Assembly (NCBI GenBank): GCA_946894095.1
Contig: OX335664.1
Coordinates: forward strand, 11,396,001 to 11,460,000
Origin: Incurvaria masculella
Taxonomy: Eukaryota > Arthropoda > Insecta > Lepidoptera > Incurvariidae
Reading direction: 5' to 3'
DNA: 64,000 bases
The position numbers and the translations under genes were made by a program. Positions 1 through 64,000 of the stretch are shown in pieces. Position 1 is the first letter of the stretch; each line of letters starts with the position of its first letter. Below the pieces are notes generated by a model. The model searched no databases and was not told the DNA's origin. It was given only the letters and a program-made list of their open reading frames with translations.

Positions 1-150
1 AATTCTATCCGTGTGGTATAGTATCCCTAATCGTTTAACTGTATTCAATACATTTGGACACTGTTAGAGAGCTGGAATCCCCAATTCTATTTGTGTGATA
101 TAGCATCGCTAATCGTTTAACTGTATTCTATCAAAATTTGTCAAACCAGC
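1..150. repeat. Inner part of left Polinton terminal inverted repeat
   Basis: The first 130 bases are the inverted complement of the region around 30,063-30,126. Two imperfect copies of a unit about 82 bp long are visible, each containing the core AATCGTTTAACTGTATTC (compare positions 1 and 83). The outer tip of the element lies to the left of the window, so neither its end nor its target duplication can be read. The matching right repeat has the same unit structure, which is the basis for calling everything between them one element. Confidence 0.8.
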
Positions 151-260
151 TTTCAGGTGCAAATAACTAACATTCTGGCTCATACCATGCTTCACCATTA
201 TTATAGGTAATTTGTATTGTGTTAAAACACAATGAAACCAATGTATTTTTAAGAAAATAT

Positions 261-770
261 TTAATCAGATTTAGCATTAAAACAGACTAGGTTTTCTTTA
301 CACCATTTTCTTAAACAAATAACATTTTTCAAAGCACAGTTCCTCTTATGAGTAATACAAGTAAAATCTTCTTCATTTGAGCAATACATGTTATATAATT
401 TATTCAAGTTTGGACAATTATACATTTCCAAATTAATTATTTCTTGACCATTATTGAAACTGAAAATGTTTTTAACCCATTCTGCTTTCTCTGCTCCTTT
501 CACGAAAATTTTATGTGGTGGCAAAATAGCCCTTAATTTACTATAAAATACTTGATGATTGATGTATCCATCGCTCCAGTAAATTCCACGATTTTTTTCT
601 AACCAATTCACTTGTTTTCTTTCTTCAGGAGTAAGTTTATAATACGAAAACGGTGGTTCCAAAAGAAACACTTCTGTCGTATTTGCTGTTGCCATGGAAA
701 ATTCCTTTAAAATGAACTGATTATCATTCGTTTTAAATCCTTGCACATCAACGATGATTGGACTATTCAT
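261..770 (-). CDS. Small Polinton protein with degenerate DEDDh-exonuclease look
   Basis: A 169-residue ORF, the last gene on the minus strand before the left terminal repeat. Its ATG overlaps the stop of the major capsid gene in an ATGA arrangement (767-770), so the two are probably read from one transcript. I see three patches that recall DEDDh 3'-5' exonucleases: VDVQGF near residue 7 where the family has D-x-E, a central KGAEKAEW, and a C-terminal H-x4-CALKN where the family has H-x4-D. The acidic catalytic residues are mostly missing, so if the fold is right the protein may bind rather than cut nucleic acid. A Cys/His-rich C-terminus could bind zinc. The function is not known to me; the exonuclease idea is inference. 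Confidence 0.65.
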   Translation of the reverse strand: MNSPIIVDVQGFKTNDNQFILKEFSMATANTTEVFLLEPPFSYYKLTPEERKQVNWLEKNRGIYWSDGYINHQVFYSKLRAILPPHKIFVKGAEKAEWVKNIFSFNNGQEIINLEMYNCPNLNKLYNMYCSNEEDFTCITHKRNCALKNVICLRKWCKENLVCFNAKSD

Positions 771-1636
771 GATATTTTTTTAACAGTATTGCTTAGAGGT
801 TTGTATTCTATCAAAGATTCGTTTAATATAAGGCAGTAGGCTGTCGTGTTTTCAGGTATTTCAGAGAAGCATTCAATCTCTAATCTCACATCAACTGGAC
901 CCGTCTTTATAGATTCGTTTTGCCTTGAGCAATCAATAACTATCAATGGGGATTTGGTCTTGAAATCTTCTAGAGCGAGCAACGGGCCAGCACAACGTCC
1001 ATAATAAGAGTGTTGAAAACGAGAATAAACTTCATATAATATAGAATATTTATCTTCATGAAATTTGATATCTAGTGAATTGTAAGGATAGTAGTTAGAA
1101 TTTAGGTATACTCTAACGTCTCGTAAATTGCAATGATCAAATATGGACATGTCTAGTTTTTTTGCACTTTTACGATTTGTTTGTAATCCTAACACAACAT
1201 ATCGAGGTTTTTCAGTCTGAGAAGATGTTTTTATAGCCCATGTATGCTTAGTAGTTTTTGGAAGAAGTGGATATTCATAAAGGTCCCAGTTTCTGAAAGG
1301 CATTATTATAGAACGATCTTTATCTAAATATCTTAATAAATTCAAGCGTTCTCTGTCTGACACTTTTATGTGCGGGACACGCCATATAATCTTTGAAATT
1401 GTAATATCATTTACGAATTCTCCATCTTTTAATTTTAATGCGTTTAAATTAGTACTACTTCTTAACAATATTAATTCATGCTTACAATTAATAATTATTT
1501 TATTATAATCCTCGGCAAATCCTAGTACTTTATTCAGAGGAATATTCACTTGAAAATTTCCATTGGTATTTGGAAAACCTTCCAAATTCCACCCCCAAAC
1601 TTTAGCCGATTTTGATTCTGAATCATTCATAGATAT
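767..1636 (-). pseudogene. Polinton major capsid protein, C-terminal two thirds (interrupted)
   Basis: About 290 codons that continue the capsid gene whose start lies at 7717. The two parts are separated by a Gypsy retrotransposon flanked by ATAT (1633-1636 and 7312-7315). Counting the target duplication once, the reading frame runs across without a shift, so the gene was intact when the insertion happened. The residues beyond 1636 in the open frame belong to the LTR, not to the capsid gene. The assignment as the hexon-like double jelly-roll major capsid protein rests on its place next to penton and protease genes and on the size of the joined gene (about 425 codons). No single catalytic motif proves it. 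Confidence 0.7.
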
Positions 1637-2159
1637 TGTTACGCGGGTAGGGTGCAGATTAGAGAAGAAAACACCAATACTTAACACTCTTCCTTTATTT
1701 CAAATAATTCACAAGCAAACTCACAAATACAATTTCACACTAGGTTAATCCAAACACTAATTTACAAACTATATCACTCACTTCACTGATTCACTTCAGA
1801 GCTAGTTCACTGCACTTCTATATCGCTTGTTGTCGCTCACTTCGCTTCCAAAAATAGACTGCCGCCCTCAGCGCCTTTTATATCGGTGGAGCTTCTTTCC
1901 AGAACACTCCACCGATTTCTAGGCGCCCATGTAGGGCAGCAGTCGAGAACAATCTCCCTCGAGACATTACTAGAATGTCCGAGATTTGTTTCTGAAGTCA
2001 GCTGGACGAGGCGTCACTTTATATGGGACGACAGTGATGCGATAGCCTGCGCAATGCAATAAGACAAGTAGCGCCATCTACTGAAATTCGAAGGAACCAT
2101 TTGGCGCACTTTGGTAGTGTATCAGCGCTATGTCTTCGCAGCGGGGCGCGCTCGTAACA
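1637..2159 (-). repeat. 3' LTR of Gypsy 1
   Basis: 523-bp repeat running TGTTACG to CGTAACA at its edges. It lacks a 9-bp stretch present in the other copy near 7020. The ORF read-through that begins in this LTR and enters the capsid gene is accidental. Sequence related to its outer part recurs as an old remnant at 49133-49376. Confidence 0.95.
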
Positions 2160-2170
2160 CTGCCTCCTCC

Positions 2171-5100
2171 TTAGTTATGCTCGTCTCGAGCATAATTGTC
2201 TCCGTGGTATCGGGCCAGACGATCTACGTGCACAATCTTTTCCCGACATCTATCATTCCGGCGGATACGATATGTCACGTCATTGATTTTAGTCACCACT
2301 CTATATGGGCCTTCCCATTTTGGTTGCAGTTTGGGACTCTTTCCTTTTTTTCGTAATGGATTATGTAGCCAAACTAAAGATCCTTCTTCAAATACATTTC
2401 CATTAGCTTTGCGGTCGTAACGTGTTTTCATCCGCTCGCTTGCTCGTAGACCAGCCTCTCTGACACGTTTATAAACAGTGTCCATTTTTCCTCGCAGATC
2501 TGACACATACTCTGTTACACAATGGGATGCCTCTGGTGGAATTCCTGTCAGAAGGTCAGCTGGTAGTCTGAGTTCGTGTCCAAAATTTATGTAGGCTGGA
2601 GTTTCATCTACGCTTTCATGCACAGCGGTTCGGTATGACAGCAGAAACAGCGGAATATACTGGTCCCAATCCTTTTGATGGTCTTCTACCAATTTGGCCA
2701 AGTGTCTTTCCAATGTCTGATTAAATCGTTCCACCATGCCATCTGACTGTGGGTGGTATGGGGTTGTCCTGGTCTTATGGATTCCCATTATTCGACATGT
2801 CTCCTGAAACACTCGGGATTCGAAGTTTCTGCCTTGATCAGTGTGTATCTCGAGAGGTACTCCATAGCGACAGAAAACTTCGTGGACCAATTTCTGTGCA
2901 ACCGTGATCGCCTCTTGGTTTGGTATGGCAAATACCTCAGGCCACTTAGTGAAATAATCCATTACAACCATAAAGTAACGGTTGCCGTCATTTGTCGGAG
3001 GAAAAGGGCCAGCCACATCAAGAGCAATTCTCTCCCACGGAGCTCCAACATTGTACAATTTTAAAGTTCCCTTGCTCCGTGTATGAGGCCCTTTAACAGC
3101 GCTACAGATCGTTCATTTACGGCACCAATCTTCTACATCATCGCGACAATTTATCCAGTAGAACCGTTGTCGTATCTTCAGGAGAGTTCTCTTTATTCCC
3201 AAATGTCCACCTGAAGTTCCATCGTGCAGGCATTGAAGAACTTCTTTAATCTTAGATCTGGGGATGACTAATTGCAGAGAAGTATCCTTTCCGTTAGGTG
3301 TTTCCCATTTTCTGTACAATATTCCGTCATGAAGTACCAGGCTCGACCACTGCGCCCAGTAACTTTTAGTCGCTGTGCTCATTGCAGAAATATCTCTCCA
3401 TTCTGGCTTTGTCTCTCCTGCTCTCTTCCAGTGAATAATGGGCATCAGATCATCGTCCCCCTCCTGGGCTAGCTTCATGTTTTCATTGCTCCATTCTTCG
3501 CTGATGTTATCCGTTCGGATGGCCTTTAAATGAACGTTCTCCTTTATCTCCTCCCTGATGCAGTGCTTACACTCTTCTGGGCAGGGTCGACGAGACAAAG
3601 CGTCAGCATTTCCATGGGTTTTACCACTCCGATGCTCTGTATCAAACTGATACTCTTGGAGCTGTTCCAGCCAACGTGCAACCTGCCCTTCTGGATTCTT
3701 AAACTGAAGCAGCCATTTCAAAGCAGCGTGGTCAGTCCTCAAGCGGAATCTTCGGCCGAGAAGATACTTGTTGAAATGCTGCAAAGTCTTCACTACTGCT
3801 AGAAGCTCTCGTCTTGTCACACAATAGTTCCGTTCTGGTTTTGAAAGGGATTTGCTGAAATAACCAATAACGATCTCCTTGTCCCCATGACGTTGTGAGA
3901 GTACACCGCCGATTCCGGTATTACTTGCGTCTGTGTCGACTATGAACTCTTTGTCGGCTTCGGGGTAGCCCAAGATAGGAGTGTTACAGAGATGTTGCTT
4001 AAGTTCTTGAAACGAATTTGCGCAGTCCTCGTCCCAATTAAATTGACGCTTATCTTCTGTAAGTCGATGCAGAGGCTTAGCAATCTCGGAGAAGTTTCGG
4101 ACGAAACGGCGGTAATATGAGCACAGTCCTAAAAAGGCACGAACTTCAGTCTTATCCTTTGGAATTGGCCACTCCTGTACGGCTTCGATCTTCTTTGGGT
4201 CAGTTTGGATGCCATTTCCGGAGATAACGTGACCCAAATAGCTAACCTGACGCTTGAAGAAAGAACACTTCTTGCCACTTAGTTTAAGGTTAGCTTGGCG
4301 AATCTTGCTCAAAACGTTCTCCAAATTCTTGATGTGCTCGTCAAATGTCCGCCCTAATATGATTATATCGTCCAAGTACACCAGACAAGCTTCCCCGATC
4401 AGCCCAAAAAGTACTCGTTCCATAAGCCTCTCGAAGGTTGCGGGAGCATTACAAAGTCCAAACGGCATCACTTTGAATTGCCACAGCCCATGCCCTGTGG
4501 TAAACGCTGTCTTCTCTTTGTCTTTGTTGTCGATTTCCACCTGCCAGTAGCCGCTCTTCAGGTCCAGGGCTGTGAACCACTTCATACCACTCAATGTATC
4601 CAGCGTGTCATCAATTCTAGGAATCGGATAGCTGTCCTTTTTCGTTACATCATTTAAACGACGATAGTCCACACAAAATCTGGTGCTGCCATCTTTCTTC
4701 TTTACCAGAACTACGGGTGAACACCATGGACTTGATGAAGTCTCTATAACATTATTTTTCTGCATGTCTGCTATCATTCTCTGAACTTCTTCTTCTTTAG
4801 CTATGGGAACGCGGCGTGGCCTCTGACGTATTGGAAGATCATCTCCTGTGTCGATGCGGTGCTTAACCATGCTTGTTCTTCCAATGTCTCCGTCGTGCGA
4901 AGAGAAGATGTCTGAATATCGCATAAGTAGATTTGTTGCTTTCTTGAAATCATCAACAGTCAGGTCCCGTCTGCTTTCTTCCAAAAGAGTGGCGACTTTA
5001 GATCTCCCTGTGTCCAATTTATCTGAGGAAATTTCATCACATTTGCGTAGCCAGGAAACTTCTTCTTTGCCACATATTAGCACGCCATTTGCCACATCGA

Positions 5101-5455
5101 TTTTACAGTTGTTAGTTCTCATAAAGTCCAAACCTAGAATGCAATCATCGATGATATCTGCTAAAACGGCGGTATAACGATAAGTCTTACATCCAATTTT
5201 AATCGTAACTTCTATCTCTCCATAAACGGGTATGTGCTGGCCGGTAGCTGTCTGAAGCCTGCAACCATTAAAATACTGGCGACGATTCCATATGACGCGG
5301 CCAAAGGTTTTTGACTTAACGATTGTACGGGATGCTCCAGTATCCAAGGTCAAGTTGCAATATATCCCGTTCACTTGGCCTTCAACGAGCAGGCTGTTTC
5401 CAGTACATGCCTGCGAAATTGTGACTTTTGGGGCTTCTATTTTACCAGCCAGCAT
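2171..5455 (-). pseudogene. pol: Gypsy 1 pol: protease, RT, RNase H, integrase (one nonsense codon)
   Basis: A continuous frame of about 1,095 codons. In order it has an aspartic protease (LDTGAS near the start), reverse transcriptase with YLDDIII, RNase H, the zinc-binding H-H-C-C region, the integrase core (D at LDVAGPF, D at HTDQGRNF, E at MVERFNQT) and a basic C-terminus. A single TGA at 3113-3115 falls at a position where a zinc-finger cysteine is expected, so TGC or TGT to TGA is the likely change; it separates RT/RNase H from integrase. The same frame is separated from gag by a TAA at 5510-5512. Both stops could be mutations or, for gag-pol, read-through. Cytoplasmic replication and nuclear integration are the family roles. 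Confidence 0.93.
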
Positions 5456-5509
5456 CCGCCCCCCGGTTCTGGCCTTTTCATCTTCATTTGCAGCATCAGG
5501 CCTTTCGGT

Positions 5510-6754
5510 TTAATTTTTGGGGCAATCGGGTCGAAGGTGCCCCAGTTCATTACACTTGTAGTACCAGGGAGTAAATTTACGTCTTACAGGTGCTCTGGTT
5601 TCCGACGACACCACTTCTCTTACTCGATGCGCTCGGGGATCTGATCGAACCGCTTCGACCTCCAACGCGTGGGCAAGAGCGTCCTTCACCGTTGTGTGGT
5701 GACTCAATCGTACAGCAGCTCGTACTTCGACGTCCCTGATGCCATCCACGAAAGCCTGCACCAAGTAATCTTCCAACGAAGATTTCGATGATGATTGATG
5801 GGCCTTTCGGACAAGTTTTTCGATTTCCAGTGCCCACTGTTGAAGTCCTTCACTTGCTCGTTGTACTCGATCACGAAGTTGAGCTCGGTAGACGTGTTCC
5901 AAATGCTTGTCGCCAAACCTTGACTCCAGTGCTTCTAAAAGTCCGTCATAGGTGATTTGGGGACCTAAAGCCTCGAGAACATGGAGTGCCTTGTCCCGAA
6001 GTCCTAAGGTCAAAGCAGTTCGTGCTTGGTTCTCATTCCATCCATTTGCAATAACCACTGATTCAAACTGAAGTTTGTAAGCGGCCCAGGATGTCAAACC
6101 ATCGAAAGGAGGAACCTTAAATCTTGCTCCTGCTGTTGCAGATGAAGATACAGTTACTCCACAGGTCTTGATTTTCTCCATTTCTTCGAATATCTTTTAC
6201 TCAAGCCCGTTCAGTCGCTCTTCATGGCGCCCGAGAGTTTGGTCTTGCTCTTCGATCTTAGAGTTGACCTCAACAAGCTTCTCCTTTATTTTGGCATTGG
6301 ATTCCCTAACGGACCGAACCCACATCAGTTCTTGCTGCTGCTCCTCCTGACGGCGAGCTTGTTCCTGCGCCTGCTACTCTTGACGGCGGGCCTGCTCCTC
6401 TTGCCGACGGGCTTGCTCCTCTTGACGGCGGGCCTGTTCTTCTTGACGGCGGGCCTGTTCTTCCTGACGGCGGGCCTGTTCTTGCAACTGCTCTTCTTGA
6501 CGGCGGGCCTGTTCTTCTTGACGGCGGGCCTGTTCTTCCTGACGGCGGGCCTGTTCTTGCATCTGCTCCTCTTGACGGCGGGCCTGTTCTTGCATGAAGG
6601 TCATCAATGCGTTCAAGTCCAAGGCAGGAGTTTGCGTCATTAATTGATGGCTCTCGAATTCTTGAGCAGCTGCATCCTCGGCCGGTGTTGTGTCGGCTGC
6701 CGTCTGGCTCCTGGTCCTCACGCCTTCCTGGTCTTCTCTCGGTGTGATCGGCAT
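5510..6754 (-). pseudogene. gag: Gypsy 1 gag with coiled-coil N-terminus, two nonsense codons
   Basis: The frame runs from an ATG at about 6754. The N-terminal part is a charged coiled coil built from the seven-residue repeat QARRQEE. A TAG at 6374-6376 and a TAA at 6197-6199 interrupt it. From the ATG at 6181 a 223-residue segment is open; it carries a typical retrotransposon capsid domain and one C-terminal zinc knuckle. In that knuckle the first cysteine is replaced (WYYKCNELGHLRPDC), which should weaken RNA binding. Gag normally forms the particle that packages the RNA. Either translation restarts at 6181 or this copy depends on proteins from a relative. Confidence 0.88.
6356..6595 (-). 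repeat. 21-bp minisatellite coding the QARRQEE coiled-coil repeat
   Basis: About ten tandem copies of a 21-bp unit inside gag, each coding seven residues. Because the unit is a multiple of three, gain or loss of copies keeps the frame. Long open frames also appear on the opposite strand and in a second minus-strand frame here; these are by-products of the repeat. Confidence 0.85.
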
Positions 6755-6779
6755 CTCTGATCCCACTTCTGACACCAAT

Positions 6780-7311
6780 TGTTACGCGGGTAGGGTGCAG
6801 ATTAGAGAAGAAAACACCAATACTTAACACTCTTCCTTTATTTCAAATAATTCACAAGCAAACTCACAAATACAATTTCACACTAGGTTAATCCAAACAC
6901 TAATTTACAAACTATATCACTCACTTCACTGATTCACTTCAGAGCTAGTTCACTGCACTTCTATATCGCTTGTTGTCGCTCACTTCGCTTCCAAAAATAG
7001 ACTGCCGCCCTCAGCGCCTTGGGCGCCTTTTATATCGGTGGAGCTTCTTTCCAGAACACTCCACCGATTTCTAGGCGCCCATGTAGGGCAGCAGTCGAGA
7101 ACAATCTCCCTCGAGACATTACTAGAATGTCCGAGATTTGTTTCTGAAGTCAGCTGGACGAGGCGTCACTTTATATGGGACGACAGGGATGCGATAGCCT
7201 GCGCAATGCAATAAGACAAGTAGCGCCATCTACTGAAATTCGAAGGAACCATTTGGCGCACTTTGGTAGTGTATCAGCGCTATGTCTTCGCAGCGGGGCG
7301 CGCTCGTAACA
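6780..7311 (-). repeat. 5' LTR of Gypsy 1
   Basis: 532-bp LTR, almost identical to 1637-2159 apart from a 9-bp insertion and isolated changes such as the base at about 7188. The copy is followed by ATAT, the right half of the target duplication. Confidence 0.95.
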
Positions 7312-7717
7312 ATATATAGGACTTCATAGTCGTGGTGATTCCAGCATTTTTTATTTTATCAATTTCAACCCCATTAAGCTCATATCGAATATCTTGAAAA
7401 AGGAAAAGTATTCCGTTGTTTGTAAAAGTAATATTTGTTACTTTCTCGGCTTTACCATCCACACCAGTTTTAGATACATGAGCGGTTCCTTCGATGTATA
7501 AAGAGCTATCGGAAGGTAAAACATACAAGTCTTGCTGATTTATCGGAATTCGTATTTCATCGTTATTATTAAAACTATTAACATAGGGCTTGTACGAGTG
7601 TACTTCATAACTTTCAATTGAGCTATCCTGGTATGGTAGATCAGATATGTTTAGAACATTCATTTTATAAGTTTGATAAATTGGAGAAATTTGGTTGGGG
7701 AAAAAGTTTCTTCGCAT
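7312..7717 (-). pseudogene. Polinton major capsid protein, N-terminal third (interrupted)
   Basis: Begins at the ATG at 7717 and runs about 135 codons to the Gypsy 1 insertion. The frame then continues at 1636. The segment contains beta-rich sequence such as LYIEGTAHV and GILFLFQDIRYELNGVEI, in keeping with a jelly-roll capsid fold. The last residues of the open frame (RARPAAKT) come from the LTR. The gene lies directly downstream of the penton gene and the small basic ORF, as expected for a capsid gene block. Confidence 0.7.
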
Positions 7718-7762
7718 TTTTTAAGAAAATTCAAAACATTTTTTAATATGGTTTATTTACAT

Positions 7763-8791
7763 TTAACTAAAGTATGTAGGTACCATTTTGTTCGATAACT
7801 TTTTGCCATCTTGTTGTAGGGACATGATCCCATTGCTATAGAAATATTGGGACTTCTGATCAATATACCGCGACAAGTGGTTTTGGCAGTCCTCTCGTGA
7901 TGTTAACCTGACACTGCCTAAACAATTCTGAAGAGACCTAAACAGGTGGAAATCTGAAGGTGCAAGGTCAGGACTATACGGCGGATGCATTAACACCTCC
8001 CAGCCAAACTCTCTTAGTTTTTGCTGAGTGGCTAAAGATGTGTGAGGTCTAGCGTTATCATGATGAAAAACCACACCCCTTCTGTTGATTAATTCCGGCC
8101 GCTTTCTCTCAACTTCTTGCTTTAATCTCATCAGTTGTTCGCAGTAGAGTTCAGAATCGATGGTCCTGCCTGGTGGTAACAGCTCATAATGAATAATGCC
8201 CTTCCAATCCCACCACACACACAGCATCACCTTGTTGCGAGTTAACCCGGGTTTCGCCACAGTCTGTGAAGCTTGACCGGCCTTTGACCACGACCTTTTT
8301 CGCACGTTCTTGTCGTACGTGATCCACTTTTCATCACCAGTTATCAGCTTCTTCAAAAATGGTTCGGTTTCATTACGTCGTAATAAAGAATCACAAATGA
8401 GTACACGGTTCATTAGGTTTCTTTCAGTGAGCTCGTGAGGTACCCAAATATCGAGCTTTTTTGTGTACCCAGTTTTTTTCAAATGCGCCAAAACTATTTT
8501 GTGGTCAATTCCTAGTTCTTCAGCTACGTCGTAACTACTGATATGCCGATCTTGCTCCACTTTTTCAAAAATGGCATCCATTTTATCCGTAATAGGGCGA
8601 CCAGAGCGACGTGCATCTTTGACATCAAAATTTCCGGATTGAAAAAGCTTAAACCAAATTTGTGCTACTCTCACAGACACTGCACTAGGTCCATAAACAT
8701 CGCACATTTTTTTCACGGCTTGCGTTGCATTTTTACCTTTTTTGTATTAAAATTTTAAAATGTATCGAATTTCTTCATTAGATTCACTCAT
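7763..8791 (-). pseudogene. mariner transposase (DD34D), one early nonsense codon
   Basis: The frame open from 8716 gives 317 residues and holds the full catalytic domain: D128 in ITGDEKW, D220 in FHHDNARPH and D255 in YSPDLAPSDFHLF. The 34 residues between the last two define the mariner DD34D class. A helix-turn-helix region precedes it. The proper start is the ATG at 8791; codon 15 is TAA (8747-8749) where a tyrosine codon is likely, so the first helix-turn-helix is cut off in this copy. Translation from the internal ATG would give a protein lacking part of the DNA-binding domain. Otherwise the gene is well preserved. The stop at 7763 lies just outside the inferred element end. Confidence 0.92.
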
Positions 8792-8943
8792 TTTGACAGT
8801 ACGAAAAACAAATGAGAATCACACATTTTCCTAATTTGAATTTGGAATTATGGTCTTTAAAATTTAAACTTTCAATGATACCAAAACCAGCCAGATACAA
8901 ATAGTATAGCCAAAGAGATTTTATTACAAGTTCATACATACTA
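7770..8943 (-). mobile_element. mariner element with TA target duplication
   Basis: Inferred ends are AAGTATGTAGGTACC on the left and, inverted, TAGTATGTATGAACT on the right, flanked by TA at 7768-7769 and 8944-8945. The length of 1,174 bp is normal for a mariner. It sits in the short gap between the small basic ORF and the capsid gene and therefore did little harm to the host Polinton beyond changing the end of the small ORF. The transposase is on the minus strand. The short imperfect terminal repeats make the exact ends uncertain by one or two bases. Confidence 0.8.
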
Positions 8944-9076
8944 TAATGCGAAAAGACTTTTTCCCCGACCTATTATTTTCTTTCGAAAGTTGTGTTATGT
9001 GTCTAGGACGCTGCACGCGTCGAGCCTTTCTGATCTTTTCAGGGGCAAGCTTTTGGTATTTATTAAAATCGATCAT
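8924..9076 (-). CDS. Tiny basic Polinton protein, C-terminus altered by mariner insertion
   Basis: A 50-codon ORF beginning MIDFNKYQKLAPEKIRKARR. Its ATG overlaps the penton stop in an ATGA arrangement (9073-9076), which strongly suggests a real, translationally coupled gene despite its size. It is very basic in its middle (RKARRVQRPRH), as expected of a DNA-condensing or capsid-core peptide; that role is inference. The mariner inserted three codons from the end: removing it and one TA gives a protein of about 46 residues, while the present reading ends in six residues from the transposon terminus. Confidence 0.6.
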   Translation of the reverse strand: MIDFNKYQKLAPEKIRKARRVQRPRHITQLSKENNRSGKKSFRIIVCMNL

Positions 9077-9747
9077 GATGATTTTCTCAAATGAAGTAGT
9101 AAATATATTTCTTCTCCTCGAAAGTTAATTAAATTATCTTGCAAATCTAGTAATCTTATGTTAATAGAGGACACAATTTTTCTATTTACTGGTAAATACA
9201 CAAGATTTTCAGGTTTCTCTATAATTCTATAGCCAGGAGGTACGTTAGGTGAAAATTCGTGTAAAACATGCGTTGGTCTACCGTTGGTAAAAGACCCGTT
9301 TATTATGTCACATTCAACTCTCACGGAGGTCAGTGGTATAATGTTTACGGGTAAATTTGACACGTGCATTATATTAGCCTGATAAATCTTGTTTTCAAAT
9401 CCTAAAATACTAGCGATTGAGTTTGGTTTTTCAAAATGAATGTCTTCAGTGCATGACATAGAACATTTTAAGGTATTATTATTTGCAGACAGAGAAAAAT
9501 TACTAGCAGTAATATTGTGTTTTAAATACTCGCTAATATCCTCCAGTTCATATGATCCCTCAGGAATATCAATTACTTGTTTTGCTCCATAAGAAAAGCT
9601 ATTATTTTTTGAATTAATGTTCGGAACAGAATTAAATGTTGAAAAATTTAAAAGACTACATTCATAGTTGTTTGATAATTGTAGAGGGGGAAAATAATTG
9701 CTTGTTAATTTAGAAGTGTTACCAGAGATCGATAGAATGAAAGACAT
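9073..9747 (-). CDS. Polinton penton (minor capsid) protein
   Basis: A 224-residue intact ORF in the penton position, between protease and major capsid genes. It is rich in Asn, Ser and Thr and in short hydrophobic beta strands, and it contains the pattern IPEGSYELEDISEYL and a block around SIASILGFENKIY. I recognise this layout from Maverick and adintovirus minor capsid proteins, which form a single jelly roll at capsid vertices. It overlaps the next small ORF by four bases (ATGA) and starts 35 bp after the protease stop. No break is visible. Assignment is by pattern and gene order. Confidence 0.72.
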   Translation of the reverse strand: MSFILSISGNTSKLTSNYFPPLQLSNNYECSLLNFSTFNSVPNINSKNNSFSYGAKQVIDIPEGSYELEDISEYLKHNITASNFSLSANNNTLKCSMSCTEDIHFEKPNSIASILGFENKIYQANIMHVSNLPVNIIPLTSVRVECDIINGSFTNGRPTHVLHEFSPNVPPGYRIIEKPENLVYLPVNRKIVSSINIRLLDLQDNLINFRGEEIYLLLHLRKSS

Positions 9748-9781
9748 TTTGCAAATGAACTAATATTTCAATCTCTTACCT

Positions 9782-10158
9782 TTATAAACATTTTTCTCTC
9801 CAAAATTTTTTCAAAAATCTTATACAGTGATGCCCACAATTGAAATCGTAAAACGACTGATATCGTTTGTAGTTATACAATATGTTATCACAGTTAAGGT
9901 AATTAATTAATTCTTTTGGAGGTTTTAGATCTCCAAAACTATCAAAATATTCACAGTGATCGTTTAATTTAGCGTAAGCTACCCAGTGAGTCCCTGAATT
10001 TGTATTGCTATCTAAATTCAAAATACCACATTCAATTATGTGAGCTTTAGAAGGAAGAGTATCCCTCATATACACACCCCTAAAGAATGGAATATTTGCG
10101 GAGTGTTTGGCTATATCTATATTCGTAAGGGCTCGCTGAGGTAGTCGCTTTTCTAGTT
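9782..10158 (-). CDS. Polinton adenain-like cysteine protease
   Basis: A capsid-maturation protease of the adenovirus type. The catalytic residues are visible: His in SGTHWVAY, an acidic residue in EYFDSFG and the nucleophile in FNCGHHCIRF. The frame is open from about 10158, but its first ATG (10075) comes after conserved-looking sequence such as LPQRALTNID, so the ATG-started 97-residue form would lack the N-terminus. Upstream the frame overlaps the end of the PLA2-like gene in the -1 register. There, the heptamer A AAA AAC followed at once by TAG could move ribosomes into the protease frame. A one-base homopolymer loss in a formerly fused gene is the simpler alternative. Confidence 0.85.
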
Positions 10159-10890
10159 TTTTTTTAAATTCAAATAACTACCACGACTAACATCTTTGTA
10201 TGGCTTAAGATGAAGGCCTTTTCCTAATGCTATTGCTTCCATGGTCCTATTATGACGTTCTGATTCTTGTAAACTTTTTTGTCCTGCTTTATAATCATTA
10301 ACAGCTTTAGCTATACCAGCTGCACCACCTGCTAGACCGCCCAAAGCCGATAGCCCGGCAAAAATCGGTATTAATGGTAGTATTCCACCTGTTTTAGGTA
10401 GCGGTATTCTTCTTGGAAGCTTAGTATTAGGTGAAAAAAGTTTTTTGGCAGCAACGTAAGCAAACTTTATGGCACTGTTATCATTTTTTGGTTTATGCTT
10501 TTTCAAAGCAGAACGAATTTTAGAAATAAACTTTTTAAAATCAATAGATTTTGTTTTTACGCCTGCTCCTGCTTTAATTTTTGATTTCATAACCCTATTA
10601 ACAAGCCATGACGCAATTTTCTCCCCTGGTCCTGCATCTTTAGATCTAATTCTTTGCCTAGCCATATTCATAAGTTTCGAATCTGCTATATGCCTATTCT
10701 TAAGATCACTATTATTTGAGTATGCTATATCGTGTTCTTTGCAATAATTATCCAATAAATTAATGCCTTTGTCACCGCGTAACAATCTTTTTTCTAACTT
10801 AGTTCCAGGACCGCAATAATTATACCCAGGAATATGAAGTTCGAATGGTAATTTATTTATTACTTTATTCAAAAGACCCTTTCCTTTCAT
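10153..10890 (-). CDS. PLA2-like capsid protein
   Basis: 245 residues with a parvovirus-type phospholipase A2 domain: calcium-loop YCGPGT at 25-30 and the His-Asp catalytic pair in CKEHDIAY (53-54). A basic middle section follows, then a glycine/alanine-rich hydrophobic stretch near 170-200 and a C-terminal GKGLHLKPYK motif. In related viruses this domain helps the particle cross membranes; here the role is inferred from the domain. The ORF ends in a run of nine A followed by C and TAG, and the protease frame starts in the same run. Confidence 0.85.
   Translation of the reverse strand: MKGKGLLNKVINKLPFELHIPGYNYCGPGTKLEKRLLRGDKGINLLDNYCKEHDIAYSNNSDLKNRHIADSKLMNMARQRIRSKDAGPGEKIASWLVNRVMKSKIKAGAGVKTKSIDFKKFISKIRSALKKHKPKNDNSAIKFAYVAAKKLFSPNTKLPRRIPLPKTGGILPLIPIFAGLSALGGLAGGAAGIAKAVNDYKAGQKSLQESERHNRTMEAIALGKGLHLKPYKDVSRGSYLNLKKN
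10156..10162 (-). other. Candidate -1 frameshift heptamer A AAA AAC before TAG
   Basis: In the PLA2 frame the codons read AAA AAA AAC TAG, so the canonical slippery pattern X XXY YYZ is in phase. A one-base slip opens the protease frame, which has no upstream ATG of its own. I cannot identify a convincing downstream pseudoknot by eye. Confidence 0.4.
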
Positions 10891-10956
10891 TGTTTTGGTT
10901 GAAATGATTGAGATTCTTCTAAAACTATATTTATATAATAATATCTACTGTAAATG

Positions 10957-11683
10957 TTATTTTTTTATGATATTTTTGCCGCTGATCCAACTATTTTCGG
11001 TTTCTGGAAAACCTAGCCATTTAACAAAAACTCTCCCAGGTTTTCTCTTTAATACCCTTTCGACAAGATAAACATGTGGATGTTTTGTTTTTTGTAACTC
11101 ATACTCATAGAAGCATCCTAAAATACTCTGTTTCCTAAAGTCTTCCAAAATATATGTGGGAGGGTTAGATGTTTTCAAACTTATTATTTTAAATATTTCC
11201 GTTGACCAATTAGGAGTATATCCTTTTGAGAATGTTCCTTTATATTTACTAACACGGACATAATCTCCGATATTGTATTTAGGACATTTCCAAGTCTTTT
11301 TCGATTGTAATTCACTAAGTCGATTTTTTATTAAATGTTCATTAGATTTATTGACACATGCAGGAGTATAACCAGTGGTCCTATGCTTTGTATTATTATA
11401 TGATTTCATAATATTTTCCAATATTGCTCCAACCCATTTATAGCAACCTTTCATGCTAAAATGTTTATATAATTTATTTTTTAGAGTTCGGATAAGGCGT
11501 TCAGCGATGGAAGCTTTTTTTATAGAATATGTTGAATAGTGGTTTATTTCGTTTTGTTTCATTACTTTTTCAAACACACTATTATAAAACTCTTTCCCCA
11601 AATCGGTTTGTAAGTTCCTTGGTTTCCTACCATTCCTCAAAACCGTTTCAATCGCGGTTGCGACTTCTAATTTACTTTTATTT
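10957..11683 (-). pseudogene. Polinton integrase, catalytic half and chromodomain (interrupted)
   Basis: This is the 3' two thirds of a retroviral-type (DDE) integrase. It holds the second catalytic Asp in LQTDLGKEFYN, the Glu in AERLIRTLK, an SH3-like segment and a C-terminal chromodomain (VERVLKRKPGRVFVKW). It joins in frame to 20254-20463 across the second Gypsy element once the duplicated ATTT is counted once. Chromodomains in such integrases usually steer integration to marked chromatin. The gene was intact before the insertion. The open frame shown by the sequence starts just inside the gene at 11640 only because of a downstream start-like codon. Confidence 0.9.
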
Positions 11684-13496
11684 TGTTACGATGCCCCCTA
11701 TCAAGGAAACTCTTTTTAGGTCTCAACTCGTTTATTAATTTTGATAGGAGCACGTACAGATTTAAGTAAGAGTTCAAGGTGGTGGGTAAGTAATGTCCGT
11801 TGATCAGCAAACCTCTCTCGCACTATTTAGGCTTAAATTAGAGTCCTTTGCACTGCCTGGGCACTTAGCTGTCCGTCGGTGTGGCCGGCGCTAGGCGCAC
11901 GGCTCCGAAAGAAGCGTAGGCGTCAGCTGTCCGGGCAACGCAGCGGGATGAGAAACGGTGGCGGCGAGTCGAGACGTCCGGGGCTTCAGGGGCGGCTCCG
12001 CAGTAGCGGCGGCACCCGGCGCTGGAGTCTGAGGCGCGGGACCCAAGCCCGAGGATGGCTCGGCCCCGAGCGCAGCTGCCGGTTTCGCTATCGCGTCCAA
12101 GGGCGACGCGATGCGTGTGCCGGGCTTGTACGCCTCGACAAGACCCTGAAGCGGATACAGGTAGCCGTGTTTAGATGGTGGACGGGTCGCCTGTCGCTTC
12201 TAGGCGGCGAGTAGTGTGCGCGCGGACATCGTGCCAGGACTGATAAGTATGTTAGATAAGGCTGAGATTTGATATAGGTATCATTAAGAGATGATCGAGA
12301 GGGTTTGGTTTAACGTGAAGCGTTTACATTACAGTATTCTTAGCCCCGGTTGCACGTACCGTCCTGCACGTCATCATCACCGTCAACGTATGATTAAAGA
12401 CAGATCAGTCAAAATTTGCGTTGCACGAAACTTAAATATTACGTTGATCGCTGATGTTAACCGCTAATCGTAAACACTCCCGACCCATCGATCACCGTCA
12501 AAATCACGATCAGATAATAATTCAAAGTATCATAAGTTACTATTTTTATATTATTGTAGTCTTATTGGACCTTAAAATGAGAGGCAAACGTCGCCATTAA
12601 TGGAATGCAATGCTTTGTTTTTCATAATTATTAGCCTGGCACTCGGTTCCACAGATTAAAAATTTCTGCGCCATATCTATGTAATCTGTGGTGCTACCAA
12701 CAGCTGATAGCAAGCCGACATATTGGGCGCTAGTAGCGCCACCCCGCGGCTCCAAGAGCAACTGTTTTGTTTGTTAGTACGAATGGTTGACGCTAGATGG
12801 TGCTTCGATTGTGCCTGTCCCTTTCTGTTTATGTACTGTGGGAGAAGGGCAGTACTATGTCAGCTCAGGCGGTGCTAAGAGTTGCCATATAGCAAACATT
12901 TTTGCCGATTGTTTCGAGGGACTATTTGTGGTCTGACTCCTGGCAAGCTAACTTTGACGGAAATATGTTACGTGCAACGCAATTTCATATGATGGGCGAT
13001 TAGCCGTCACATCATCGTCAAATGTAATCAGTAACGGATACCATTTTACGAAGCGTCGTGCACTCCGGCCTTAGTATATTAGTACCTAGTGACATGGCTC
13101 GGGTCAATGACACGAGGCCATTGTCGTTTGCCATATTTAAGATTACATATATCGGAAATAAGAAGCTAATGGCGTTTGCTGACTCACCCACAACGATGGT
13201 GGAAGATCCTAAGCACTTTTATCGACGTGCAGCGCGAGATGTCGGCCGATACGTTTCAGAGGAGCTGTTGCTTCGTTCGTCGGTTGACAGAATAAATGTC
13301 GTCCCGGTTCTCTCTGACGTCTCGCCTGGCTGTCAAGTCTATGGATGCGTTCCGTCTAAGGTTGAGTCTATGTTGTCGAGTCACTAGTGAAAGTGAGTCG
13401 AGATACAGAGTGAAATGAGTGAAAGTGAGAACTTAAGAAAAGCGAAGCGTTGTGACTATCAACAGGAATGCTTGCATTAATTGTTGACGCGTCACA
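11684..13496 (-). repeat. 3' LTR of Gypsy 2, carrying a nested insertion
   Basis: Without the 726-bp insert at 12344-13069 and its duplicated CTTAG, this LTR is 1,082 bp against 1,077 bp for its partner; five extra bases lie near the start (around 11694). A GC-rich block at 11880-12220 holds open frames on both strands, present in both LTRs. Confidence 0.93.
12344..13069. mobile_element. 726-bp non-autonomous insertion in the LTR, 5-bp CTTAG duplication
   Basis: The sequence is absent from the other LTR, which reads straight through. It is flanked by CTTAG (12339-12343 and 13070-13074). The ends look imperfectly inverted (left CCGGTTGCACG, right end inverted CCGGAGTGCACG) and both subterminal regions repeat CGTTGCACG-like and CGTCA words. 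There is no coding capacity. Probably a MITE of a DNA transposon with 5-bp duplications; superfamily not clear. Confidence 0.8.
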
Positions 13497-14197
13497 ATAC
13501 CCCCTTCGTTAGAAAAGATGAAATTTCTCTGTATGGAAATTTCATCGCAAAACAAAACTGAAAGAGACTACATTTGAGACCTTATAATTTAGTATAATAA
13601 GTAGTTTGAGATTAGATTTATTTAAGTAAGTTGTAAGAAACTACAGATGAGAATCTAACTTTAACATAATGAGAGGTTTAGGATTAGATAAGATCTCGAT
13701 GAGATCAAATATATTTAAGATCTAAAGTATTGTAACTGTAACTGTACCTTAATAAATTTATATTTATTTTTGCAGATCCGGTTAGTCTTTTCCTTTCATC
13801 CTTCTCTATCACTCAATCCCTTTCATACTATCATTCGTTTGCAACTTGCCACCCTTGCTTGCTCGAAGCAGGTAAGGCCCTAGTAAACTGTTCGTCTTTG
13901 TTTTAGATACAACGCAGACTTACACTAACCTAGCGATAGCTTATAAGAATTTAAATTGAGAATCATGCTAAGGTCTAACGCCTTAAGTGTTCCAGTGCTT
14001 ATTAAGAGTTTAAGTTAAGAAGTTAAGATATAGGCACGGAAACCTTCTGTGTTCAGTAGAAACACAGATTAAGAGTTACAAGACGAGAACGACCTAGGCA
14101 AGATTTCGAGGCCTAAATATCGTTAACTATTTTTTTTTTTTTTATTTATAATATATATAGTTAAATTTTTAATTAAGAGAATACAAGTTTAAAAAGG
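13497..14197 (-). other. 3' untranslated region of Gypsy 2
   Basis: About 700 bp between the pol end and the 3' LTR with no reading frame of note. It holds a T11 tract near 14130 and a purine tract (GAAGGGGG on the minus strand) beside the LTR that can serve as plus-strand primer. An envelope-like gene is not present. Confidence 0.7.
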
Positions 14198-17100
14198 TTA
14201 AGAATTGTTTATTACTGCAGCATCTCTGCTTGGCCTACTAGGTGGTTTGAGATCTTTGATATGCCACCAGCCTGCGATCGGACGATTATTCATATCGGAT
14301 AATGCATAAATTAGAGGTGCCTTTTTTTTAAAATCTTGCACTTCTCATATTTGGGTGCAAGCTTTGCCATGAAGCCTTTGCCTGCATCGCTCAATTTATA
14401 AGATTTTTTCCAAGCCACTTGTCCTACCTCAAATTCTATTTCTGAGCGCCGCAGATCATATCTCTGTTTACTCTTTAGGTGAGAGTAGTATAGTTTTTTC
14501 TGCACATTGTCAAAAATTTGAGTTAAGTTACCTATATTTTCGGCATACACTTCTCGTGGAACTATGGTTTCATGAGCGTCATCATCAGGTATTTTACCAT
14601 AAATTGAGCCATCTATAACTAGCTCACGTCCGAAAACTAGGAAGGCTGGTGTGAAGCCAGTTACTTCATTAACCGAATTGTTAATTGCAAAGTTAATTTT
14701 AGATAGGTTGACCTCCCAGGTACGGTGGTCTTCACCTACGAAAGTTGAGATAGCGGTTACTATTGTGCGATTATATCGTTCGACAGTATTTACCTGAGGT
14801 GTGTAACGAGGAGTGTAGTGCACTTGGGGAACATTATATGTTTCGAAGAGTTTCTTCATTTCTCTACTTGTAAACTGCGTACCGTTATCTAATATTATAG
14901 TCCGAGGGACGCCGTGTACAAGGAATACGTCACTTTCAAGATGTTTAATAATGTGAGATGAGATTGCTCGTCGCAAGGGAAATATTAAGCAATACTTGCT
15001 AAAGCAGCAAGTGACAACTAGTATGTGTTGATATCTGTTTCGAGACATTGGCAGAGGGCCAACCAGATCGATGCTAATTGTTTGCCATGGGCGATTGCAA
15101 ACTTTCGGTTCTTCCATGATTCCATGAGGAGCCCGCGTAGAGTGCTTATAAGCTTGACAAGTGTCACAATTAGCAATAAACATAATTATGTCACGATACA
15201 TTCCGGGCCAATAGTATCGTAGCGCTATGCGTTTGTAAGTTTTAAGGTTTCCAAGGTGAGCTGCGGTCGGTATAGAGTGATTTTGAGTTATAATTGATTC
15301 CCTTTTCTCCAAAGGAACTACTTCTTTCCATTCAAATTCTTCGTTTAAATTGAATTTTCCTTTACAGTACCTATAGAGGTTTCCATCCTTAACTGTAAAG
15401 TTTGGGAAGCTTTGTGGTGCATTTTGGCAATTGTTAAGAATATTAAGGTACCACTGGTCGGTGGTGCTAGTTGAGATAGCTGCTACAGGGACAGCACGAG
15501 ATAGACTATCTGGAACCACATTTAGTGAGCCCTTTTTATGTACTATCTCTATATTGAATGGAGCTAGTCTTACTCCCCATCTGGCTAATCTACCGGTTGG
15601 ATTATCTAGATTGATAAACCATTTCAAGCTAGAGTGATCTGTATATACGGTTGTTTTCTGACCGTTTTCAATATAGCATCTCCAATGCTCTAAAGCGGAA
15701 ATTACACTTAGAGCTTCGCGCTCTGTGGCTGAGTAGTTTTGCTCGGCTTTATCTAGGGAACGACTCATATAAGCTACGGGGTGCTCTGTGCCATCTTCAA
15801 GGGATTTTTGACATAACATTGCCCCTAGTCCGTAGCCGCTAGCATCACAGTGGATTGAAAAGGGTTCAGAGTATATAGGACAAGATAGAACAGGAGCGCA
15901 TATGAGAGTTGATTTTAATTTTTGAAATGCGTCCTCAGCCGCTTCCGTCCACTGGTATGGAGGAGCGCCTTTTCTTGTTGAAGTTAACTTATTAAGTGGG
16001 CTAGCAATAGTTGCAAAATTAGGAATAAATCTCCTGTGATATCCTACTGTTCCTAAGAATCGCTTAAGTTCTTTTTTTGAGTTGGGAGCCAAGTAATCCT
16101 GTATGGCTCGAACCTTTTCCGGGTCTGGACGGAGACCATGTTCGTCAACTATGTAACCCAAATAGCGAAGCTCTCTTCTAAAAAAAGTTGATTTCTTTTG
16201 ATTTATCGTTAAATTTGCTTTTTCAAGTAACTCTTTGACACGTATAAGTAGCTGTATATGCTCGCTAAAGGTGTCTGAGATAATGACAATGTCATCTAAA
16301 TAACAGAACACGTTTCCTAAGAATTCAGGACCGAATAGTTTGTCCATGAGACGTTGTTGACGTGCTGGAGCGCCAGTTAAGCCGAATGGTACAACCTTGA
16401 ATTGAAATAAGCCTCGGTTTGCCACTGAAAATGCAGTTTTTTCTCTATCTTTTTTTTTTATAGGAATTTGCCAAAATGCTGAACTGAGGTCGATACTAGA
16501 AAGATACTTGGCGTCTCTCAAGTTATCTAAAATAAAAGAAATATTAGGTAAGGCATATGAATCCTTTTTTGTAACGGAATTTAATTTTCTACTATCAAGG
16601 CAGAAGCGCCATTGACCATCCTTCTTTGGAGTAAGTAAGATCGGTGAATTCCAAGGACTTTCACTCGGTTCGATGACATCTAATTCTAACATCCGATCCA
16701 GTTCTTTGTAGAGTGCTTCCGTTTTCAAAGGGCTAAGTCTATAGAATTTTTGTTTTATTGGTGGGCCTTCGGTCTCGATTGTATGTTCTATTAGTGAAGT
16801 TCTACCTAGGCCTACCCGTTCGGATGAAATATTATTAAATTGTTCGATGATGTTATCTGCTACAGTCCGCTCTTCGTGACTAAGTAGATAATAATGAGAT
16901 AGATTTCCATTATTATTTATTTGATTTATTGTAGATAAGCATACAGAGTTGTTATGAAATGACACAACATGTTTGAGAATTTTTGGTGCGAGATCAAAGT
17001 GTTTCCAAAAATCCAGTCCCCATATGACGGAGTCCTTAATTCCTGGAATTAGGTATACTTTTACCGTTATTACTTTTTTATTTAAACCAATTGGTAAGTA

Positions 17101-17456
17101 CATGCATCCGATGGCACTGAGTATGCTGCCATTAGCTGTGGTGACGGTAATTTTTTCAGAGTTGGATATTTTAAATCCAAGTTTACAGAAGAATAAATGT
17201 GAATTATTTCCTAAGATGGAAATCGGTGAACCTGAGTCCAACAAGCCGCATATTTTAGAGTTGTTTACAGTGACCGTTAAGTACGGTCTACTGTCATCAG
17301 TATTTTTATTAAATAATACGGATGATAAGCGATAAGATTTAAGATAAATCGAGAGTGTGTTGAGCCACGAGTTCCAATCCTCTGGGTCGTGGTTTTTAAG
17401 ATTGTTTGGTCCCTCACTGTTTGTTAATTGAAGTGTACAGTGACGGACCCTTACTA
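14198..17456 (-). CDS. pol: Gypsy 2 pol polyprotein
   Basis: The pol frame opens at the frameshift site near 17457 and contains, in order, aspartic protease (LLDSGSPIS), reverse transcriptase (FCLDSRKLN, YLDDIVI), RNase H (YTDHSSLKW), an H-H-C-C zinc domain (CDTCQAYK) and an integrase core (SIDLVGP, ILDNGTQF, VERYNR). The frame as read stops at 14311 because a run of eight A (about 14322-14329) puts it out of register. With one more A it would continue to a stop at 14198, adding about 36 residues that look like the natural end. The first open codons of the protease region lack an ATG, as expected for a gene reached by frameshifting. Confidence 0.93.
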
Positions 17457-18686
17457 GTTTTTTCTGTTCGAGTTAGAAGTGGAAGCTTGTTTTGTCTTAC
17501 ACTGGCAGTCAGGGGAACGTACTCCCGGCTTACCACATTTAAAACATTTCACATCTTTTTGTGCGTTGCACTTATGCATTGGATGATCGCTGGTTTTACA
17601 CCGGAAGCAGTACTGGGCGTTCACCGCTGAAACCCTAGGTTTACTGTAAGTTGTATGTTTATGTATCGGTGTATATGCCAAATCCGTCGCTAAGGTGGAC
17701 TGATTTGGATGAGGAGGCTCTGAGAATGTGTCTACTCTTTGTTTTGTTTCCTCAATCTTTTTACAATACATTTTAATTTGGGCCAAGCTAGTAACGTCGG
17801 TCAAGGCAAGCTTGTTTGAGTAATAAGGTCTGATGTTATGAGTTACTATTTCCACTTTTTCCTCCTCGGATAGAGGTTTAGACAGCCTTAAGAATAAACA
17901 GTTCATTATTGAAAGGTATATGACTATAGATTCATCGGCACCCTGTGTGCGAGCTCGGATCTCCGATAGTAACCTGTAGTCATAGTTTGCCGCACCAAAT
18001 TCCTCCTTAAGAAGGCTATGTAGATCATCCCAGGTATTAAATGATGACCTATTCCCTCTAAACCAGGGAATCATATGACCTGTAAATAAGTCGCCCGCCA
18101 TCCTTAAAATTTTTTCTTTAGAAAGCCCTCGGGCTTGGCGAACTTCCTCGACCCTTTCTAGGAAAGCATGGACACATGTAGTTCCATCATATTTAATTTT
18201 GAGATTTTCAGCCGAGAGGTTATGCGTGCATGTAAGAGTGTATTGAGTGTTCTGTGAGGTGTTCGCTTCAAATGTTTCCTCATCTTTGTCCAGAGTCGGG
18301 TTAGGTTTCTCAGAAGGAGACGTATTTAATTTAATAAGACTTGTGAAGCGAGCGCGCAATGATTTAAGTTGCAATATTTCAGCGGGGACATCCGTTGACA
18401 TTCTGCGAATGCGGTGATGCAGGTGGCATAACATAGCTCTCAACCTAGGGCTAGATCCTCCTACAAGGGTGGTCTCGGCTTCAGAAAGTTTGTTCGTAAC
18501 CGTGACATGTTCCTCGCTGAACTCAAGATCGGTTTCATTCAACTCCGATGACGGAAAAACTTTATTCAGCTCCATGATCTGGTGCCTAAGCTGAGTTACT
18601 GTTCTAGCAGGGCTTTCCCCCCTAATGCTAACCTCATAGGAAAGCTCATCTTTCTGCAGTAATCCAAACGGTATGTTGAAAGACAT
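17454..18686 (-). CDS. gag: Gypsy 2 gag
   Basis: An intact 410-residue ORF starting at a good ATG. A retrotransposon capsid region (WDDLHSLLKEEFG and following) is followed by two CCHC knuckles near the C-terminus. The first is canonical (CFRCKTSDHPMHKC). In the second the histidine is replaced by valine (CFKCGKPGVRSPDC), so it may not bind zinc. The ORF ends AGA AAA AAC TAG; the slip into pol occurs at this point. Confidence 0.93.
   Translation of the reverse strand: MSFNIPFGLLQKDELSYEVSIRGESPARTVTQLRHQIMELNKVFPSSELNETDLEFSEEHVTVTNKLSEAETTLVGGSSPRLRAMLCHLHHRIRRMSTDVPAEILQLKSLRARFTSLIKLNTSPSEKPNPTLDKDEETFEANTSQNTQYTLTCTHNLSAENLKIKYDGTTCVHAFLERVEEVRQARGLSKEKILRMAGDLFTGHMIPWFRGNRSSFNTWDDLHSLLKEEFGAANYDYRLLSEIRARTQGADESIVIYLSIMNCLFLRLSKPLSEEEKVEIVTHNIRPYYSNKLALTDVTSLAQIKMYCKKIEETKQRVDTFSEPPHPNQSTLATDLAYTPIHKHTTYSKPRVSAVNAQYCFRCKTSDHPMHKCNAQKDVKCFKCGKPGVRSPDCQCKTKQASTSNSNRKN
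17457..17463 (-). other. gag-pol -1 frameshift heptamer A AAA AAC before TAG
   Basis: The slippery heptamer lies in phase at the last sense codons of gag, and the -1 frame is open for more than 1,000 codons from this point, through a region with no ATG until protease. This is the standard gag-pol device of the superfamily, so a real programmed site is likely. Confidence 0.75.
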
Positions 18687-19160
18687 TTTAAGAAGAAAAA
18701 ATTAAAATAACCAATTCCACGAACCGACCCGTGTGAGTGAGCGCAGCAAACACCTTACAATATAAAATTCAAGTTATGATTATGATCTGAAAAATTACAT
18801 ATGTTGAGAATTTAAATTTAGAATGTAAATGTAAATTGAGAGTGTAATTGAGAGTTTAGAATATCTTGGTAATAAATAAAACTTCCTATCTTTGCGTTCC
18901 TCCTCCGTAGTTGAATTTAAGTGAATGAGCAAAATTTATGAGTATTGAGATATCGATTTATGAGAGTTAAGATTGTTGAGATTAGTTATTGAGAGTAAAA
19001 TGAGATTTTAATTAAAAATTTTCGGAGGAGTTCCGCTGTCCCACTTTTTGTGGATTCCTACCACAAGGCCTGGCGAGCCTGAGAGGAAAAGTATTCTTTC
19101 CCCGTCCTCTCACGGGTATCGGACCTAACTGTGGTCTGCTGATCACTTGGACACTATTTA

Positions 19161-19175
19161 CCACGTTGGGCGCCA
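19161..19175 (-). other. Primer binding site of Gypsy 2
   Basis: TGGCGCCCAACGTGG on the minus strand starts one base after the 5' LTR. It fits the usual pattern of a site complementary to a tRNA 3' end (TGG plus acceptor-stem sequence). I do not name the tRNA. Confidence 0.7.
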
Positions 19176-19176
19176 C

Positions 19177-20253
19177 TGTTACGATGCGTCAAGGAAACTC
19201 TTTTTAGGTCTCAACTCGTTTATTAATTTTGATAGGAGCACGTACAGATTTAAGTAAGAGTTCAAGGTGGTGGGTAAGTAATGTCCGTTGATCAGCAAAC
19301 CTCTCTCGCACTATTTAGGCTTAAATTAGAGTCCTTTGCACTGCCTGGGCACTTAGCTGTCCGTCGGTGTGGCCGGCGCTAGGCGCACGGCTCCGAAAGA
19401 AGCGTAGGCGTCAGCTGTCCGGGCAACGCAGCGGGATGAGAAACGGTGGCGGCGAGTCGAGACGTCCGGGGCTTCAGGGGCGGCTCCGCAGTAGCGGCGG
19501 CACCCGGCGCTGGAGTCTGAGGCGCGGGACCCAAGCCCGAGGATGGCTCGGCCCCGAGCGCAGCTGCCGGTTTCGCTATCGCGTCCAAGGGCGACGCGAT
19601 GCGTGTGCCGGGCTTGTACGCCTCGACAAGACCCTGAAGCGGATACAGGTAGCCGTGTTTAGATGGTGGACGGGTCGCCTGTCGCTTCTAGGCGGCGAGT
19701 AGTGTGCGCGCGGACATCGTGCCAGGACTGATAAGTATGTTAGATAAGGCTGAGATTTGATATAGGTATCATTAAGAGATGATCGAGAGGGTTTGGTTTA
19801 ACGTGAAGCGTTTACATTACAGTATTCTTAGTATATTAGTACCTAGTGACATGGCTCGGGTCAATGACACGAGGCCATTGTCGTTTGCCATATTTAAGAT
19901 TACATATATCGGAAATAAGAAGCTAATGGCGTTTGCTGACTCACCCACAACGATGGTGGAAGATCCTAAGCACTTTTATCGACGTGCAGCGCGAGATGTC
20001 GGCCGATACGTTTCAGAGGAGCTGTTGCTTCGTTCGTCGGTTGACAGAATGAATGTCGTCCCGGTTCTCTCTGACGTCTCGCCTGGCTGTCAAGTCTATG
20101 GATGCGTTCCGTCTAAGGTTGAGTCTATGTTGTCGAGTCACTAGTGAAAGTGAGTCGAGATACAGAGTGAAATGAGTGAAAGTGAGAACTTAAGAAAAGC
20201 GAAGCGTTGTGACTATCAACAGGAATGCTTGCATTAATTGTTGACGCGTCACA
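19177..20253 (-). repeat. 5' LTR of Gypsy 2
   Basis: 1,077-bp LTR, edges TGTTACG and GTCACA in plus reading. Apart from the five bases near the start and a single substitution near 20050 I see almost no difference from its partner outside the nested insertion. Confidence 0.95.
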
Positions 20254-20463
20254 ATTTCTTAATGGTACTGCCCATGCAAATTTCGAAAAAGCATCTATTA
20301 CAACCAGGATTAATTTATACTCATTATTTTCATCGGCATAAGGCCTCATTTCCATCAAGTCAGCTTGCCATAAATCATCTATACCTTTTATTATAACTGG
20401 ACGTCGAGGAAAGTTTTTTCGGGCTGGTCTATGAATTTCTTCAACAATTCGTTTCTTACTCAT
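20254..20463 (-). pseudogene. Polinton integrase, N-terminal part (interrupted)
   Basis: About 70 codons from the ATG at 20463 with the first catalytic Asp in LWQADLMEM. The end of the preceding gene (stop 20456-20458) overlaps this start by eight bases, typical of the compact layout. The frame passes into 11683 when the Gypsy 2 element is disregarded. Residues after the insertion point in the present frame are from the LTR. Confidence 0.88.
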
Positions 20464-20779
20464 GTTTGAGAATATCTTTTTTTAATTTCATTATATCCTC
20501 CTTACTACAAAATCTTGCTTCTAACTGTGCTATTGATAACTGAATTTCTTCTTTTATAACTTCGTGAGTAAGGTGTAATTGTTTTCTAATTTGTTCATCA
20601 ACGTAAGATTTCGTAACCGCATCATCTGCTTTTACAGGAGGCGATAAGCCCTGTAGTCTTGCGGAATGTACATGAATGTGCCCATCTTCGGATTTTGAAA
20701 TACCATTTTGCATTTGGTTTATGATTTCATAAAATCTCATTCTTTTATGAACATGCTGACCGAATTTATCTAAATTCAT
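20456..20779 (-). CDS. Fibre-like coiled-coil protein of Polinton
   Basis: 107 residues, intact. The middle reads GLSPPVKADDAVTKSYVDEQ, a pattern widely seen in phage and virus tail-fibre or trimerisation segments (a turn after PP, then D-A-V-T-K-x-Y-V-D at the start of a coiled coil). The remainder is helical with heptad-like spacing. A role as a fibre or a trimeric coiled-coil scaffold is inference from this motif. It lies between the unknown conserved gene and integrase and overlaps the integrase start. Confidence 0.6.
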   Translation of the reverse strand: MNLDKFGQHVHKRMRFYEIINQMQNGISKSEDGHIHVHSARLQGLSPPVKADDAVTKSYVDEQIRKQLHLTHEVIKEEIQLSIAQLEARFCSKEDIMKLKKDILKHE

Positions 20780-20865
20780 TTTAAAGGATTATGTTTTCTA
20801 CCCTACTCGCAACAACATACTGACTAAATCCTCAAATAACTAACAATTTATTAACTTTAGTTTTG

Positions 20866-21739
20866 TTAATTTACAATACCACTCTCCTGCAATTCTTCAA
20901 TGATAGAAATTATTTCATTATCTACCCCGGTATTGCCAGCGTCTCGGGAAGCTATTAATAAACGGAGACGGTCAACTAATTCATTTGGGTCATCCCAATA
21001 AACAAAATCAGTATTTTTTTTAAGTTTTTTCATAAAAGGTAATCCTTCCCCTTCAAAACTTATAGAACGTTTGAATAGTGGTCTTATTATATTACAATAT
21101 TTAAAACCTTTATTGCTCTTAATCGGCTTTTTCGCATTGAAGTCTCTTCTATGTGCATTCGTTTCCAGTAATATTTGTTTATATTTTGATTTGTCTTCAG
21201 GTTTAACTTTGTTCAGATCGGGTTTATTTTTAAACAGTAGTATAAGCCCGGCGACATTTCTACTGTCAAACTACCAACATTTAAATTTTTGTCATCAAAT
21301 TCTACACGATGCCTTCCAATCATTGTTTTACCACTCTCGTTTCTTACACCGAATGGAATATTTTGCTTTGAAAATGACGTTTGATTGTTCAAAACAGTTT
21401 CATCTAACGATACTGCCGAAGTGTCATGGTAACTTGAATGAGGGGATTCAAAAATTGTTTCATCAATTTGTTTTTCTGAATCATAATACAAATCAGAATC
21501 TTCACTACCACTTAGGGAAGACTTAGAATCATCATTGTTTTCGCTTTTAATATTACTAGTATTATTTTTTACTTGAACCGTGGATGTTTTTACCAACTGC
21601 TGCAATGGTTCGGTCACTGGTTTAAATATTTCATGCAAAATATTATCGTTATATTTTTTTTATCTCTCATGTGATCTATTTTCTTCTTCACGGAACGAAC
21701 TGATTTTATAATTTCTTTTTTTAAAACATCGTTCTCCAT
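20866..21739 (-). pseudogene. Conserved Polinton gene of unknown function, two frameshifts
   Basis: Three frame segments line up as one gene: a 5' segment from ATG 21739 (MENDVLKKEIIKSVRS), a middle segment open 21638-21213 with an acidic serine-rich part and a conserved-looking VEMSPGL end, and a 3' segment to the stop at 20866 ending in a helix-rich block (NELVDRLRLLIASRDAG). The first break lies in a run of eight A near 21648, the second near 21245 after MSPGL; one added base at each would restore the frame. Its position beside the ATPase gene suggests a virion or packaging role, but I do not know its function. Decay and base-calling error are both possible. Confidence 0.7.
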
Positions 21740-21807
21740 TTCGCTTGAACACAACCTTCATAAGCAAAATTTATCAAACAAATGAAGTCTGGTACATAAA
21801 ATGTATT

Positions 21808-22497
21808 TTATGTATCAGGAATAACAAATGTATCAAACTTTTTTCGATACATACCATTGTTACGAGAGCATTCTTTATTGATTACTAAGAAGTTAAATGG
21901 TTCCAACCAAATTTTAGCACACATTTCTTTAAACACACTCCAAGACATATCAGAGCTAACATGCTCGTTATATGCATGCTTTAAATTTATATCATCTTGT
22001 TTAAAAAGTATTATTAAATTTGCATTATCAAGAATTAACTGTTTAGGTATTTTTGAATACGTTTGATTCAAATAAAAACAATCAATTTGTCTATGCCTGC
22101 CCATTGCAAAATAATTTCTAATGTTATCTTGTTTTTCACATGCCACATCATCAAATATTATTATCGAGTTAGGAAAAGATTGAATGGGATCTAATACTGC
22201 TTCATTGGTTTCAAACTCGTAGAAACTTATCTCTGGTACGTTATTTAATACTCTCTCTAAGAATATATACTTGGGCTGAAAACTTGTTTTAGAGTATAGA
22301 TAAACGTTTGAATATTTTAATCCATTTTCATGAATAAGTAATCCTACAATTAGGTTAGTTTTCCCACAGTTTGATGGTCCACATACGATACATCTGATTG
22401 TATTAGGCAGCAAACTCCCATGTCTATTAATATTGCTTTCTGCCTCACAGCGAATATTTTCTAAACTAAGTGTGTGAGACTGCTTAACAAACTTCAT
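21808..22497 (-). CDS. Polinton packaging ATPase (FtsK/HerA, A32-like)
   Basis: 229 residues, intact. Walker A is GPSNCGKT (40-47), Walker B is IIIFDDV (112-118), followed by an arginine-finger-like region (GRHRQIDCFYLNQTYSK). The length is usual for Polinton and polintovirus packaging ATPases, which pump DNA into the capsid. A short RTE retrotransposon fragment lies directly upstream of the ATG, so the original leader and promoter of this gene may have been changed. Confidence 0.9.
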   Translation of the reverse strand: MKFVKQSHTLSLENIRCEAESNINRHGSLLPNTIRCIVCGPSNCGKTNLIVGLLIHENGLKYSNVYLYSKTSFQPKYIFLERVLNNVPEISFYEFETNEAVLDPIQSFPNSIIIFDDVACEKQDNIRNYFAMGRHRQIDCFYLNQTYSKIPKQLILDNANLIILFKQDDINLKHAYNEHVSSDMSWSVFKEMCAKIWLEPFNFLVINKECSRNNGMYRKKFDTFVIPDT

Positions 22498-22670
22498 TGC
22501 TGGATGGATGAATCGGGGATGTATGTTGCTCTTTAAAAAAAACCACCGAATGGATGTTGATGAATCTTCATAGTAATATAGGCTATTATTTATAACGATG
22601 ACTATAGAAAAATATTAGCCAAAGATATACGACATTGACCTGAGCGGAGCCGGGTACATCAGCTAGTAAT
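22498..22670. repeat. 3' fragment of an RTE-like non-LTR retrotransposon
   Basis: The segment ends GAGCGGAGCCGGGTACATC, then AGCTAGT and an A/T-rich tail at about 22,660-22,675. I recognise this as the typical 3' terminus of lepidopteran RTE-type elements. It is 5' truncated, as usual. It begins within a few bases of the ATPase start codon. Confidence 0.5.
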
Positions 22671-22932
22671 AAATAATTTTATGCTCCCAACCTGTTTATA
22701 TACCTATGCAGGGACCTATAGAAAGAAACAAAATATTTTTTACTGAAATCAGTTCGTTAATGTGTGTGATACAGGTGTTCAAGTAGGTGCTCGCTCGCGA
22801 TGACTCGTTAGAGCCTTGACAAGTTTCGACATGATTGTTGGAGTCAGCAAATAATGCTAATATGCACATTCACCTGCATGCGATTTTTTCTCATTTTAGT
22901 TTTGGCTTTCCAGTCCGTCAGGCGTCCTCATC

Positions 22933-23382
22933 ATGTCTGTAAGTGTAAATATTTTTTTGAACAATGAATTAAAATTAATTGCAACCTCTAATATTAAAAA
23001 AAATTCTAAACATGAACTTCTGTTTCAGATGTTTGACCAGGGCAGCTCCAAAAGCGTGACACTTCAAACATCAAACGATATTTTTAAAGACCTGAAGCGA
23101 AACCAAGGAAATCAAAATGGAAGAAAGCGGAAAACGATGACACCAGCGATAAAGAAGCCTCAATTTTCCAACTTCGTTATGGGGCCCAGTCAATCTCAAG
23201 GAAGGCACCTAATAAAAATTCAAGTTTATGACTTGATATATGAAGGATTGGGTGACTATTCGGAGCGGCAGGCGGCTCAAGCTCAATATGTTGCTCAAGG
23301 ACACTACGACGAAATTATGAGTTTATGTGAAAATATTATAAATAAAATTTCAAAAGAGTGTATCTCTGCAGATTGTATTTAA
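22933..23382 (+). CDS. Plus-strand Polinton gene, probable 90-bp intron
   Basis: An unrecognised gene opposite to most others. The ORF of 149 codons contains a perfect-looking intron: donor GTAAGT at 22939 directly after ATGTCT, acceptor TGTTTCAG ending at 23028. The intron is 90 bp with no stop, so both spliced (about 119 residues) and unspliced (149) forms stay open. The spliced product is basic in its first half (RKRKTMTP) and helical in its second half. An AATAAA signal lies at about 23432. It is convergent with DNA polymerase B, with a MITE between them. No family assigned. Confidence 0.6.
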   Translation: MSVSVNIFLNNELKLIATSNIKKNSKHELLFQMFDQGSSKSVTLQTSNDIFKDLKRNQGNQNGRKRKTMTPAIKKPQFSNFVMGPSQSQGRHLIKIQVYDLIYEGLGDYSERQAAQAQYVAQGHYDEIMSLCENIINKISKECISADCI

Positions 23383-23574
23383 AATAGAAATAAGACTTTA
23401 ATTGTTATGCTTGATTTAAAAAAAAGGTAATAAATAAAACACATTCATAGTTACACTATTGTTGATTTTTATTTCAAACTTATCCTTTTATTCGTATACA
23501 TGTTAACATAATTCAAAATATAGTAACAAAAAATTTAATCAGCATGATTAAAAACGTAACAGTCGCTTAATTAA

Positions 23575-23945
23575 GGCCCTGACAACACCTGAATGCCTTC
23601 AGTTCTGTAATGGCGTAAGTAAAACCACATTTTATTATTTTTAAAAATGACTACAACTTATTTTGAAATTTCAAAAAGATGAAAGAAGTATTGATGGTCT
23701 AGCTATCTTTTAAACTTATAATTGTAAATATCTAACGCTCCAATTCTTTGTTCAAACTTTTTTAGTAAATTTTTATGCATACTTGCCTACCTTGTAAAAT
23801 CAAAGCATCAGATCATTAAAGTTTTGTCTTTGAATACATATTTACTTTTTTGATTTTCAAAATTTGTTGTAGTTATTTTTAAAATTAATAAAATGTTTCA
23901 CTAACGCCCTTACAGAACTGAATGCAATTAGGTGTTGTCAGCCCC
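23575..23945. mobile_element. piggyBac-type MITE with TTAA duplications
   Basis: 371 bp bounded by TTAA at 23571-23574 and 23946-23949. The ends are inverted copies over about 45 bp (both contain CTGACAACACCT and TTCAGTTCTGTAA). The interior is A/T rich with no reading frame. TTAA duplication and terminal repeats fit a non-autonomous piggyBac-like element; the outermost bases (GGCCCTGAC against GGGGCTGAC) differ slightly. Confidence 0.75.
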
Positions 23946-23985
23946 TTAAGGTTTACACACCTTGAGGTACTAAAGTTTCACAACA

Positions 23986-26900
23986 TCAAAACATGGTTCT
24001 TATATGACCCCAAGGTAGAGTGTTATACCTTTGCCTCAAAAGTTGACGTTTATCGTCACACCTATTTAATACAGATTTGTTAATTTCTTGTGTGTACAGT
24101 TGATGATTATATGACCTGATGGTATACATCTTACGTTGCAATGACCCTTCACTGTGGAGAGCTTGCTTATATTCTTCTACAGAATTTTTTTTTGTAACTG
24201 CAGTGCTTATTCCTTTAGCCTTTTTTATTGATGCGCCTGTAGTATTTATACAATATAATTTGGCGCGTAGTCCTATAAATTGAGTTATAATTTCCCCCCC
24301 TAATTCATCTTTAAATAATCCAGGAACTTTCATATTTTTCTGTGCAATACCATATACATTGTCCGTAGGAAAATTGCTTGTGTCAAAATAACGTAATTTC
24401 TTTTTTAAATCCATATAAAAGTCGTCAGTATACACATGGTACAGTAGGCTATCTGTATCCGTATAGCACAATTTAATTTTGTCGCTGTACATCTTTTTCA
24501 TAACACAGTAATGAAATTTATATAAATGTGATTTTGACAACTCCAGAACTGTAAATCCTATGTATATGGGTCTATCTAATAAAACTTCTGTTGGGTGTAT
24601 TTGAATGGCGGCTAGATTTTCAGAAAAAATTGAAATGTTTTTAAAGTTTGGCAGAGAAATCATTTTTTCTGCGCCGATCATTTTGTTTGTAATATTTGAT
24701 TCATCGTCCCAAACGTTAACCAACTTTACAGATGCCTGATTACGTTTATTTTCAATAGTTTTTCCGAAAATAGCATTATTAAATAATTTAAAATTATCCT
24801 TTTCAAAATCAGACTTTGCCGATTGTCGCAGTGAAGTATTTAATTCAATATACTTTCTAAGAAAATATTCCTGCCTAAACTCTAAAACTCTATACATTTT
24901 CTTTAGAAGTAGTCCATTGCTAACGCATGCTTTTAAATGAACGTAATGAATAATATATTTAGTTTTATCATATAAGTTAGCGATCAACTTTGGATGCTTA
25001 CTGCCTATAGGCGCAAATTTTTCAGGAGCGAATGGTAAGTCTGCGTGAGAATCGTGCAGTTCACTAGGATAACTCATATCAACTTCAAGTATATACCCGA
25101 TGTCAGAGTCATCAGGCACTGAAAGAATATCCAAAGATTTAATTTCATTATCTTCAAGAAATCTAAAGTGAGATATTGGCAGTTTCATCATCATTGCAAA
25201 TCCGTACAAATTATTACAATCGAGGTAATTCAAAAAACTAGATAACTTATCTTTATCAAAATCAGGCAGGTATTTGTTATTTGCTTCCGCGTAGCGTAAA
25301 ACACACTGAGCCAATCCACCGCGCACACCTTTCTCTATAAAATCGTAAATTTCCAAATCACTGATTAATTCTAATTTTACTTTCGTATATAATAGCATAG
25401 CATTCCAACTAAGTCCGGGAGAAGAAACAAAATATGCCGGGTCAAGCTTATAAAAATGTAAACTCATGTTTCTGAAATTTTCAAATACATCACATAATAA
25501 TAACACATCACACTTCAAGTATAGATCAGTATATTCACCAATATTACGGATATTAAAACTGCTCCATACTCTCCTCGCATGGTCATAATCACTCTGTGAA
25601 ATGTGAGATGAAGTTAATTGATTAAAAAATGCGTCATGATTCGGTAAGTTACATTCATCGTATCGTTCATGAGAGTTCATGTAATCATATGGGTACACTC
25701 CTTTACAGCGTATAAACTCAAATAATTGTTTATCAGGAAACTCTTTTTTTAAATGAACAAACTCATTCGTATTTAAACTTTTACTTAGTTTGTCTAAGCT
25801 TGAACTCAGAAATTTAAAGGAGTCAATGAATTTTAGTTGAGCATATCGTTGTTTGTCAATATGTATGTACTTTGTAAAAGATATATAGTTCTCCTTATTT
25901 TTTGGAATAATTTTTATTTCTCCCTTTGTTTTACCCAATTCTGTTATGAATAAATGACTGTCGTACCCGGATAAATTATGAAATAAAATCGGAATAAAGG
26001 GGCATGTTTTGTAATTTAAATTGCATTGATTGTGTGCAGCACCTCTAAAATCTCCAGTTAAATGATCATGATCCGCTACACAGTCACCAAATAAGAGATT
26101 ATTACAGATATGACATCGCTCAGTTTCCTCAAAATACTTTTTTTGTTCTTCAGTTAAAGGTTTCATAGGTATAACCTGGTTAAGAATGTTTTGAAGTCGT
26201 ACAACATCTTTTATTATTTTTTTCACGAATATTTCAACGCAATCTATTCCTCTATACGTTACAAACTTATTGAGTTCCGGTTTGGCGGGAGAACAAATAT
26301 AGTAAGCGAAACATGAAGGTTCATGAACGTTGAGGCGCTCAGTTCGTTCAGTTTTGTTGCTTTCAGAGCTTGTACATTGTCTCAGTATACTTTCAAAGTC
26401 TGCGTATATGACTACTGGTATTCTTTGAGTTCTTTCATAGTGTTGAAATTGTAATACACTGTTTTCGTCGGGCAGTACAGTACGAATTTTTGCACAATTG
26501 TGAGCATTTAATTTAATTTCTGTGGGAAATGTTAGTAAACACTCATCGCACAACAATAGTCTTGATTTACTTCGTGTTATTTGTTTTCGCACCAACCGCG
26601 CCAAATTTTTTATTAGGCAAAAATGTCCCTTCCCCTCATTTTCAATATAGAGCAAATTGACATGATCTGGTTTTCTGTTTTCTGTTAAATACAGAGGACC
26701 TGTCACTATTTGATTTTTTTTGAGACCATAAACATTAACACTAATGTTTGGGTTATTTTCTTCAAATATTTTGATATCCTGAAAAGATGGAGGAAATGAC
26801 ATCCCATTTGTACAAAGTATGGTTGAGTAATGTGGGTAGCAAGATACTCTGCTCACATTACGGCTTACTGGATACATGTGAGCGATTATACTCCACAAAA

Positions 26901-27369
26901 AGCAGCATTCATCGTTGACATTTCTAATATTGACGCAGCTTTTAGTGCGTGCAATACAATCCGGTAAGTCTATGTAGGAACCGCCTCTTAGAGGGCAGTA
27001 TTTATTTATATTCACTTCGATATGACTAATGGTTTCAAGAGCCCAGCCCGATTCACGCTCTTCGAATTCAGAAACTTTTAAATTCAACTTTTCACTGGAT
27101 TCCGTTAGAAATGATGATAAATCGGAATTCTTAAATATTTTTGTATATTTTGTATTGAAAGACTTCAAAGCTCTTTCACCGCTCTGAGGGAGTGTAAAAT
27201 ATGCAAACAACTCAAAATTTACTTTTAATGATGTATGTTTAGAAAGACTGATGTCAATTAATGTTTCAGCTTGTGAACTAACTTCTTTCAAAAAATTCAA
27301 TGGAAGAACATGATCATTTAATGGATTAATACGATAGCTTCTTAACCTATTTTTAAAGGCACAAAACAT
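23986..27369 (-). CDS. Protein-primed family B DNA polymerase of Polinton
   Basis: A complete 1,127-residue ORF. Exonuclease motifs are YADFESI (about 322), HNLSGYDSH (about 464) and YLKCD (about 617). Polymerase motifs are YLDCNNLYG (A, about 715), FNNAIFGKT (B, about 863) and YTDTDSLLY (C, about 969) with the catalytic Asp pair. Between the first exonuclease motifs lies a zinc/HNH-like block (CHIC near 419, DHDHLTGDFRG near 433, CNLNY). An N-terminal region near 150-180 has a conserved NDECCFLWS. This is the replication enzyme of the element, which initiates from a terminal protein at the inverted repeats. No stop or frameshift is visible in 3.4 kb. Confidence 0.95.
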   Translation of the reverse strand: MFCAFKNRLRSYRINPLNDHVLPLNFLKEVSSQAETLIDISLSKHTSLKVNFELFAYFTLPQSGERALKSFNTKYTKIFKNSDLSSFLTESSEKLNLKVSEFEERESGWALETISHIEVNINKYCPLRGGSYIDLPDCIARTKSCVNIRNVNDECCFLWSIIAHMYPVSRNVSRVSCYPHYSTILCTNGMSFPPSFQDIKIFEENNPNISVNVYGLKKNQIVTGPLYLTENRKPDHVNLLYIENEGKGHFCLIKNLARLVRKQITRSKSRLLLCDECLLTFPTEIKLNAHNCAKIRTVLPDENSVLQFQHYERTQRIPVVIYADFESILRQCTSSESNKTERTERLNVHEPSCFAYYICSPAKPELNKFVTYRGIDCVEIFVKKIIKDVVRLQNILNQVIPMKPLTEEQKKYFEETERCHICNNLLFGDCVADHDHLTGDFRGAAHNQCNLNYKTCPFIPILFHNLSGYDSHLFITELGKTKGEIKIIPKNKENYISFTKYIHIDKQRYAQLKFIDSFKFLSSSLDKLSKSLNTNEFVHLKKEFPDKQLFEFIRCKGVYPYDYMNSHERYDECNLPNHDAFFNQLTSSHISQSDYDHARRVWSSFNIRNIGEYTDLYLKCDVLLLCDVFENFRNMSLHFYKLDPAYFVSSPGLSWNAMLLYTKVKLELISDLEIYDFIEKGVRGGLAQCVLRYAEANNKYLPDFDKDKLSSFLNYLDCNNLYGFAMMMKLPISHFRFLEDNEIKSLDILSVPDDSDIGYILEVDMSYPSELHDSHADLPFAPEKFAPIGSKHPKLIANLYDKTKYIIHYVHLKACVSNGLLLKKMYRVLEFRQEYFLRKYIELNTSLRQSAKSDFEKDNFKLFNNAIFGKTIENKRNQASVKLVNVWDDESNITNKMIGAEKMISLPNFKNISIFSENLAAIQIHPTEVLLDRPIYIGFTVLELSKSHLYKFHYCVMKKMYSDKIKLCYTDTDSLLYHVYTDDFYMDLKKKLRYFDTSNFPTDNVYGIAQKNMKVPGLFKDELGGEIITQFIGLRAKLYCINTTGASIKKAKGISTAVTKKNSVEEYKQALHSEGSLQRKMYTIRSYNHQLYTQEINKSVLNRCDDKRQLLRQRYNTLPWGHIRTMF

Positions 27370-27413
27370 CTTTTAATATTAGCTTCAATATGTTTTCTTT
27401 AACCACTTATCAA

Positions 27414-27671
27414 TTAATCGCATCTCATAGTAGGTTTAGCGTTTTCAAACTCCACACGCTGTATGGAGACGAACTTAGTCAAGTTACCCCAAGCGTCTCC
27501 TCCTTCGTCGACGCGTGTTTTCAGGGTCAGCAGCGAGTACTTCCAGCGCTCAAGAGGTGCTACCTTCTTGATGTCTGCAGCCTCATATACCTTCACCTCG
27601 ACGAAATATCGACCTCTCTTGTCCGGATCCACCTGCAAAGCAAACCACCATGTAATTAGCGCAAATTTCAA

Positions 27672-27709
<38 letters not shown>

Positions 27710-28299
27710 TTGATATATATATATATATATATATAAGTCAGAACATAGTTAATAAAATATTGTATGTAGCAAAAATAAATATCTATAAGAACTTTGTTAA
27801 GATGGGTAGTTGCTAAAATTCCCTTATAACTTTCCTATTAATATAAAATTATAAAAACATAATTTTTGTTTGCAAAACCAGCATGTTTTTCACATGAATA
27901 AAATAAAATTAATACCTGTTTAGTGTATCCTCTACCCGTGCGTCGTGTTAGAGAACACAGCAACGAGGGTGGTGGAAGAACTTCACCATCGCTTTCAGAG
28001 TCGCGGTCATGGTGCTGTACCGGTGCGATAAGTTTACGTTGACGTTTGCGGGTGACGCTAGTGGAGGCACTGCTTCCACTCGCAGCAGTGGTTGCAGATA
28101 TGGTAGCCGTTTCGCGGGGTACCGATCGCTTGCAAGACTTATTTTTTGACGTCAGCGTAGACCCTCGCGTTTCGTCTTCACTATCTGTTCCAAACAGTTC
28201 ATAGATTTTGGTTTTCTTCTTTTTGGATATTGCCGTTGTTGTTGTTGTATCTTCATCTGAAGCGAAAGGGTTCCTGATGTTAGAACTCCTGCAATTCAT
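27414..28299 (-). CDS. Spliced acidic accessory gene at the right end of Polinton
   Basis: Two exons are supported: 27916-28299 (128 codons from ATG) and 27414-27632 (72 codons), joined in phase 0 by a GT (27915-27914) to AG (27634-27633) intron of 283 bp. The intron holds a long (TA)n tract. The first exon is low-complexity, rich in Ser, Thr, Lys and acidic residues with nuclear-signal-like KKKKTK and RKRQRK. The second exon looks folded (RGRYFVEVKVYEAADIKKV). A 5' non-coding exon may start at the promoter near 29122 and splice from GTATGT at about 29013 to the AG at about 28290, which would remove this ATG. I do not recognise the family; a regulatory nuclear protein is an inference. Confidence 0.55.
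27676..27736. repeat. (TA)n microsatellite inside the intron
   Basis: Two TA runs of about 13-15 units separated by AGTTGA, giving a near-perfect palindrome. Likely length-variable. Confidence 0.9.
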
Positions 28300-29118
28300 A
28301 AATTTTTATTTTAAGCAACTTTTAACGACAATTATTAGTATTATTGTAGGAATTTCAAACCCGTTGCGATTGATGAAATACCCAAAATAATAATCACTTT
28401 ATAAACAAGACGCGTTAAGGATTCAATACAAATGTTGTAGGCAATACTTATAATACAATTGATTGGAATCATCTGTGAGTCTCTCGTTAACATAATAAAA
28501 AAATATTTTTATTAAGTTTACAGCCAATAATCAATATACTAACAAGTATTTTCCGCAATTAATTAGGTCTTGCATTTTAAGAGTTGCAAGTACCTATTCA
28601 ATGCTAGCTATAACACAATCCGCGGAAAATGTTTGCTGTAAACAAACTTTTAAAGACAATGCATTAAGAAATGGAAGATAAAATTAGCATCAAATAAATC
28701 GAATACTATTGATCGGGCTAAGTCGCAGGCCCTGTTGCTTAGTGATAACGTTAAAGTAACGTCAACGTATAATTTAAATGCAACACTTTGTAATAGGAAA
28801 TTGCTTCTGAATGAAGCAAAATTGATTCTATACGTTCCACGAAAAAAGTTAAGTGTTTAATCAAACGTTAACTTAATTTTAACGTTGATTCTCTTCTTAC
28901 AACTGGGCCTTAGTCTTGTTTCGCGAGTCTGCACACTAATCGGTATAAGGGACCGATAGTGTACATCCAACAAGCATGCGGACAAGGTTCTATACAGTAA
29001 GGTACTTACATACTTGCGGTTATCGGCTGCTCGAAGCACTCGCTATATCTTCCACTATTATTACCACTTTTCGTACTTTGCACTTTTCACTTGATTCTTC
29101 ACTTCACTGCAGGACTTG
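28300..29118 (-). other. Leader or first-intron region of the accessory gene
   Basis: No convincing ORF. If the promoter at 29122 is real, this is 5' non-coding exon plus a first intron: a good donor (CGCAA then GTATGTAAGT) lies at about 29014-29005 and a possible acceptor (TTGCAG) at about 28290. Confidence 0.4.
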
Positions 29119-29154
29119 AACTGATAAATATTGAAGTCCAGTTCTGCTTTTATA
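29119..29154 (-). promoter_or_regulatory. Candidate minus-strand core promoter (TATA plus initiator)
   Basis: TATAAAAG at 29147-29154 and an arthropod initiator TCAGTT with its A at 29122, a spacing of 32 bases. It faces the accessory gene and polymerase gene. Confidence 0.5.
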
Positions 29155-30062
29155 ATGATTTTTTGTTAATGCGACAAATTCAATCGACCATTGACTTAGA
29201 TATGATGTGGTCATCATAAAATTCAAATAATGTACTATTCATATAATTATTTTAATGAAATACAAAATTAAATAGTATTTATACAATCTATATATCTATA
29301 TCTCTATACAAAATATACGATATACATTATATTTATCATAGTTATTCTGCACTTATTCATAATTCTTAATTCTCGTAAAAATATTTGATTAATCAGTAAA
29401 CACATCATAAACTTAACATATAAAATGTATTTTAAGTTTAATTGCTTTCGCAACATTTTCAGAATGCATTGTGTATTTCATTTCAATATTATCTTGTCCA
29501 CATTACTTTTAAGTCGTACGCAAAGTATGTGGAGTGAAAACCGAAACGGTTGTACGTGCTCAAGCAAACAAAATGAACATACAGAAATATTGTCTCACGC
29601 TAAGTTGACGATTCAACATTTCCTGTTCACGATAAACCTAGTGCACGTAGAAATATGACCAGGTTGTTATTTGCACCTGAGAGCTAATATGACAAATTTT
29701 GCATGGGAAAAATTATTGAAATGGGAATTAACAGTTTTAAATACATCCTATAAAAGCAATGTATATTGCAGTAATGCAATCAGTTTGTGACATTCTCTCA
29801 GTGAACAAGTGCACCTTCAAATTGTGAAATACCGAGTGAGTACATATTAAATATTATTTTATTTTTTTTCGATTACTTACAGAACCTTTTTACCACAAGT
29901 TTTTTAAATCGTATAATATGCCTGTAAGGTGGTAGAAACTAACTATTTTAACGTAGTAAACGAACATTTTGTTCGCTTACAGGATTACATTATTATAACA
30001 TACTTTTTGCACTAGGCTAGTTCACGCAGCCCTGTGCGGTAGCTAGATTGTAAATTAAGCTA
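29155..30062. other. Right-arm region of Polinton without a recognised gene
   Basis: Very A/T rich. One 77-codon plus-strand ORF (29425-29658) has no recognisable feature and I do not support it as a gene. The plus-strand promoter candidate is the only structured signal. Confidence 0.5.
29749..29786 (+). promoter_or_regulatory. Candidate plus-strand core promoter facing the terminal repeat
   Basis: TATAAAA at 29749 and ATCAGTT with A at 29782, 33 bases apart. A donor-like GTGAGT follows at about 29837 and an acceptor-like CTTACAG ends at about 29981. No gene is visible downstream before the element ends. Confidence 0.45.
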
Positions 30063-30250
30063 ACGGTGTCAGAATGTATAGAATGCAGTTAAACGATTAG
30101 GGATACTATACCACACGGATAGAATTGGGGCTTCCAGCTCTCTAACGATGTCAAAAATGTATAGAATAAAGTTAAACGATTAGGGATACTAGATCATACA
30201 AAGAGAATTGAGGCTTCCAGCTCATTTGAGCTGGATGCTCCAATTCTCTA
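30063..30250. repeat. Right terminal inverted repeat of Polinton
   Basis: Inverted complement of the first bases of the window. It holds at least two units of about 83 bp (AGAATT at 30121 and 30205). The outermost unit ends in a hairpin. The element probably ends near 30,250, but a mariner insertion 40 bp further on prevents reading a 6-bp target duplication. Confidence 0.75.
30203..30248. repeat. 22-bp-arm hairpin at the tip of the terminal repeat
   Basis: GAGAATTGAGGCTTCCAGCT and two more bases pair with the following inverted sequence (TGAGCTGGATGCTCCAATTC and two more), loop TT, with a few mismatches. It lies at the presumed terminus, where replication initiates. Confidence 0.7.
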
Positions 30251-30292
30251 CTACTCATATCTCCGTTAACACTCAAATCCTGTGGTCATATA

Positions 30293-31344
30293 CAGGGTCC
30301 GTCACTCGAAGTGTTACCAATTGAAAATGATCTTATTTGATTAATTGAAGTATGGTTCGTTAAAAAATATATCACAATAAAACATTTAATTTTAAACAAT
30401 AATTGTTATTGTTCGATATAGCCTTCTTTGATCAATATATAAAAGCTTTCTGAGACGATGCTGAGTGTTGTTGGAACGTCCAGCGTTTCGTACTGCATTG
30501 TTTACACGTGCACATGGTATGAGCGCCTCATTTAACACCTTTTGCATACACTTGCTGGTTGACTTTGACGCCCTTCTCGATAAACACGAGTGAATAGCGA
30601 CCATTTGCGGTCACTGCAGCCGAGACCATAACAGAAGCGGGCGCTTGCGTACGAACGGGAACTCCATCGTCTAAATTCTCGTTGGATTTGCCCTGAAGAC
30701 AAACACGAAAATGTTGTTTGTTTATATACTGTTAGACAGTAAACATTTTTTCATCAGAAAAAACAATGTTTTCCAGATCGCCACGCAAGACTTTCAGTGC
30801 TTGAGCTCTTTGTAGTCGAACTGCCTTCTGCGCTGAACTAAGATGCTGTAATTTTTGTATCTTGTTGGTAGGGCTTCAGTTGCATTTATTTTTATTTCAG
30901 TATGCGCCGATTACTTGAGTCGGATATTGTCTGACTTTTCGCAAATTTTGCAGAACACTGGTGAGGATTTCCTTGCATTCGAGCCTTTAACTTATGAACC
31001 ATATCATGTGATACTGCTATTTTCGGATGACCGCCTCAATGCCGTTTAGCAATGCTCCCTGTTAGGTTATATAGATTAATTAATGGTTCGATGCACTAAC
31101 ATTTTGTTAACACGTAAATGTCGGAGCTCCCGAGCGATGACTGGTTGTGATTTTCCGGTCAAATACAAAACGATCACAATGTTAGGTTTAATATCCATTG
31201 CGAACATTTATTATACAATTCAAATTTGTTTCCGCTCTTTTCGCCCACTTAAAAACAATGAAATAAATTGACGTTTCACCAAAATTTGGCGCGATGTCAT
31301 TATTATTTTGAAAATAGAAGTAACAGTTCGAGTGACGGACCCTG
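30293..31344 (-). mobile_element. Decayed Tc1/mariner element
   Basis: Ends CAGGGTCCGTCACTCGAA on both sides in inverted order, flanked by TA at 30291-30292 and 31345-31346; 1,052 bp. The interior holds a transposase pseudogene on the minus strand broken by stops and frameshifts; a recognisable block (NGRYSLVF, then an IEKGVKVNQQ-like stretch) is spread over frames at about 30,520-30,680. Truncated relatives lie at 34071-34230 and 54005-54035. Confidence 0.78.
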
Positions 31345-31690
31345 TAGTAATCGCTTTGATCACAGGATTTCATCAATGTATAAACTAACTGCTAGTTAAA
31401 AATCAATAAACTCCATAATAACCATGATTATAATATTTATATCCACTACTTCATTAGACTGGAAGTTGTCTCTTGACTGACAGCTTTGAATGTGAGTCAA
31501 CAGCAATGTCAAAGCCATTTTTATTTAATTAATGTGCTAGTTAAGTTCCAGGTTAACAGATCATAACATTAACTGGATGCGACGAAAGAGACCTGGATTT
31601 ATCGTTTGCAAATATATGTGGGCCCAAGGTCCACAATCGCCCGATTGAATATGTTACCTTGGAGCTTATGAACTGTTACATCCCAACTGA
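31190..31690. repeat. Left arm of a large inverted duplication
   Basis: This arm contains the right end of the decayed mariner and about 340 bp of its flank (to GAACTGTTACATCCC). It is repeated in inverted order at 33606-34230. The shared flank shows that the duplication happened after the mariner inserted, or that both belong to one longer element. Confidence 0.75.
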
Positions 31691-31706
31691 GCGTTTATTG
31701 TTTTTT

Positions 31707-32281
31707 AACCGACTTCAAAAAAAGGAGGAGGTTATCAATTCATCTGTATGTTTTTTTTGTTTTTTTGTTTTTTTTGTTTTTTTTTAAATGTTTGTTACCT
31801 CATAACTTTTGCCTGGGTGAACCGATTTTGATAATTATTTTTTTAAATGATAGCTAGTGCTTCCCAAGTGGTCCCATTTTAATTTGGTTAAGTTCTGACA
31901 ATGATATCCATGAGAAAATCATAAAAGTCTTAAATTTGTATTAACATTGCGCGACAAATGGACAAATAACTCAATATAACGCCAACCGATTTCGATAATT
32001 CTTTTTTTATTGGAAAGGACGTGTACAAATTAGTAAAATTACTTCAGATTCACTAAAAATAAACAAATAAAAATACAAATTTAACAAAAAAAATAACCGA
32101 CTTCAAAGGAAAAGCACTAAAAAGTAAAAAATAATTTTCATTTTTGTAGTTACGATTTCTGTAATTTTTTGAGTCGGTGTCAGCCAAGGTTAGGTTAGGT
32201 TAGGTTAGGTTCGGTCAGGTTAGTCAGTTAAAAAATGAAAATTATTTTTTACTTTTTAGTGCTTTTTCTTGAAGTCGGTTA
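31707..32281 (+). repeat. CCGACTTC-family dispersed repeat, copy 1
   Basis: Begins ACCGACTTCAAAAAAAGG, runs through CATAACTTTTGCCTGGGTGA and ends in an inverted copy of its terminal CCGACTTC block. It holds a short TTAGG run (about 32187-32212) between partly paired arms at 32094-32186 and 32230-32281. The right arm is shorter than in the copy at 47156. Confidence 0.8.
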
Positions 32282-32306
32282 TTTTTTTTGTTAAATTTTT
32301 TTTTAC

Positions 32307-32757
32307 TAACCGACTTCAAAAAAAGGAGGAGGTTATCAATTCGTCTGTATGTTTTTTTTTTTTTATGTTTGTTACCTCATAACTTTTGCCTGGGTGAACC
32401 GATTTTGATGATTATTTTTTTAAATGATAGCTAGTGCTTCCCAAGTGGTCCCATTTTAATTTGGTTAAGTTCTGATAATGATTTCCATTAGAAAATCATA
32501 AAAGTCTTAAATTTGTATTAAGATGTGCGCGACAAATGGACGAATAACTCAATATAACGCCAACCGATTTCGGTGATTCTTTTTTTATTGGAAAGGACGT
32601 GTACTAATTAGTAAGTGTACTTCAGATTCACTAAAAAAAAACAAATAAAAAAAAATTAACAAAAAAAATAACCGACTTTAAAAAAAAAGCACTAAAAAGT
32701 AAAAAATAATTTCCATTTTACGATTTTACGATTTCTGTTATTTTTTGAGTCGGTGTC
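32307..32757 (+). repeat. CCGACTTC-family dispersed repeat, copy 2 (truncated)
   Basis: Follows copy 1 directly. It has the left half and left arm only and stops at GAGTCGGTGTC, so the TTAGG run and right arm are missing. Confidence 0.8.
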
Positions 32758-33323
32758 TCAGTTTGTCAAGTTTTTTCTTATCTTTAGTAAAGCTTTTAGA
32801 TATTATCAGATTGATACAGATTTTGGACACCACAGTAACTCGGCACTGTAGTTTCCCCCTTATGTGGAACAAGTGGACCTTCCCCAGCGTGAAATCCATT
32901 GACAACGGAAGTATGGATTTATGAGCTGTGCAGGTGCAGAATGCTGATAGTAATGCAATGACGGTGATGTCGGTCTATGCGGCGTCCGAGAATTTCGAAA
33001 ATCTATCTGACTATCGCCCGGATCCACCACTTCCAGTTACAGACATCCCAAAGTTATCTTTCGGTTACACCATATAAATATGCAATGTAACCGAAACTAC
33101 ATTCCATATAGCTGGAGGTAGTGAAAAGAGGAGTATATGACCTGAGTTGGTGTGACAAGCGCGCTTGCGTAAACAAAAATAATTTGAATTCATTTTTAAC
33201 GTTGAATATTTTGATGTTTTTTGGAATTTCTCATTCCAAATTACATTTAAACATATAAGTTGCTTACATGTTTATAAACTATTTAGAAAACTCTTTAGTA
33301 TGATATGATTAGATTGAGTTAGA
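32758..33323. other. Unassigned spacer
   Basis: No ORF of note and no repeat that recurs in the window. A composition change to less A/T-rich sequence at 32,830-33,060 suggests an old fragment of a coding or transposon sequence, which I cannot name. Confidence 0.4.
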
Positions 33324-33579
33324 TTGAAGGCTTCCGTACCATCGTAAAAGATTTAATACAAAAAAATCACGTTTTTTGTATGGGGGGCCCCTTTAATTAT
33401 TATTATTTTTTAAACTTACCTATTTGTTGTTATAGCGGCAAAATAAATACACACTCTGCGAAAATGTCAGCTGTCTATCTGTTACGGTTACTGAGATACA
33501 GCCCTGTGACAGACGGACGGACGGACAGCGGAGTCTTAGTAATAGGGTTCCGTTTTCACCCTTTGGGTACGGAACCCTA
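33324..33579 (+). repeat. GACG-family dispersed repeat, 5' truncated
   Basis: Starts at TTCCGTACCATCG, has a short GACG run near 33515 and the full 3' end with the self-complementary AGGGTTCCGT ... ACGGAACCCT. Confidence 0.8.
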
Positions 33580-33605
33580 AAAACTAAACGCAGGGTTTCG
33601 CCTTT

Positions 33606-34230
33606 AATCCTTTGGGATGTAACAGTTCATAAGCTCCGAGGCACCACATTCGATCGGGCGGTTGTGGACCTCGGGCAAACATATATTCGCAAACGATCAA
33701 GCCGGGTCTCTTTCGCTACATCCAGTCAAAGTTCTAATCCGTGCAATAATGGCTTTAGCAGTACTTTTGACTGACATTCAAAGTTATCTGTCACTCAAGA
33801 GACAATCATTCTTATGAAGTAGTGGATATAAATATTATAATCATGGTTATTATGGAGTTTATTGAATTTTGATTAGCATTTAGGGCCAGTTTAGGTGGTA
33901 GGGACTGCCACATGTGGCTGCTTATTTATTAATAGTAACACTAATATTACATATTAAGCTACTTGTGTAATTTGTTTCAAAAACTGTCTAATAAAGAAAT
34001 TTGAATTTGAATTTGAATTTAATTAATACATGGATGAAATCCTCTGGTCAAAGCGATTACTACAGGGTCCGTCACTTGAACTGCTACCAACTTCACACTG
34101 CTTATATTTTCAAAATAATAATAAAAATGCGCCCATTTCTTGGTAAAACGTCTGTTGTTTCATTGTTTTTAAGTGGGCGAAAAGAGCGGGAACAATTTTG
34201 AATTTGATAATAAATTTTCGCAATGGATAT
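33606..34230. repeat. Right arm of the large inverted duplication
   Basis: Inverted copy of 31190-31690, diverged by perhaps 15-20 percent by eye. It carries a later insertion at 33885-34022. Confidence 0.75.
33885..34022 (+). repeat. Retroposon 3' tail with (GAATTT)n
   Basis: Absent from the partner arm. It reads GCCACATGTGGC, later AATAAAG and ends in four GAATTT units, a common tail form of lepidopteran non-LTR elements. Confidence 0.6.
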
Positions 34231-34246
34231 TAAACGTAACAATGGG

Positions 34247-34529
34247 ATCGACTCGCACTCGAAGGGTTCCGTACCATCGTACAAGACTTAACACAATTAA
34301 ATTACGTTTTTTGTATGGGCCCCCTTTAATTTTTATTATTTTAAAATTCTACCTATTTGTTGTTAAAGCGGAAAAATAAATTCACACTCTGAAATATTTC
34401 AGCTGCCTACCTATTACGGTTCATGAGATACAGCCCTGTGACAGACGGACGGACGGACGGACGGACGAACGGACGGAAAGCGGAGGCTTAGTAATAGGGT
34501 TCCGTTTTCACCCTTTGGGTACTGAACCC
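34247..34529 (+). repeat. GACG-family dispersed repeat
   Basis: Lacks the extreme 5' end. The GACG run includes an interruption (GACGAACGGACGG). It is inserted beside the end of the inverted duplication. Confidence 0.8.
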
Positions 34530-34761
34530 TTTTTGACCTGTTTTATCCCCCTAATAGTAGAATTTCAAAAAAATAATTCTTCGGAAGCATTCCCATCTAA
34601 AACAAAATATACTCTGACATTTCTGGGTTCAGCGGCTCTAGAGATAGAAATGTGTACAATATGCCCTCTTTTACCCCCCTTCAATACCCCCAACAGTAGA
34701 ATAAAAAAAAAACCTCTCATATTTAGCAATCTCACCCTTAAAGAAAGCTACTGTAACTAAA

Positions 34762-35080
34762 AAACCGGCCAAGTGCGAGTCGGACTCGCACACGAAGGGT
34801 TCCGTACCATCGTAAAAAATAAAACAAAAAAATGACGTTTTTTGTATGGGAGCCCCCTTTAATTTTAATTATTTTTTAATCTTACCTATTTGTTGTTATA
34901 GCGGCAAAATAAATACACACTCTGTGAAAATTTCAGCTGTCTACCTGTTACGGTTACTGAGATACAGCCCTGTGACAGACGGACAGACGGACGGACGGAC
35001 GGACGGACGGACGGACGGACGGACGGACAGCGGAGGCTTAGTAATAGGGTTCCGTTTTCACCCTTTGGGTACGGAACCCT
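34762..35080 (+). repeat. GACG-family dispersed repeat, full length
   Basis: Runs from ACCGGCCAAGTGCGAGTCGG to ACGGAACCCT. The 5' end holds the palindrome TGCGAGTCGGACTCGCA and the 3' end a 10-bp-arm hairpin; about ten GACG units lie between. Confidence 0.85.
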
Positions 35081-35137
35081 AAAAAAATAAAATATTTTTA
35101 AATAAAAAAAGGACCGCCTCCAAAAAAACCGGAACTA

Positions 35138-35470
35138 AAACAGGCCAAGTGCGAGTCGGACTCGCACATGAAGGGTTCCGTACCATCGTAAAAGATTTAT
35201 TACAAAAAAAACATTTTTGTTGTATGGGGGCCCCCTTTAATTGTAATTATTTCTTAATCTTACCTATTTGTTGTTATAGCGGCAAAATAAATACACACTC
35301 TGTGAAAATTTCAGCTGTCTATCTGTTACGGTTACTGAGATACAGCCCTGTGACAGACGGACAGACGGACGGACGGACGGACGGACGGACGGACGGACGG
35401 ACGGACGGACGGACGGACAGCGGAGGCTTAGTAATAGGGTTCCGTTTTCACCCTTTGGGTACGGAACCCT
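35138..35470 (+). repeat. GACG-family dispersed repeat with the longest GACG run
   Basis: About 15 GACG-type units. Its 107-codon open frame comes from the repeat and is not a gene. It lies just outside the 3' tail of the CR1-like element. Confidence 0.85.
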
Positions 35471-35691
35471 AAAAAAAATAATTCGTTACTTTTAATTAAT
35501 TTATTTATTTTATTTATTTATTTATTTTCAAAACACCCTATATACAGACAAGGAATCCAATTCTTAGGGATGTGAACAAACAACAAAAAGTATGATTATT
35601 TTAAGTGGTAACAATAATACACATACACAAATTTACATTTACAAAATACATGAAAGGTCAGTAAGTGCCTAATTTAATAAATCTGACTGTT

Positions 35692-38558
35692 TCATATATT
35701 GTTATATACTTCAGCTAGTTTTGCAAATTGTTTACGATTGCAGTGGAAGACATCTAGCTCTGGCAGTTTAGCTATTATGTCATTGAGTCCGTACAACGCC
35801 CGAAGCACTGGAGTCTGCTGACAGTGGACAGTACGAGATCGCGCTACTGTGAATAGTCTGTGATTTCTGGCGCGTATGTATCTATCCGGCACATGAAGGG
35901 AGATCAAACCGAGAATGAATGGATTGTCAATCTGACCGTTCAATAAAAGGAAAAAATGTAAAAAGAGATGTACAGTCCTCCTATTCTGTAGCGTAGTGTA
36001 TCCAACCATTCCGCTTACGAATAAAGAGGGGTAGTTATATTTGAGTATCTCATTGTAGGGATAGTAGCCATACATTTTCTTGTATAAAAACCTATTAAAT
36101 TTCCTTTGAACTCTTTCCACCATGAGTATGTATTTTGACTCATGTGGGTTCCAGATAATTGCATTGTAATCGAGTTTCGAACGCACAAAGGCGTCGTATA
36201 GGAGTCTGAGTACTGTGGCGTCCTGAAAGTAATTACCTTGCCTCAAAACAAACCCCAAACTCCTGTATGCCTGCTTGCACTTCCCCTCTATATGGTCATG
36301 AAACGTTAGTTTATCATCCATTGAGATTCCTAAGTCTTTTACGCGATGGACTCTCGAAAGTGAGTTCCCCGACAATTTGTAGTCGTGTTGAATCGGGTTT
36401 CGAGATCTAGTATAGGTCATTATGGAACACTTGTCGAAATTGAATTCCATCATGTTCTGCTCGCCCCACTCTTGGACTAGATCGATATCATTTTGCAGTA
36501 ATTCACAGTCAAGTTGAGTCGTGACACCGAGTGCCAGTTTTAGGTCGTCGGCGAATAAAAAGCACACTGCCGTCCTGACACTCTGTGGGAGGTCGTTAAT
36601 CATGAATAGAAACTGGGATGGCCCCAGATTACTCCCTTGGCTCACCCCAGACCTGGTGAAATAATTTTTAGATCGTTCTCCCGAGAGCTGAACGTACTGA
36701 TTCCTGTCCTTAAAGTAATCTGCAAAAAAATGCACTAGTTTAGGAGAGAAGCCAGAGGCTGACAATTTTTGGAGCAGGACATCATTATTCACCCGATCGA
36801 AGGCTTTCCGGTAGTCAAAGTAAGCTACATCTACTTGCTTCATTTTTTCCATTTTACCTGATGTATAATTTACAAAGTTCATCAGATTAGTGGTCGTTGA
36901 TCGTTTTCTTCGAAACCCGTGCTGGCAGTCGGTGAGCATAGTTTGCGTCTGCCAGGAAATGCACGAATTCAAAATTGTCTCAAATATTTTGGCAAAAGTC
37001 GAAAGGATGGCTATAGGCCTGTAGTTGCTTACGTCTGATTTGTCTCCATTTTTATGAATTGGTGTTACCCTTGATTCCTTCCATCTAGAGGGATATTTGC
37101 ACTGGTGGAGAGAAAGATTGAATAAGAAAAGAAGAGGTTTTTCGAAGGCCGATATACAGTCTTTAACGACAAACGAAGGAACAGCATCTGGGCCTGGAGA
37201 AGATCGAACTTTCAAACGTTTGACTGCGCGTTGTAGGTCGGTGATGTCGATTGAGTCCACACTAACAAGGGTTGCGCCGGCTCCAACTCCAGAAAGCTCC
37301 ATTGCGGCTCTAGCATCCAGTTTCGGAATATCTTCTAGGAATACAGATTTAAAATATTCAGCGAAAGCGTTACTCGCGTCACAACCGGCGTATGATCTAC
37401 CGTTGTATCTATATTCTGAAGGTTTTTGTCTGTCGGTTCGTAGGTCTTTTACAAATTTCCAAAAGGTAGTGACATCTGTCCTTATGTTGTATGTTGCTGT
37501 CCATATGTTGCTGTGTGCGTCAACAATTTGTTTTTTGACAAGTGTCCTGTAATGCCTAAATTGTTCTCTATCATCTTCTAAGGCTGTTCCGAATTTTGAT
37601 CGTTGGTGAAAGTAATATTTAGACCTAATATTGCGTATAATTTCGGAGGTAAACCACTTCGGATATTGAAACCTCGTATTTACTTGCGTACCTTTTTTCA
37701 TCGGAACACAACCGTCGTAGCAACTGTCTAAAATTGAGTAAAAGTAAGAAACTGCTGTATCAATATCTTGCAAATCATAAAGCGATTCCCAATTTGCTTC
37801 AGCGAGTCGTTTATACAATAAAAGAAAGTCTGCCTTACGAAAATTCCGTTCACTTGTCGGTTTGATCTCGCGTAAGGCGGCGGTAGACACAGGTGCCGAA
37901 TGCGCGCGAGGGAACACTATGGTAGTGCTCAGCGGCGGGTGGTAGCTGTCCACTCTCACGAGACCGGTACACTCACATACTGATACGCGTTCTTCAGGAA
38001 GGTTGCTAAGTACCAGATCTAGGATACCTCCACTGCAATTAGGAACAGAATTAAATTGTTTAAATCTACAGAAGGCCAAAAAATATCCATAACATATCAA
38101 AACATTTTGTGAACAGGAATTTAGATTAAAGTCGCCGAAACAATAATATTGTCATATGACAGACTTAGGTTTTCAATAATTTTAAATATTGAATAATATG
38201 TGTCATCAGATGCAGATGGCGGTATGTATGTGACACAGCACAAAAATTGTATGTTTCGGTTTTTAATAGACGCACACAATAATTCAATTCCTTGCAATTC
38301 ACCATCCACTTGCATCAATTGGCGTACGTCAAATTCTGCCCTCGCTGCGAGCATCACACCTCCCCAATTGTCCTCACCGCCTCCTCTGTCTCTCCGAAGT
38401 ATGGTGAAGTCTCCTGGGAATAGTTCAGCGTCGAACACTGACTTGTTCAGCCATGTTTCAGTGGCTACAAAGAAATCAGCTGTAGAGGCAACTATAGACT
38501 CGAGGAACGTTTTAGTTTTGCTTCTGATGCCGCGAACGTTCTGATAAAAGAATTCCAA
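35692..38558 (-). pseudogene. CR1-like ORF2: AP endonuclease and reverse transcriptase, one frameshift
   Basis: The ORF starts at 38558. The endonuclease has YQNVRGIRSK, ATETWL, a GG..GGVM block and the beginning of the next catalytic motif; the frame breaks near 38147, where one extra T in a run of three would connect it to the downstream GDFN-type motif and the reverse transcriptase ORF (35692-38100, 802 residues). That part shows AILSTFAKIFE, AYFDYRKAFDRVN, GVSQGSNLGP and the catalytic FADDLKL. The enzyme nicks the target and copies the RNA at the nick. Mutation and sequencing error are both possible for the break. Confidence 0.9.
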
Positions 38559-38565
38559 CGTTTTA

Positions 38566-40197
38566 TCACGCGGTCGAGGGAATCTTGCTTCCGACCGCTG
38601 GTCGTCGAAACGTAATCCATTTCTTTATTCTTGCGTTTCTTGGCCACGCATCCGGGCAGAAGCAAACGGAATAGTCAGTCTCCGTCACTCCGATCTTATA
38701 TGAAGAATAATCACCCTTTGCCTTTAACTGTTCAACTGTAAAGTCTGCATTTGAGCATAATTTCTTCATGTGATTATTAATTGCATCTTCCGTAGTCCCA
38801 ATTTCTAGGTTCCAAATGTGAAGGTACCTGCGCTGCTCAATCGCTTTTATGGTACTTTTATGAGGTTCAGCAGTACCATACAGTACGACTGGCTTTCTTG
38901 TAGGGTTTTTTTCAGCTACCTGTCTCCATTCTACTTGAGGATCAGTGAGTTTACGTTGCTTTTTTGCGGAAGACACTGGCTCTGCGTAGGTCCCAGATAT
39001 AGCTGATTGTCGTCGATCATCTCTATTGATATAGATGCTGCTGCCGCTACCTCCGTCGCTAACTTCGCCTAATTTCAGTATTGTTTTCTTTATTTCTTTG
39101 TCAAGGTTACGTAGGTTTTTTGGAATGTTCGATTCTATATTCCCAACGAGAATATTATTTCGCAGGATGGGTTCAGACTTGGAATATGTATTTTTAGACT
39201 CAGGTGCGCCATTTTTAATGCCACAGCGTAGCAGTGTATCGGTTGAATTTTGTATTGTTAAAACTGATTTCTCCAATGTAGAAAGTTTGTTCATAACAAT
39301 TCCAATGCACGACGTAGTTGTTAATGAAGTAGTAGATTCATAATCCCGCTGTCTTTCTAATTCAGCAATGTTATTCCTAGTGTGTGACAATTCCTGTAAA
39401 AGGTGTTCGTGATTTTCTTGGTATTTCAAAATAATGTTATAAAGTGATTCAACATCCTTCCATATTTTCTCCGTGCTTCCTTTCATAAATCCAGTATTGT
39501 TAGAAAGTTCGGTCTTAATGCAATCGAGCACAATGTCTGCTGAATCCATCGGTGGAGAGGCGGACGCTATTTCGGAATAGGTGGGTGTGATGGTGCCCGA
39601 GCTTCGGACTCTGCAAGATAAAGGTGAGGCTGGTTTTAACTGTCTTGATTGAATTTGTGGGGTTACAGATAATATGGCATCAACTTCGTTAGCAGGTGAA
39701 GGTGTGAAAGGGAGAGTTGAAGCGTGTTTGTTTGGTCCGTTTCTGGGTGTCTGGAATGACGTGGATTCGGTCCTTAGGACGGTAGTGCTGAATTCGATAG
39801 GAGCTGATGTTACATGAGGCGTGGTTAATGTGCGTGATTTTGTAGCGTTACCTTCAATCGGCTGGAACATAGAATCTCGCGCTAATTGAGTTCTTTTCGG
39901 GACACGAGACGGTTGATGACCAATCCAAGATTCCTTCTGCGTGTCCTTAATACATGTGTTGCATTTCCATTTTTTCCCTGTCATTATTTTGAACATGGTA
40001 AATGAGATACCTGAGCAATCTACGTGGTATTTGTCTGAACATATATAACATGTGAGGTGTTGCTTGCTTATAATGTCATTTTTGCACTTTTTGCATGTAC
40101 CAACTGGAACGCGCTGAACGGAGTACATATTTAAAATGAAATTGGCAACAGATTTAATGATAAAATAAATAGATTTCTTCTTCACCAGCTCGGACAA
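38566..40197 (-). CDS. CR1-like ORF1 with PHD-like zinc finger
   Basis: 543 residues. The N-terminal finger runs about 35-82: CKKC, CYIC, YHVDC, W-x-CNTC, the Cys4-His-Cys3 order of PHD fingers. A serine- and proline-rich linker follows, then a coiled coil around 255-300 (ELERQRDYE) and a C-terminal region with nucleic-acid-binding character (RKPVVLYGT, RRYLHIWNLE). Such proteins bind the element RNA. The stop lies eight bases before the ORF2 start. The ORF is intact. Confidence 0.85.
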   Translation of the reverse strand: MSELVKKKSIYFIIKSVANFILNMYSVQRVPVGTCKKCKNDIISKQHLTCYICSDKYHVDCSGISFTMFKIMTGKKWKCNTCIKDTQKESWIGHQPSRVPKRTQLARDSMFQPIEGNATKSRTLTTPHVTSAPIEFSTTVLRTESTSFQTPRNGPNKHASTLPFTPSPANEVDAILSVTPQIQSRQLKPASPLSCRVRSSGTITPTYSEIASASPPMDSADIVLDCIKTELSNNTGFMKGSTEKIWKDVESLYNIILKYQENHEHLLQELSHTRNNIAELERQRDYESTTSLTTTSCIGIVMNKLSTLEKSVLTIQNSTDTLLRCGIKNGAPESKNTYSKSEPILRNNILVGNIESNIPKNLRNLDKEIKKTILKLGEVSDGGSGSSIYINRDDRRQSAISGTYAEPVSSAKKQRKLTDPQVEWRQVAEKNPTRKPVVLYGTAEPHKSTIKAIEQRRYLHIWNLEIGTTEDAINNHMKKLCSNADFTVEQLKAKGDYSSYKIGVTETDYSVCFCPDAWPRNARIKKWITFRRPAVGSKIPSTA

Positions 40198-40576
40198 CTG
40201 ATCTACGTCACCGATGACTTTAGTCTTGACAAAGTACTCGGCGTAATTTTGTCAGTAAGATGCCAAAGGTATTATTCTTGGCATCCTGGGAAGCTTTTGC
40301 AACCTTCTGGAAGGCGATGATAATGTCAAGCTTGGTCTTACAGCCTCTAGGCGTCTGGCGACGGACTCCGATATCTTGGCGCGAAAGATAATGAGATAAA
40401 CGCGGAATATATCTGGAAATATATGCGCAAAACTCAGGGTACGAGAAAAATATAAATATTTTATAAATATTTTGAAAATTCTGATTTTTTTCCTGCCTGT
40501 CAGTATGACAGTTTTTTACTGTCTTTACGACAAGATATTATAATACTAACTAATTATGTACAATTTCGTAATTTTT

Positions 40577-40792
40577 AGGGTTCCGTACCCAAAGGGTGAA
40601 AACGGAACCCTATTACTAAGCCTCCGCTGTCCGTCCGTCCGTCCGTCCGTCCGTCCGTCCGTCTGTCCGTCTGTCACAGGGCTGTATCTCAGTAACCGTA
40701 ACAGGTAGACAGCTGAAATTTTCACAGAGTGTGTATTTATTTTGCCGCTATAACAACAAATAGGTAAGATTAAAAAATAATTAAAATTAAAG
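40577..40792 (-). repeat. GACG-family dispersed repeat, minus orientation, 5' truncated
   Basis: Hairpin end complete, then the (GTCC)n run, lost after TAACAACAAATAGG and an A/T-rich stretch. Confidence 0.8.
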
Positions 40793-41486
40793 GGAATAAA
40801 TAAAATTAAAAATAAAATAAAATAATACAGTTTATTTCGTGAAGAAATTTAGATAAATTTACGAATGAAATGATATTACACGCGCCTAAACCGTCCTTCC
40901 CGAACGAGGCGGGGACGGAATGGTGTCCGGTGACGTCACACCGGGCGGCGGAAGGTGCACGTGGCGTACATGAAAACAATAGCGCGTGGTAATATTTACT
41001 GATCTTTAAAAAAATATTGTGAAGCCATTTGAAGCGCTAGAAAAAAAAAACACCATATTTTAAGTTGGAGCTTTCATAATTATAATAAAAAATAATATAA
41101 ATAGCGTTCCCAGGCTCATTTCGGCAAAAATCGTCTCGTTCATTCAGACAACGATGTCGTAGGAAGCACCAATCCACAGAGCAGCGAATTAACGTACTCC
41201 TTCACCAGTGCGCGACTTTATGCTACTAATAATCGACGCGCCGAAAATACTTATAATCGTTGAAACCCAATTTCAGTACGCTGCGCGCTGTATCGATATC
41301 AGCTTGCACGTAAACCAACGCTAAGGGCATCTCCAGGTAGAATGCTCTGTGGACCAATCATTGCTGACTCAGGTTGTTTACGCTCTCGTAGACTTCGGGT
41401 GTGTTCGGCTGAAATTGTGTCTGTTCGGTCAACAGCGTGCGGAGCGAACTCTACCCAAGGCACCGACTTCAAAAGATGATTAAAAA
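40793..41486. other. Unassigned spacer with a CpG-rich patch
   Basis: The block 40,880-40,970 is CpG rich and contains the palindrome TGACGTCA. No ORF is convincing. A related CpG-rich piece with CATGACGTCACG occurs at 46,500-46,640, so this may be part of an unnamed repeat. Confidence 0.35.
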
Positions 41487-41540
41487 CCGACCAAGTGCGA
41501 GTCGGACTCGCGCACGAAGGGTTCCGTACCATCGTATATT
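41487..41540 (+). repeat. GACG-family fragment (5' end only)
   Basis: Only the 5' palindrome block and CGTACCATCGTA remain. Confidence 0.75.
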
Positions 41541-43290
41541 TAAGGAAATTACGGAACCTCGGTTGTGCCTTCTGAACTTCGCCTCTACCCGCTATTACCC
41601 TCATTCCCGAAGAAATTAGGTGACATGCCAGAATGCCACGGCTACATTGAACTGTATGGAAAACATGGACAATTTATTATTGCCGTTTCGACCATAGGTA
41701 TTATCATCTCATGCGATGGTATCAATCGTAGGGAAAGGGCACCTATAGTTTAACATGGATCCAAACATCTCCCAACAAACTCGCATTCGTAACGAAATTC
41801 ATTTATCCAATTCTGAAAAAGAAAGAAAGTGATTTATAAACGGGGCGGGGATTTGAACCCGCTACAAATATAAAAAAATAATCATTGAATTGTTTTTTTT
41901 TTGTTCACATTAGAAAAAAAAAATATTTTTTTATTAAAAGAGAGGAACTTCAATCAAGAATTGATACATGAAGAATAATGTAACTTAAGCAACGTGGAAA
42001 AATGTTTTTTTTTTTATAATATGCATTACAAAGCCTATTTCAAAAAAATTAACAACAGTCGTCTCAGATTCTGAACGTATTATGTGAAATCAACATAAAT
42101 GTGTCTCCAAAAAACATCTACCCTTAATTATAATCATATCATGAACATAATTGTATCATTTTGAAGCCCTTAAAATATCCAGGGTGGTTTGGTTACCATG
42201 ATAAATCATTCGCTAGGTGCATAGCAGGTGAACAGGCAAAGGAAGCAAAATGAGGGCCGAGTGCACTAAAGGACAAAAAATCAACGTCAACTCCAAGAGG
42301 TTCACTAAAAGTGACGTGTTTGAACATTGATTAACTCAGCCGTCCCTTCGTGCAATCGGGGCTAAGTTTGACGTTTAGTTCAATTTCGTACCAGGCCAAC
42401 TGGTAAATTTTAGTTCACTTGACCGAATAACTCAATACATACCAGCGAATGGTATGTTTTGCTGGTTCGGTTCCAGCCTTTCATTATATTCGTAAAGTAG
42501 TTCTTTTTACTGGGTTCTTTCTTTAATTAAAGTGTCCTTGCTTCACGGTCGATTATACGTACATACAAATCACATTCCTTGCGGAAAAAGATATGTCCTT
42601 CTTTTTTGTTTCTTATTTTTATAATGATAGTAATGATTCATTGTTTAGCCTTGAAAGTATAGGTTACCAGGTTTGCTGGTTCCATAAAAAAACTAACGTT
42701 GAAACTGAAAAAGCAATAATAAAAATATATGTATTTGAAAAACATGTTTTTTAATTTTTCTATAACTCTTTCCTTTATCGATTTGTGATTTCCCACCATA
42801 GACTTGCATGTGGATAGAAAATTGTTACACATATATACGATAATATATCACTTATTGTTAATGGTCTCTAGGCCAAAAACGTCCTTTGCGTTTTTTTTTA
42901 AACAGAAAATGTATTTATAAACATTTTACGATAAATGTTTTTGCCTACCTACTCATTGAAGCGATTGATAAAGCATTTTGAAAGCTAAAACACAATTTCA
43001 TTTCATTTATTTACTCTACTTCTGGTAGTCAAACTACAACTAAGTGCCGAGTGCACGAAAGGACAAAAAAATAATATCGACATCAATGTACGATTAAACA
43101 CGTCGCTTTGTATATACAGTATGGAAGGAACTCTATATATACTCGGTGCAACCGGTAAGTCATGTCACAATTTGATTGATCCGCGGATTCGATCAACCAG
43201 TGAAGAAGAACCCGCAAAGAAACGTCATACTTGCAATGTCATACTTGCAATATTTATGTGTGTTACTTGTTATGTTAACCCGCAAATATT
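41541..43290. other. A/T-rich spacer with short dispersed repeats
   Basis: No gene seen. The segment 42238-42360 (GCCGAGTGCACTAAAGGACA and on) recurs at 43040-43110 and, inverted, at 50270-50440. The segment 42440-42555 (GCGAATGGTATGTTTTGCTG and on) recurs at 48140-48255. Confidence 0.5.
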
Positions 43291-43690
43291 GCGGCTTGTA
43301 GCCTAGTGGCGCGGGGACTGGCCTAGCGTACCAGAGGTCTGGGTTCAATTCCGACATGCACAACTGTCTTTCTCATTCCGAGTTCGATAAGTGCATTTCA
43401 TCAAGAATGCGAGCTGCTCCATGGTTCGGAATCCATGTAAAACTGTAGGTCCCCTTCCCCTACAAGATGGTAGGGTTTAAGTCCGCGCGGGTTGGTACCA
43501 TCGCATTGGATGAAAAGATGGTCGACGCGGCAATGAAAAATTGTCCGTGTTTTCCATCCAGTTCAATGGAGCCGCGCTCATAAAAGGGAAGGTCCTGGCA
43601 TGGCACCTAATTCCTTAGGGAATCAGGTGTATTGGGCTAATATCATAACGGTAGTTGCGTGGTATTAGCCATCCATGTCTGGTCGCATAA
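43291..43690 (+). repeat. tRNA-derived SINE
   Basis: An A box TAGCCTAGTGG (43299-43309) and a B box GGTTCAATTCC (43342-43352) mark a tRNA-type Pol III head. A body with CATCCAGTTCAATG and GGTCCTGGCATGGCACC follows and an A8 tail ends the copy. Confidence 0.78.
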
Positions 43691-43796
43691 AAAAAATAGC
43701 TTAGATATTTTTTACAAAGCTTCTCTGGTCCATTACAGCAATAATGTAATGTTTCTAAAAATGTAATATTAGGTACGTTCAAAATATGTAGAGAGA

Positions 43797-43937
43797 GATT
43801 TTTCCATCCAGTTCAACGTAGCCGTGCAGCATAAGTAAGGTCCTGGCATGGCACCCAGTTCTCATGTGGTGAGTTGGGCGAATATCATGTCAATAGGTAT
43901 TGTATTGGGATCCATATACAGGTACTTACTAAAAAAA
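43797..43937 (+). repeat. SINE body fragment
   Basis: Second half of the same SINE (from TTTTCCATCCAGTTCAACG), head missing, short A tail. Confidence 0.7.
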
Positions 43938-44194
43938 CCATATACTACCTATTTGTATATTTCATAAAAGCCAATGAAAAATGTACTGATTTGACATGTA
44001 TTTGTATGTAAATATTAAGTACCTATATAATTTTATTTACAAATAAGTTAAAGCTATGGTATACGTTTGCTTTTTATATTTTAAAAATGTATGCTTTTAA
44101 ATATATTCTTATGTTCTATCATATTCAATCTTTAATTTGCATATGGCGTTAATACCTACACACCAACTTCATGAATTATTGACGAAGCATCGTA
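43938..44194. other. A/T-rich spacer
   Basis: No feature seen. Confidence 0.5.
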
Positions 44195-45940
44195 AATACA
44201 TCGCGCGTGCTTATAAGACGCCGCCGCGCCGAACGCGACAACGAACAAGAACATGGTCCGCGACCAACTGCCGACGCGGACGTGGTCTTCTCACACCCCC
44301 CTTGTATTAGGCGGGAGTGGGGTGACAGTTCCGGGGCTTTGCCCCCTACTGTGGCATCAATCGCTGCCCGTAGCTACGGGCAGGTCCAGTGCGGGCCTAA
44401 TCTAGGCCGTGTTTGGTCTTCTGTGTTGGGTTTTTGTGGGCTTTAGCGTATTCGACTTCTTAGTCGAGGTCTCCTGTGTTCATCTGGTTGTCCTCTGGGC
44501 AATGCGCGCGCTACTACTCGCGCGAGCCTGTGGACGTACCGCTAAGAAGCTGGGCGAACCTTGTGATGCCGCTGGAGACGACCGAAATCGGGTCCGTGCC
44601 TGTCTGCAGCGCAAGCAGGACCTCCCGCAGAACGTCGATCGCCATCAGAATTGTGTCGATCCGCTCTGCGGAGATAGCTGGGATGGTCTGGGATGCTGCT
44701 GGTATGTGTTGAGGGCGGTTCTCGGGCACTAGTCCCAGGGTCACGACTCCTAGAGTAGGTGCTCTGGCTGCTGCTGGCACACTATTGGCGTTCTGTTTGG
44801 GCTCTGCTGCTGTGGTGGATGGTGCGGCTGTTACCGCTAGGGCTAGGGCAGCGGGGGCGGTGGTAGGCGGGATCTGAGCTCCCCTCCTCCCTCTTCGTCC
44901 TCGGCGGCGGCTGCCTGAGTTACTGCTCTCCCTCTGGCCAGGCTGGTTTGCCTCAGCCATAAGGGTAGCGCTCCCGGCTGCTGTCTCCACCGATGGGTTC
45001 AGTACTTGACAAGTGGTCTTCTTGGGCCTGGCTGTCGTGAGTGGTATCGTACCGGCCTTCTTGTTCCTCTGCTCGCGCTTGAATACTGGGCACCTCACGT
45101 TGTTGGCCGTGTGGTCCCCAGAGCAGTTGGCGCACGTCGGTGCGTCCTCCTTCGGGCGTTCGCAGTCGCCTGCCCTATGGGGACCACCGCATCTCACGCA
45201 CGATTGGGGGCGGTGGCAGTGGTGCGATGAGTGTCGAAATTGTTGGCACCGGTGGCATTGGGCGGGCCCCTTTTTCCCGCGCCACGCCTCGATCCTTACT
45301 CCCGGCATATTCAGGAGTTCGGTGACCTCATAAATTCCGGGCACGAGTCCGTCCGTCCTGGTGCACGCCATGTAGAATATGCACCCGGGGCGACCTGCCC
45401 GTGCTCGGATCGGCTTGACGTACTCCGCGGTGTAGCCCAGCTCGCGAAGTTCGTTGGAGATGAGAGCTGTGTCGGTGTCAGCGGGGAGTCCGCGGATTGC
45501 GAACTTGACGCTCCTGTCCGCTGGCAGGGAGTACGAGAACCATGCCACGTTCTCGTGTTTCTCCAAGTGGGTCAGGTACTTCTGTACCGTGCGGTGCTCT
45601 TCTTCAGAGACTGGAGAGAAACGCACTCCATTTCCGAAAGGTCGGGCATTGGGCGCGTGTCCGAGTTTCTCCCGCAGTTCTTTGAAATGTCGCTCCCACT
45701 GCGGTAGTCTCTCTACTACTAGCGGCGGGTAGCGCGGCTTTTTGGCGGCTCCAACTGCTGGTGAGGTGTTTATTGCAGCCTCCGATGGACGCCCGACGCG
45801 AGGCGGGCGTCCATCTATATAAAGTCTAGCACGTGTGAGCGAGAAGACTATCGAGCAGATGGGCGCGCGGGGCGGCGCGCGTCGCAGCGCGGGGGCCATA
45901 CGCCGGGCTCAGCGCCGGGTAGTGCGAGCGGGATAGAATA
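44195..45940 (-). mobile_element. Jockey-type retrotransposon copy holding only gag
   Basis: A GC-rich island in A/T-rich surroundings. It contains an intact gag-like ORF and about 320 bp of 3' sequence, but no endonuclease or reverse transcriptase. The edges are estimated from the composition change and from the GACG repeat beginning at 45943. It could be a 3'-deleted copy or a gag-only lineage. Confidence 0.6.
44514..45899 (-). CDS. gag: Jockey-type ORF1 (gag) with three zinc knuckles
   Basis: 461 residues, intact. A proline- and arginine-rich start is followed by a helical region with PxWxxHFKELRE-like sequence, an RRM-like or PRE_C2HC domain (FAIRGLPADTDTALISNELR) and three CCHC knuckles (CHRCQQFRHSSHHC, CVRCGGPHRAGDC, CANCSGDHTANNVRC). 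The C-terminal half is low-complexity Ala/Thr/Arg-rich, then an amphipathic helix (IDTILMAIDVLREVLLAL). This is the RNA-binding protein of Jockey-clade elements. Several open frames on the plus strand here are GC-rich shadows. Confidence 0.85.
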   Translation of the reverse strand: MAPALRRAPPRAPICSIVFSLTRARLYIDGRPPRVGRPSEAAINTSPAVGAAKKPRYPPLVVERLPQWERHFKELREKLGHAPNARPFGNGVRFSPVSEEEHRTVQKYLTHLEKHENVAWFSYSLPADRSVKFAIRGLPADTDTALISNELRELGYTAEYVKPIRARAGRPGCIFYMACTRTDGLVPGIYEVTELLNMPGVRIEAWRGKKGPAQCHRCQQFRHSSHHCHRPQSCVRCGGPHRAGDCERPKEDAPTCANCSGDHTANNVRCPVFKREQRNKKAGTIPLTTARPKKTTCQVLNPSVETAAGSATLMAEANQPGQRESSNSGSRRRGRRGRRGAQIPPTTAPAALALAVTAAPSTTAAEPKQNANSVPAAARAPTLGVVTLGLVPENRPQHIPAASQTIPAISAERIDTILMAIDVLREVLLALQTGTDPISVVSSGITRFAQLLSGTSTGSRE

Positions 45941-45942
45941 TA

Positions 45943-46184
45943 GACGTTTGTTGTATGGGGACCCCTTTAATTCTAAATATTTCGTAATGCCTATGATTTG
46001 TTGTTCTAGCGGCAAGGGAAATACACACTCTGTGAAAATTCCAACTGTCTAGCTATCACGGTTTCTGAGATACAGCCCTGTGACAGGCGGACAGACGGAC
46101 GGACGGACGGACGGACGGACGGACGGACGGACAGCGGAGGCTTAGTAATAGGGTTCCGTTTTCACCCTTTGGGTACGGAACCCT
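45943..46184 (+). repeat. GACG-family dispersed repeat, 5' truncated
   Basis: Begins at the TTGTATGGGGACC block next to the gag element. It is more diverged than its neighbour (CCAACTGTCTAGC). Confidence 0.8.
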
Positions 46185-46188
46185 AAAA

Positions 46189-46498
46189 AAACCGGCCAAG
46201 TGCGAGTCGGACTCGCACAAGAAGGGTTCGGTACCATCGTAAAAGATTTATTACAAAAAAATATTTTTTTTTGTATGGGGGCCCCCTTTAATTTTAATAA
46301 TTTTTTAATCTTACCTATTTGTTGTTATAGCGGCAAAATAAACACACACTCTGTGAAAATTTCAGCTGTCTATCTGTTATGGTTACTGAGATACAGCCCT
46401 GTGACAGACGGACAGACGGACGGACGGACGGACGGACGGACGGACAGCGGAGGCTTAGTAATAGGGTTCCGTTTTCACCCTTTGGGTACGGAACCCTA
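46189..46498 (+). repeat. GACG-family dispersed repeat, full length
   Basis: Follows the previous copy head to tail with a 4-base A gap, so the pair may be a tandem duplication or targeted insertion. Confidence 0.85.
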
Positions 46499-46862
46499 AC
46501 AAGGCTTTCACACCATTTGAACCAATGCGGCGCGGTAATGTACGGCTGGCTAGGCGCCGAAGTGTTCCATGACGTCACGCGGTCGCAACCCGAATTCCGC
46601 GGGCGACCCACAGATCAGAGCCAGGTACAGTATTTTAACAAAATTAAAAGTTTTATAACTTTGTGAATACGTATCGTATCGAAGTTAAATAAAAATCAAT
46701 GTTCTTACGGTAATGAGATCTATAATTATATGGGATAAAAATTAACTTTTTTTTTATTTTTCCCACGCTCACACTCGTTTTGACACGTAGTTGAGAGCAG
46801 ACACCTCAAAGTCGCTACCTATTGTTTTCTGTTCTTTTACCGGTTTATTACCGGTTTAATGT

Positions 46863-47125
46863 TTAGGGTTATGTACCCAAAGGGTGCCAACGGAACCCTA
46901 TTACTAAGCCTCCGCTGTCCGTCCGTCCGTACGTTCGTCCGTCACAGGTCTGCATCTCGTGAGCCGTATTATGTAGGCAGCTGAAATTTTCACAAAGTGT
47001 GTATTTATTTTGCCGCTGTAACAATAAATAATGAAAAAAATTAAAGGTGAATTTTTGGTATTAAATCTTGTACGATGGTACGGAACCCTTCGTGTGCGAG
47101 TCTGACTCGCACTTGGCCGGTTTTT
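46863..47125 (-). repeat. GACG-family dispersed repeat, minus orientation
   Basis: Both ends are present. The GACG run is reduced to about four units and interrupted (GTCCGTACGTTCG). Confidence 0.8.
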
Positions 47126-47155
47126 AGTTCCGGTTTTTTTGAAGGCGGTCTTTTT

Positions 47156-47815
47156 AACCGACTTCAAAAAAAGAAGGAGGTTATCAAGTCGTCTGGATGT
47201 TTTTTTTGTTTTGTTTTTTTTGTTTTTTTTTTTATGTTTGTTACCTCATAACTTTTGCCTGGGTGAACCGATTTTGATGATTATTTTTTTAAATGATAGC
47301 TAGTGCTTTCCAAGTGGTCCCATTTTAATTTGGTTAAGTTCTGACAATAATACCCATGAGAAAATCATAAAAGTCTTAAATTTGTATTAAGATGTGCGCG
47401 ACAAATGGACGAATAACTCAATATAACGCCAACCGATTTCGGTGATTGTTTTTTTATTGGAAAGGACGTCTACAAATTAGTAAGTGTACTTCAGATTCAC
47501 TAAAAATAAACAAATAAAAAAACAAATTTAACAAAAAAAATAACCGACTTCAAAGGAAAAGCACTAAAAAGTAAAAAATAATTTCCATTTTTGTAGTTAC
47601 GATTTCTGTTATTTTTTGAGTCGGTGTCAGCCAAGGTTAGGTTAGGTTAGGTTAGGTTAGGTTAGATTAGGTTAGTTTCTCTTGATTGGCGCAGCGCGTG
47701 CCTGGCTGACGCCGACTCAAAAAATAACAGAAATCGTAACTACAAAAATGGAAATTATTTTTTACTTTTTAGTGCTTTTCCTTTGAAGTCGGTTATTTTT
47801 TTTGTTAAATTTGTT
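47156..47815 (+). repeat. CCGACTTC-family dispersed repeat, complete copy
   Basis: The best preserved copy. The 3' part is a long hairpin: 92-bp arms at 47541-47632 and 47704-47795, nearly identical, with a 71-base loop holding six to seven TTAGG units and GATTGGCGCAGCGCG. Confidence 0.85.
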
Positions 47816-48282
47816 TTTTTTTTATTTAAAAATATTTGAATATCATAACTATGTTTTATTTTGTGTCTTACTGTACTGTAACACTCTGAAAACGAATTGA
47901 TTTTATCGAGTTCGTTGCCGATCTGTTGTTGGGATAATATCTTTGAAATTATTTTTTTCTTTTTTCCTTTTTAGTTTGATCTGCTACAAAAGCGTGTTTT
48001 TTTTTTGTTTTTAGGGTTCCGTACCCAAAGGGTGAAAACGGAGGTAGGAGGCATTGATTACGGGAAGAGGGACTGTAGGAGAATTCCAGATTATGGGTAT
48101 ACAGCAGGAGGCGAAATTGGTTAGACGCAATACCCGCGAATGGTATGTTTTGCTGGTTCGGGACCAGCCATGCAGTATATTCGTAAAGTAGTTCTTTTTA
48201 CAGGGATCTTTCTTTAATTAATGTGTCCTTGCTTCACGGTCGATTATGCATCGATAAATGTCACATTCCACAGAAAACTGTG
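47816..48282. other. Spacer with repeat fragments
   Basis: Contains a 33-base GACG-family end (48011-48043) and the segment 48140-48255 shared with 42440-42555. No gene. Confidence 0.5.
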
Positions 48283-48790
48283 GGATGTGGGCAGATTCTC
48301 GAGCGACGAAATAAGACGAGAGACTTGTTGAGTTGACATTTTAATGACAGGTTTTATGGCGGTCACAGATTATGGTAACAAGCATAGTGTTCATACTCTA
48401 CATAGACAACATAGACTACATACATACTTAACATCTCCCTTTTGAAGTACATAATAAGCTCTTAGAACTATATTATTTCGACCTCGACTGTACCTAGTTT
48501 AAGTAATTTAGTTCTGACCATGATTGTACCTACAGATCTAGGCGCTGAGGGCGCTTTACTTCACGACCGTAACGAGTATAATACTTATTCGGTGTTTCAC
48601 AAATTTGTGGTGACATGGCAAGGTCTTTATTCGGCGATGCTACTGACGCTATGGGAGTATATTGCTCTTGAACAGGATGTTTAATACAATATTGTCTGTT
48701 CCTACGATAAATGCCATCAGGACTCTGCACACCTAGGTTCGGGGCCCACTTCTACAATGTTACCAGGGGTCCATCGTTTACAATTTGGCT
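48283..48790 (-). mobile_element. 3' remnant of another Gypsy-type retrotransposon
   Basis: The minus-strand frame 48530-48775 reads like the end of a pol polyprotein (DGIYRRNRQYC, then YYTRYGREVKRPQRLDL and a stop). About 90 bp further a purine tract AAAAGGGAGA (about 48446-48455) and TGTTAAG suggest the start of an LTR running to about 48283. The rest of the element is absent. Confidence 0.6.
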
Positions 48791-48815
48791 GCTTTTTAAA
48801 CATCACCTCAGCGAA

Positions 48816-49122
48816 AAAACCGGCCAAGTGCGAGTCGGACTCGCACACGAAAGGTTCCGTACCATCTTACAAGATTTACAACAAAAAAAACCCGTTTTTC
48901 GTAAGGGGCCACCCATTAATTTAGATTAATTTATATTGTTTTTATTTTTGTTATTGCGGCAAAATAAATACATAATCTGTGAAAATTTCAGCCTCCTATC
49001 TGTTACGGTTCATGAGATACATCCCTGTGACGGACGGACGGACGGACAGGCGGACGGACGGACGGACAGACGGACGGACGGACGGACAGCGGAGGCTTAG
49101 TAATAGGGTTCCGTTTTCACCC
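48816..49122 (+). repeat. GACG-family dispersed repeat, cut before its 3' end
   Basis: The 5' palindrome and GACG run are present. The copy stops at TTTTCACCC and runs into LTR-like sequence, so a later insertion or recombination removed the hairpin end. Confidence 0.8.
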
Positions 49123-49132
49123 GCATGGCGTA

Positions 49133-49376
49133 CCAGTCGAGAACAATCTCTATCGAGATATTACCCAAATATTCCAGAGATTTTTCTGATGTCGGCGGGC
49201 CGAGGAGATGTATATAAAAGACAAAACTTTTATAGAGCTGATAACGCTTATATATAAGTTATAATAAATGGAAATAGGTAAGTGGCGCCATCTGTTGCCA
49301 AACTCAGGAAACTGCTCTTTGTGCTTTGATTTTGTAGTTGCGCTATGCCTTCATAGATGTCGCACTCGTAACAATA
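49133..49376 (-). repeat. Old LTR remnant related to Gypsy 1
   Basis: Shares the order CCAGTCGAGAACAATCTC, GAGATATTAC, a TATAAAA-like block, GCGCCATCTG and a terminal CGTAACA with the right part of the 1637-2159 LTR. Confidence 0.65.
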
Positions 49377-50076
49377 TTAAGGTAACAAGGGCTTATTTAT
49401 GCAACGATCAATACGTTAATGTTATATAGTCAGCGGTGCTTGATCAGTACGCAATATTATAGTTAAATATGACTTTTTGAAGGTCAAAATCTCGTTCAAT
49501 GATTCAGTTAAAAGCCGTTACAGCGCCATCTGTTGACCACATAAAGAAACTGCTTTCCACTTCAGTTTTATAGTTGCTCTATCCCTTCGCAGGTGGCGCT
49601 CTCGTAACAATATTCTTGTAACCAGTGCTTATTTATGCAACGATCAATACGTTAATGTTATAAAGTCAGCGTTCCTTGACAAGTACAAAAAATTATAATT
49701 TAATCCGACCTTTTGAAGGTCAAAATCCAGTTCAAAGATTCAGTTACAAATATATACAGCTCCATCTATTGACCACAAACAAGCTTTCCACTTCAGTTTT
49801 CTAGTTGCGCTATCCCTTCGCAGGTGGCGATCTCGTAACAATATTAAGGTAACAAGCGCTTATTTATGCAACGACCGATACGTTAATGTTATAAAGTCAG
49901 CGTTCCTTGAACAAACGAAAATTTATAATTTAATCTGACCTTTTGGAGCTCAAACAAGTCAAAGATTCCGTTACAAATAAATACAACGCCATCTGTTGAC
50001 CACAATCAAGAAATTGCTTTCCATTTCAGTTTTATAGTTGCGCTATCCCTTCGCAGATGGCGCTCACGTAACAATA
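49371..50076. repeat. Three tandem units of about 233 bp
   Basis: Units start at 49371, 49607 and 49838 with ACAATATT and end near 50076. Each contains TTATTTATGCAACGA, CAGCGCCATCTGTTGACC or a variant, and CGCTATCCCTTCGCAGGTGG. The tail of each unit resembles the LTR terminus of the preceding remnant, so the array may have grown from it. Confidence 0.8.
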
Positions 50077-50269
50077 TTAAATCATAATGTATGCATTTAA
50101 CCTGGAAATATTGTATAACAAGGGCTTATACAACGGCAAATAACGTTAAAATTATGAAAATTTTCACCAGTTAATACGATGGTGAAATAGACAAGCATTT
50201 TTTTAAATGACTCCAAAATGCAAAAACAAGCGCCAGTAAGACAAAACAAACAAGACAAAACAGCCTTTA

Positions 50270-50565
50270 TTAGAACCGATTGCACGAAGAGAGGGATGAG
50301 TTAATGAATGTTCAAACACGTCACTTTTAGTGAACCGCATAGAGTTTTTTCCATACCATCCATACAAAGTGACATGTTTAATCATACGTTGACGATGACT
50401 TAGATTTTTTGCCTTTCGTGCACTCGGCTCCATGAGTAAAAAAATTTTTAACTTTAATTTAAAAAAATAATCATCAAAATCGGTTCACCCAGGCAAAAGT
50501 TATGAGGCAACAAACATAAAAAAATAAATAAAAAATACAGACGAATTGATAACCTCCTCCTTTTT
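50270..50565 (-). repeat. Fragments of two dispersed families
   Basis: 50270-50440 is an inverted copy of the 42238-42360 segment. 50461-50565 is the 5' end of a CCGACTTC-family copy in minus orientation. Confidence 0.65.
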
Positions 50566-50722
50566 TAGGGTTCCGTACCCAAAGGGTGAAAACGGAACCC
50601 TATTACTAAGCCTCCGCTGTCCGTCCGTCCGTCCGTCCGTCCGTCCGTCTGTCACAGGACTGTATCTCAGTAACTGTAACAGGTAGACGGCTGAAATTTT
50701 CACAGAGTGTGTATTTATGTAT
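50565..50722 (-). repeat. GACG-family dispersed repeat, minus orientation, truncated
   Basis: Hairpin end, (GTCC)n run and the TCACAGAGTGTGTATTTA block only. Confidence 0.8.
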
Positions 50723-50727
50723 TTTTA

Positions 50728-51172
50728 ACACGCTTTTTTTATTAGCTTGGGTTGTATCTATGTATGTAATGGAATCTTTGAGATTAATTTTCACCAGTTT
50801 CCAGAAGTCTGATTAATTTGAAACTTTCAAGGACCGATGATAATGCAATAATTTCATAAGAGTTTCCCATTATCCTTATTAGGACCGCCAGGATTAATAA
50901 ATTCTTTTATTAACACGCTTTTATTAGCTTGGGTTGCATGTATCTATGTATGTAATGGAATCTTTCAGATTAATTAACACGATTTTAGTAGCTTGGGTTG
51001 TATGTATCTATGTATGTAATGGAATCTTTGAGATTAATTTTCACCAGTTTCCAGAAGTCTGATTAATTTGAAACTTTGCATACGTATCAAGGACCGATGA
51101 CAATGCAATAATTTCATAACAGTTTCCCATTATCCTTATTAGGACTGCCAGGATTAATAAATTCTTTTATAG
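50728..51172. repeat. Tandem duplication of a TTAACACG-starting unit
   Basis: Two full units and a short partial one share AGCTTGGGTTGTATCTATG, TTTCACCAGTTTCCAGAAG and GCCAGGATTAATAAATTC. The units begin near 50728, 50911 and 50977; the middle one is only about 65 bp. Confidence 0.75.
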
Positions 51173-51381
51173 ATCCTCTGTAGTGGAGTAAAAGAGACAG
51201 AGCTAGCGCGCGATCTGCGCATGCCCGCACTTTCGGACTTACTCTTTCGCTCGGGCACTTGGTACTATGGAGTGTAGAGACTCTGTACACTCCATACTTG
51301 GTACAGTACAACGGAGGCAAAACAAGTTTTCAGGGTAATTGCGTTCTCACCTTGTTCATTCTTTATGCATGTGTAGGTACA

Positions 51382-51545
51382 GCCTCAGTAGCCCAGTGGC
51401 GCGACACTTCGGCGATCGCTCTCCGAAGTTAAGCAACGCTGGGTCCGGTCTGGTCTTGGATGGGTGACCATTCGACCGTTGAGAGAGGCTGGCCGTGGTT
51501 CGGATTCCACGTTAAGGCGCCAGGACTAGCCAACTACTCGCGCCA
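51382..51545 (+). repeat. 5S rRNA-derived SINE-like element
   Basis: Bases 51426-51470 match the internal promoter part of 5S rRNA (AAGTTAAGCAACGCTGGG, CTTGGATGGGTGACC). The 5' portion of 5S is not recognisable and the sequence after GGTGACC differs, so this is not a working 5S gene but a 5S-headed retroposon or pseudogene. Confidence 0.7.
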
Positions 51546-52004
51546 TACAAATGCACTTTTTAACAAATGTAATAATATGTAGTGAAACGCTTCAGCAAAT
51601 GCAAATAGAACTCCAGACTGATAATGGATTGTTAATATTTTTTTATTCCATCATTTATTTAAATAATAATAAAAATAAAAAAAGTTGATTTTTCTCATTA
51701 GAAATCTGAAAGTCATTCGATTTCTAGATATAAGCAAAAACAGCATATATGCATAAACAAAAAATTCCATTTGCTTTTAGATTTCTACATTTAGTCAAAA
51801 AAGTTCGGAAATGGACACCGTTTCCGCAATGTATTTTGTATAGAAAAAGGAAACATACATTAACGAAAATCATTCGATTCCTAGACAAGGAATCATATAT
51901 TGTAAGGATGACACTTATAATCGTCAGACTTAGTTAGTTTACTTGGGGTGCCTCGTCTAACTTTGCGATTTGGCTAGTACCAGGCCCTTAAGCCCTTCCT
52001 TACT
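51546..52004. other. A/T-rich spacer
   Basis: No supported feature. Two segments with ATTCGATTTCTAGATATAAG and CATTCGATTCCTAGACAAGG suggest a faint 160-bp duplication. Confidence 0.4.
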
Positions 52005-52235
52005 TACTAGGTGGTAGGGTTTATCCCGCCCGGGTTGGTACCATCGCATTGGATGAACGATGGTCGAAGCGGCAATGAAAATTGTCCGTGTTTTCCATCC
52101 AGTTCAATGTAGCCGTGCAATATAAGGAAGGTCCTGGCATGGCACCTAGGTCCGATGTGGTGTGTTGGGCTAATACCATGACAGAACTTGTGGTATTAGC
52201 CATTCATGTCCAGTCACATAAAAACAAAAAAAAAA
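52005..52235 (+). repeat. SINE body copy
   Basis: The same body as 43450-43690, without the tRNA-like head, ending in an A-rich tail (AAAACAAAAAAAAAA). Confidence 0.72.
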
Positions 52236-52548
52236 GGTACTAATGAGTCTAATATACGCAAATTACTGTATATAACATTCATAAAATATATAATATGATA
52301 ACCGTGATTCACAAAAGGCTTTTTAGTCACAACAAAATAATCAGAACATAAATTTTTAATCTATTTATTTTACGGGACAAAATTTGGTAAACACCAATGC
52401 TTTGAAATTACAGTCGGTAAGGAAGGAATTTAATACGATAAAAAAATTTGTAATTATAAAGTCTTATTGATTGGAGTACAAATAACGCACATGAATTCGA
52501 AAAATCGAACTAAAAAATGAAAAATAAATAATAGTTTAAAAACACTAA
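52236..52548. other. A/T-rich spacer
   Basis: No feature seen. Confidence 0.5.
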
Positions 52549-52857
52549 AAAAACCGGCCAAGTGAGAGTCGGACTCGCACACGAAGGGTTTCGTACCATT
52601 GTAAAAAAAAAAAACAAAAAAAACACGTTTTTTGTATGGGAGCTCCCTTTAATTTTAATTATTTTTTAATCTTACCTATTTGTTGTTATAGCGGCAAAAT
52701 AAATACACACTCTGTGAAAATTTCAGCTGTCTACCTGTTACGGTTACTGAGATACAGCCCTGTGACAGACGGACAGACGGACGGACGGACGGACGGACGG
52801 ACAGCGGAGGCTTAGTAATAGGGTTCCGTTTTCACCCTTTGGGTACGGAACCCTAAA
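52549..52857 (+). repeat. GACG-family dispersed repeat, full length
   Basis: Both ends are present. It abuts the left end of the foldback element. Confidence 0.85.
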
Positions 52858-53608
52858 AACACGCTTTTATAGCTAACCGAACTAAAAAATAGAAAATAAT
52901 TTTTAATTTTAAAGAGTTTATATTACAGTAGTAGAAGATCGAACAATCAATCAGAATTTATCACCTCAAAATAAAATTATAATAAAGTTTAAGTTATCAA
53001 CAAAATAATTCAATTCAGAATAAAAAGCGTGGGGTGCATTTTACTACTTTTCATAACTCTCCTCTCATAGATAGTAGCCAATAGAATTATTGTTACATTT
53101 ACTTTATCAAGCACCCCACGCTTTTTAATCTGAATTGAATTATTTTGTTAATAACTTAAACTTTATTATAATTTTATTTTGAGGAGATAAATTCTGATTG
53201 ATTGTTTGATCTTCTACTACTGTAATATAAACTCTTTAAAATTAAAAAATATTTTCTCTTTTTAGGGTTCCGTACCCAAAGGGTGAAAACGGAACCCTAT
53301 TACTAAGCCTCCGCTGTCCGTCCGTCCGTCCGTCCGTCCGTCCGTCTGTCCGTCTGTCACAGGGCTGTATCTCATGAACCGTAATAGGTAGGCAGCTGAA
53401 ATTTTCACAGATTGTGTATTTATTTTGCCGCTATAACAACAAATAGGTAAAATAAAAAAATTATAATATAAAAAGGGGGGTCCCATACAAAAAACGTGAT
53501 TTTTTGTGTTAAATCTTGTACGATGGTACGGAACCCTTCGTGTGCGAGTCCGACTCGCACTTGGCCGGTTTTTTAGTTCGGTTAGCTATAAAAGCGTGTT
53601 TTTATTGT
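52853..53608. mobile_element. Foldback element with about 180-bp arms, right arm interrupted
   Basis: The left arm (52853-53034, AAAAACACGCTTTTATAGCT at its edge) is repeated inverted from 53107 onward, with the same edge at 53580-53608. A GACG-family copy at 53262-53573 is inserted in the right arm. The loop (53035-53106) is A/T rich. No coding capacity. Confidence 0.78.
53262..53573 (-). repeat. GACG-family dispersed repeat inside the foldback arm
   Basis: A full copy in minus orientation. Its insertion point is fixed by the uninterrupted left arm, so the boundaries of the family can be read here: hairpin end on one side, CCGGTTTTTT on the other. Confidence 0.85.
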
Positions 53609-53610
53609 TT

Positions 53611-53927
53611 TTTTAATTTTATTGGAAAGGACGTGTACAAATTAGTAAGTGTACTTCAGATTCACTAAAAATAAACAAATAAAAAAAAATAAAAAAAAAA
53701 AATAACCGACTTCAAAGAAAAAGCACTAAAAAGTAAAAAATAATTTCCATTTTTGTAGTTACGATTTCTGTTATTTTTTTGAGTTGGTGTCAGCCAAGGT
53801 TAGGTTAGGTTAGGTTAGGTTAGTTTCTCTTGATTGGCGCAGCGCGTGCCCGGCTGACGCCGACTCAAAAAATAACAGAAATCGTAACTACAAAAATGGA
53901 AATTATTTTTTACTTTTTAGTGCTTTT
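53611..53927 (+). repeat. CCGACTTC-family repeat, 3' part with TTAGG loop
   Basis: Left arm 53703-53795, four to five TTAGG units, right arm from 53852 that is cut at 53927 by the next GACG-family fragment. Confidence 0.8.
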
Positions 53928-53928
53928 T

Positions 53929-54001
53929 TAGGGTTCCGTACCCAAAGGGTAAAAACGGAACCCTATTACTAAGCCTCCGCTGTCCGTCCGTCCGTCCGTC
54001 C
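53929..54001 (-). repeat. GACG-family fragment
   Basis: Hairpin end and four GTCC units only. Confidence 0.8.
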
Positions 54002-54004
54002 GTA

Positions 54005-54035
54005 ATTTTTATTGGCAACAGTTCGAGTGACGAAC
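54005..54035. mobile_element. Terminal stub of the decayed mariner family
   Basis: CAGTTCGAGTGACGAACCCTG is the end of the element at 30293-31344 with one change. The TA that follows is where the first 165-bp repeat resumes (its usual GGTATCC reads TGTATTC here). This marks an insertion into the array. Confidence 0.65.
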
Positions 54036-55410
54036 CCTGTATTCAGCTAGTAGAGTGAGCCGCCCATATTCGAAATGCCTACGCGAACGGAGACTCATTT
54101 AATTTTTTTCGCGAGGGAAGGTAATTTCTTCCGGGCAATTATATTGATGGAACACACTCTGTTTTGCGTTAAAATATATTTCTGTAGCGACCTCGTTGAA
54201 ACGGTATCCATCTGGTAGAGTGAAACGCCCGTATTCGAAAGGCCTACGCGAACGGAGACTCATTTTATTTTTTTCGCGAGGGAAGGTAATTTCTTTCGGG
54301 CAATTACATTGATGGAACACACTCTGTTTTGCGTTAAAATATATTTTTGTAGCGACCTCGTTGAAACGGTATCCATCTAGTAGAGTGAGCCGCTCGTATT
54401 CGAAAGACCTACGCGAACGGAGACTCATTTTATTTTTTTCGCAAGGGAAGGTAATTTCTTCCGGGCAATTATATTGATGGAACACACTCTGTTTTGCGTT
54501 AAATTACATTTCTTTAGCGACCTCGTTGAAACGGTATCCATCTGGTAGAGTGAAACGCCCGTATTCGAAAGGCCTACGCGAACGGAGACTCATTTTATTT
54601 TTTTCGCGAGGGAAGGTAATTTCTTCCGGGCAATTATATTGATGGAACACACTCTGTTTTGCGTTAAATTACATTTCTTTAGCGACCTCGTTGAAACGGT
54701 ATCCATCTGGTAGAGTGAAACGCCCGTATTCGAAAGGCCTACGCGAACGGAGACTCATTTTATTTTTTTCGCGAGGGAAGGTAATTTCTTCCGGGCAATT
54801 ATATTGATGGAACACACTCTGTTTTGCGTTAAATTACATTAATTTAGCGACCTCGTTGAAACGGTATCCATCTGGTAGAGTGAAACGCCCGTATTCGAAA
54901 GGCCTACGCGAACGGAGACTCATTTTATTTTTTTCGCGAGGGAAGGTAATTTCTTTCGGGCAATTACATTGATGGAACACACTCTGTTTTGCGTTAAAAT
55001 ATATTTCTGCAGCGACCTCGTTGAAACGGTATCCATCTGGTAGAGTGAGTCGCCCGTATTCGAAAGGCCTACGCGAACGGAGACTCATTTTATTTTTTTC
55101 GCGAGGGAAGGTAATTTCTTTCGGGCAATTACATTGATGGAACACACTCTGTTTTGCGTTAAAATATATTTCTGCAGCGACCTCGTTGAAACGGTATCCA
55201 TCTGGTAGAGTGAGCCGCTCGTATTCGAAAGGCCTACGCGAACGGAGACTCATTTTATTTTTTTCGCGAGGGAAGGTAATTTCTTCCGGGCAATTATATT
55301 GATGGAACACACTCTGTTTTGCGTTAAATTACATTTCTTTAGCGACCTCGTTGAAACGGTATCCATCTGGTAGAGTGAAACGCCCGTATTCGAAAGGCCT
55401 ACGCGAACCG
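54036..55410. repeat. 165-bp tandem repeats, about 8.3 units, rDNA spacer
   Basis: The word ACGCGAACGG recurs at 54081, 54246, 54411, 54576, 54741, 54906, 55071 and 55236, exactly 165 bp apart, with a variant at 55401. Units differ at few positions. Two variants alternate (ATATATTT and ATTACATT after GCGTTAAA). 165 is a multiple of three, so long open frames of the MFHQYNCPEE type appear on the minus strand; I regard these as a by-product. Confidence 0.92.
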
Positions 55411-55592
55411 AGAGATCGATGTGGTCGGTTGAACACGTGCATCATGGCTCTGAAGGTCTGAAATTACCTCAGTTCGATGTCGGGGCTCGGAATCGTCTGT
55501 AGACGACTTCCGTTCCTGGCGGGGTGTTGTGCTCGGTAGAGCAGCGTCGTGTTGCGATCTGTTGAGACTCAGCCCTACGCCAGGTGATTCGT
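55411..55592 (+). rRNA. Probable 3' end of a 28S rRNA gene (fragment)
   Basis: The terminal part, from GTGCTCGGTAGAGCAGCG through GATCTGTTGAGACTCAGCCC to GTGATTCGTCC, looks like the last bases of insect 28S rRNA. The upstream boundary is where the 165-bp repeats end (about 55410). Orientation agrees with the downstream 18S. Recognition is from memory and only moderately firm; it could instead be transcribed spacer. Confidence 0.42.
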
Positions 55593-56378
55593 CCGAGGAC
55601 GATGCTATCTATGTACGCGTGCGCTCTTATGAGCTCGCGCAGCGCGGCAACCTATATGACTAACGCATCATTTGAACTTGCGTGTCGGTTTAGGTTGTTG
55701 CGTTTATATTTTTGCGATCCGAAGCGACGCGAACGAACACGCGCCTGTTGTTGCCGTCGAAGCTGTCGACGGCACGGCACGGCACGGCACGGCGCGGTGT
55801 GCCGTTTTATTTTGAAGACGGGAGACCCACGCGAACGAACGATTCCATACGCGTGCGATCCTGCGTGGAATGAATTGTATTAAGACGGGAGACCCACGCG
55901 AACGAACGAGTCCGAGTTCAATCTTCCGCTTGGTAGAAATAATGCTAATGGTAAACGTAGACCTTTGTTCAGGATTTATTTAGGAATTGCAACGCACAAA
56001 ATTTATTTATTTGACCCTTTTCCGAATAGTTTAGTAGATATTGAAAGACTTCATAGGCAAAATAAAACATGTAGCAAATAGAAGAATTTCGTTACTATTT
56101 GATGCAAGCTAATTTTAAGAGACACTATAAATATGTAACGTGCAATATATAACATTTTTGAGATGCGTTTTATGTACTATACTACATTTATTTTATATAT
56201 TTTTTTTTCATTCTGTTACAAAATAATGAATATGGCTACATGTTCTACTTTAATTTTTCTAGGTAGGTAATAAAAATGCCGTATGCATTTAAACACGTGT
56301 ACTTTGTGGCAAAATATTGTTCCTGTATGTTGATATCTTTATTGTTAAATTGTCTGTAATATGTTATGTTGTATGCAT
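55593..56378 (+). other. Intergenic spacer, unique part
   Basis: GC-rich first, with a (CGGCA)n-like run at 55780-55797 and twice the word GGGAGACCCACGCGAACGAA (about 55820 and 55887), then A/T rich from 55940. No gene. Likely 3' ETS and spacer. Confidence 0.55.
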
Positions 56379-56433
56379 GTTTCGCTGGATAGTAGATAGG
56401 GACAGTGGGAATCTCGTTAATCCATTCATGCGC
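56379..56433 (-). rRNA. Antisense 28S fragment 1 (spans R1 target region)
   Basis: On the minus strand it reads GCGCATGAATGGATTAACGA, then GATTCCCACTGTCCC, then TATCTACTATCCAGCGAAAC. This is the conserved 28S stretch around the R1 insertion site with one change, opposite in direction to the downstream 18S. Confidence 0.85.
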
Positions 56434-57937
56434 TTAGGTTAGGTTAGGTTACGTTACGTTACGTTACGTTACGTGACGTTACGTTAGGTTAGGTTAGGCG
56501 CCCAATCCCTGATCGTTTTATTAGTAACTCATCGATGAATTGAATTTTAACGCATTGATTGAGGAGGATATTAATTTTCTTACAGTTCGATTTCTTCCAT
56601 TTCGTGCATTTCAATCGAATAATCGTTTTCGCTGAACATATTTTCTAAGCGTCAGTTTCGGTGCGGTGGTCTATAAAAAAAATAACCAAGGTTTATTCAT
56701 AGAAGATGCGTTCGCTTCGCTCCGCATCTTCTATGAATAAACCTTAACCTAACCGGTCCATGTCGGTGCCCGCAGGTCGGCTTCGCGACAAATGTGATTT
56801 TTAGATTTAGATTTTATTTATAAAGTGATTTTTCACCGTCGCTCGCGAACGATCTCCCACTTAACAGTGCCATTACTGGAGTCTTCTTTCCCCGTAGATA
56901 GGGACAGTGGGAATCTCGTTAATCCATTCATGCGCATACGTTAGGTTGGGTTAGGTTAGGCTTGGTTAGGTGAGATTCGTTTCCGCACCCTAATCTAACC
57001 GGTCCAAGCCCGTACCCAAATGGCTGTGTGCGTCTCGCTGGGGGACAGTGGGAATCTCGTTAATCCATTCATGCGCACAGGTTATGTTAGGTTAGGTCAG
57101 GTTTGGTTGGGTTAGGTTAGGTTAGGTTAGGTTAGGTTAGGTTAGGTTAGGTTAGGTTAGGTTAGGTTAGGTCAGGTTAGGTTGGGTCAGGTTGGGTTGG
57201 GTTAGGTTGGGTTAGGTTAGGTTAGGTTAGGTTAGGTTAGGTTAGGTTAGGTTAGGTTAGGTTAGGTTAGGTTAGGTTAGGTTAGGTTAGGTTCGGTTCG
57301 GTTCGGTTCGGTTAGATTAGGTGAGGTTAGGTTAGGTTAGATTGCGTTGGGTTGGGTTGGGTTGGGTTAGGTTAGGTTTTGTCGGTTTCGCGACAAATGT
57401 GATTTTTTTAGATTTAGATTTTATTTGTGAAGTGATTTTTCACCGTCGCTCGCGAACGATCTCCCACTTAACAGTGCCATTACTGGAGTCAAACTAAACG
57501 GGGTCTTCTTTCCCCGTGGATAGGGACAGTGGGAATCTCGTTAATCCAATCATGCGCACACTTTAGGTTGGGTTAGGTGAGATTCGTTTCCGCACCCTAA
57601 TCTAACCGGTCCAAGCCCGTACCCAAATGGCTGTGTGCGTCTCGCTGGGGGACAGTGGGAATCTCGTTAATCCATTCATGCGCACAGGTTATGTTATGTT
57701 ATGTTAGGCTAGGTTGGGTTAGGTTAGGTTAGGTTAGGTTAGGTTAGGTTAGGTTCGGTTAGGTTAGGTTAGGTTAGGTTAGGTTAGGTTGGGTTAGGTT
57801 TGGTTAGGTTGGGTTAGGTTAGATTGGTTTGGGTTCGGTTGGGTTGGGTCGGGTTGGGTTGGGTTAGGTTAGGTTAAGTTAGGTTAGGTTAGGTTGGGTT
57901 AGGTTGGGTTGGGTAAGGTTGGCTTGGGTTTTCTTCC

Positions 57938-59469
57938 ATTTCGTGCATTTCAAGGGAATAACTTTTTTCGCTGTACATATTTTCTAAGCGTCAGTTTCGG
58001 TGCCGTGGTCTATAAAAAAAATAACCAAGGTTTATTCATAGAAGATGCGTTCGCTTCTTTTTTGGATTTCGATTTTATTTGTAAAGTGTTTTTTCACCGT
58101 CGCTCTGGAACGATCTCCCACTTACAGTGCCATTAATAGAGTCAAACTAAACGGGGTCTTCTTTCCCCGTAGATAGGGACAGTGGGAATCTCGTTAATCC
58201 ATTCATGCGCATACGTTAGGTTGGGTTAGGTTAGGCTGGGTTAGGTGAGATTCGTTTCCGCACCCTAATCCACGGATACAGATACAGATACAGATACAGA
58301 TATTTATTTCGCCATAAAGAACACGTCCCGTACTAAAGCCCGTACCCAAATCGCTGTGTGCGTCTCGCCGGGGGACAGTGGGAATCTCGTTAATCCATTC
58401 ATGCGCACAGGTTATGTTAGGTTTGGTTTGGTTAGGTTAGGTTAGGTTAGGTTAGGTTAGGTTAGGTTAGGTTAGGCTAGGCTAGGTTAGGTTAGGTTAG
58501 GTTAGGTTGGGTCAGGTTGGGTCAGGTTAGGTTAGGTTAGGTTAGGTTAGGTTAGGTTAGGTTAGGTTAGGTTAGGTTAGGTTAGGTTAGGTTAGGTTAG
58601 GTTAGGTTAGGTTAGGTTAGGTTAGGTTAGGTAGGGTTGGGTTGGGTTTGGTTTTCTTCCATTTCGTGCATTTCAATGGAATAATTTTTTTCGCTGTACA
58701 TATTTTCTAAGCGTCAGTTTCGGTGCCGTGGTCTATAAAAAAAATAAACCTTAACCTAACCGGTCCGCGTCGGTGCCCGCAGGTCGGTTTTGCGACAAAT
58801 GTGATTTTTTGGATTTCGATTTTATTTGTAAAGTGTTTTTTCACCGTCGCTCGCGAACGATCTCCCACTTACAGTGCCATTACTGGAGTCATACTAAACG
58901 GGGTCTTCTTTCCCCGGAGATAGGGACAGTGGGAATCTCGTTAATCCATTCATGCGCACAGGTTATGTTAGGTTAGGTTATGTTAGGTCAAGTCAGGTTA
59001 GGTTAGGTTAGGTTAGGTTAGGTTAGGTCAAGTCTGGTTAGGTTAGGTTAGGTTAGGTTAGGTTAGGTTAGTTTAGGTTAGGTTAGGTTAGCTTAGGTTA
59101 GGTTAGGTTAGGTTAGCTTAGGTTAGGTAAGGTTGGGTTAGGTTAGGTTGGGTTGGGTTAGGTTAGGTTAGGTTAGGTTACGTTGGGTTGGGTTAGGTTA
59201 GGTTAGGTTAGGTTAGGTTAGGTTAGGTTAGGTTAGGTTAGGTTAGGTTAGGTTAGGTTAGGTTAGGTTAGGTTAGGTTAGGCTAGGTTGGGTTGGGTTT
59301 AGGTCGCACCCATCACCACTCGTAAAAGAGGAAAGTCCTCCAGCGCCCACACAACTGTACATTTCCGACTTCGCCAGCGCACGCGCATATATATGGTGAT
59401 GGCGGTTCGAGTCGTCCGAGCAGCGAGTTAAAGATTCGAGTCGGCAGATGCGTCCTTAGTTGGATGTGT
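57938..59469 (+). repeat. 1,532-bp spacer unit, upstream copy
   Basis: Begins ATTTCGTGCATTTCAAGG and ends TTAGTTGGATGTGT. It is nearly identical to the next unit but carries 12 more TTAGG units (60 bp) in one array. Confidence 0.9.
59303..59469 (+). promoter_or_regulatory. Candidate spacer promoter for RNA polymerase I
   Basis: A 167-bp copy of the block that lies before the 5' ETS, containing CGCGCATATATATGG (about 59383-59397). Confidence 0.45.
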
Positions 59470-60941
59470 ATTTCGTGCATTTCAAGGGAATAACTTTTTT
59501 CGCTGTACATATTTTCTAAGCGTCAGTTTCGGTGCCGTGGTCTATAAAAAAAATAACCAAGGTTTATTCATAGAAGATGCGTTCGCTTCTTTTTTGGATT
59601 TCGATTTTATTTGTAAAGTGTTTTTTCACCGTCGCTCTGGAACGATCTCCCACTTACAGTGCCATTAATAGAGTCAAACTAAACGGGGTCTTCTTTCCCC
59701 GTAGATAGGGACAGTGGGAATCTCGTTAATCCATTCATGCGCATACGTTAGGTTGGGTTAGGTTAGGCTGGGTTAGGTGAGATTCGTTTCCGCACCCTAA
59801 TCCACGGATACAGATACAGATACAGATACAGATATTTATTTCGCCATAAAGAACACGTCCCGTACTAAAGCCCGTACCCAAATCGCTGTGTGCGTCTCGC
59901 CGGGGGACAGTGGGAATCTCGTTAATCCATTCATGCGCACAGGTTATGTTAGGTTTGGTTTGGTTAGGTTAGGTTAGGTTAGGTTAGGTTAGGTTAGGTT
60001 AGGTTAGGCTAGGCTAGGTTAGGTTAGGTTAGGTTAGGTTGGGTCAGGTTGGGTCAGGTTAGGTTAGGTTAGGTTAGGTTAGGTTAGGTTAGGTTAGGTT
60101 AGGTAGGGTTGGGTTGGGTTTGGTTTTCTTCCATTTCGTGCATTTCAATGGAATAATTTTTTTCGCTGTACATATTTTCTAAGCGTCAGTTTCGGTGCCG
60201 TGGTCTATAAAAAAAATAAACCTTAACCTAACCGGTCCGCGTCGGTGCCCGCAGGTCGGTTTTGCGACAAATGTGATTTTTTGGATTTCGATTTTATTTG
60301 TAAAGTGTTTTTTCACCGTCGCTCGCGAACGATCTCCCACTTACAGTGCCATTACTGGAGTCATACTAAACGGGGTCTTCTTTCCCCGGAGATAGGGACA
60401 GTGGGAATCTCGTTAATCCATTCATGCGCACAGGTTATGTTAGGTTAGGTTATGTTAGGTCAAGTCAGGTTAGGTTAGGTTAGGTTAGGTTAGGTTAGGT
60501 CAAGTCTGGTTAGGTTAGGTTAGGTTAGGTTAGGTTAGGTTAGTTTAGGTTAGGTTAGGTTAGCTTAGGTTAGGTTAGGTTAGGTTAGCTTAGGTTAGGT
60601 AAGGTTGGGTTAGGTTAGGTTGGGTTGGGTTAGGTTAGGTTAGGTTAGGTTACGTTGGGTTGGGTTAGGTTAGGTTAGGTTAGGTTAGGTTAGGTTAGGT
60701 TAGGTTAGGTTAGGTTAGGTTAGGTTAGGTTAGGTTAGGTTAGGTTAGGTTAGGCTAGGTTGGGTTGGGTTTAGGTCGCACCCATCACCACTCGTAAAAG
60801 AGGAAAGTCCTCCAGCGCCCACACAACTGTACATTTCCGACTTCGCCAGCGCACGCGCATATATATGGTGATGGCGGTTCGAGTCGTCCGAGCAGCGAGT
60901 TAAAGATTCGAGTCGGCAGATGCGTCCTTAGTTGGATGTGT
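59470..60941 (+). repeat. 1,472-bp spacer unit, gene-proximal copy
   Basis: Direct tandem copy of 57938-59469. The junction lies in GGATGTGT / ATTTCGTGC; after the second copy the sequence continues into the 5' ETS. Confidence 0.9.
60775..60941 (+). promoter_or_regulatory. Candidate rRNA gene promoter for RNA polymerase I
   Basis: The block ends about 415 bp before 18S and contains ATATATATGGTGATGG (about 60858-60873), similar in kind to insect Pol I start regions with a TATA-like core. The exact start is not provable by eye. Confidence 0.5.
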
Positions 60942-61356
60942 CGGCCGGATCGGTTCTCCGTCGCTCCGGTACGAAACGACCGACGGGCCTGCGCGCTGTC
61001 AAAGCGCACGCTACGTGTGCGAACGGTGCGTCTTCGGACGTGTCGTATGCTCGCACGAATCTTACGCATCCACTCGTGGATTGCACTCTTTGACGAGACG
61101 ACTCTCCCGATCCGGGCGTGTTGTGATTGATTGACGACAGTGTTAATCGAAATTAAATACACGAAATGTCGTGAATCGTTTTGCGAAAAATCAAACTTGG
61201 CGTCCAATGTGTGTACGCACGGTGCGCGAGTTTCGCTCGCCCTCGGGTGAGCGAGAACGCACACTAAAACGAAACAATATTCGACCGAAAGGTTCGTTGT
61301 CTGCGTCCACCCGGCGTCCGTCGCTTCGGCGACGCCGGGATGTTGTCACGGATAGC
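60942..61356 (+). other. 5' external transcribed spacer
   Basis: 415 bp of GC-rich sequence without repeats between the duplicated promoter block and 18S. ORFs on both strands have no family resemblance. Confidence 0.7.
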
Positions 61357-62555
61357 TCCCTGGTTGATCCTGCCAGTAGTTATATGCTTGTCTCAAAGAC
61401 TAAGCCATGCATGTCTCAGTGCAAGCCGTATTAAGGCGATACCGCGAATGGCTCAATATATCAGTTTTGGTTCCTTAGATCTTACTCAGTTACTTGGATA
61501 ACTGTGGCAATTCTAGAGCTAATACATGCAATCAGAACTCTGACCAGTGATGGAATGAGTGCTTTTATTAGATCAAAACCAATCGGCGGCGGGCGTTCGC
61601 GTCCAAAGTCGTTCTTTTTGATGAATCTGGATAACTTTTGCCGATCGCACGGTCCCGTACCGGCGACGCATCTTTCAAATGTCTGCCTTATCAACTTTCG
61701 ATGGTAGTTTCTGCGACTACCATGGTTGTCACGGGTAACGGGGAATCAGGGTTCGATTCCGGAGAGGGAGCCTGAGAAACGGCTACCACATCCAAGGAAG
61801 GCAGCAGGCGCGCAAATTACCCACTCCCGGCACGGGGAGGTAGTGACGAAAAATAACGATACGGGACTCTTACGAGGCCTCGTAATCGGAATGAGTACAC
61901 TTTAAATATTTTAACGAGGAACAATTGGAGGGCAAGTCTGGTGCCAGCAGCCGCGGTAATTCCAGCTCCAATAGCGTATACTAAAATTGTTGCGGTTAAA
62001 AAGCTCGTAGTTGCATTTGTGCGCCGCGCTGTCGGTGCACCGCATCTGCGGTGATACTGACACGTTTGCGGAGCATATCGTCGGTGAATCTCCGGTAAAA
62101 CGGAGGTTCAATATCAAAAATCCTATCGCGGTGCTCTTCAGTGAGTGTCGAGATGGGCCGACAATTTTACTTTGAACAAATTAGAGTGCTTAAAGCGGGC
62201 TCAAAATGCTGCTTGAATATTTAGTGCATGGAATAATAGAATATGATCTCGGTTCTATTTTGTTGGTTTTCAGAACTCCGAGGTAATGATTAATAGGGAT
62301 AACTGGGGGCATTCGTATTGCGACGTTAGAGGTGAAATTCTTGGATCGTCGCAAGACGAACATCAGCGAAAGCATTTGCCAAAGGTGTTTTCATCAATCA
62401 AGAACGAAAGTTAGAGGTTCGAAGGCGATTAGATACCGCCCTAGTTCTAACCGTAAATATGTCATCTAGCGATCCGCCGACGTTACTACAATGGCTCGGC
62501 GGGCAGCTTCCGGGAAACCAAAGATTTTGGACTCCGGGGGGAGTATGGTTGCAAA

Positions 62556-62604
<49 letters not shown>

Positions 62605-63073
62605 GCGGCTTAATTTGACTCAACACGGGAAATCTCACCAGGCCCGGACACCGGAAGGATTGACAGATTAATAGCTCTTTCTTGATTCGGTGGGTGGTGG
62701 TGCATGGCCGTTCTTAGTTGGTGGAGCGATTTGTCTGGTTAATTCCGGTAACGAACGAGACTCTAGCCTGCTAAATAGGCGTCGCCATTTAGGTGCGCGT
62801 GGCCTCGGTCACGCAACTGACTGGCGACGTATTAAAATTCTTCTTAGAGGGACCGGCGGCTTCGAGCCGCACGAGATTGAGCAATAACAGGTCTGTGATG
62901 CCCTTAGATGTCCTGGGCCGCACGCGCGCTACACTGAAGGAATCAGCATGTTCTCCCTGGCCTAGAGGTCCGGGCAACCCGCTGAAACTCCTTCGTGCTG
63001 GGGATTGGGGTTTGCAATTATCCCCCATAAACGAGGAATTCCTAGTAAGCGCGAGTCATAAGCTCGCGTTGAT

Positions 63074-63119
<46 letters not shown>

Positions 63120-63203
63120 AATGATTTAGTGAGGTCTTCGGACCGACACGCGGTGGCTTCGCGGCCGTCGGCGTTGTTGGGAAGTTGACCAAACTTGATC
63201 ATT

Positions 63204-63239
<36 letters not shown>

Positions 63240-63261
63240 GGAACCTGCGGAAGGATCATTA
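61357..63261 (+). rRNA. 18S ribosomal RNA, complete
   Basis: Starts at the TCCCTGGTTGATCCTGCCAG equivalent (usual TACCTGG) and ends GGAACCTGCGG AAGGATCATTA. Universal sites are present: GTGCCAGCAGCCGCGGTAA (about 61940), AAACTTAAAGGAATTGACGG (about 62562) and GTACACACCGCCCGTCGC (about 63090). The length of 1,905 nt fits a lepidopteran 18S, with variable regions richer in GC than in flies. No insertion or break is visible. Confidence 0.97.
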
Positions 63262-63705
63262 ACGTAGTGCCCCGGCGCGAGCCGAGCACGAAATTAAACA
63301 ATCCGACAATGTTGTCGTCGCGCGCGTATTCGATGCGTTCACGAACCGCGCACCTGTGTGCCCAAGTGTGTCTCGCGACGCGCGGAGGCTATACGGTGCG
63401 AGGAGCGTGCGCCTCGACGGCGAGTCGACGCGTCGTAACTCTCGCAGCGCGGAAGGGTGAAAATCCGCACCCGGAGCTGAGTGAGAGGTCTCTCGACGTT
63501 AAACGTTACCGTTTATGCGCGCATGCGAATGCGCGCAGGCGGACCGAATTGCGGTGAGTGTTAGCGCGCGCGCCGTGCCGTGCACCTCTTCGGAGGGGCC
63601 GTCACGTGCGCGCGCGCGTTCATTCTTTATGAAAAAATAAAAAAAATATATCCGATCCACTACGATACGATTCGACCGTCACACACGGTCGAATGCCAAA
63701 ATCAT
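63262..63705 (+). other. Internal transcribed spacer 1
   Basis: About 444 bp, GC rich with alternating GC runs (63566-63620), then a short A/T-rich block (63628-63655). Confidence 0.9.
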
Positions 63706-63866
63706 TACCCTGAACGGTGGATCACTTGGCTCGCGGGTCGATGAAGAACGCAGTTAACTGCGCGTCATAGTGTGAACTGCAGGACACATTTGAACATCGA
63801 CATTTCGAACGCACATTGCGGTCCGTGGAGATATATCCAGGACCACTCCTGTCTGAGGGCCGGCTG
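63706..63866 (+). rRNA. 5.8S ribosomal RNA
   Basis: Contains CTGAACGGTGGATCACTTGG, GATGAAGAACGCAG, GTGTGAACTGCAGGACACAT and GAACATCGACATTTCGAACG. About 160 nt, continuous without the 2S spacer found in flies. The 3' end is estimated. Confidence 0.95.
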
Positions 63867-64000
63867 TATAAAAACACAAGCCACATTGCGGTCTGCGCGC
63901 GCGCGCGCGCTCTACCGGTCCGCCGGTGAGCCGCGCGCGCTCTGTCGCATTTGACGGTTTCGAATCGGTCGCGGGGCGCGTTTACGCGCGCGCCGCTGCC
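63867..64000 (+). other. Internal transcribed spacer 2, partial
   Basis: GC-rich start of ITS2 with a GC dinucleotide run at about 63896-63911; continues beyond the window. Confidence 0.88.

Follow-up and report, generated by a model that had tools for sequence, protein, structure and literature searches.

In the hepialid moth P. californicus, a TTAGG/TTATG microsatellite is part of the rDNA spacer (PMC10257491), and the intergenic spacer (IGS) of Drosophila ananassae carries a 22-bp piece of 28S from the R1 site (PMC2718515), as described in the excerpts of these two reports available to us. rDNA adjoining telomeres is described, likewise in excerpt, for Giardia (the title of a work cited by PMC6410037) and Arabidopsis (PMC9498494). 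The locus presented here lies in a window of 64,000 nucleotides (C24:11396001-11460000; the whole stretch of DNA analysed) from a genome assembled into 31 contigs (552 Mb). TTAGG telomeres, the style of the repeats and this contig number make a moth or butterfly the probable host. The explanation that we consider probable is that its spacer modules are IGS subrepeats descended from one ancestral 28S-TTAGG junction, which would have been amplified, have lost sequence at the R1 site and have had a common core maintained by conversion.

The modules (56379-60776) lie upstream of the 18S gene and outside the rRNA genes, with 18S downstream on the same strand and 5.8S at 63706-63862 (+ strand, Rfam scan of the window), which is the position of an IGS; they are repeated within the spacer with varying length, as is typical of IGS subrepeats. 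From about position 54000 rightward, the order is a 165-bp repeat array, an AT-rich stretch and then the modules. The 165-bp repeat was considered as the source of the modules and rejected, the one unit compared being without match to them. The 18S gene is found three times on C24, where the array reaches the last base of the contig, and C12 has two copies close to its start, in the opposite orientation; on both contigs it is transcribed toward the contig end. The assembly stops inside the C24 array, so the majority of rDNA units may be absent from view, and parts of the neighbouring units read N. A 156-base 18S fragment (97% identical) also lies outside the arrays, at C16:13764311-13764466 (L010), and the exact 35-nt 28S core described below is absent from the 20 kb fetched around it. 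The left flank, up to about 54000, is rich in transposon ORFs. By Pfam, one of its ORFs (767-1699) matches a double jelly roll domain and another (10153-10944) a phospholipase A2-like domain; a third (21808-22614) matches the poxvirus A32 protein slightly under the Pfam cut-off, and LTR-retrotransposon and mariner ORFs are interspersed among these ORFs. The region 767-22614 is perhaps an endogenous virus-like element interrupted by transposons, presumably resembling a Polinton or adintovirus. A MITE-like repeat with three copies in the flank (32188-32223, 47634-47675 and 53797-53823) has a short TTAGG run at the identical internal spot in each, which indicates that TTAGG is not restricted to telomeres in this genome.

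A first-pass annotation of the window had described at least eleven pieces of 28S, reversed relative to 18S, ending at one base and directly followed by TTAGG-type sequence. This description was borne out, including the identity as 28S on which it stands or falls: all eleven blocks give minus-strand matches to an LSU gene, each starting at base 2674 (BLAST, E values 8e-12 to 5e-21, n = 11), and all continue into TTAGG in phase 0. The reference is a eukaryotic LSU gene (L002; RF02543, 1778.7 bits) from an unrelated record, not the species' own 28S. As 18S is on the + strand and the pieces match the minus strand of 28S, they are antisense. The sequence CCATTCATGCGC occurs eleven times in the window (ten exact, one with one mismatch), always on the + strand and between 56422 and 60429, where 0.12 occurrences are expected by chance and none of 100 shuffles gave 11. 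Following GCGC, phase 0 is the best fit in 11/11 pieces, and it is kept through all variants of the first unit (TTAGG, ACAGG, ATACG and ACACT). Recognisable 28S extends from base 2674 to about 2795, the remaining LSU matches having E values of 0.58 or worse (BLAST); beyond that base the A modules apparently continue as more decayed 28S, judged by eye against the Rfam consensus. A 35-nt core is identical to 28S in ten of the eleven pieces. The constant end falls 31 nt to the downstream side of the R2 cut; in the Rfam LSU consensus, a hairpin finishes at the base immediately before it. The Rfam scan alone (55300-61300, E up to 1) gave no LSU match, probably due to the shortness of the pieces, and viral_contigs scanned with two 28S core patterns, the junction and the X segment gave no match of any kind. 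With eleven internal tracts of 33-347 bp (analyst-set boundaries) and 33-71% exact units, the arrays qualify as interstitial telomeric sequence. The features are listed in the table below.

Features of the spacer at 56379-60941, with the flanking 165-bp repeat and 18S gene (window positions; 28S bases in L002 numbering)
Feature	Positions	Strand	Evidence or remark
165-bp spacer repeat, 8.3 copies	54039..55413	+	repeat scan
Piece C: 28S 2674-2728, R1 target intact, then TTAGG	56379..56433	-	98%/55 nt, E 4.8e-21
TTAGG/TTACG array flush with piece C	56434..56498	+	of 13 units, 6 TTAGG and 6 TTACG
Strong hairpin, first X segment	56690..56743	.	z -8.1 for 56650-56760
Module A1 with 28S piece; R1-site gap and a 15-bp gap that the C12 copy lacks	56798..56935	-	BLAST, alignment
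Piece B1: 28S 2674-2751, lesion across R1 site	57004..57076	-	BLAST, alignment
TTAGG-type array, 62% exact units	57077..57378	+	unit count
Module A2 with 28S piece, 2 substitutions/42 nt	57405..57557	-	BLAST, alignment
Piece B2	57611..57683	-	BLAST
TTAGG-type array, 49% exact units	57684..57920	+	unit count
Recent tandem duplication, left copy, 1532 bp	57938..59469	+	alignment
Module A3 with 28S piece	58060..58210	-	BLAST, alignment
Piece B3, 35-nt core; 28S to its left is decayed	58372..58406	-	BLAST, alignment
TTAGG-type array, 71% exact units	58407..58653	+	unit count
Module A4 with 28S piece	58807..58957	-	BLAST, alignment
TTAGG-type array, 70% exact units	58958..59304	+	unit count
Extra copy of block bordering 18S leader; promoter-like only by position	59305..59469	+	165/165 identical to 60777-60941
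Recent tandem duplication, right copy, 1472 bp	59470..60941	+	alignment
Piece A5, copy of A3	59669..59742	-	BLAST, alignment
Piece B4, copy of B3	59904..59938	-	BLAST, alignment
TTAGG-type array, 62% exact units; twin array longer by 60 bp	59939..60125	+	unit count
Piece A6, copy of A4	60354..60429	-	BLAST, alignment
TTAGG-type array adjoining 18S leader	60430..60776	+	unit count
Block bordering 18S leader, second copy at 59305	60777..60941	+	alignment
18S rRNA gene	61357..63261	+	RF01960, 1738.7 bits

Two further details of the modules concern sequence outside the 28S pieces. The hairpin of the first X segment (56690-56743) gave a weak mir-590 match, below the gathering score, which was taken as chance; the X copy at 58743 retains only one arm of this hairpin, and the segment has no match in the window flank. 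B3 and B4 contain a GATACA-microsatellite insert (~58270-58335 and ~59802-59867), and B1 and B2 are without it.

All 42 readable pieces of five spacers on two contigs agree in their 28S base and in having TTAGG in phase 0. Three C24 spacers account for 32 of them, counting the 11 of the window, and two C12 spacers for the other 10; two of the five spacers are partly readable because of N, one on C24 showing 10 pieces and one on C12 only 2. Pieces are present in every spacer seen on the two contigs; the checks which the annotation had proposed, on the shared breakpoints and on other rDNA units (here, those in the assembly contigs), both came out in its favour. This common base and register on two contigs supports a single founding junction, which would have been amplified together with the spacer.

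The ancestral junction would have been formed by a piece of 28S in inverted orientation that begins 31 nt beyond the R2 cut, runs across the R1 target and lies flush to (TTAGG)n. It is doubtful that this fusion arose when telomere repeats were added to a broken 28S end or were captured by it. In 42/42 pieces (effectively one event) the TTAGG strand continues the 28S strand outward at its 3' end, as is expected of telomere addition, and in this respect the suggestion of telomere-linked repair in the annotation fits; the orientation of the array, however, speaks against simple terminal healing. Since 18S reads toward the contig end, healing that retained the inner side of the array would leave sense 28S before TTAGG, whereas the pieces are antisense, a comparison which assumes that past arrays were oriented as today's. 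Simple terminal healing is therefore disfavoured, and an inverted array, a surviving distal fragment, or an inserted fragment or reverse transcription would be needed or possible. The chromosomes, which we take to be holokinetic, could let such a distal fragment survive.

An origin by reverse transcription is itself unlikely. It would have a 28S rRNA fragment copied and put into a TTAGG array, for example by SART or TRAS (presumably telomere-targeting elements of the R1 clade), with a cDNA stop at an rRNA hairpin setting the constant end. The position of the break directly behind the hairpin agrees with this, although the coincidence rests on a single event. SART1 is described as targeting TTAGG in Bombyx in the part of the source consulted (PMC7265360). 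Against such an origin, an unsystematic look through the junctions revealed neither poly(A) nor a target-site duplication, and the left side of the pieces, corresponding to the 3' side of the rRNA, is not TTAGG in C or A.

The far sides of the pieces define three lineages. In lineage C (one piece in the window) 28S is unbroken through base 2728, including the R1 site; in lineage A (six pieces) it stops at 2715 and restarts at 2762, with 46 nt gone and a one-base ambiguity; and in lineage B (four pieces) CC replaces 2709-2720. The deletion starting at the R1 target, which the annotation had attributed to many pieces, is thus a property of the 6/11 in A, while B has another lesion and C none. 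It had also placed the retained region near both the R1 and R2 targets: the R1 target does lie inside the pieces, but the R2 cut is 31 nt outside, and an R2 target within the pieces was rejected. In the excerpt consulted (PMC2718515), R1 cuts the bottom strand 60 bp past the R2 site, and another 14 bp separate this position from the cut in the top strand; in L002 numbering the two correspond to 2702/2703 (bottom) and 2716/2717 (top). The A gap begins 1 nt from the top-strand cut (2 nt under the other reading of the ambiguous base), and the B lesion spans it. Assuming uniform placement, and post hoc, the probability is ~0.035 for both lesions covering the R1 cut and ~0.027 for the A gap starting within 1 nt of it. 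A role of R1 in the A and B lesions is suggested by these positions, and an R1 scar at them is plausible. Each of the two lineages would have lost a different stretch at the R1 target, most likely following an R1 endonuclease cut or the loss of an R1 insertion, and the break would then have been closed with deletion. Of the 33 window ORFs listed, the Pfam scans covered 20, all of them outside the modules, and the exact R1-site string, searched in the literature, gave no match. In three contigs recorded as belonging to a bacterial symbiont of Escarpia laminata, a tubeworm (L001, L003 and L004), the sequence that immediately precedes TAGCCAAATGCC, which is the 3' flank of the R2 site, is not 28S; one of them, L003, codes for a reverse transcriptase, and all three look like R2-type elements of the tubeworm host.

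The core, defined as the 35-nt tract common to A, B, C and the 28S gene, was compared with its surroundings in several ways, all chosen post hoc. Between C24 and C12, 0/280 core sites differ, against 24/1286 other non-array sites (p = 0.014) or 14/589 other module sites (p = 0.007). Among the A and B modules of both contigs, 1/70 columns are variable in the core and 19/154 elsewhere (p = 0.005; B alone p = 0.012, A alone p = 0.30). Relative to 28S, the A and B ancestors have 0/77 core positions changed and 6/66 substituted in the adjoining 28S (p = 0.0085), made up of three shared substitutions in A, which fall on capital positions of the Rfam consensus, and three substitutions in B, which also has two insertions; one evenly ageing fragment is too simple a description of this difference. 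No excess conservation is seen when the four A copies of C24 are taken alone and the core is set at 42 nt (3/42 against 10/109 variable, p = 1). We read the excess as modest and real. Because the core is exactly the tract which the three lineages share with the 28S gene, gene conversion would account for its cleanness without function and is the most likely cause, with selection or constraint less likely.

That the modules are functional and kept for that reason is improbable. They could give rise to + strand RNA antisense to 35-55 nt of 28S, serve as decoy targets for R1 or hold a factor-binding core, and the low variability of the core (1/70 columns, 0/280 sites between contigs), its identity to 28S over 35 nt in all but one piece and the R1 target retained in C would suit such roles, as would the occurrence of D. 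ananassae R1 elements in units with the spacer 28S R1 site (PMC2718515, in excerpt). However, gene conversion yields the identical pattern, the four C24 A copies depart from it, and A and B carry damaged R1 targets. It is a long shot that the fused 28S-telomere block became a spacer unit on at least two chromosomes whose clean core offers R1 landing sites and antisense RNA, with R1 breaks, telomere repeats and spacer growth joined in one loop.

Amplification of a single junction can be followed in the copies. Positions 57938-59469 and 59470-60941 are identical save 60 bp of array length, and by this tandem duplication three of the eleven pieces (A5, B4 and A6) are exact copies, leaving eight non-redundant ones; the 165-bp block at the border of the 18S leader was copied to 59305-59469 by the same duplication. 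The readable C12 spacer contains eight pieces in the order C A1 B1 A2 B2 A3 B3 A4, the same eight that are left once the ~1.5-kb duplication of the window is removed, and the duplication is absent from it, in keeping with the earlier proposal of one founding event amplified with the spacer. The C12 A1 is without the 15-bp gap seen in the window, and the C12 C-piece junction has eight exact TTAGG units. The three C24 units are near-identical where readable (0/6848 and 1/6711 bases differ), which suggests recent spread or a copied consensus. Under the single-junction reading, unequal exchange, slippage and tandem duplication would have produced eight pieces before the C24 and C12 arrays parted, C24 reaching eleven afterwards through the recent duplication; of these steps, we count the shared junction and register, the shared order and the one recent duplication as established. 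The core would have been kept clean in A, B and C by gene conversion, and the array would require no function of its own, being carried along with the rRNA genes. That fusions occurred repeatedly and independently at a single hotspot base of 28S, as the differing far ends of A, B and C might suggest, was rejected as very improbable, since base and register are identical in 42/42 pieces and the degenerate first units and the order on two contigs are held in common. An assembly artefact at the edge of the rDNA array has next to no probability: the C24 units are as near-identical as a copied consensus might be, but the base and register are shared across C24 and C12, C12 carries a separate diverged version in the same order without the duplication, and the modules differ mutually by substitutions and indels.

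The locus would preserve a fossil record of a join in the zone of 28S attacked by R elements, which was fused to telomere repeats, amplified, and is present on two contigs with rDNA. Should intermediates occur in related species, it could be used for testing the repair of R1/R2 damage and the recruitment of its products into spacers, and the clean core raises the question of whether gene conversion reaches from the 28S genes into the spacer or selection acts there. The statement in the first-pass annotation that no described system has this design was too strong, since the spacer of a moth is on record as containing TTAGG (PMC10257491) and that of D. ananassae as containing a 28S R1 piece (PMC2718515), although unfused in the excerpts consulted; a TTAGG array fused to a 28S R1-site piece in a spacer was not found in the literature searched, a set with subscription papers outside its scope and sources seen partly in excerpt. 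Going by the same excerpts, the P. californicus spacer resembles the present one in having the insect telomeric motif together with a variant that differs by one base (TTATG in that species, TTACG in the present locus) and an array that differs by a few units among copies; its array is ~800 bp, is called complementary to TTAGG and comes with no mention of 28S pieces in the part consulted (PMC10257491). In D. ananassae the spacer 28S piece likewise covers the R1 target, but it is 22 bp long, R1 elements occur in the units containing it, and the excerpt mentions no adjoining telomere repeats. Pokey of Daphnia is comparable in that spacer repeats and a 28S-targeting mobile element swap sequence and co-evolve, according to the portion seen (PMC3849761), with the difference that there the spacer repeats are inside a DNA transposon, while here the 28S pieces are inside the spacer. 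Giardia and Arabidopsis, as excerpted, also have rDNA and telomere repeats side by side, at chromosome ends, whereas the junction described here is internal, inverted and multiplied in the spacer. The design is therefore unusual, and its ingredients, TTAGG and a 28S R1 piece in the spacer, are already known in insect spacers.
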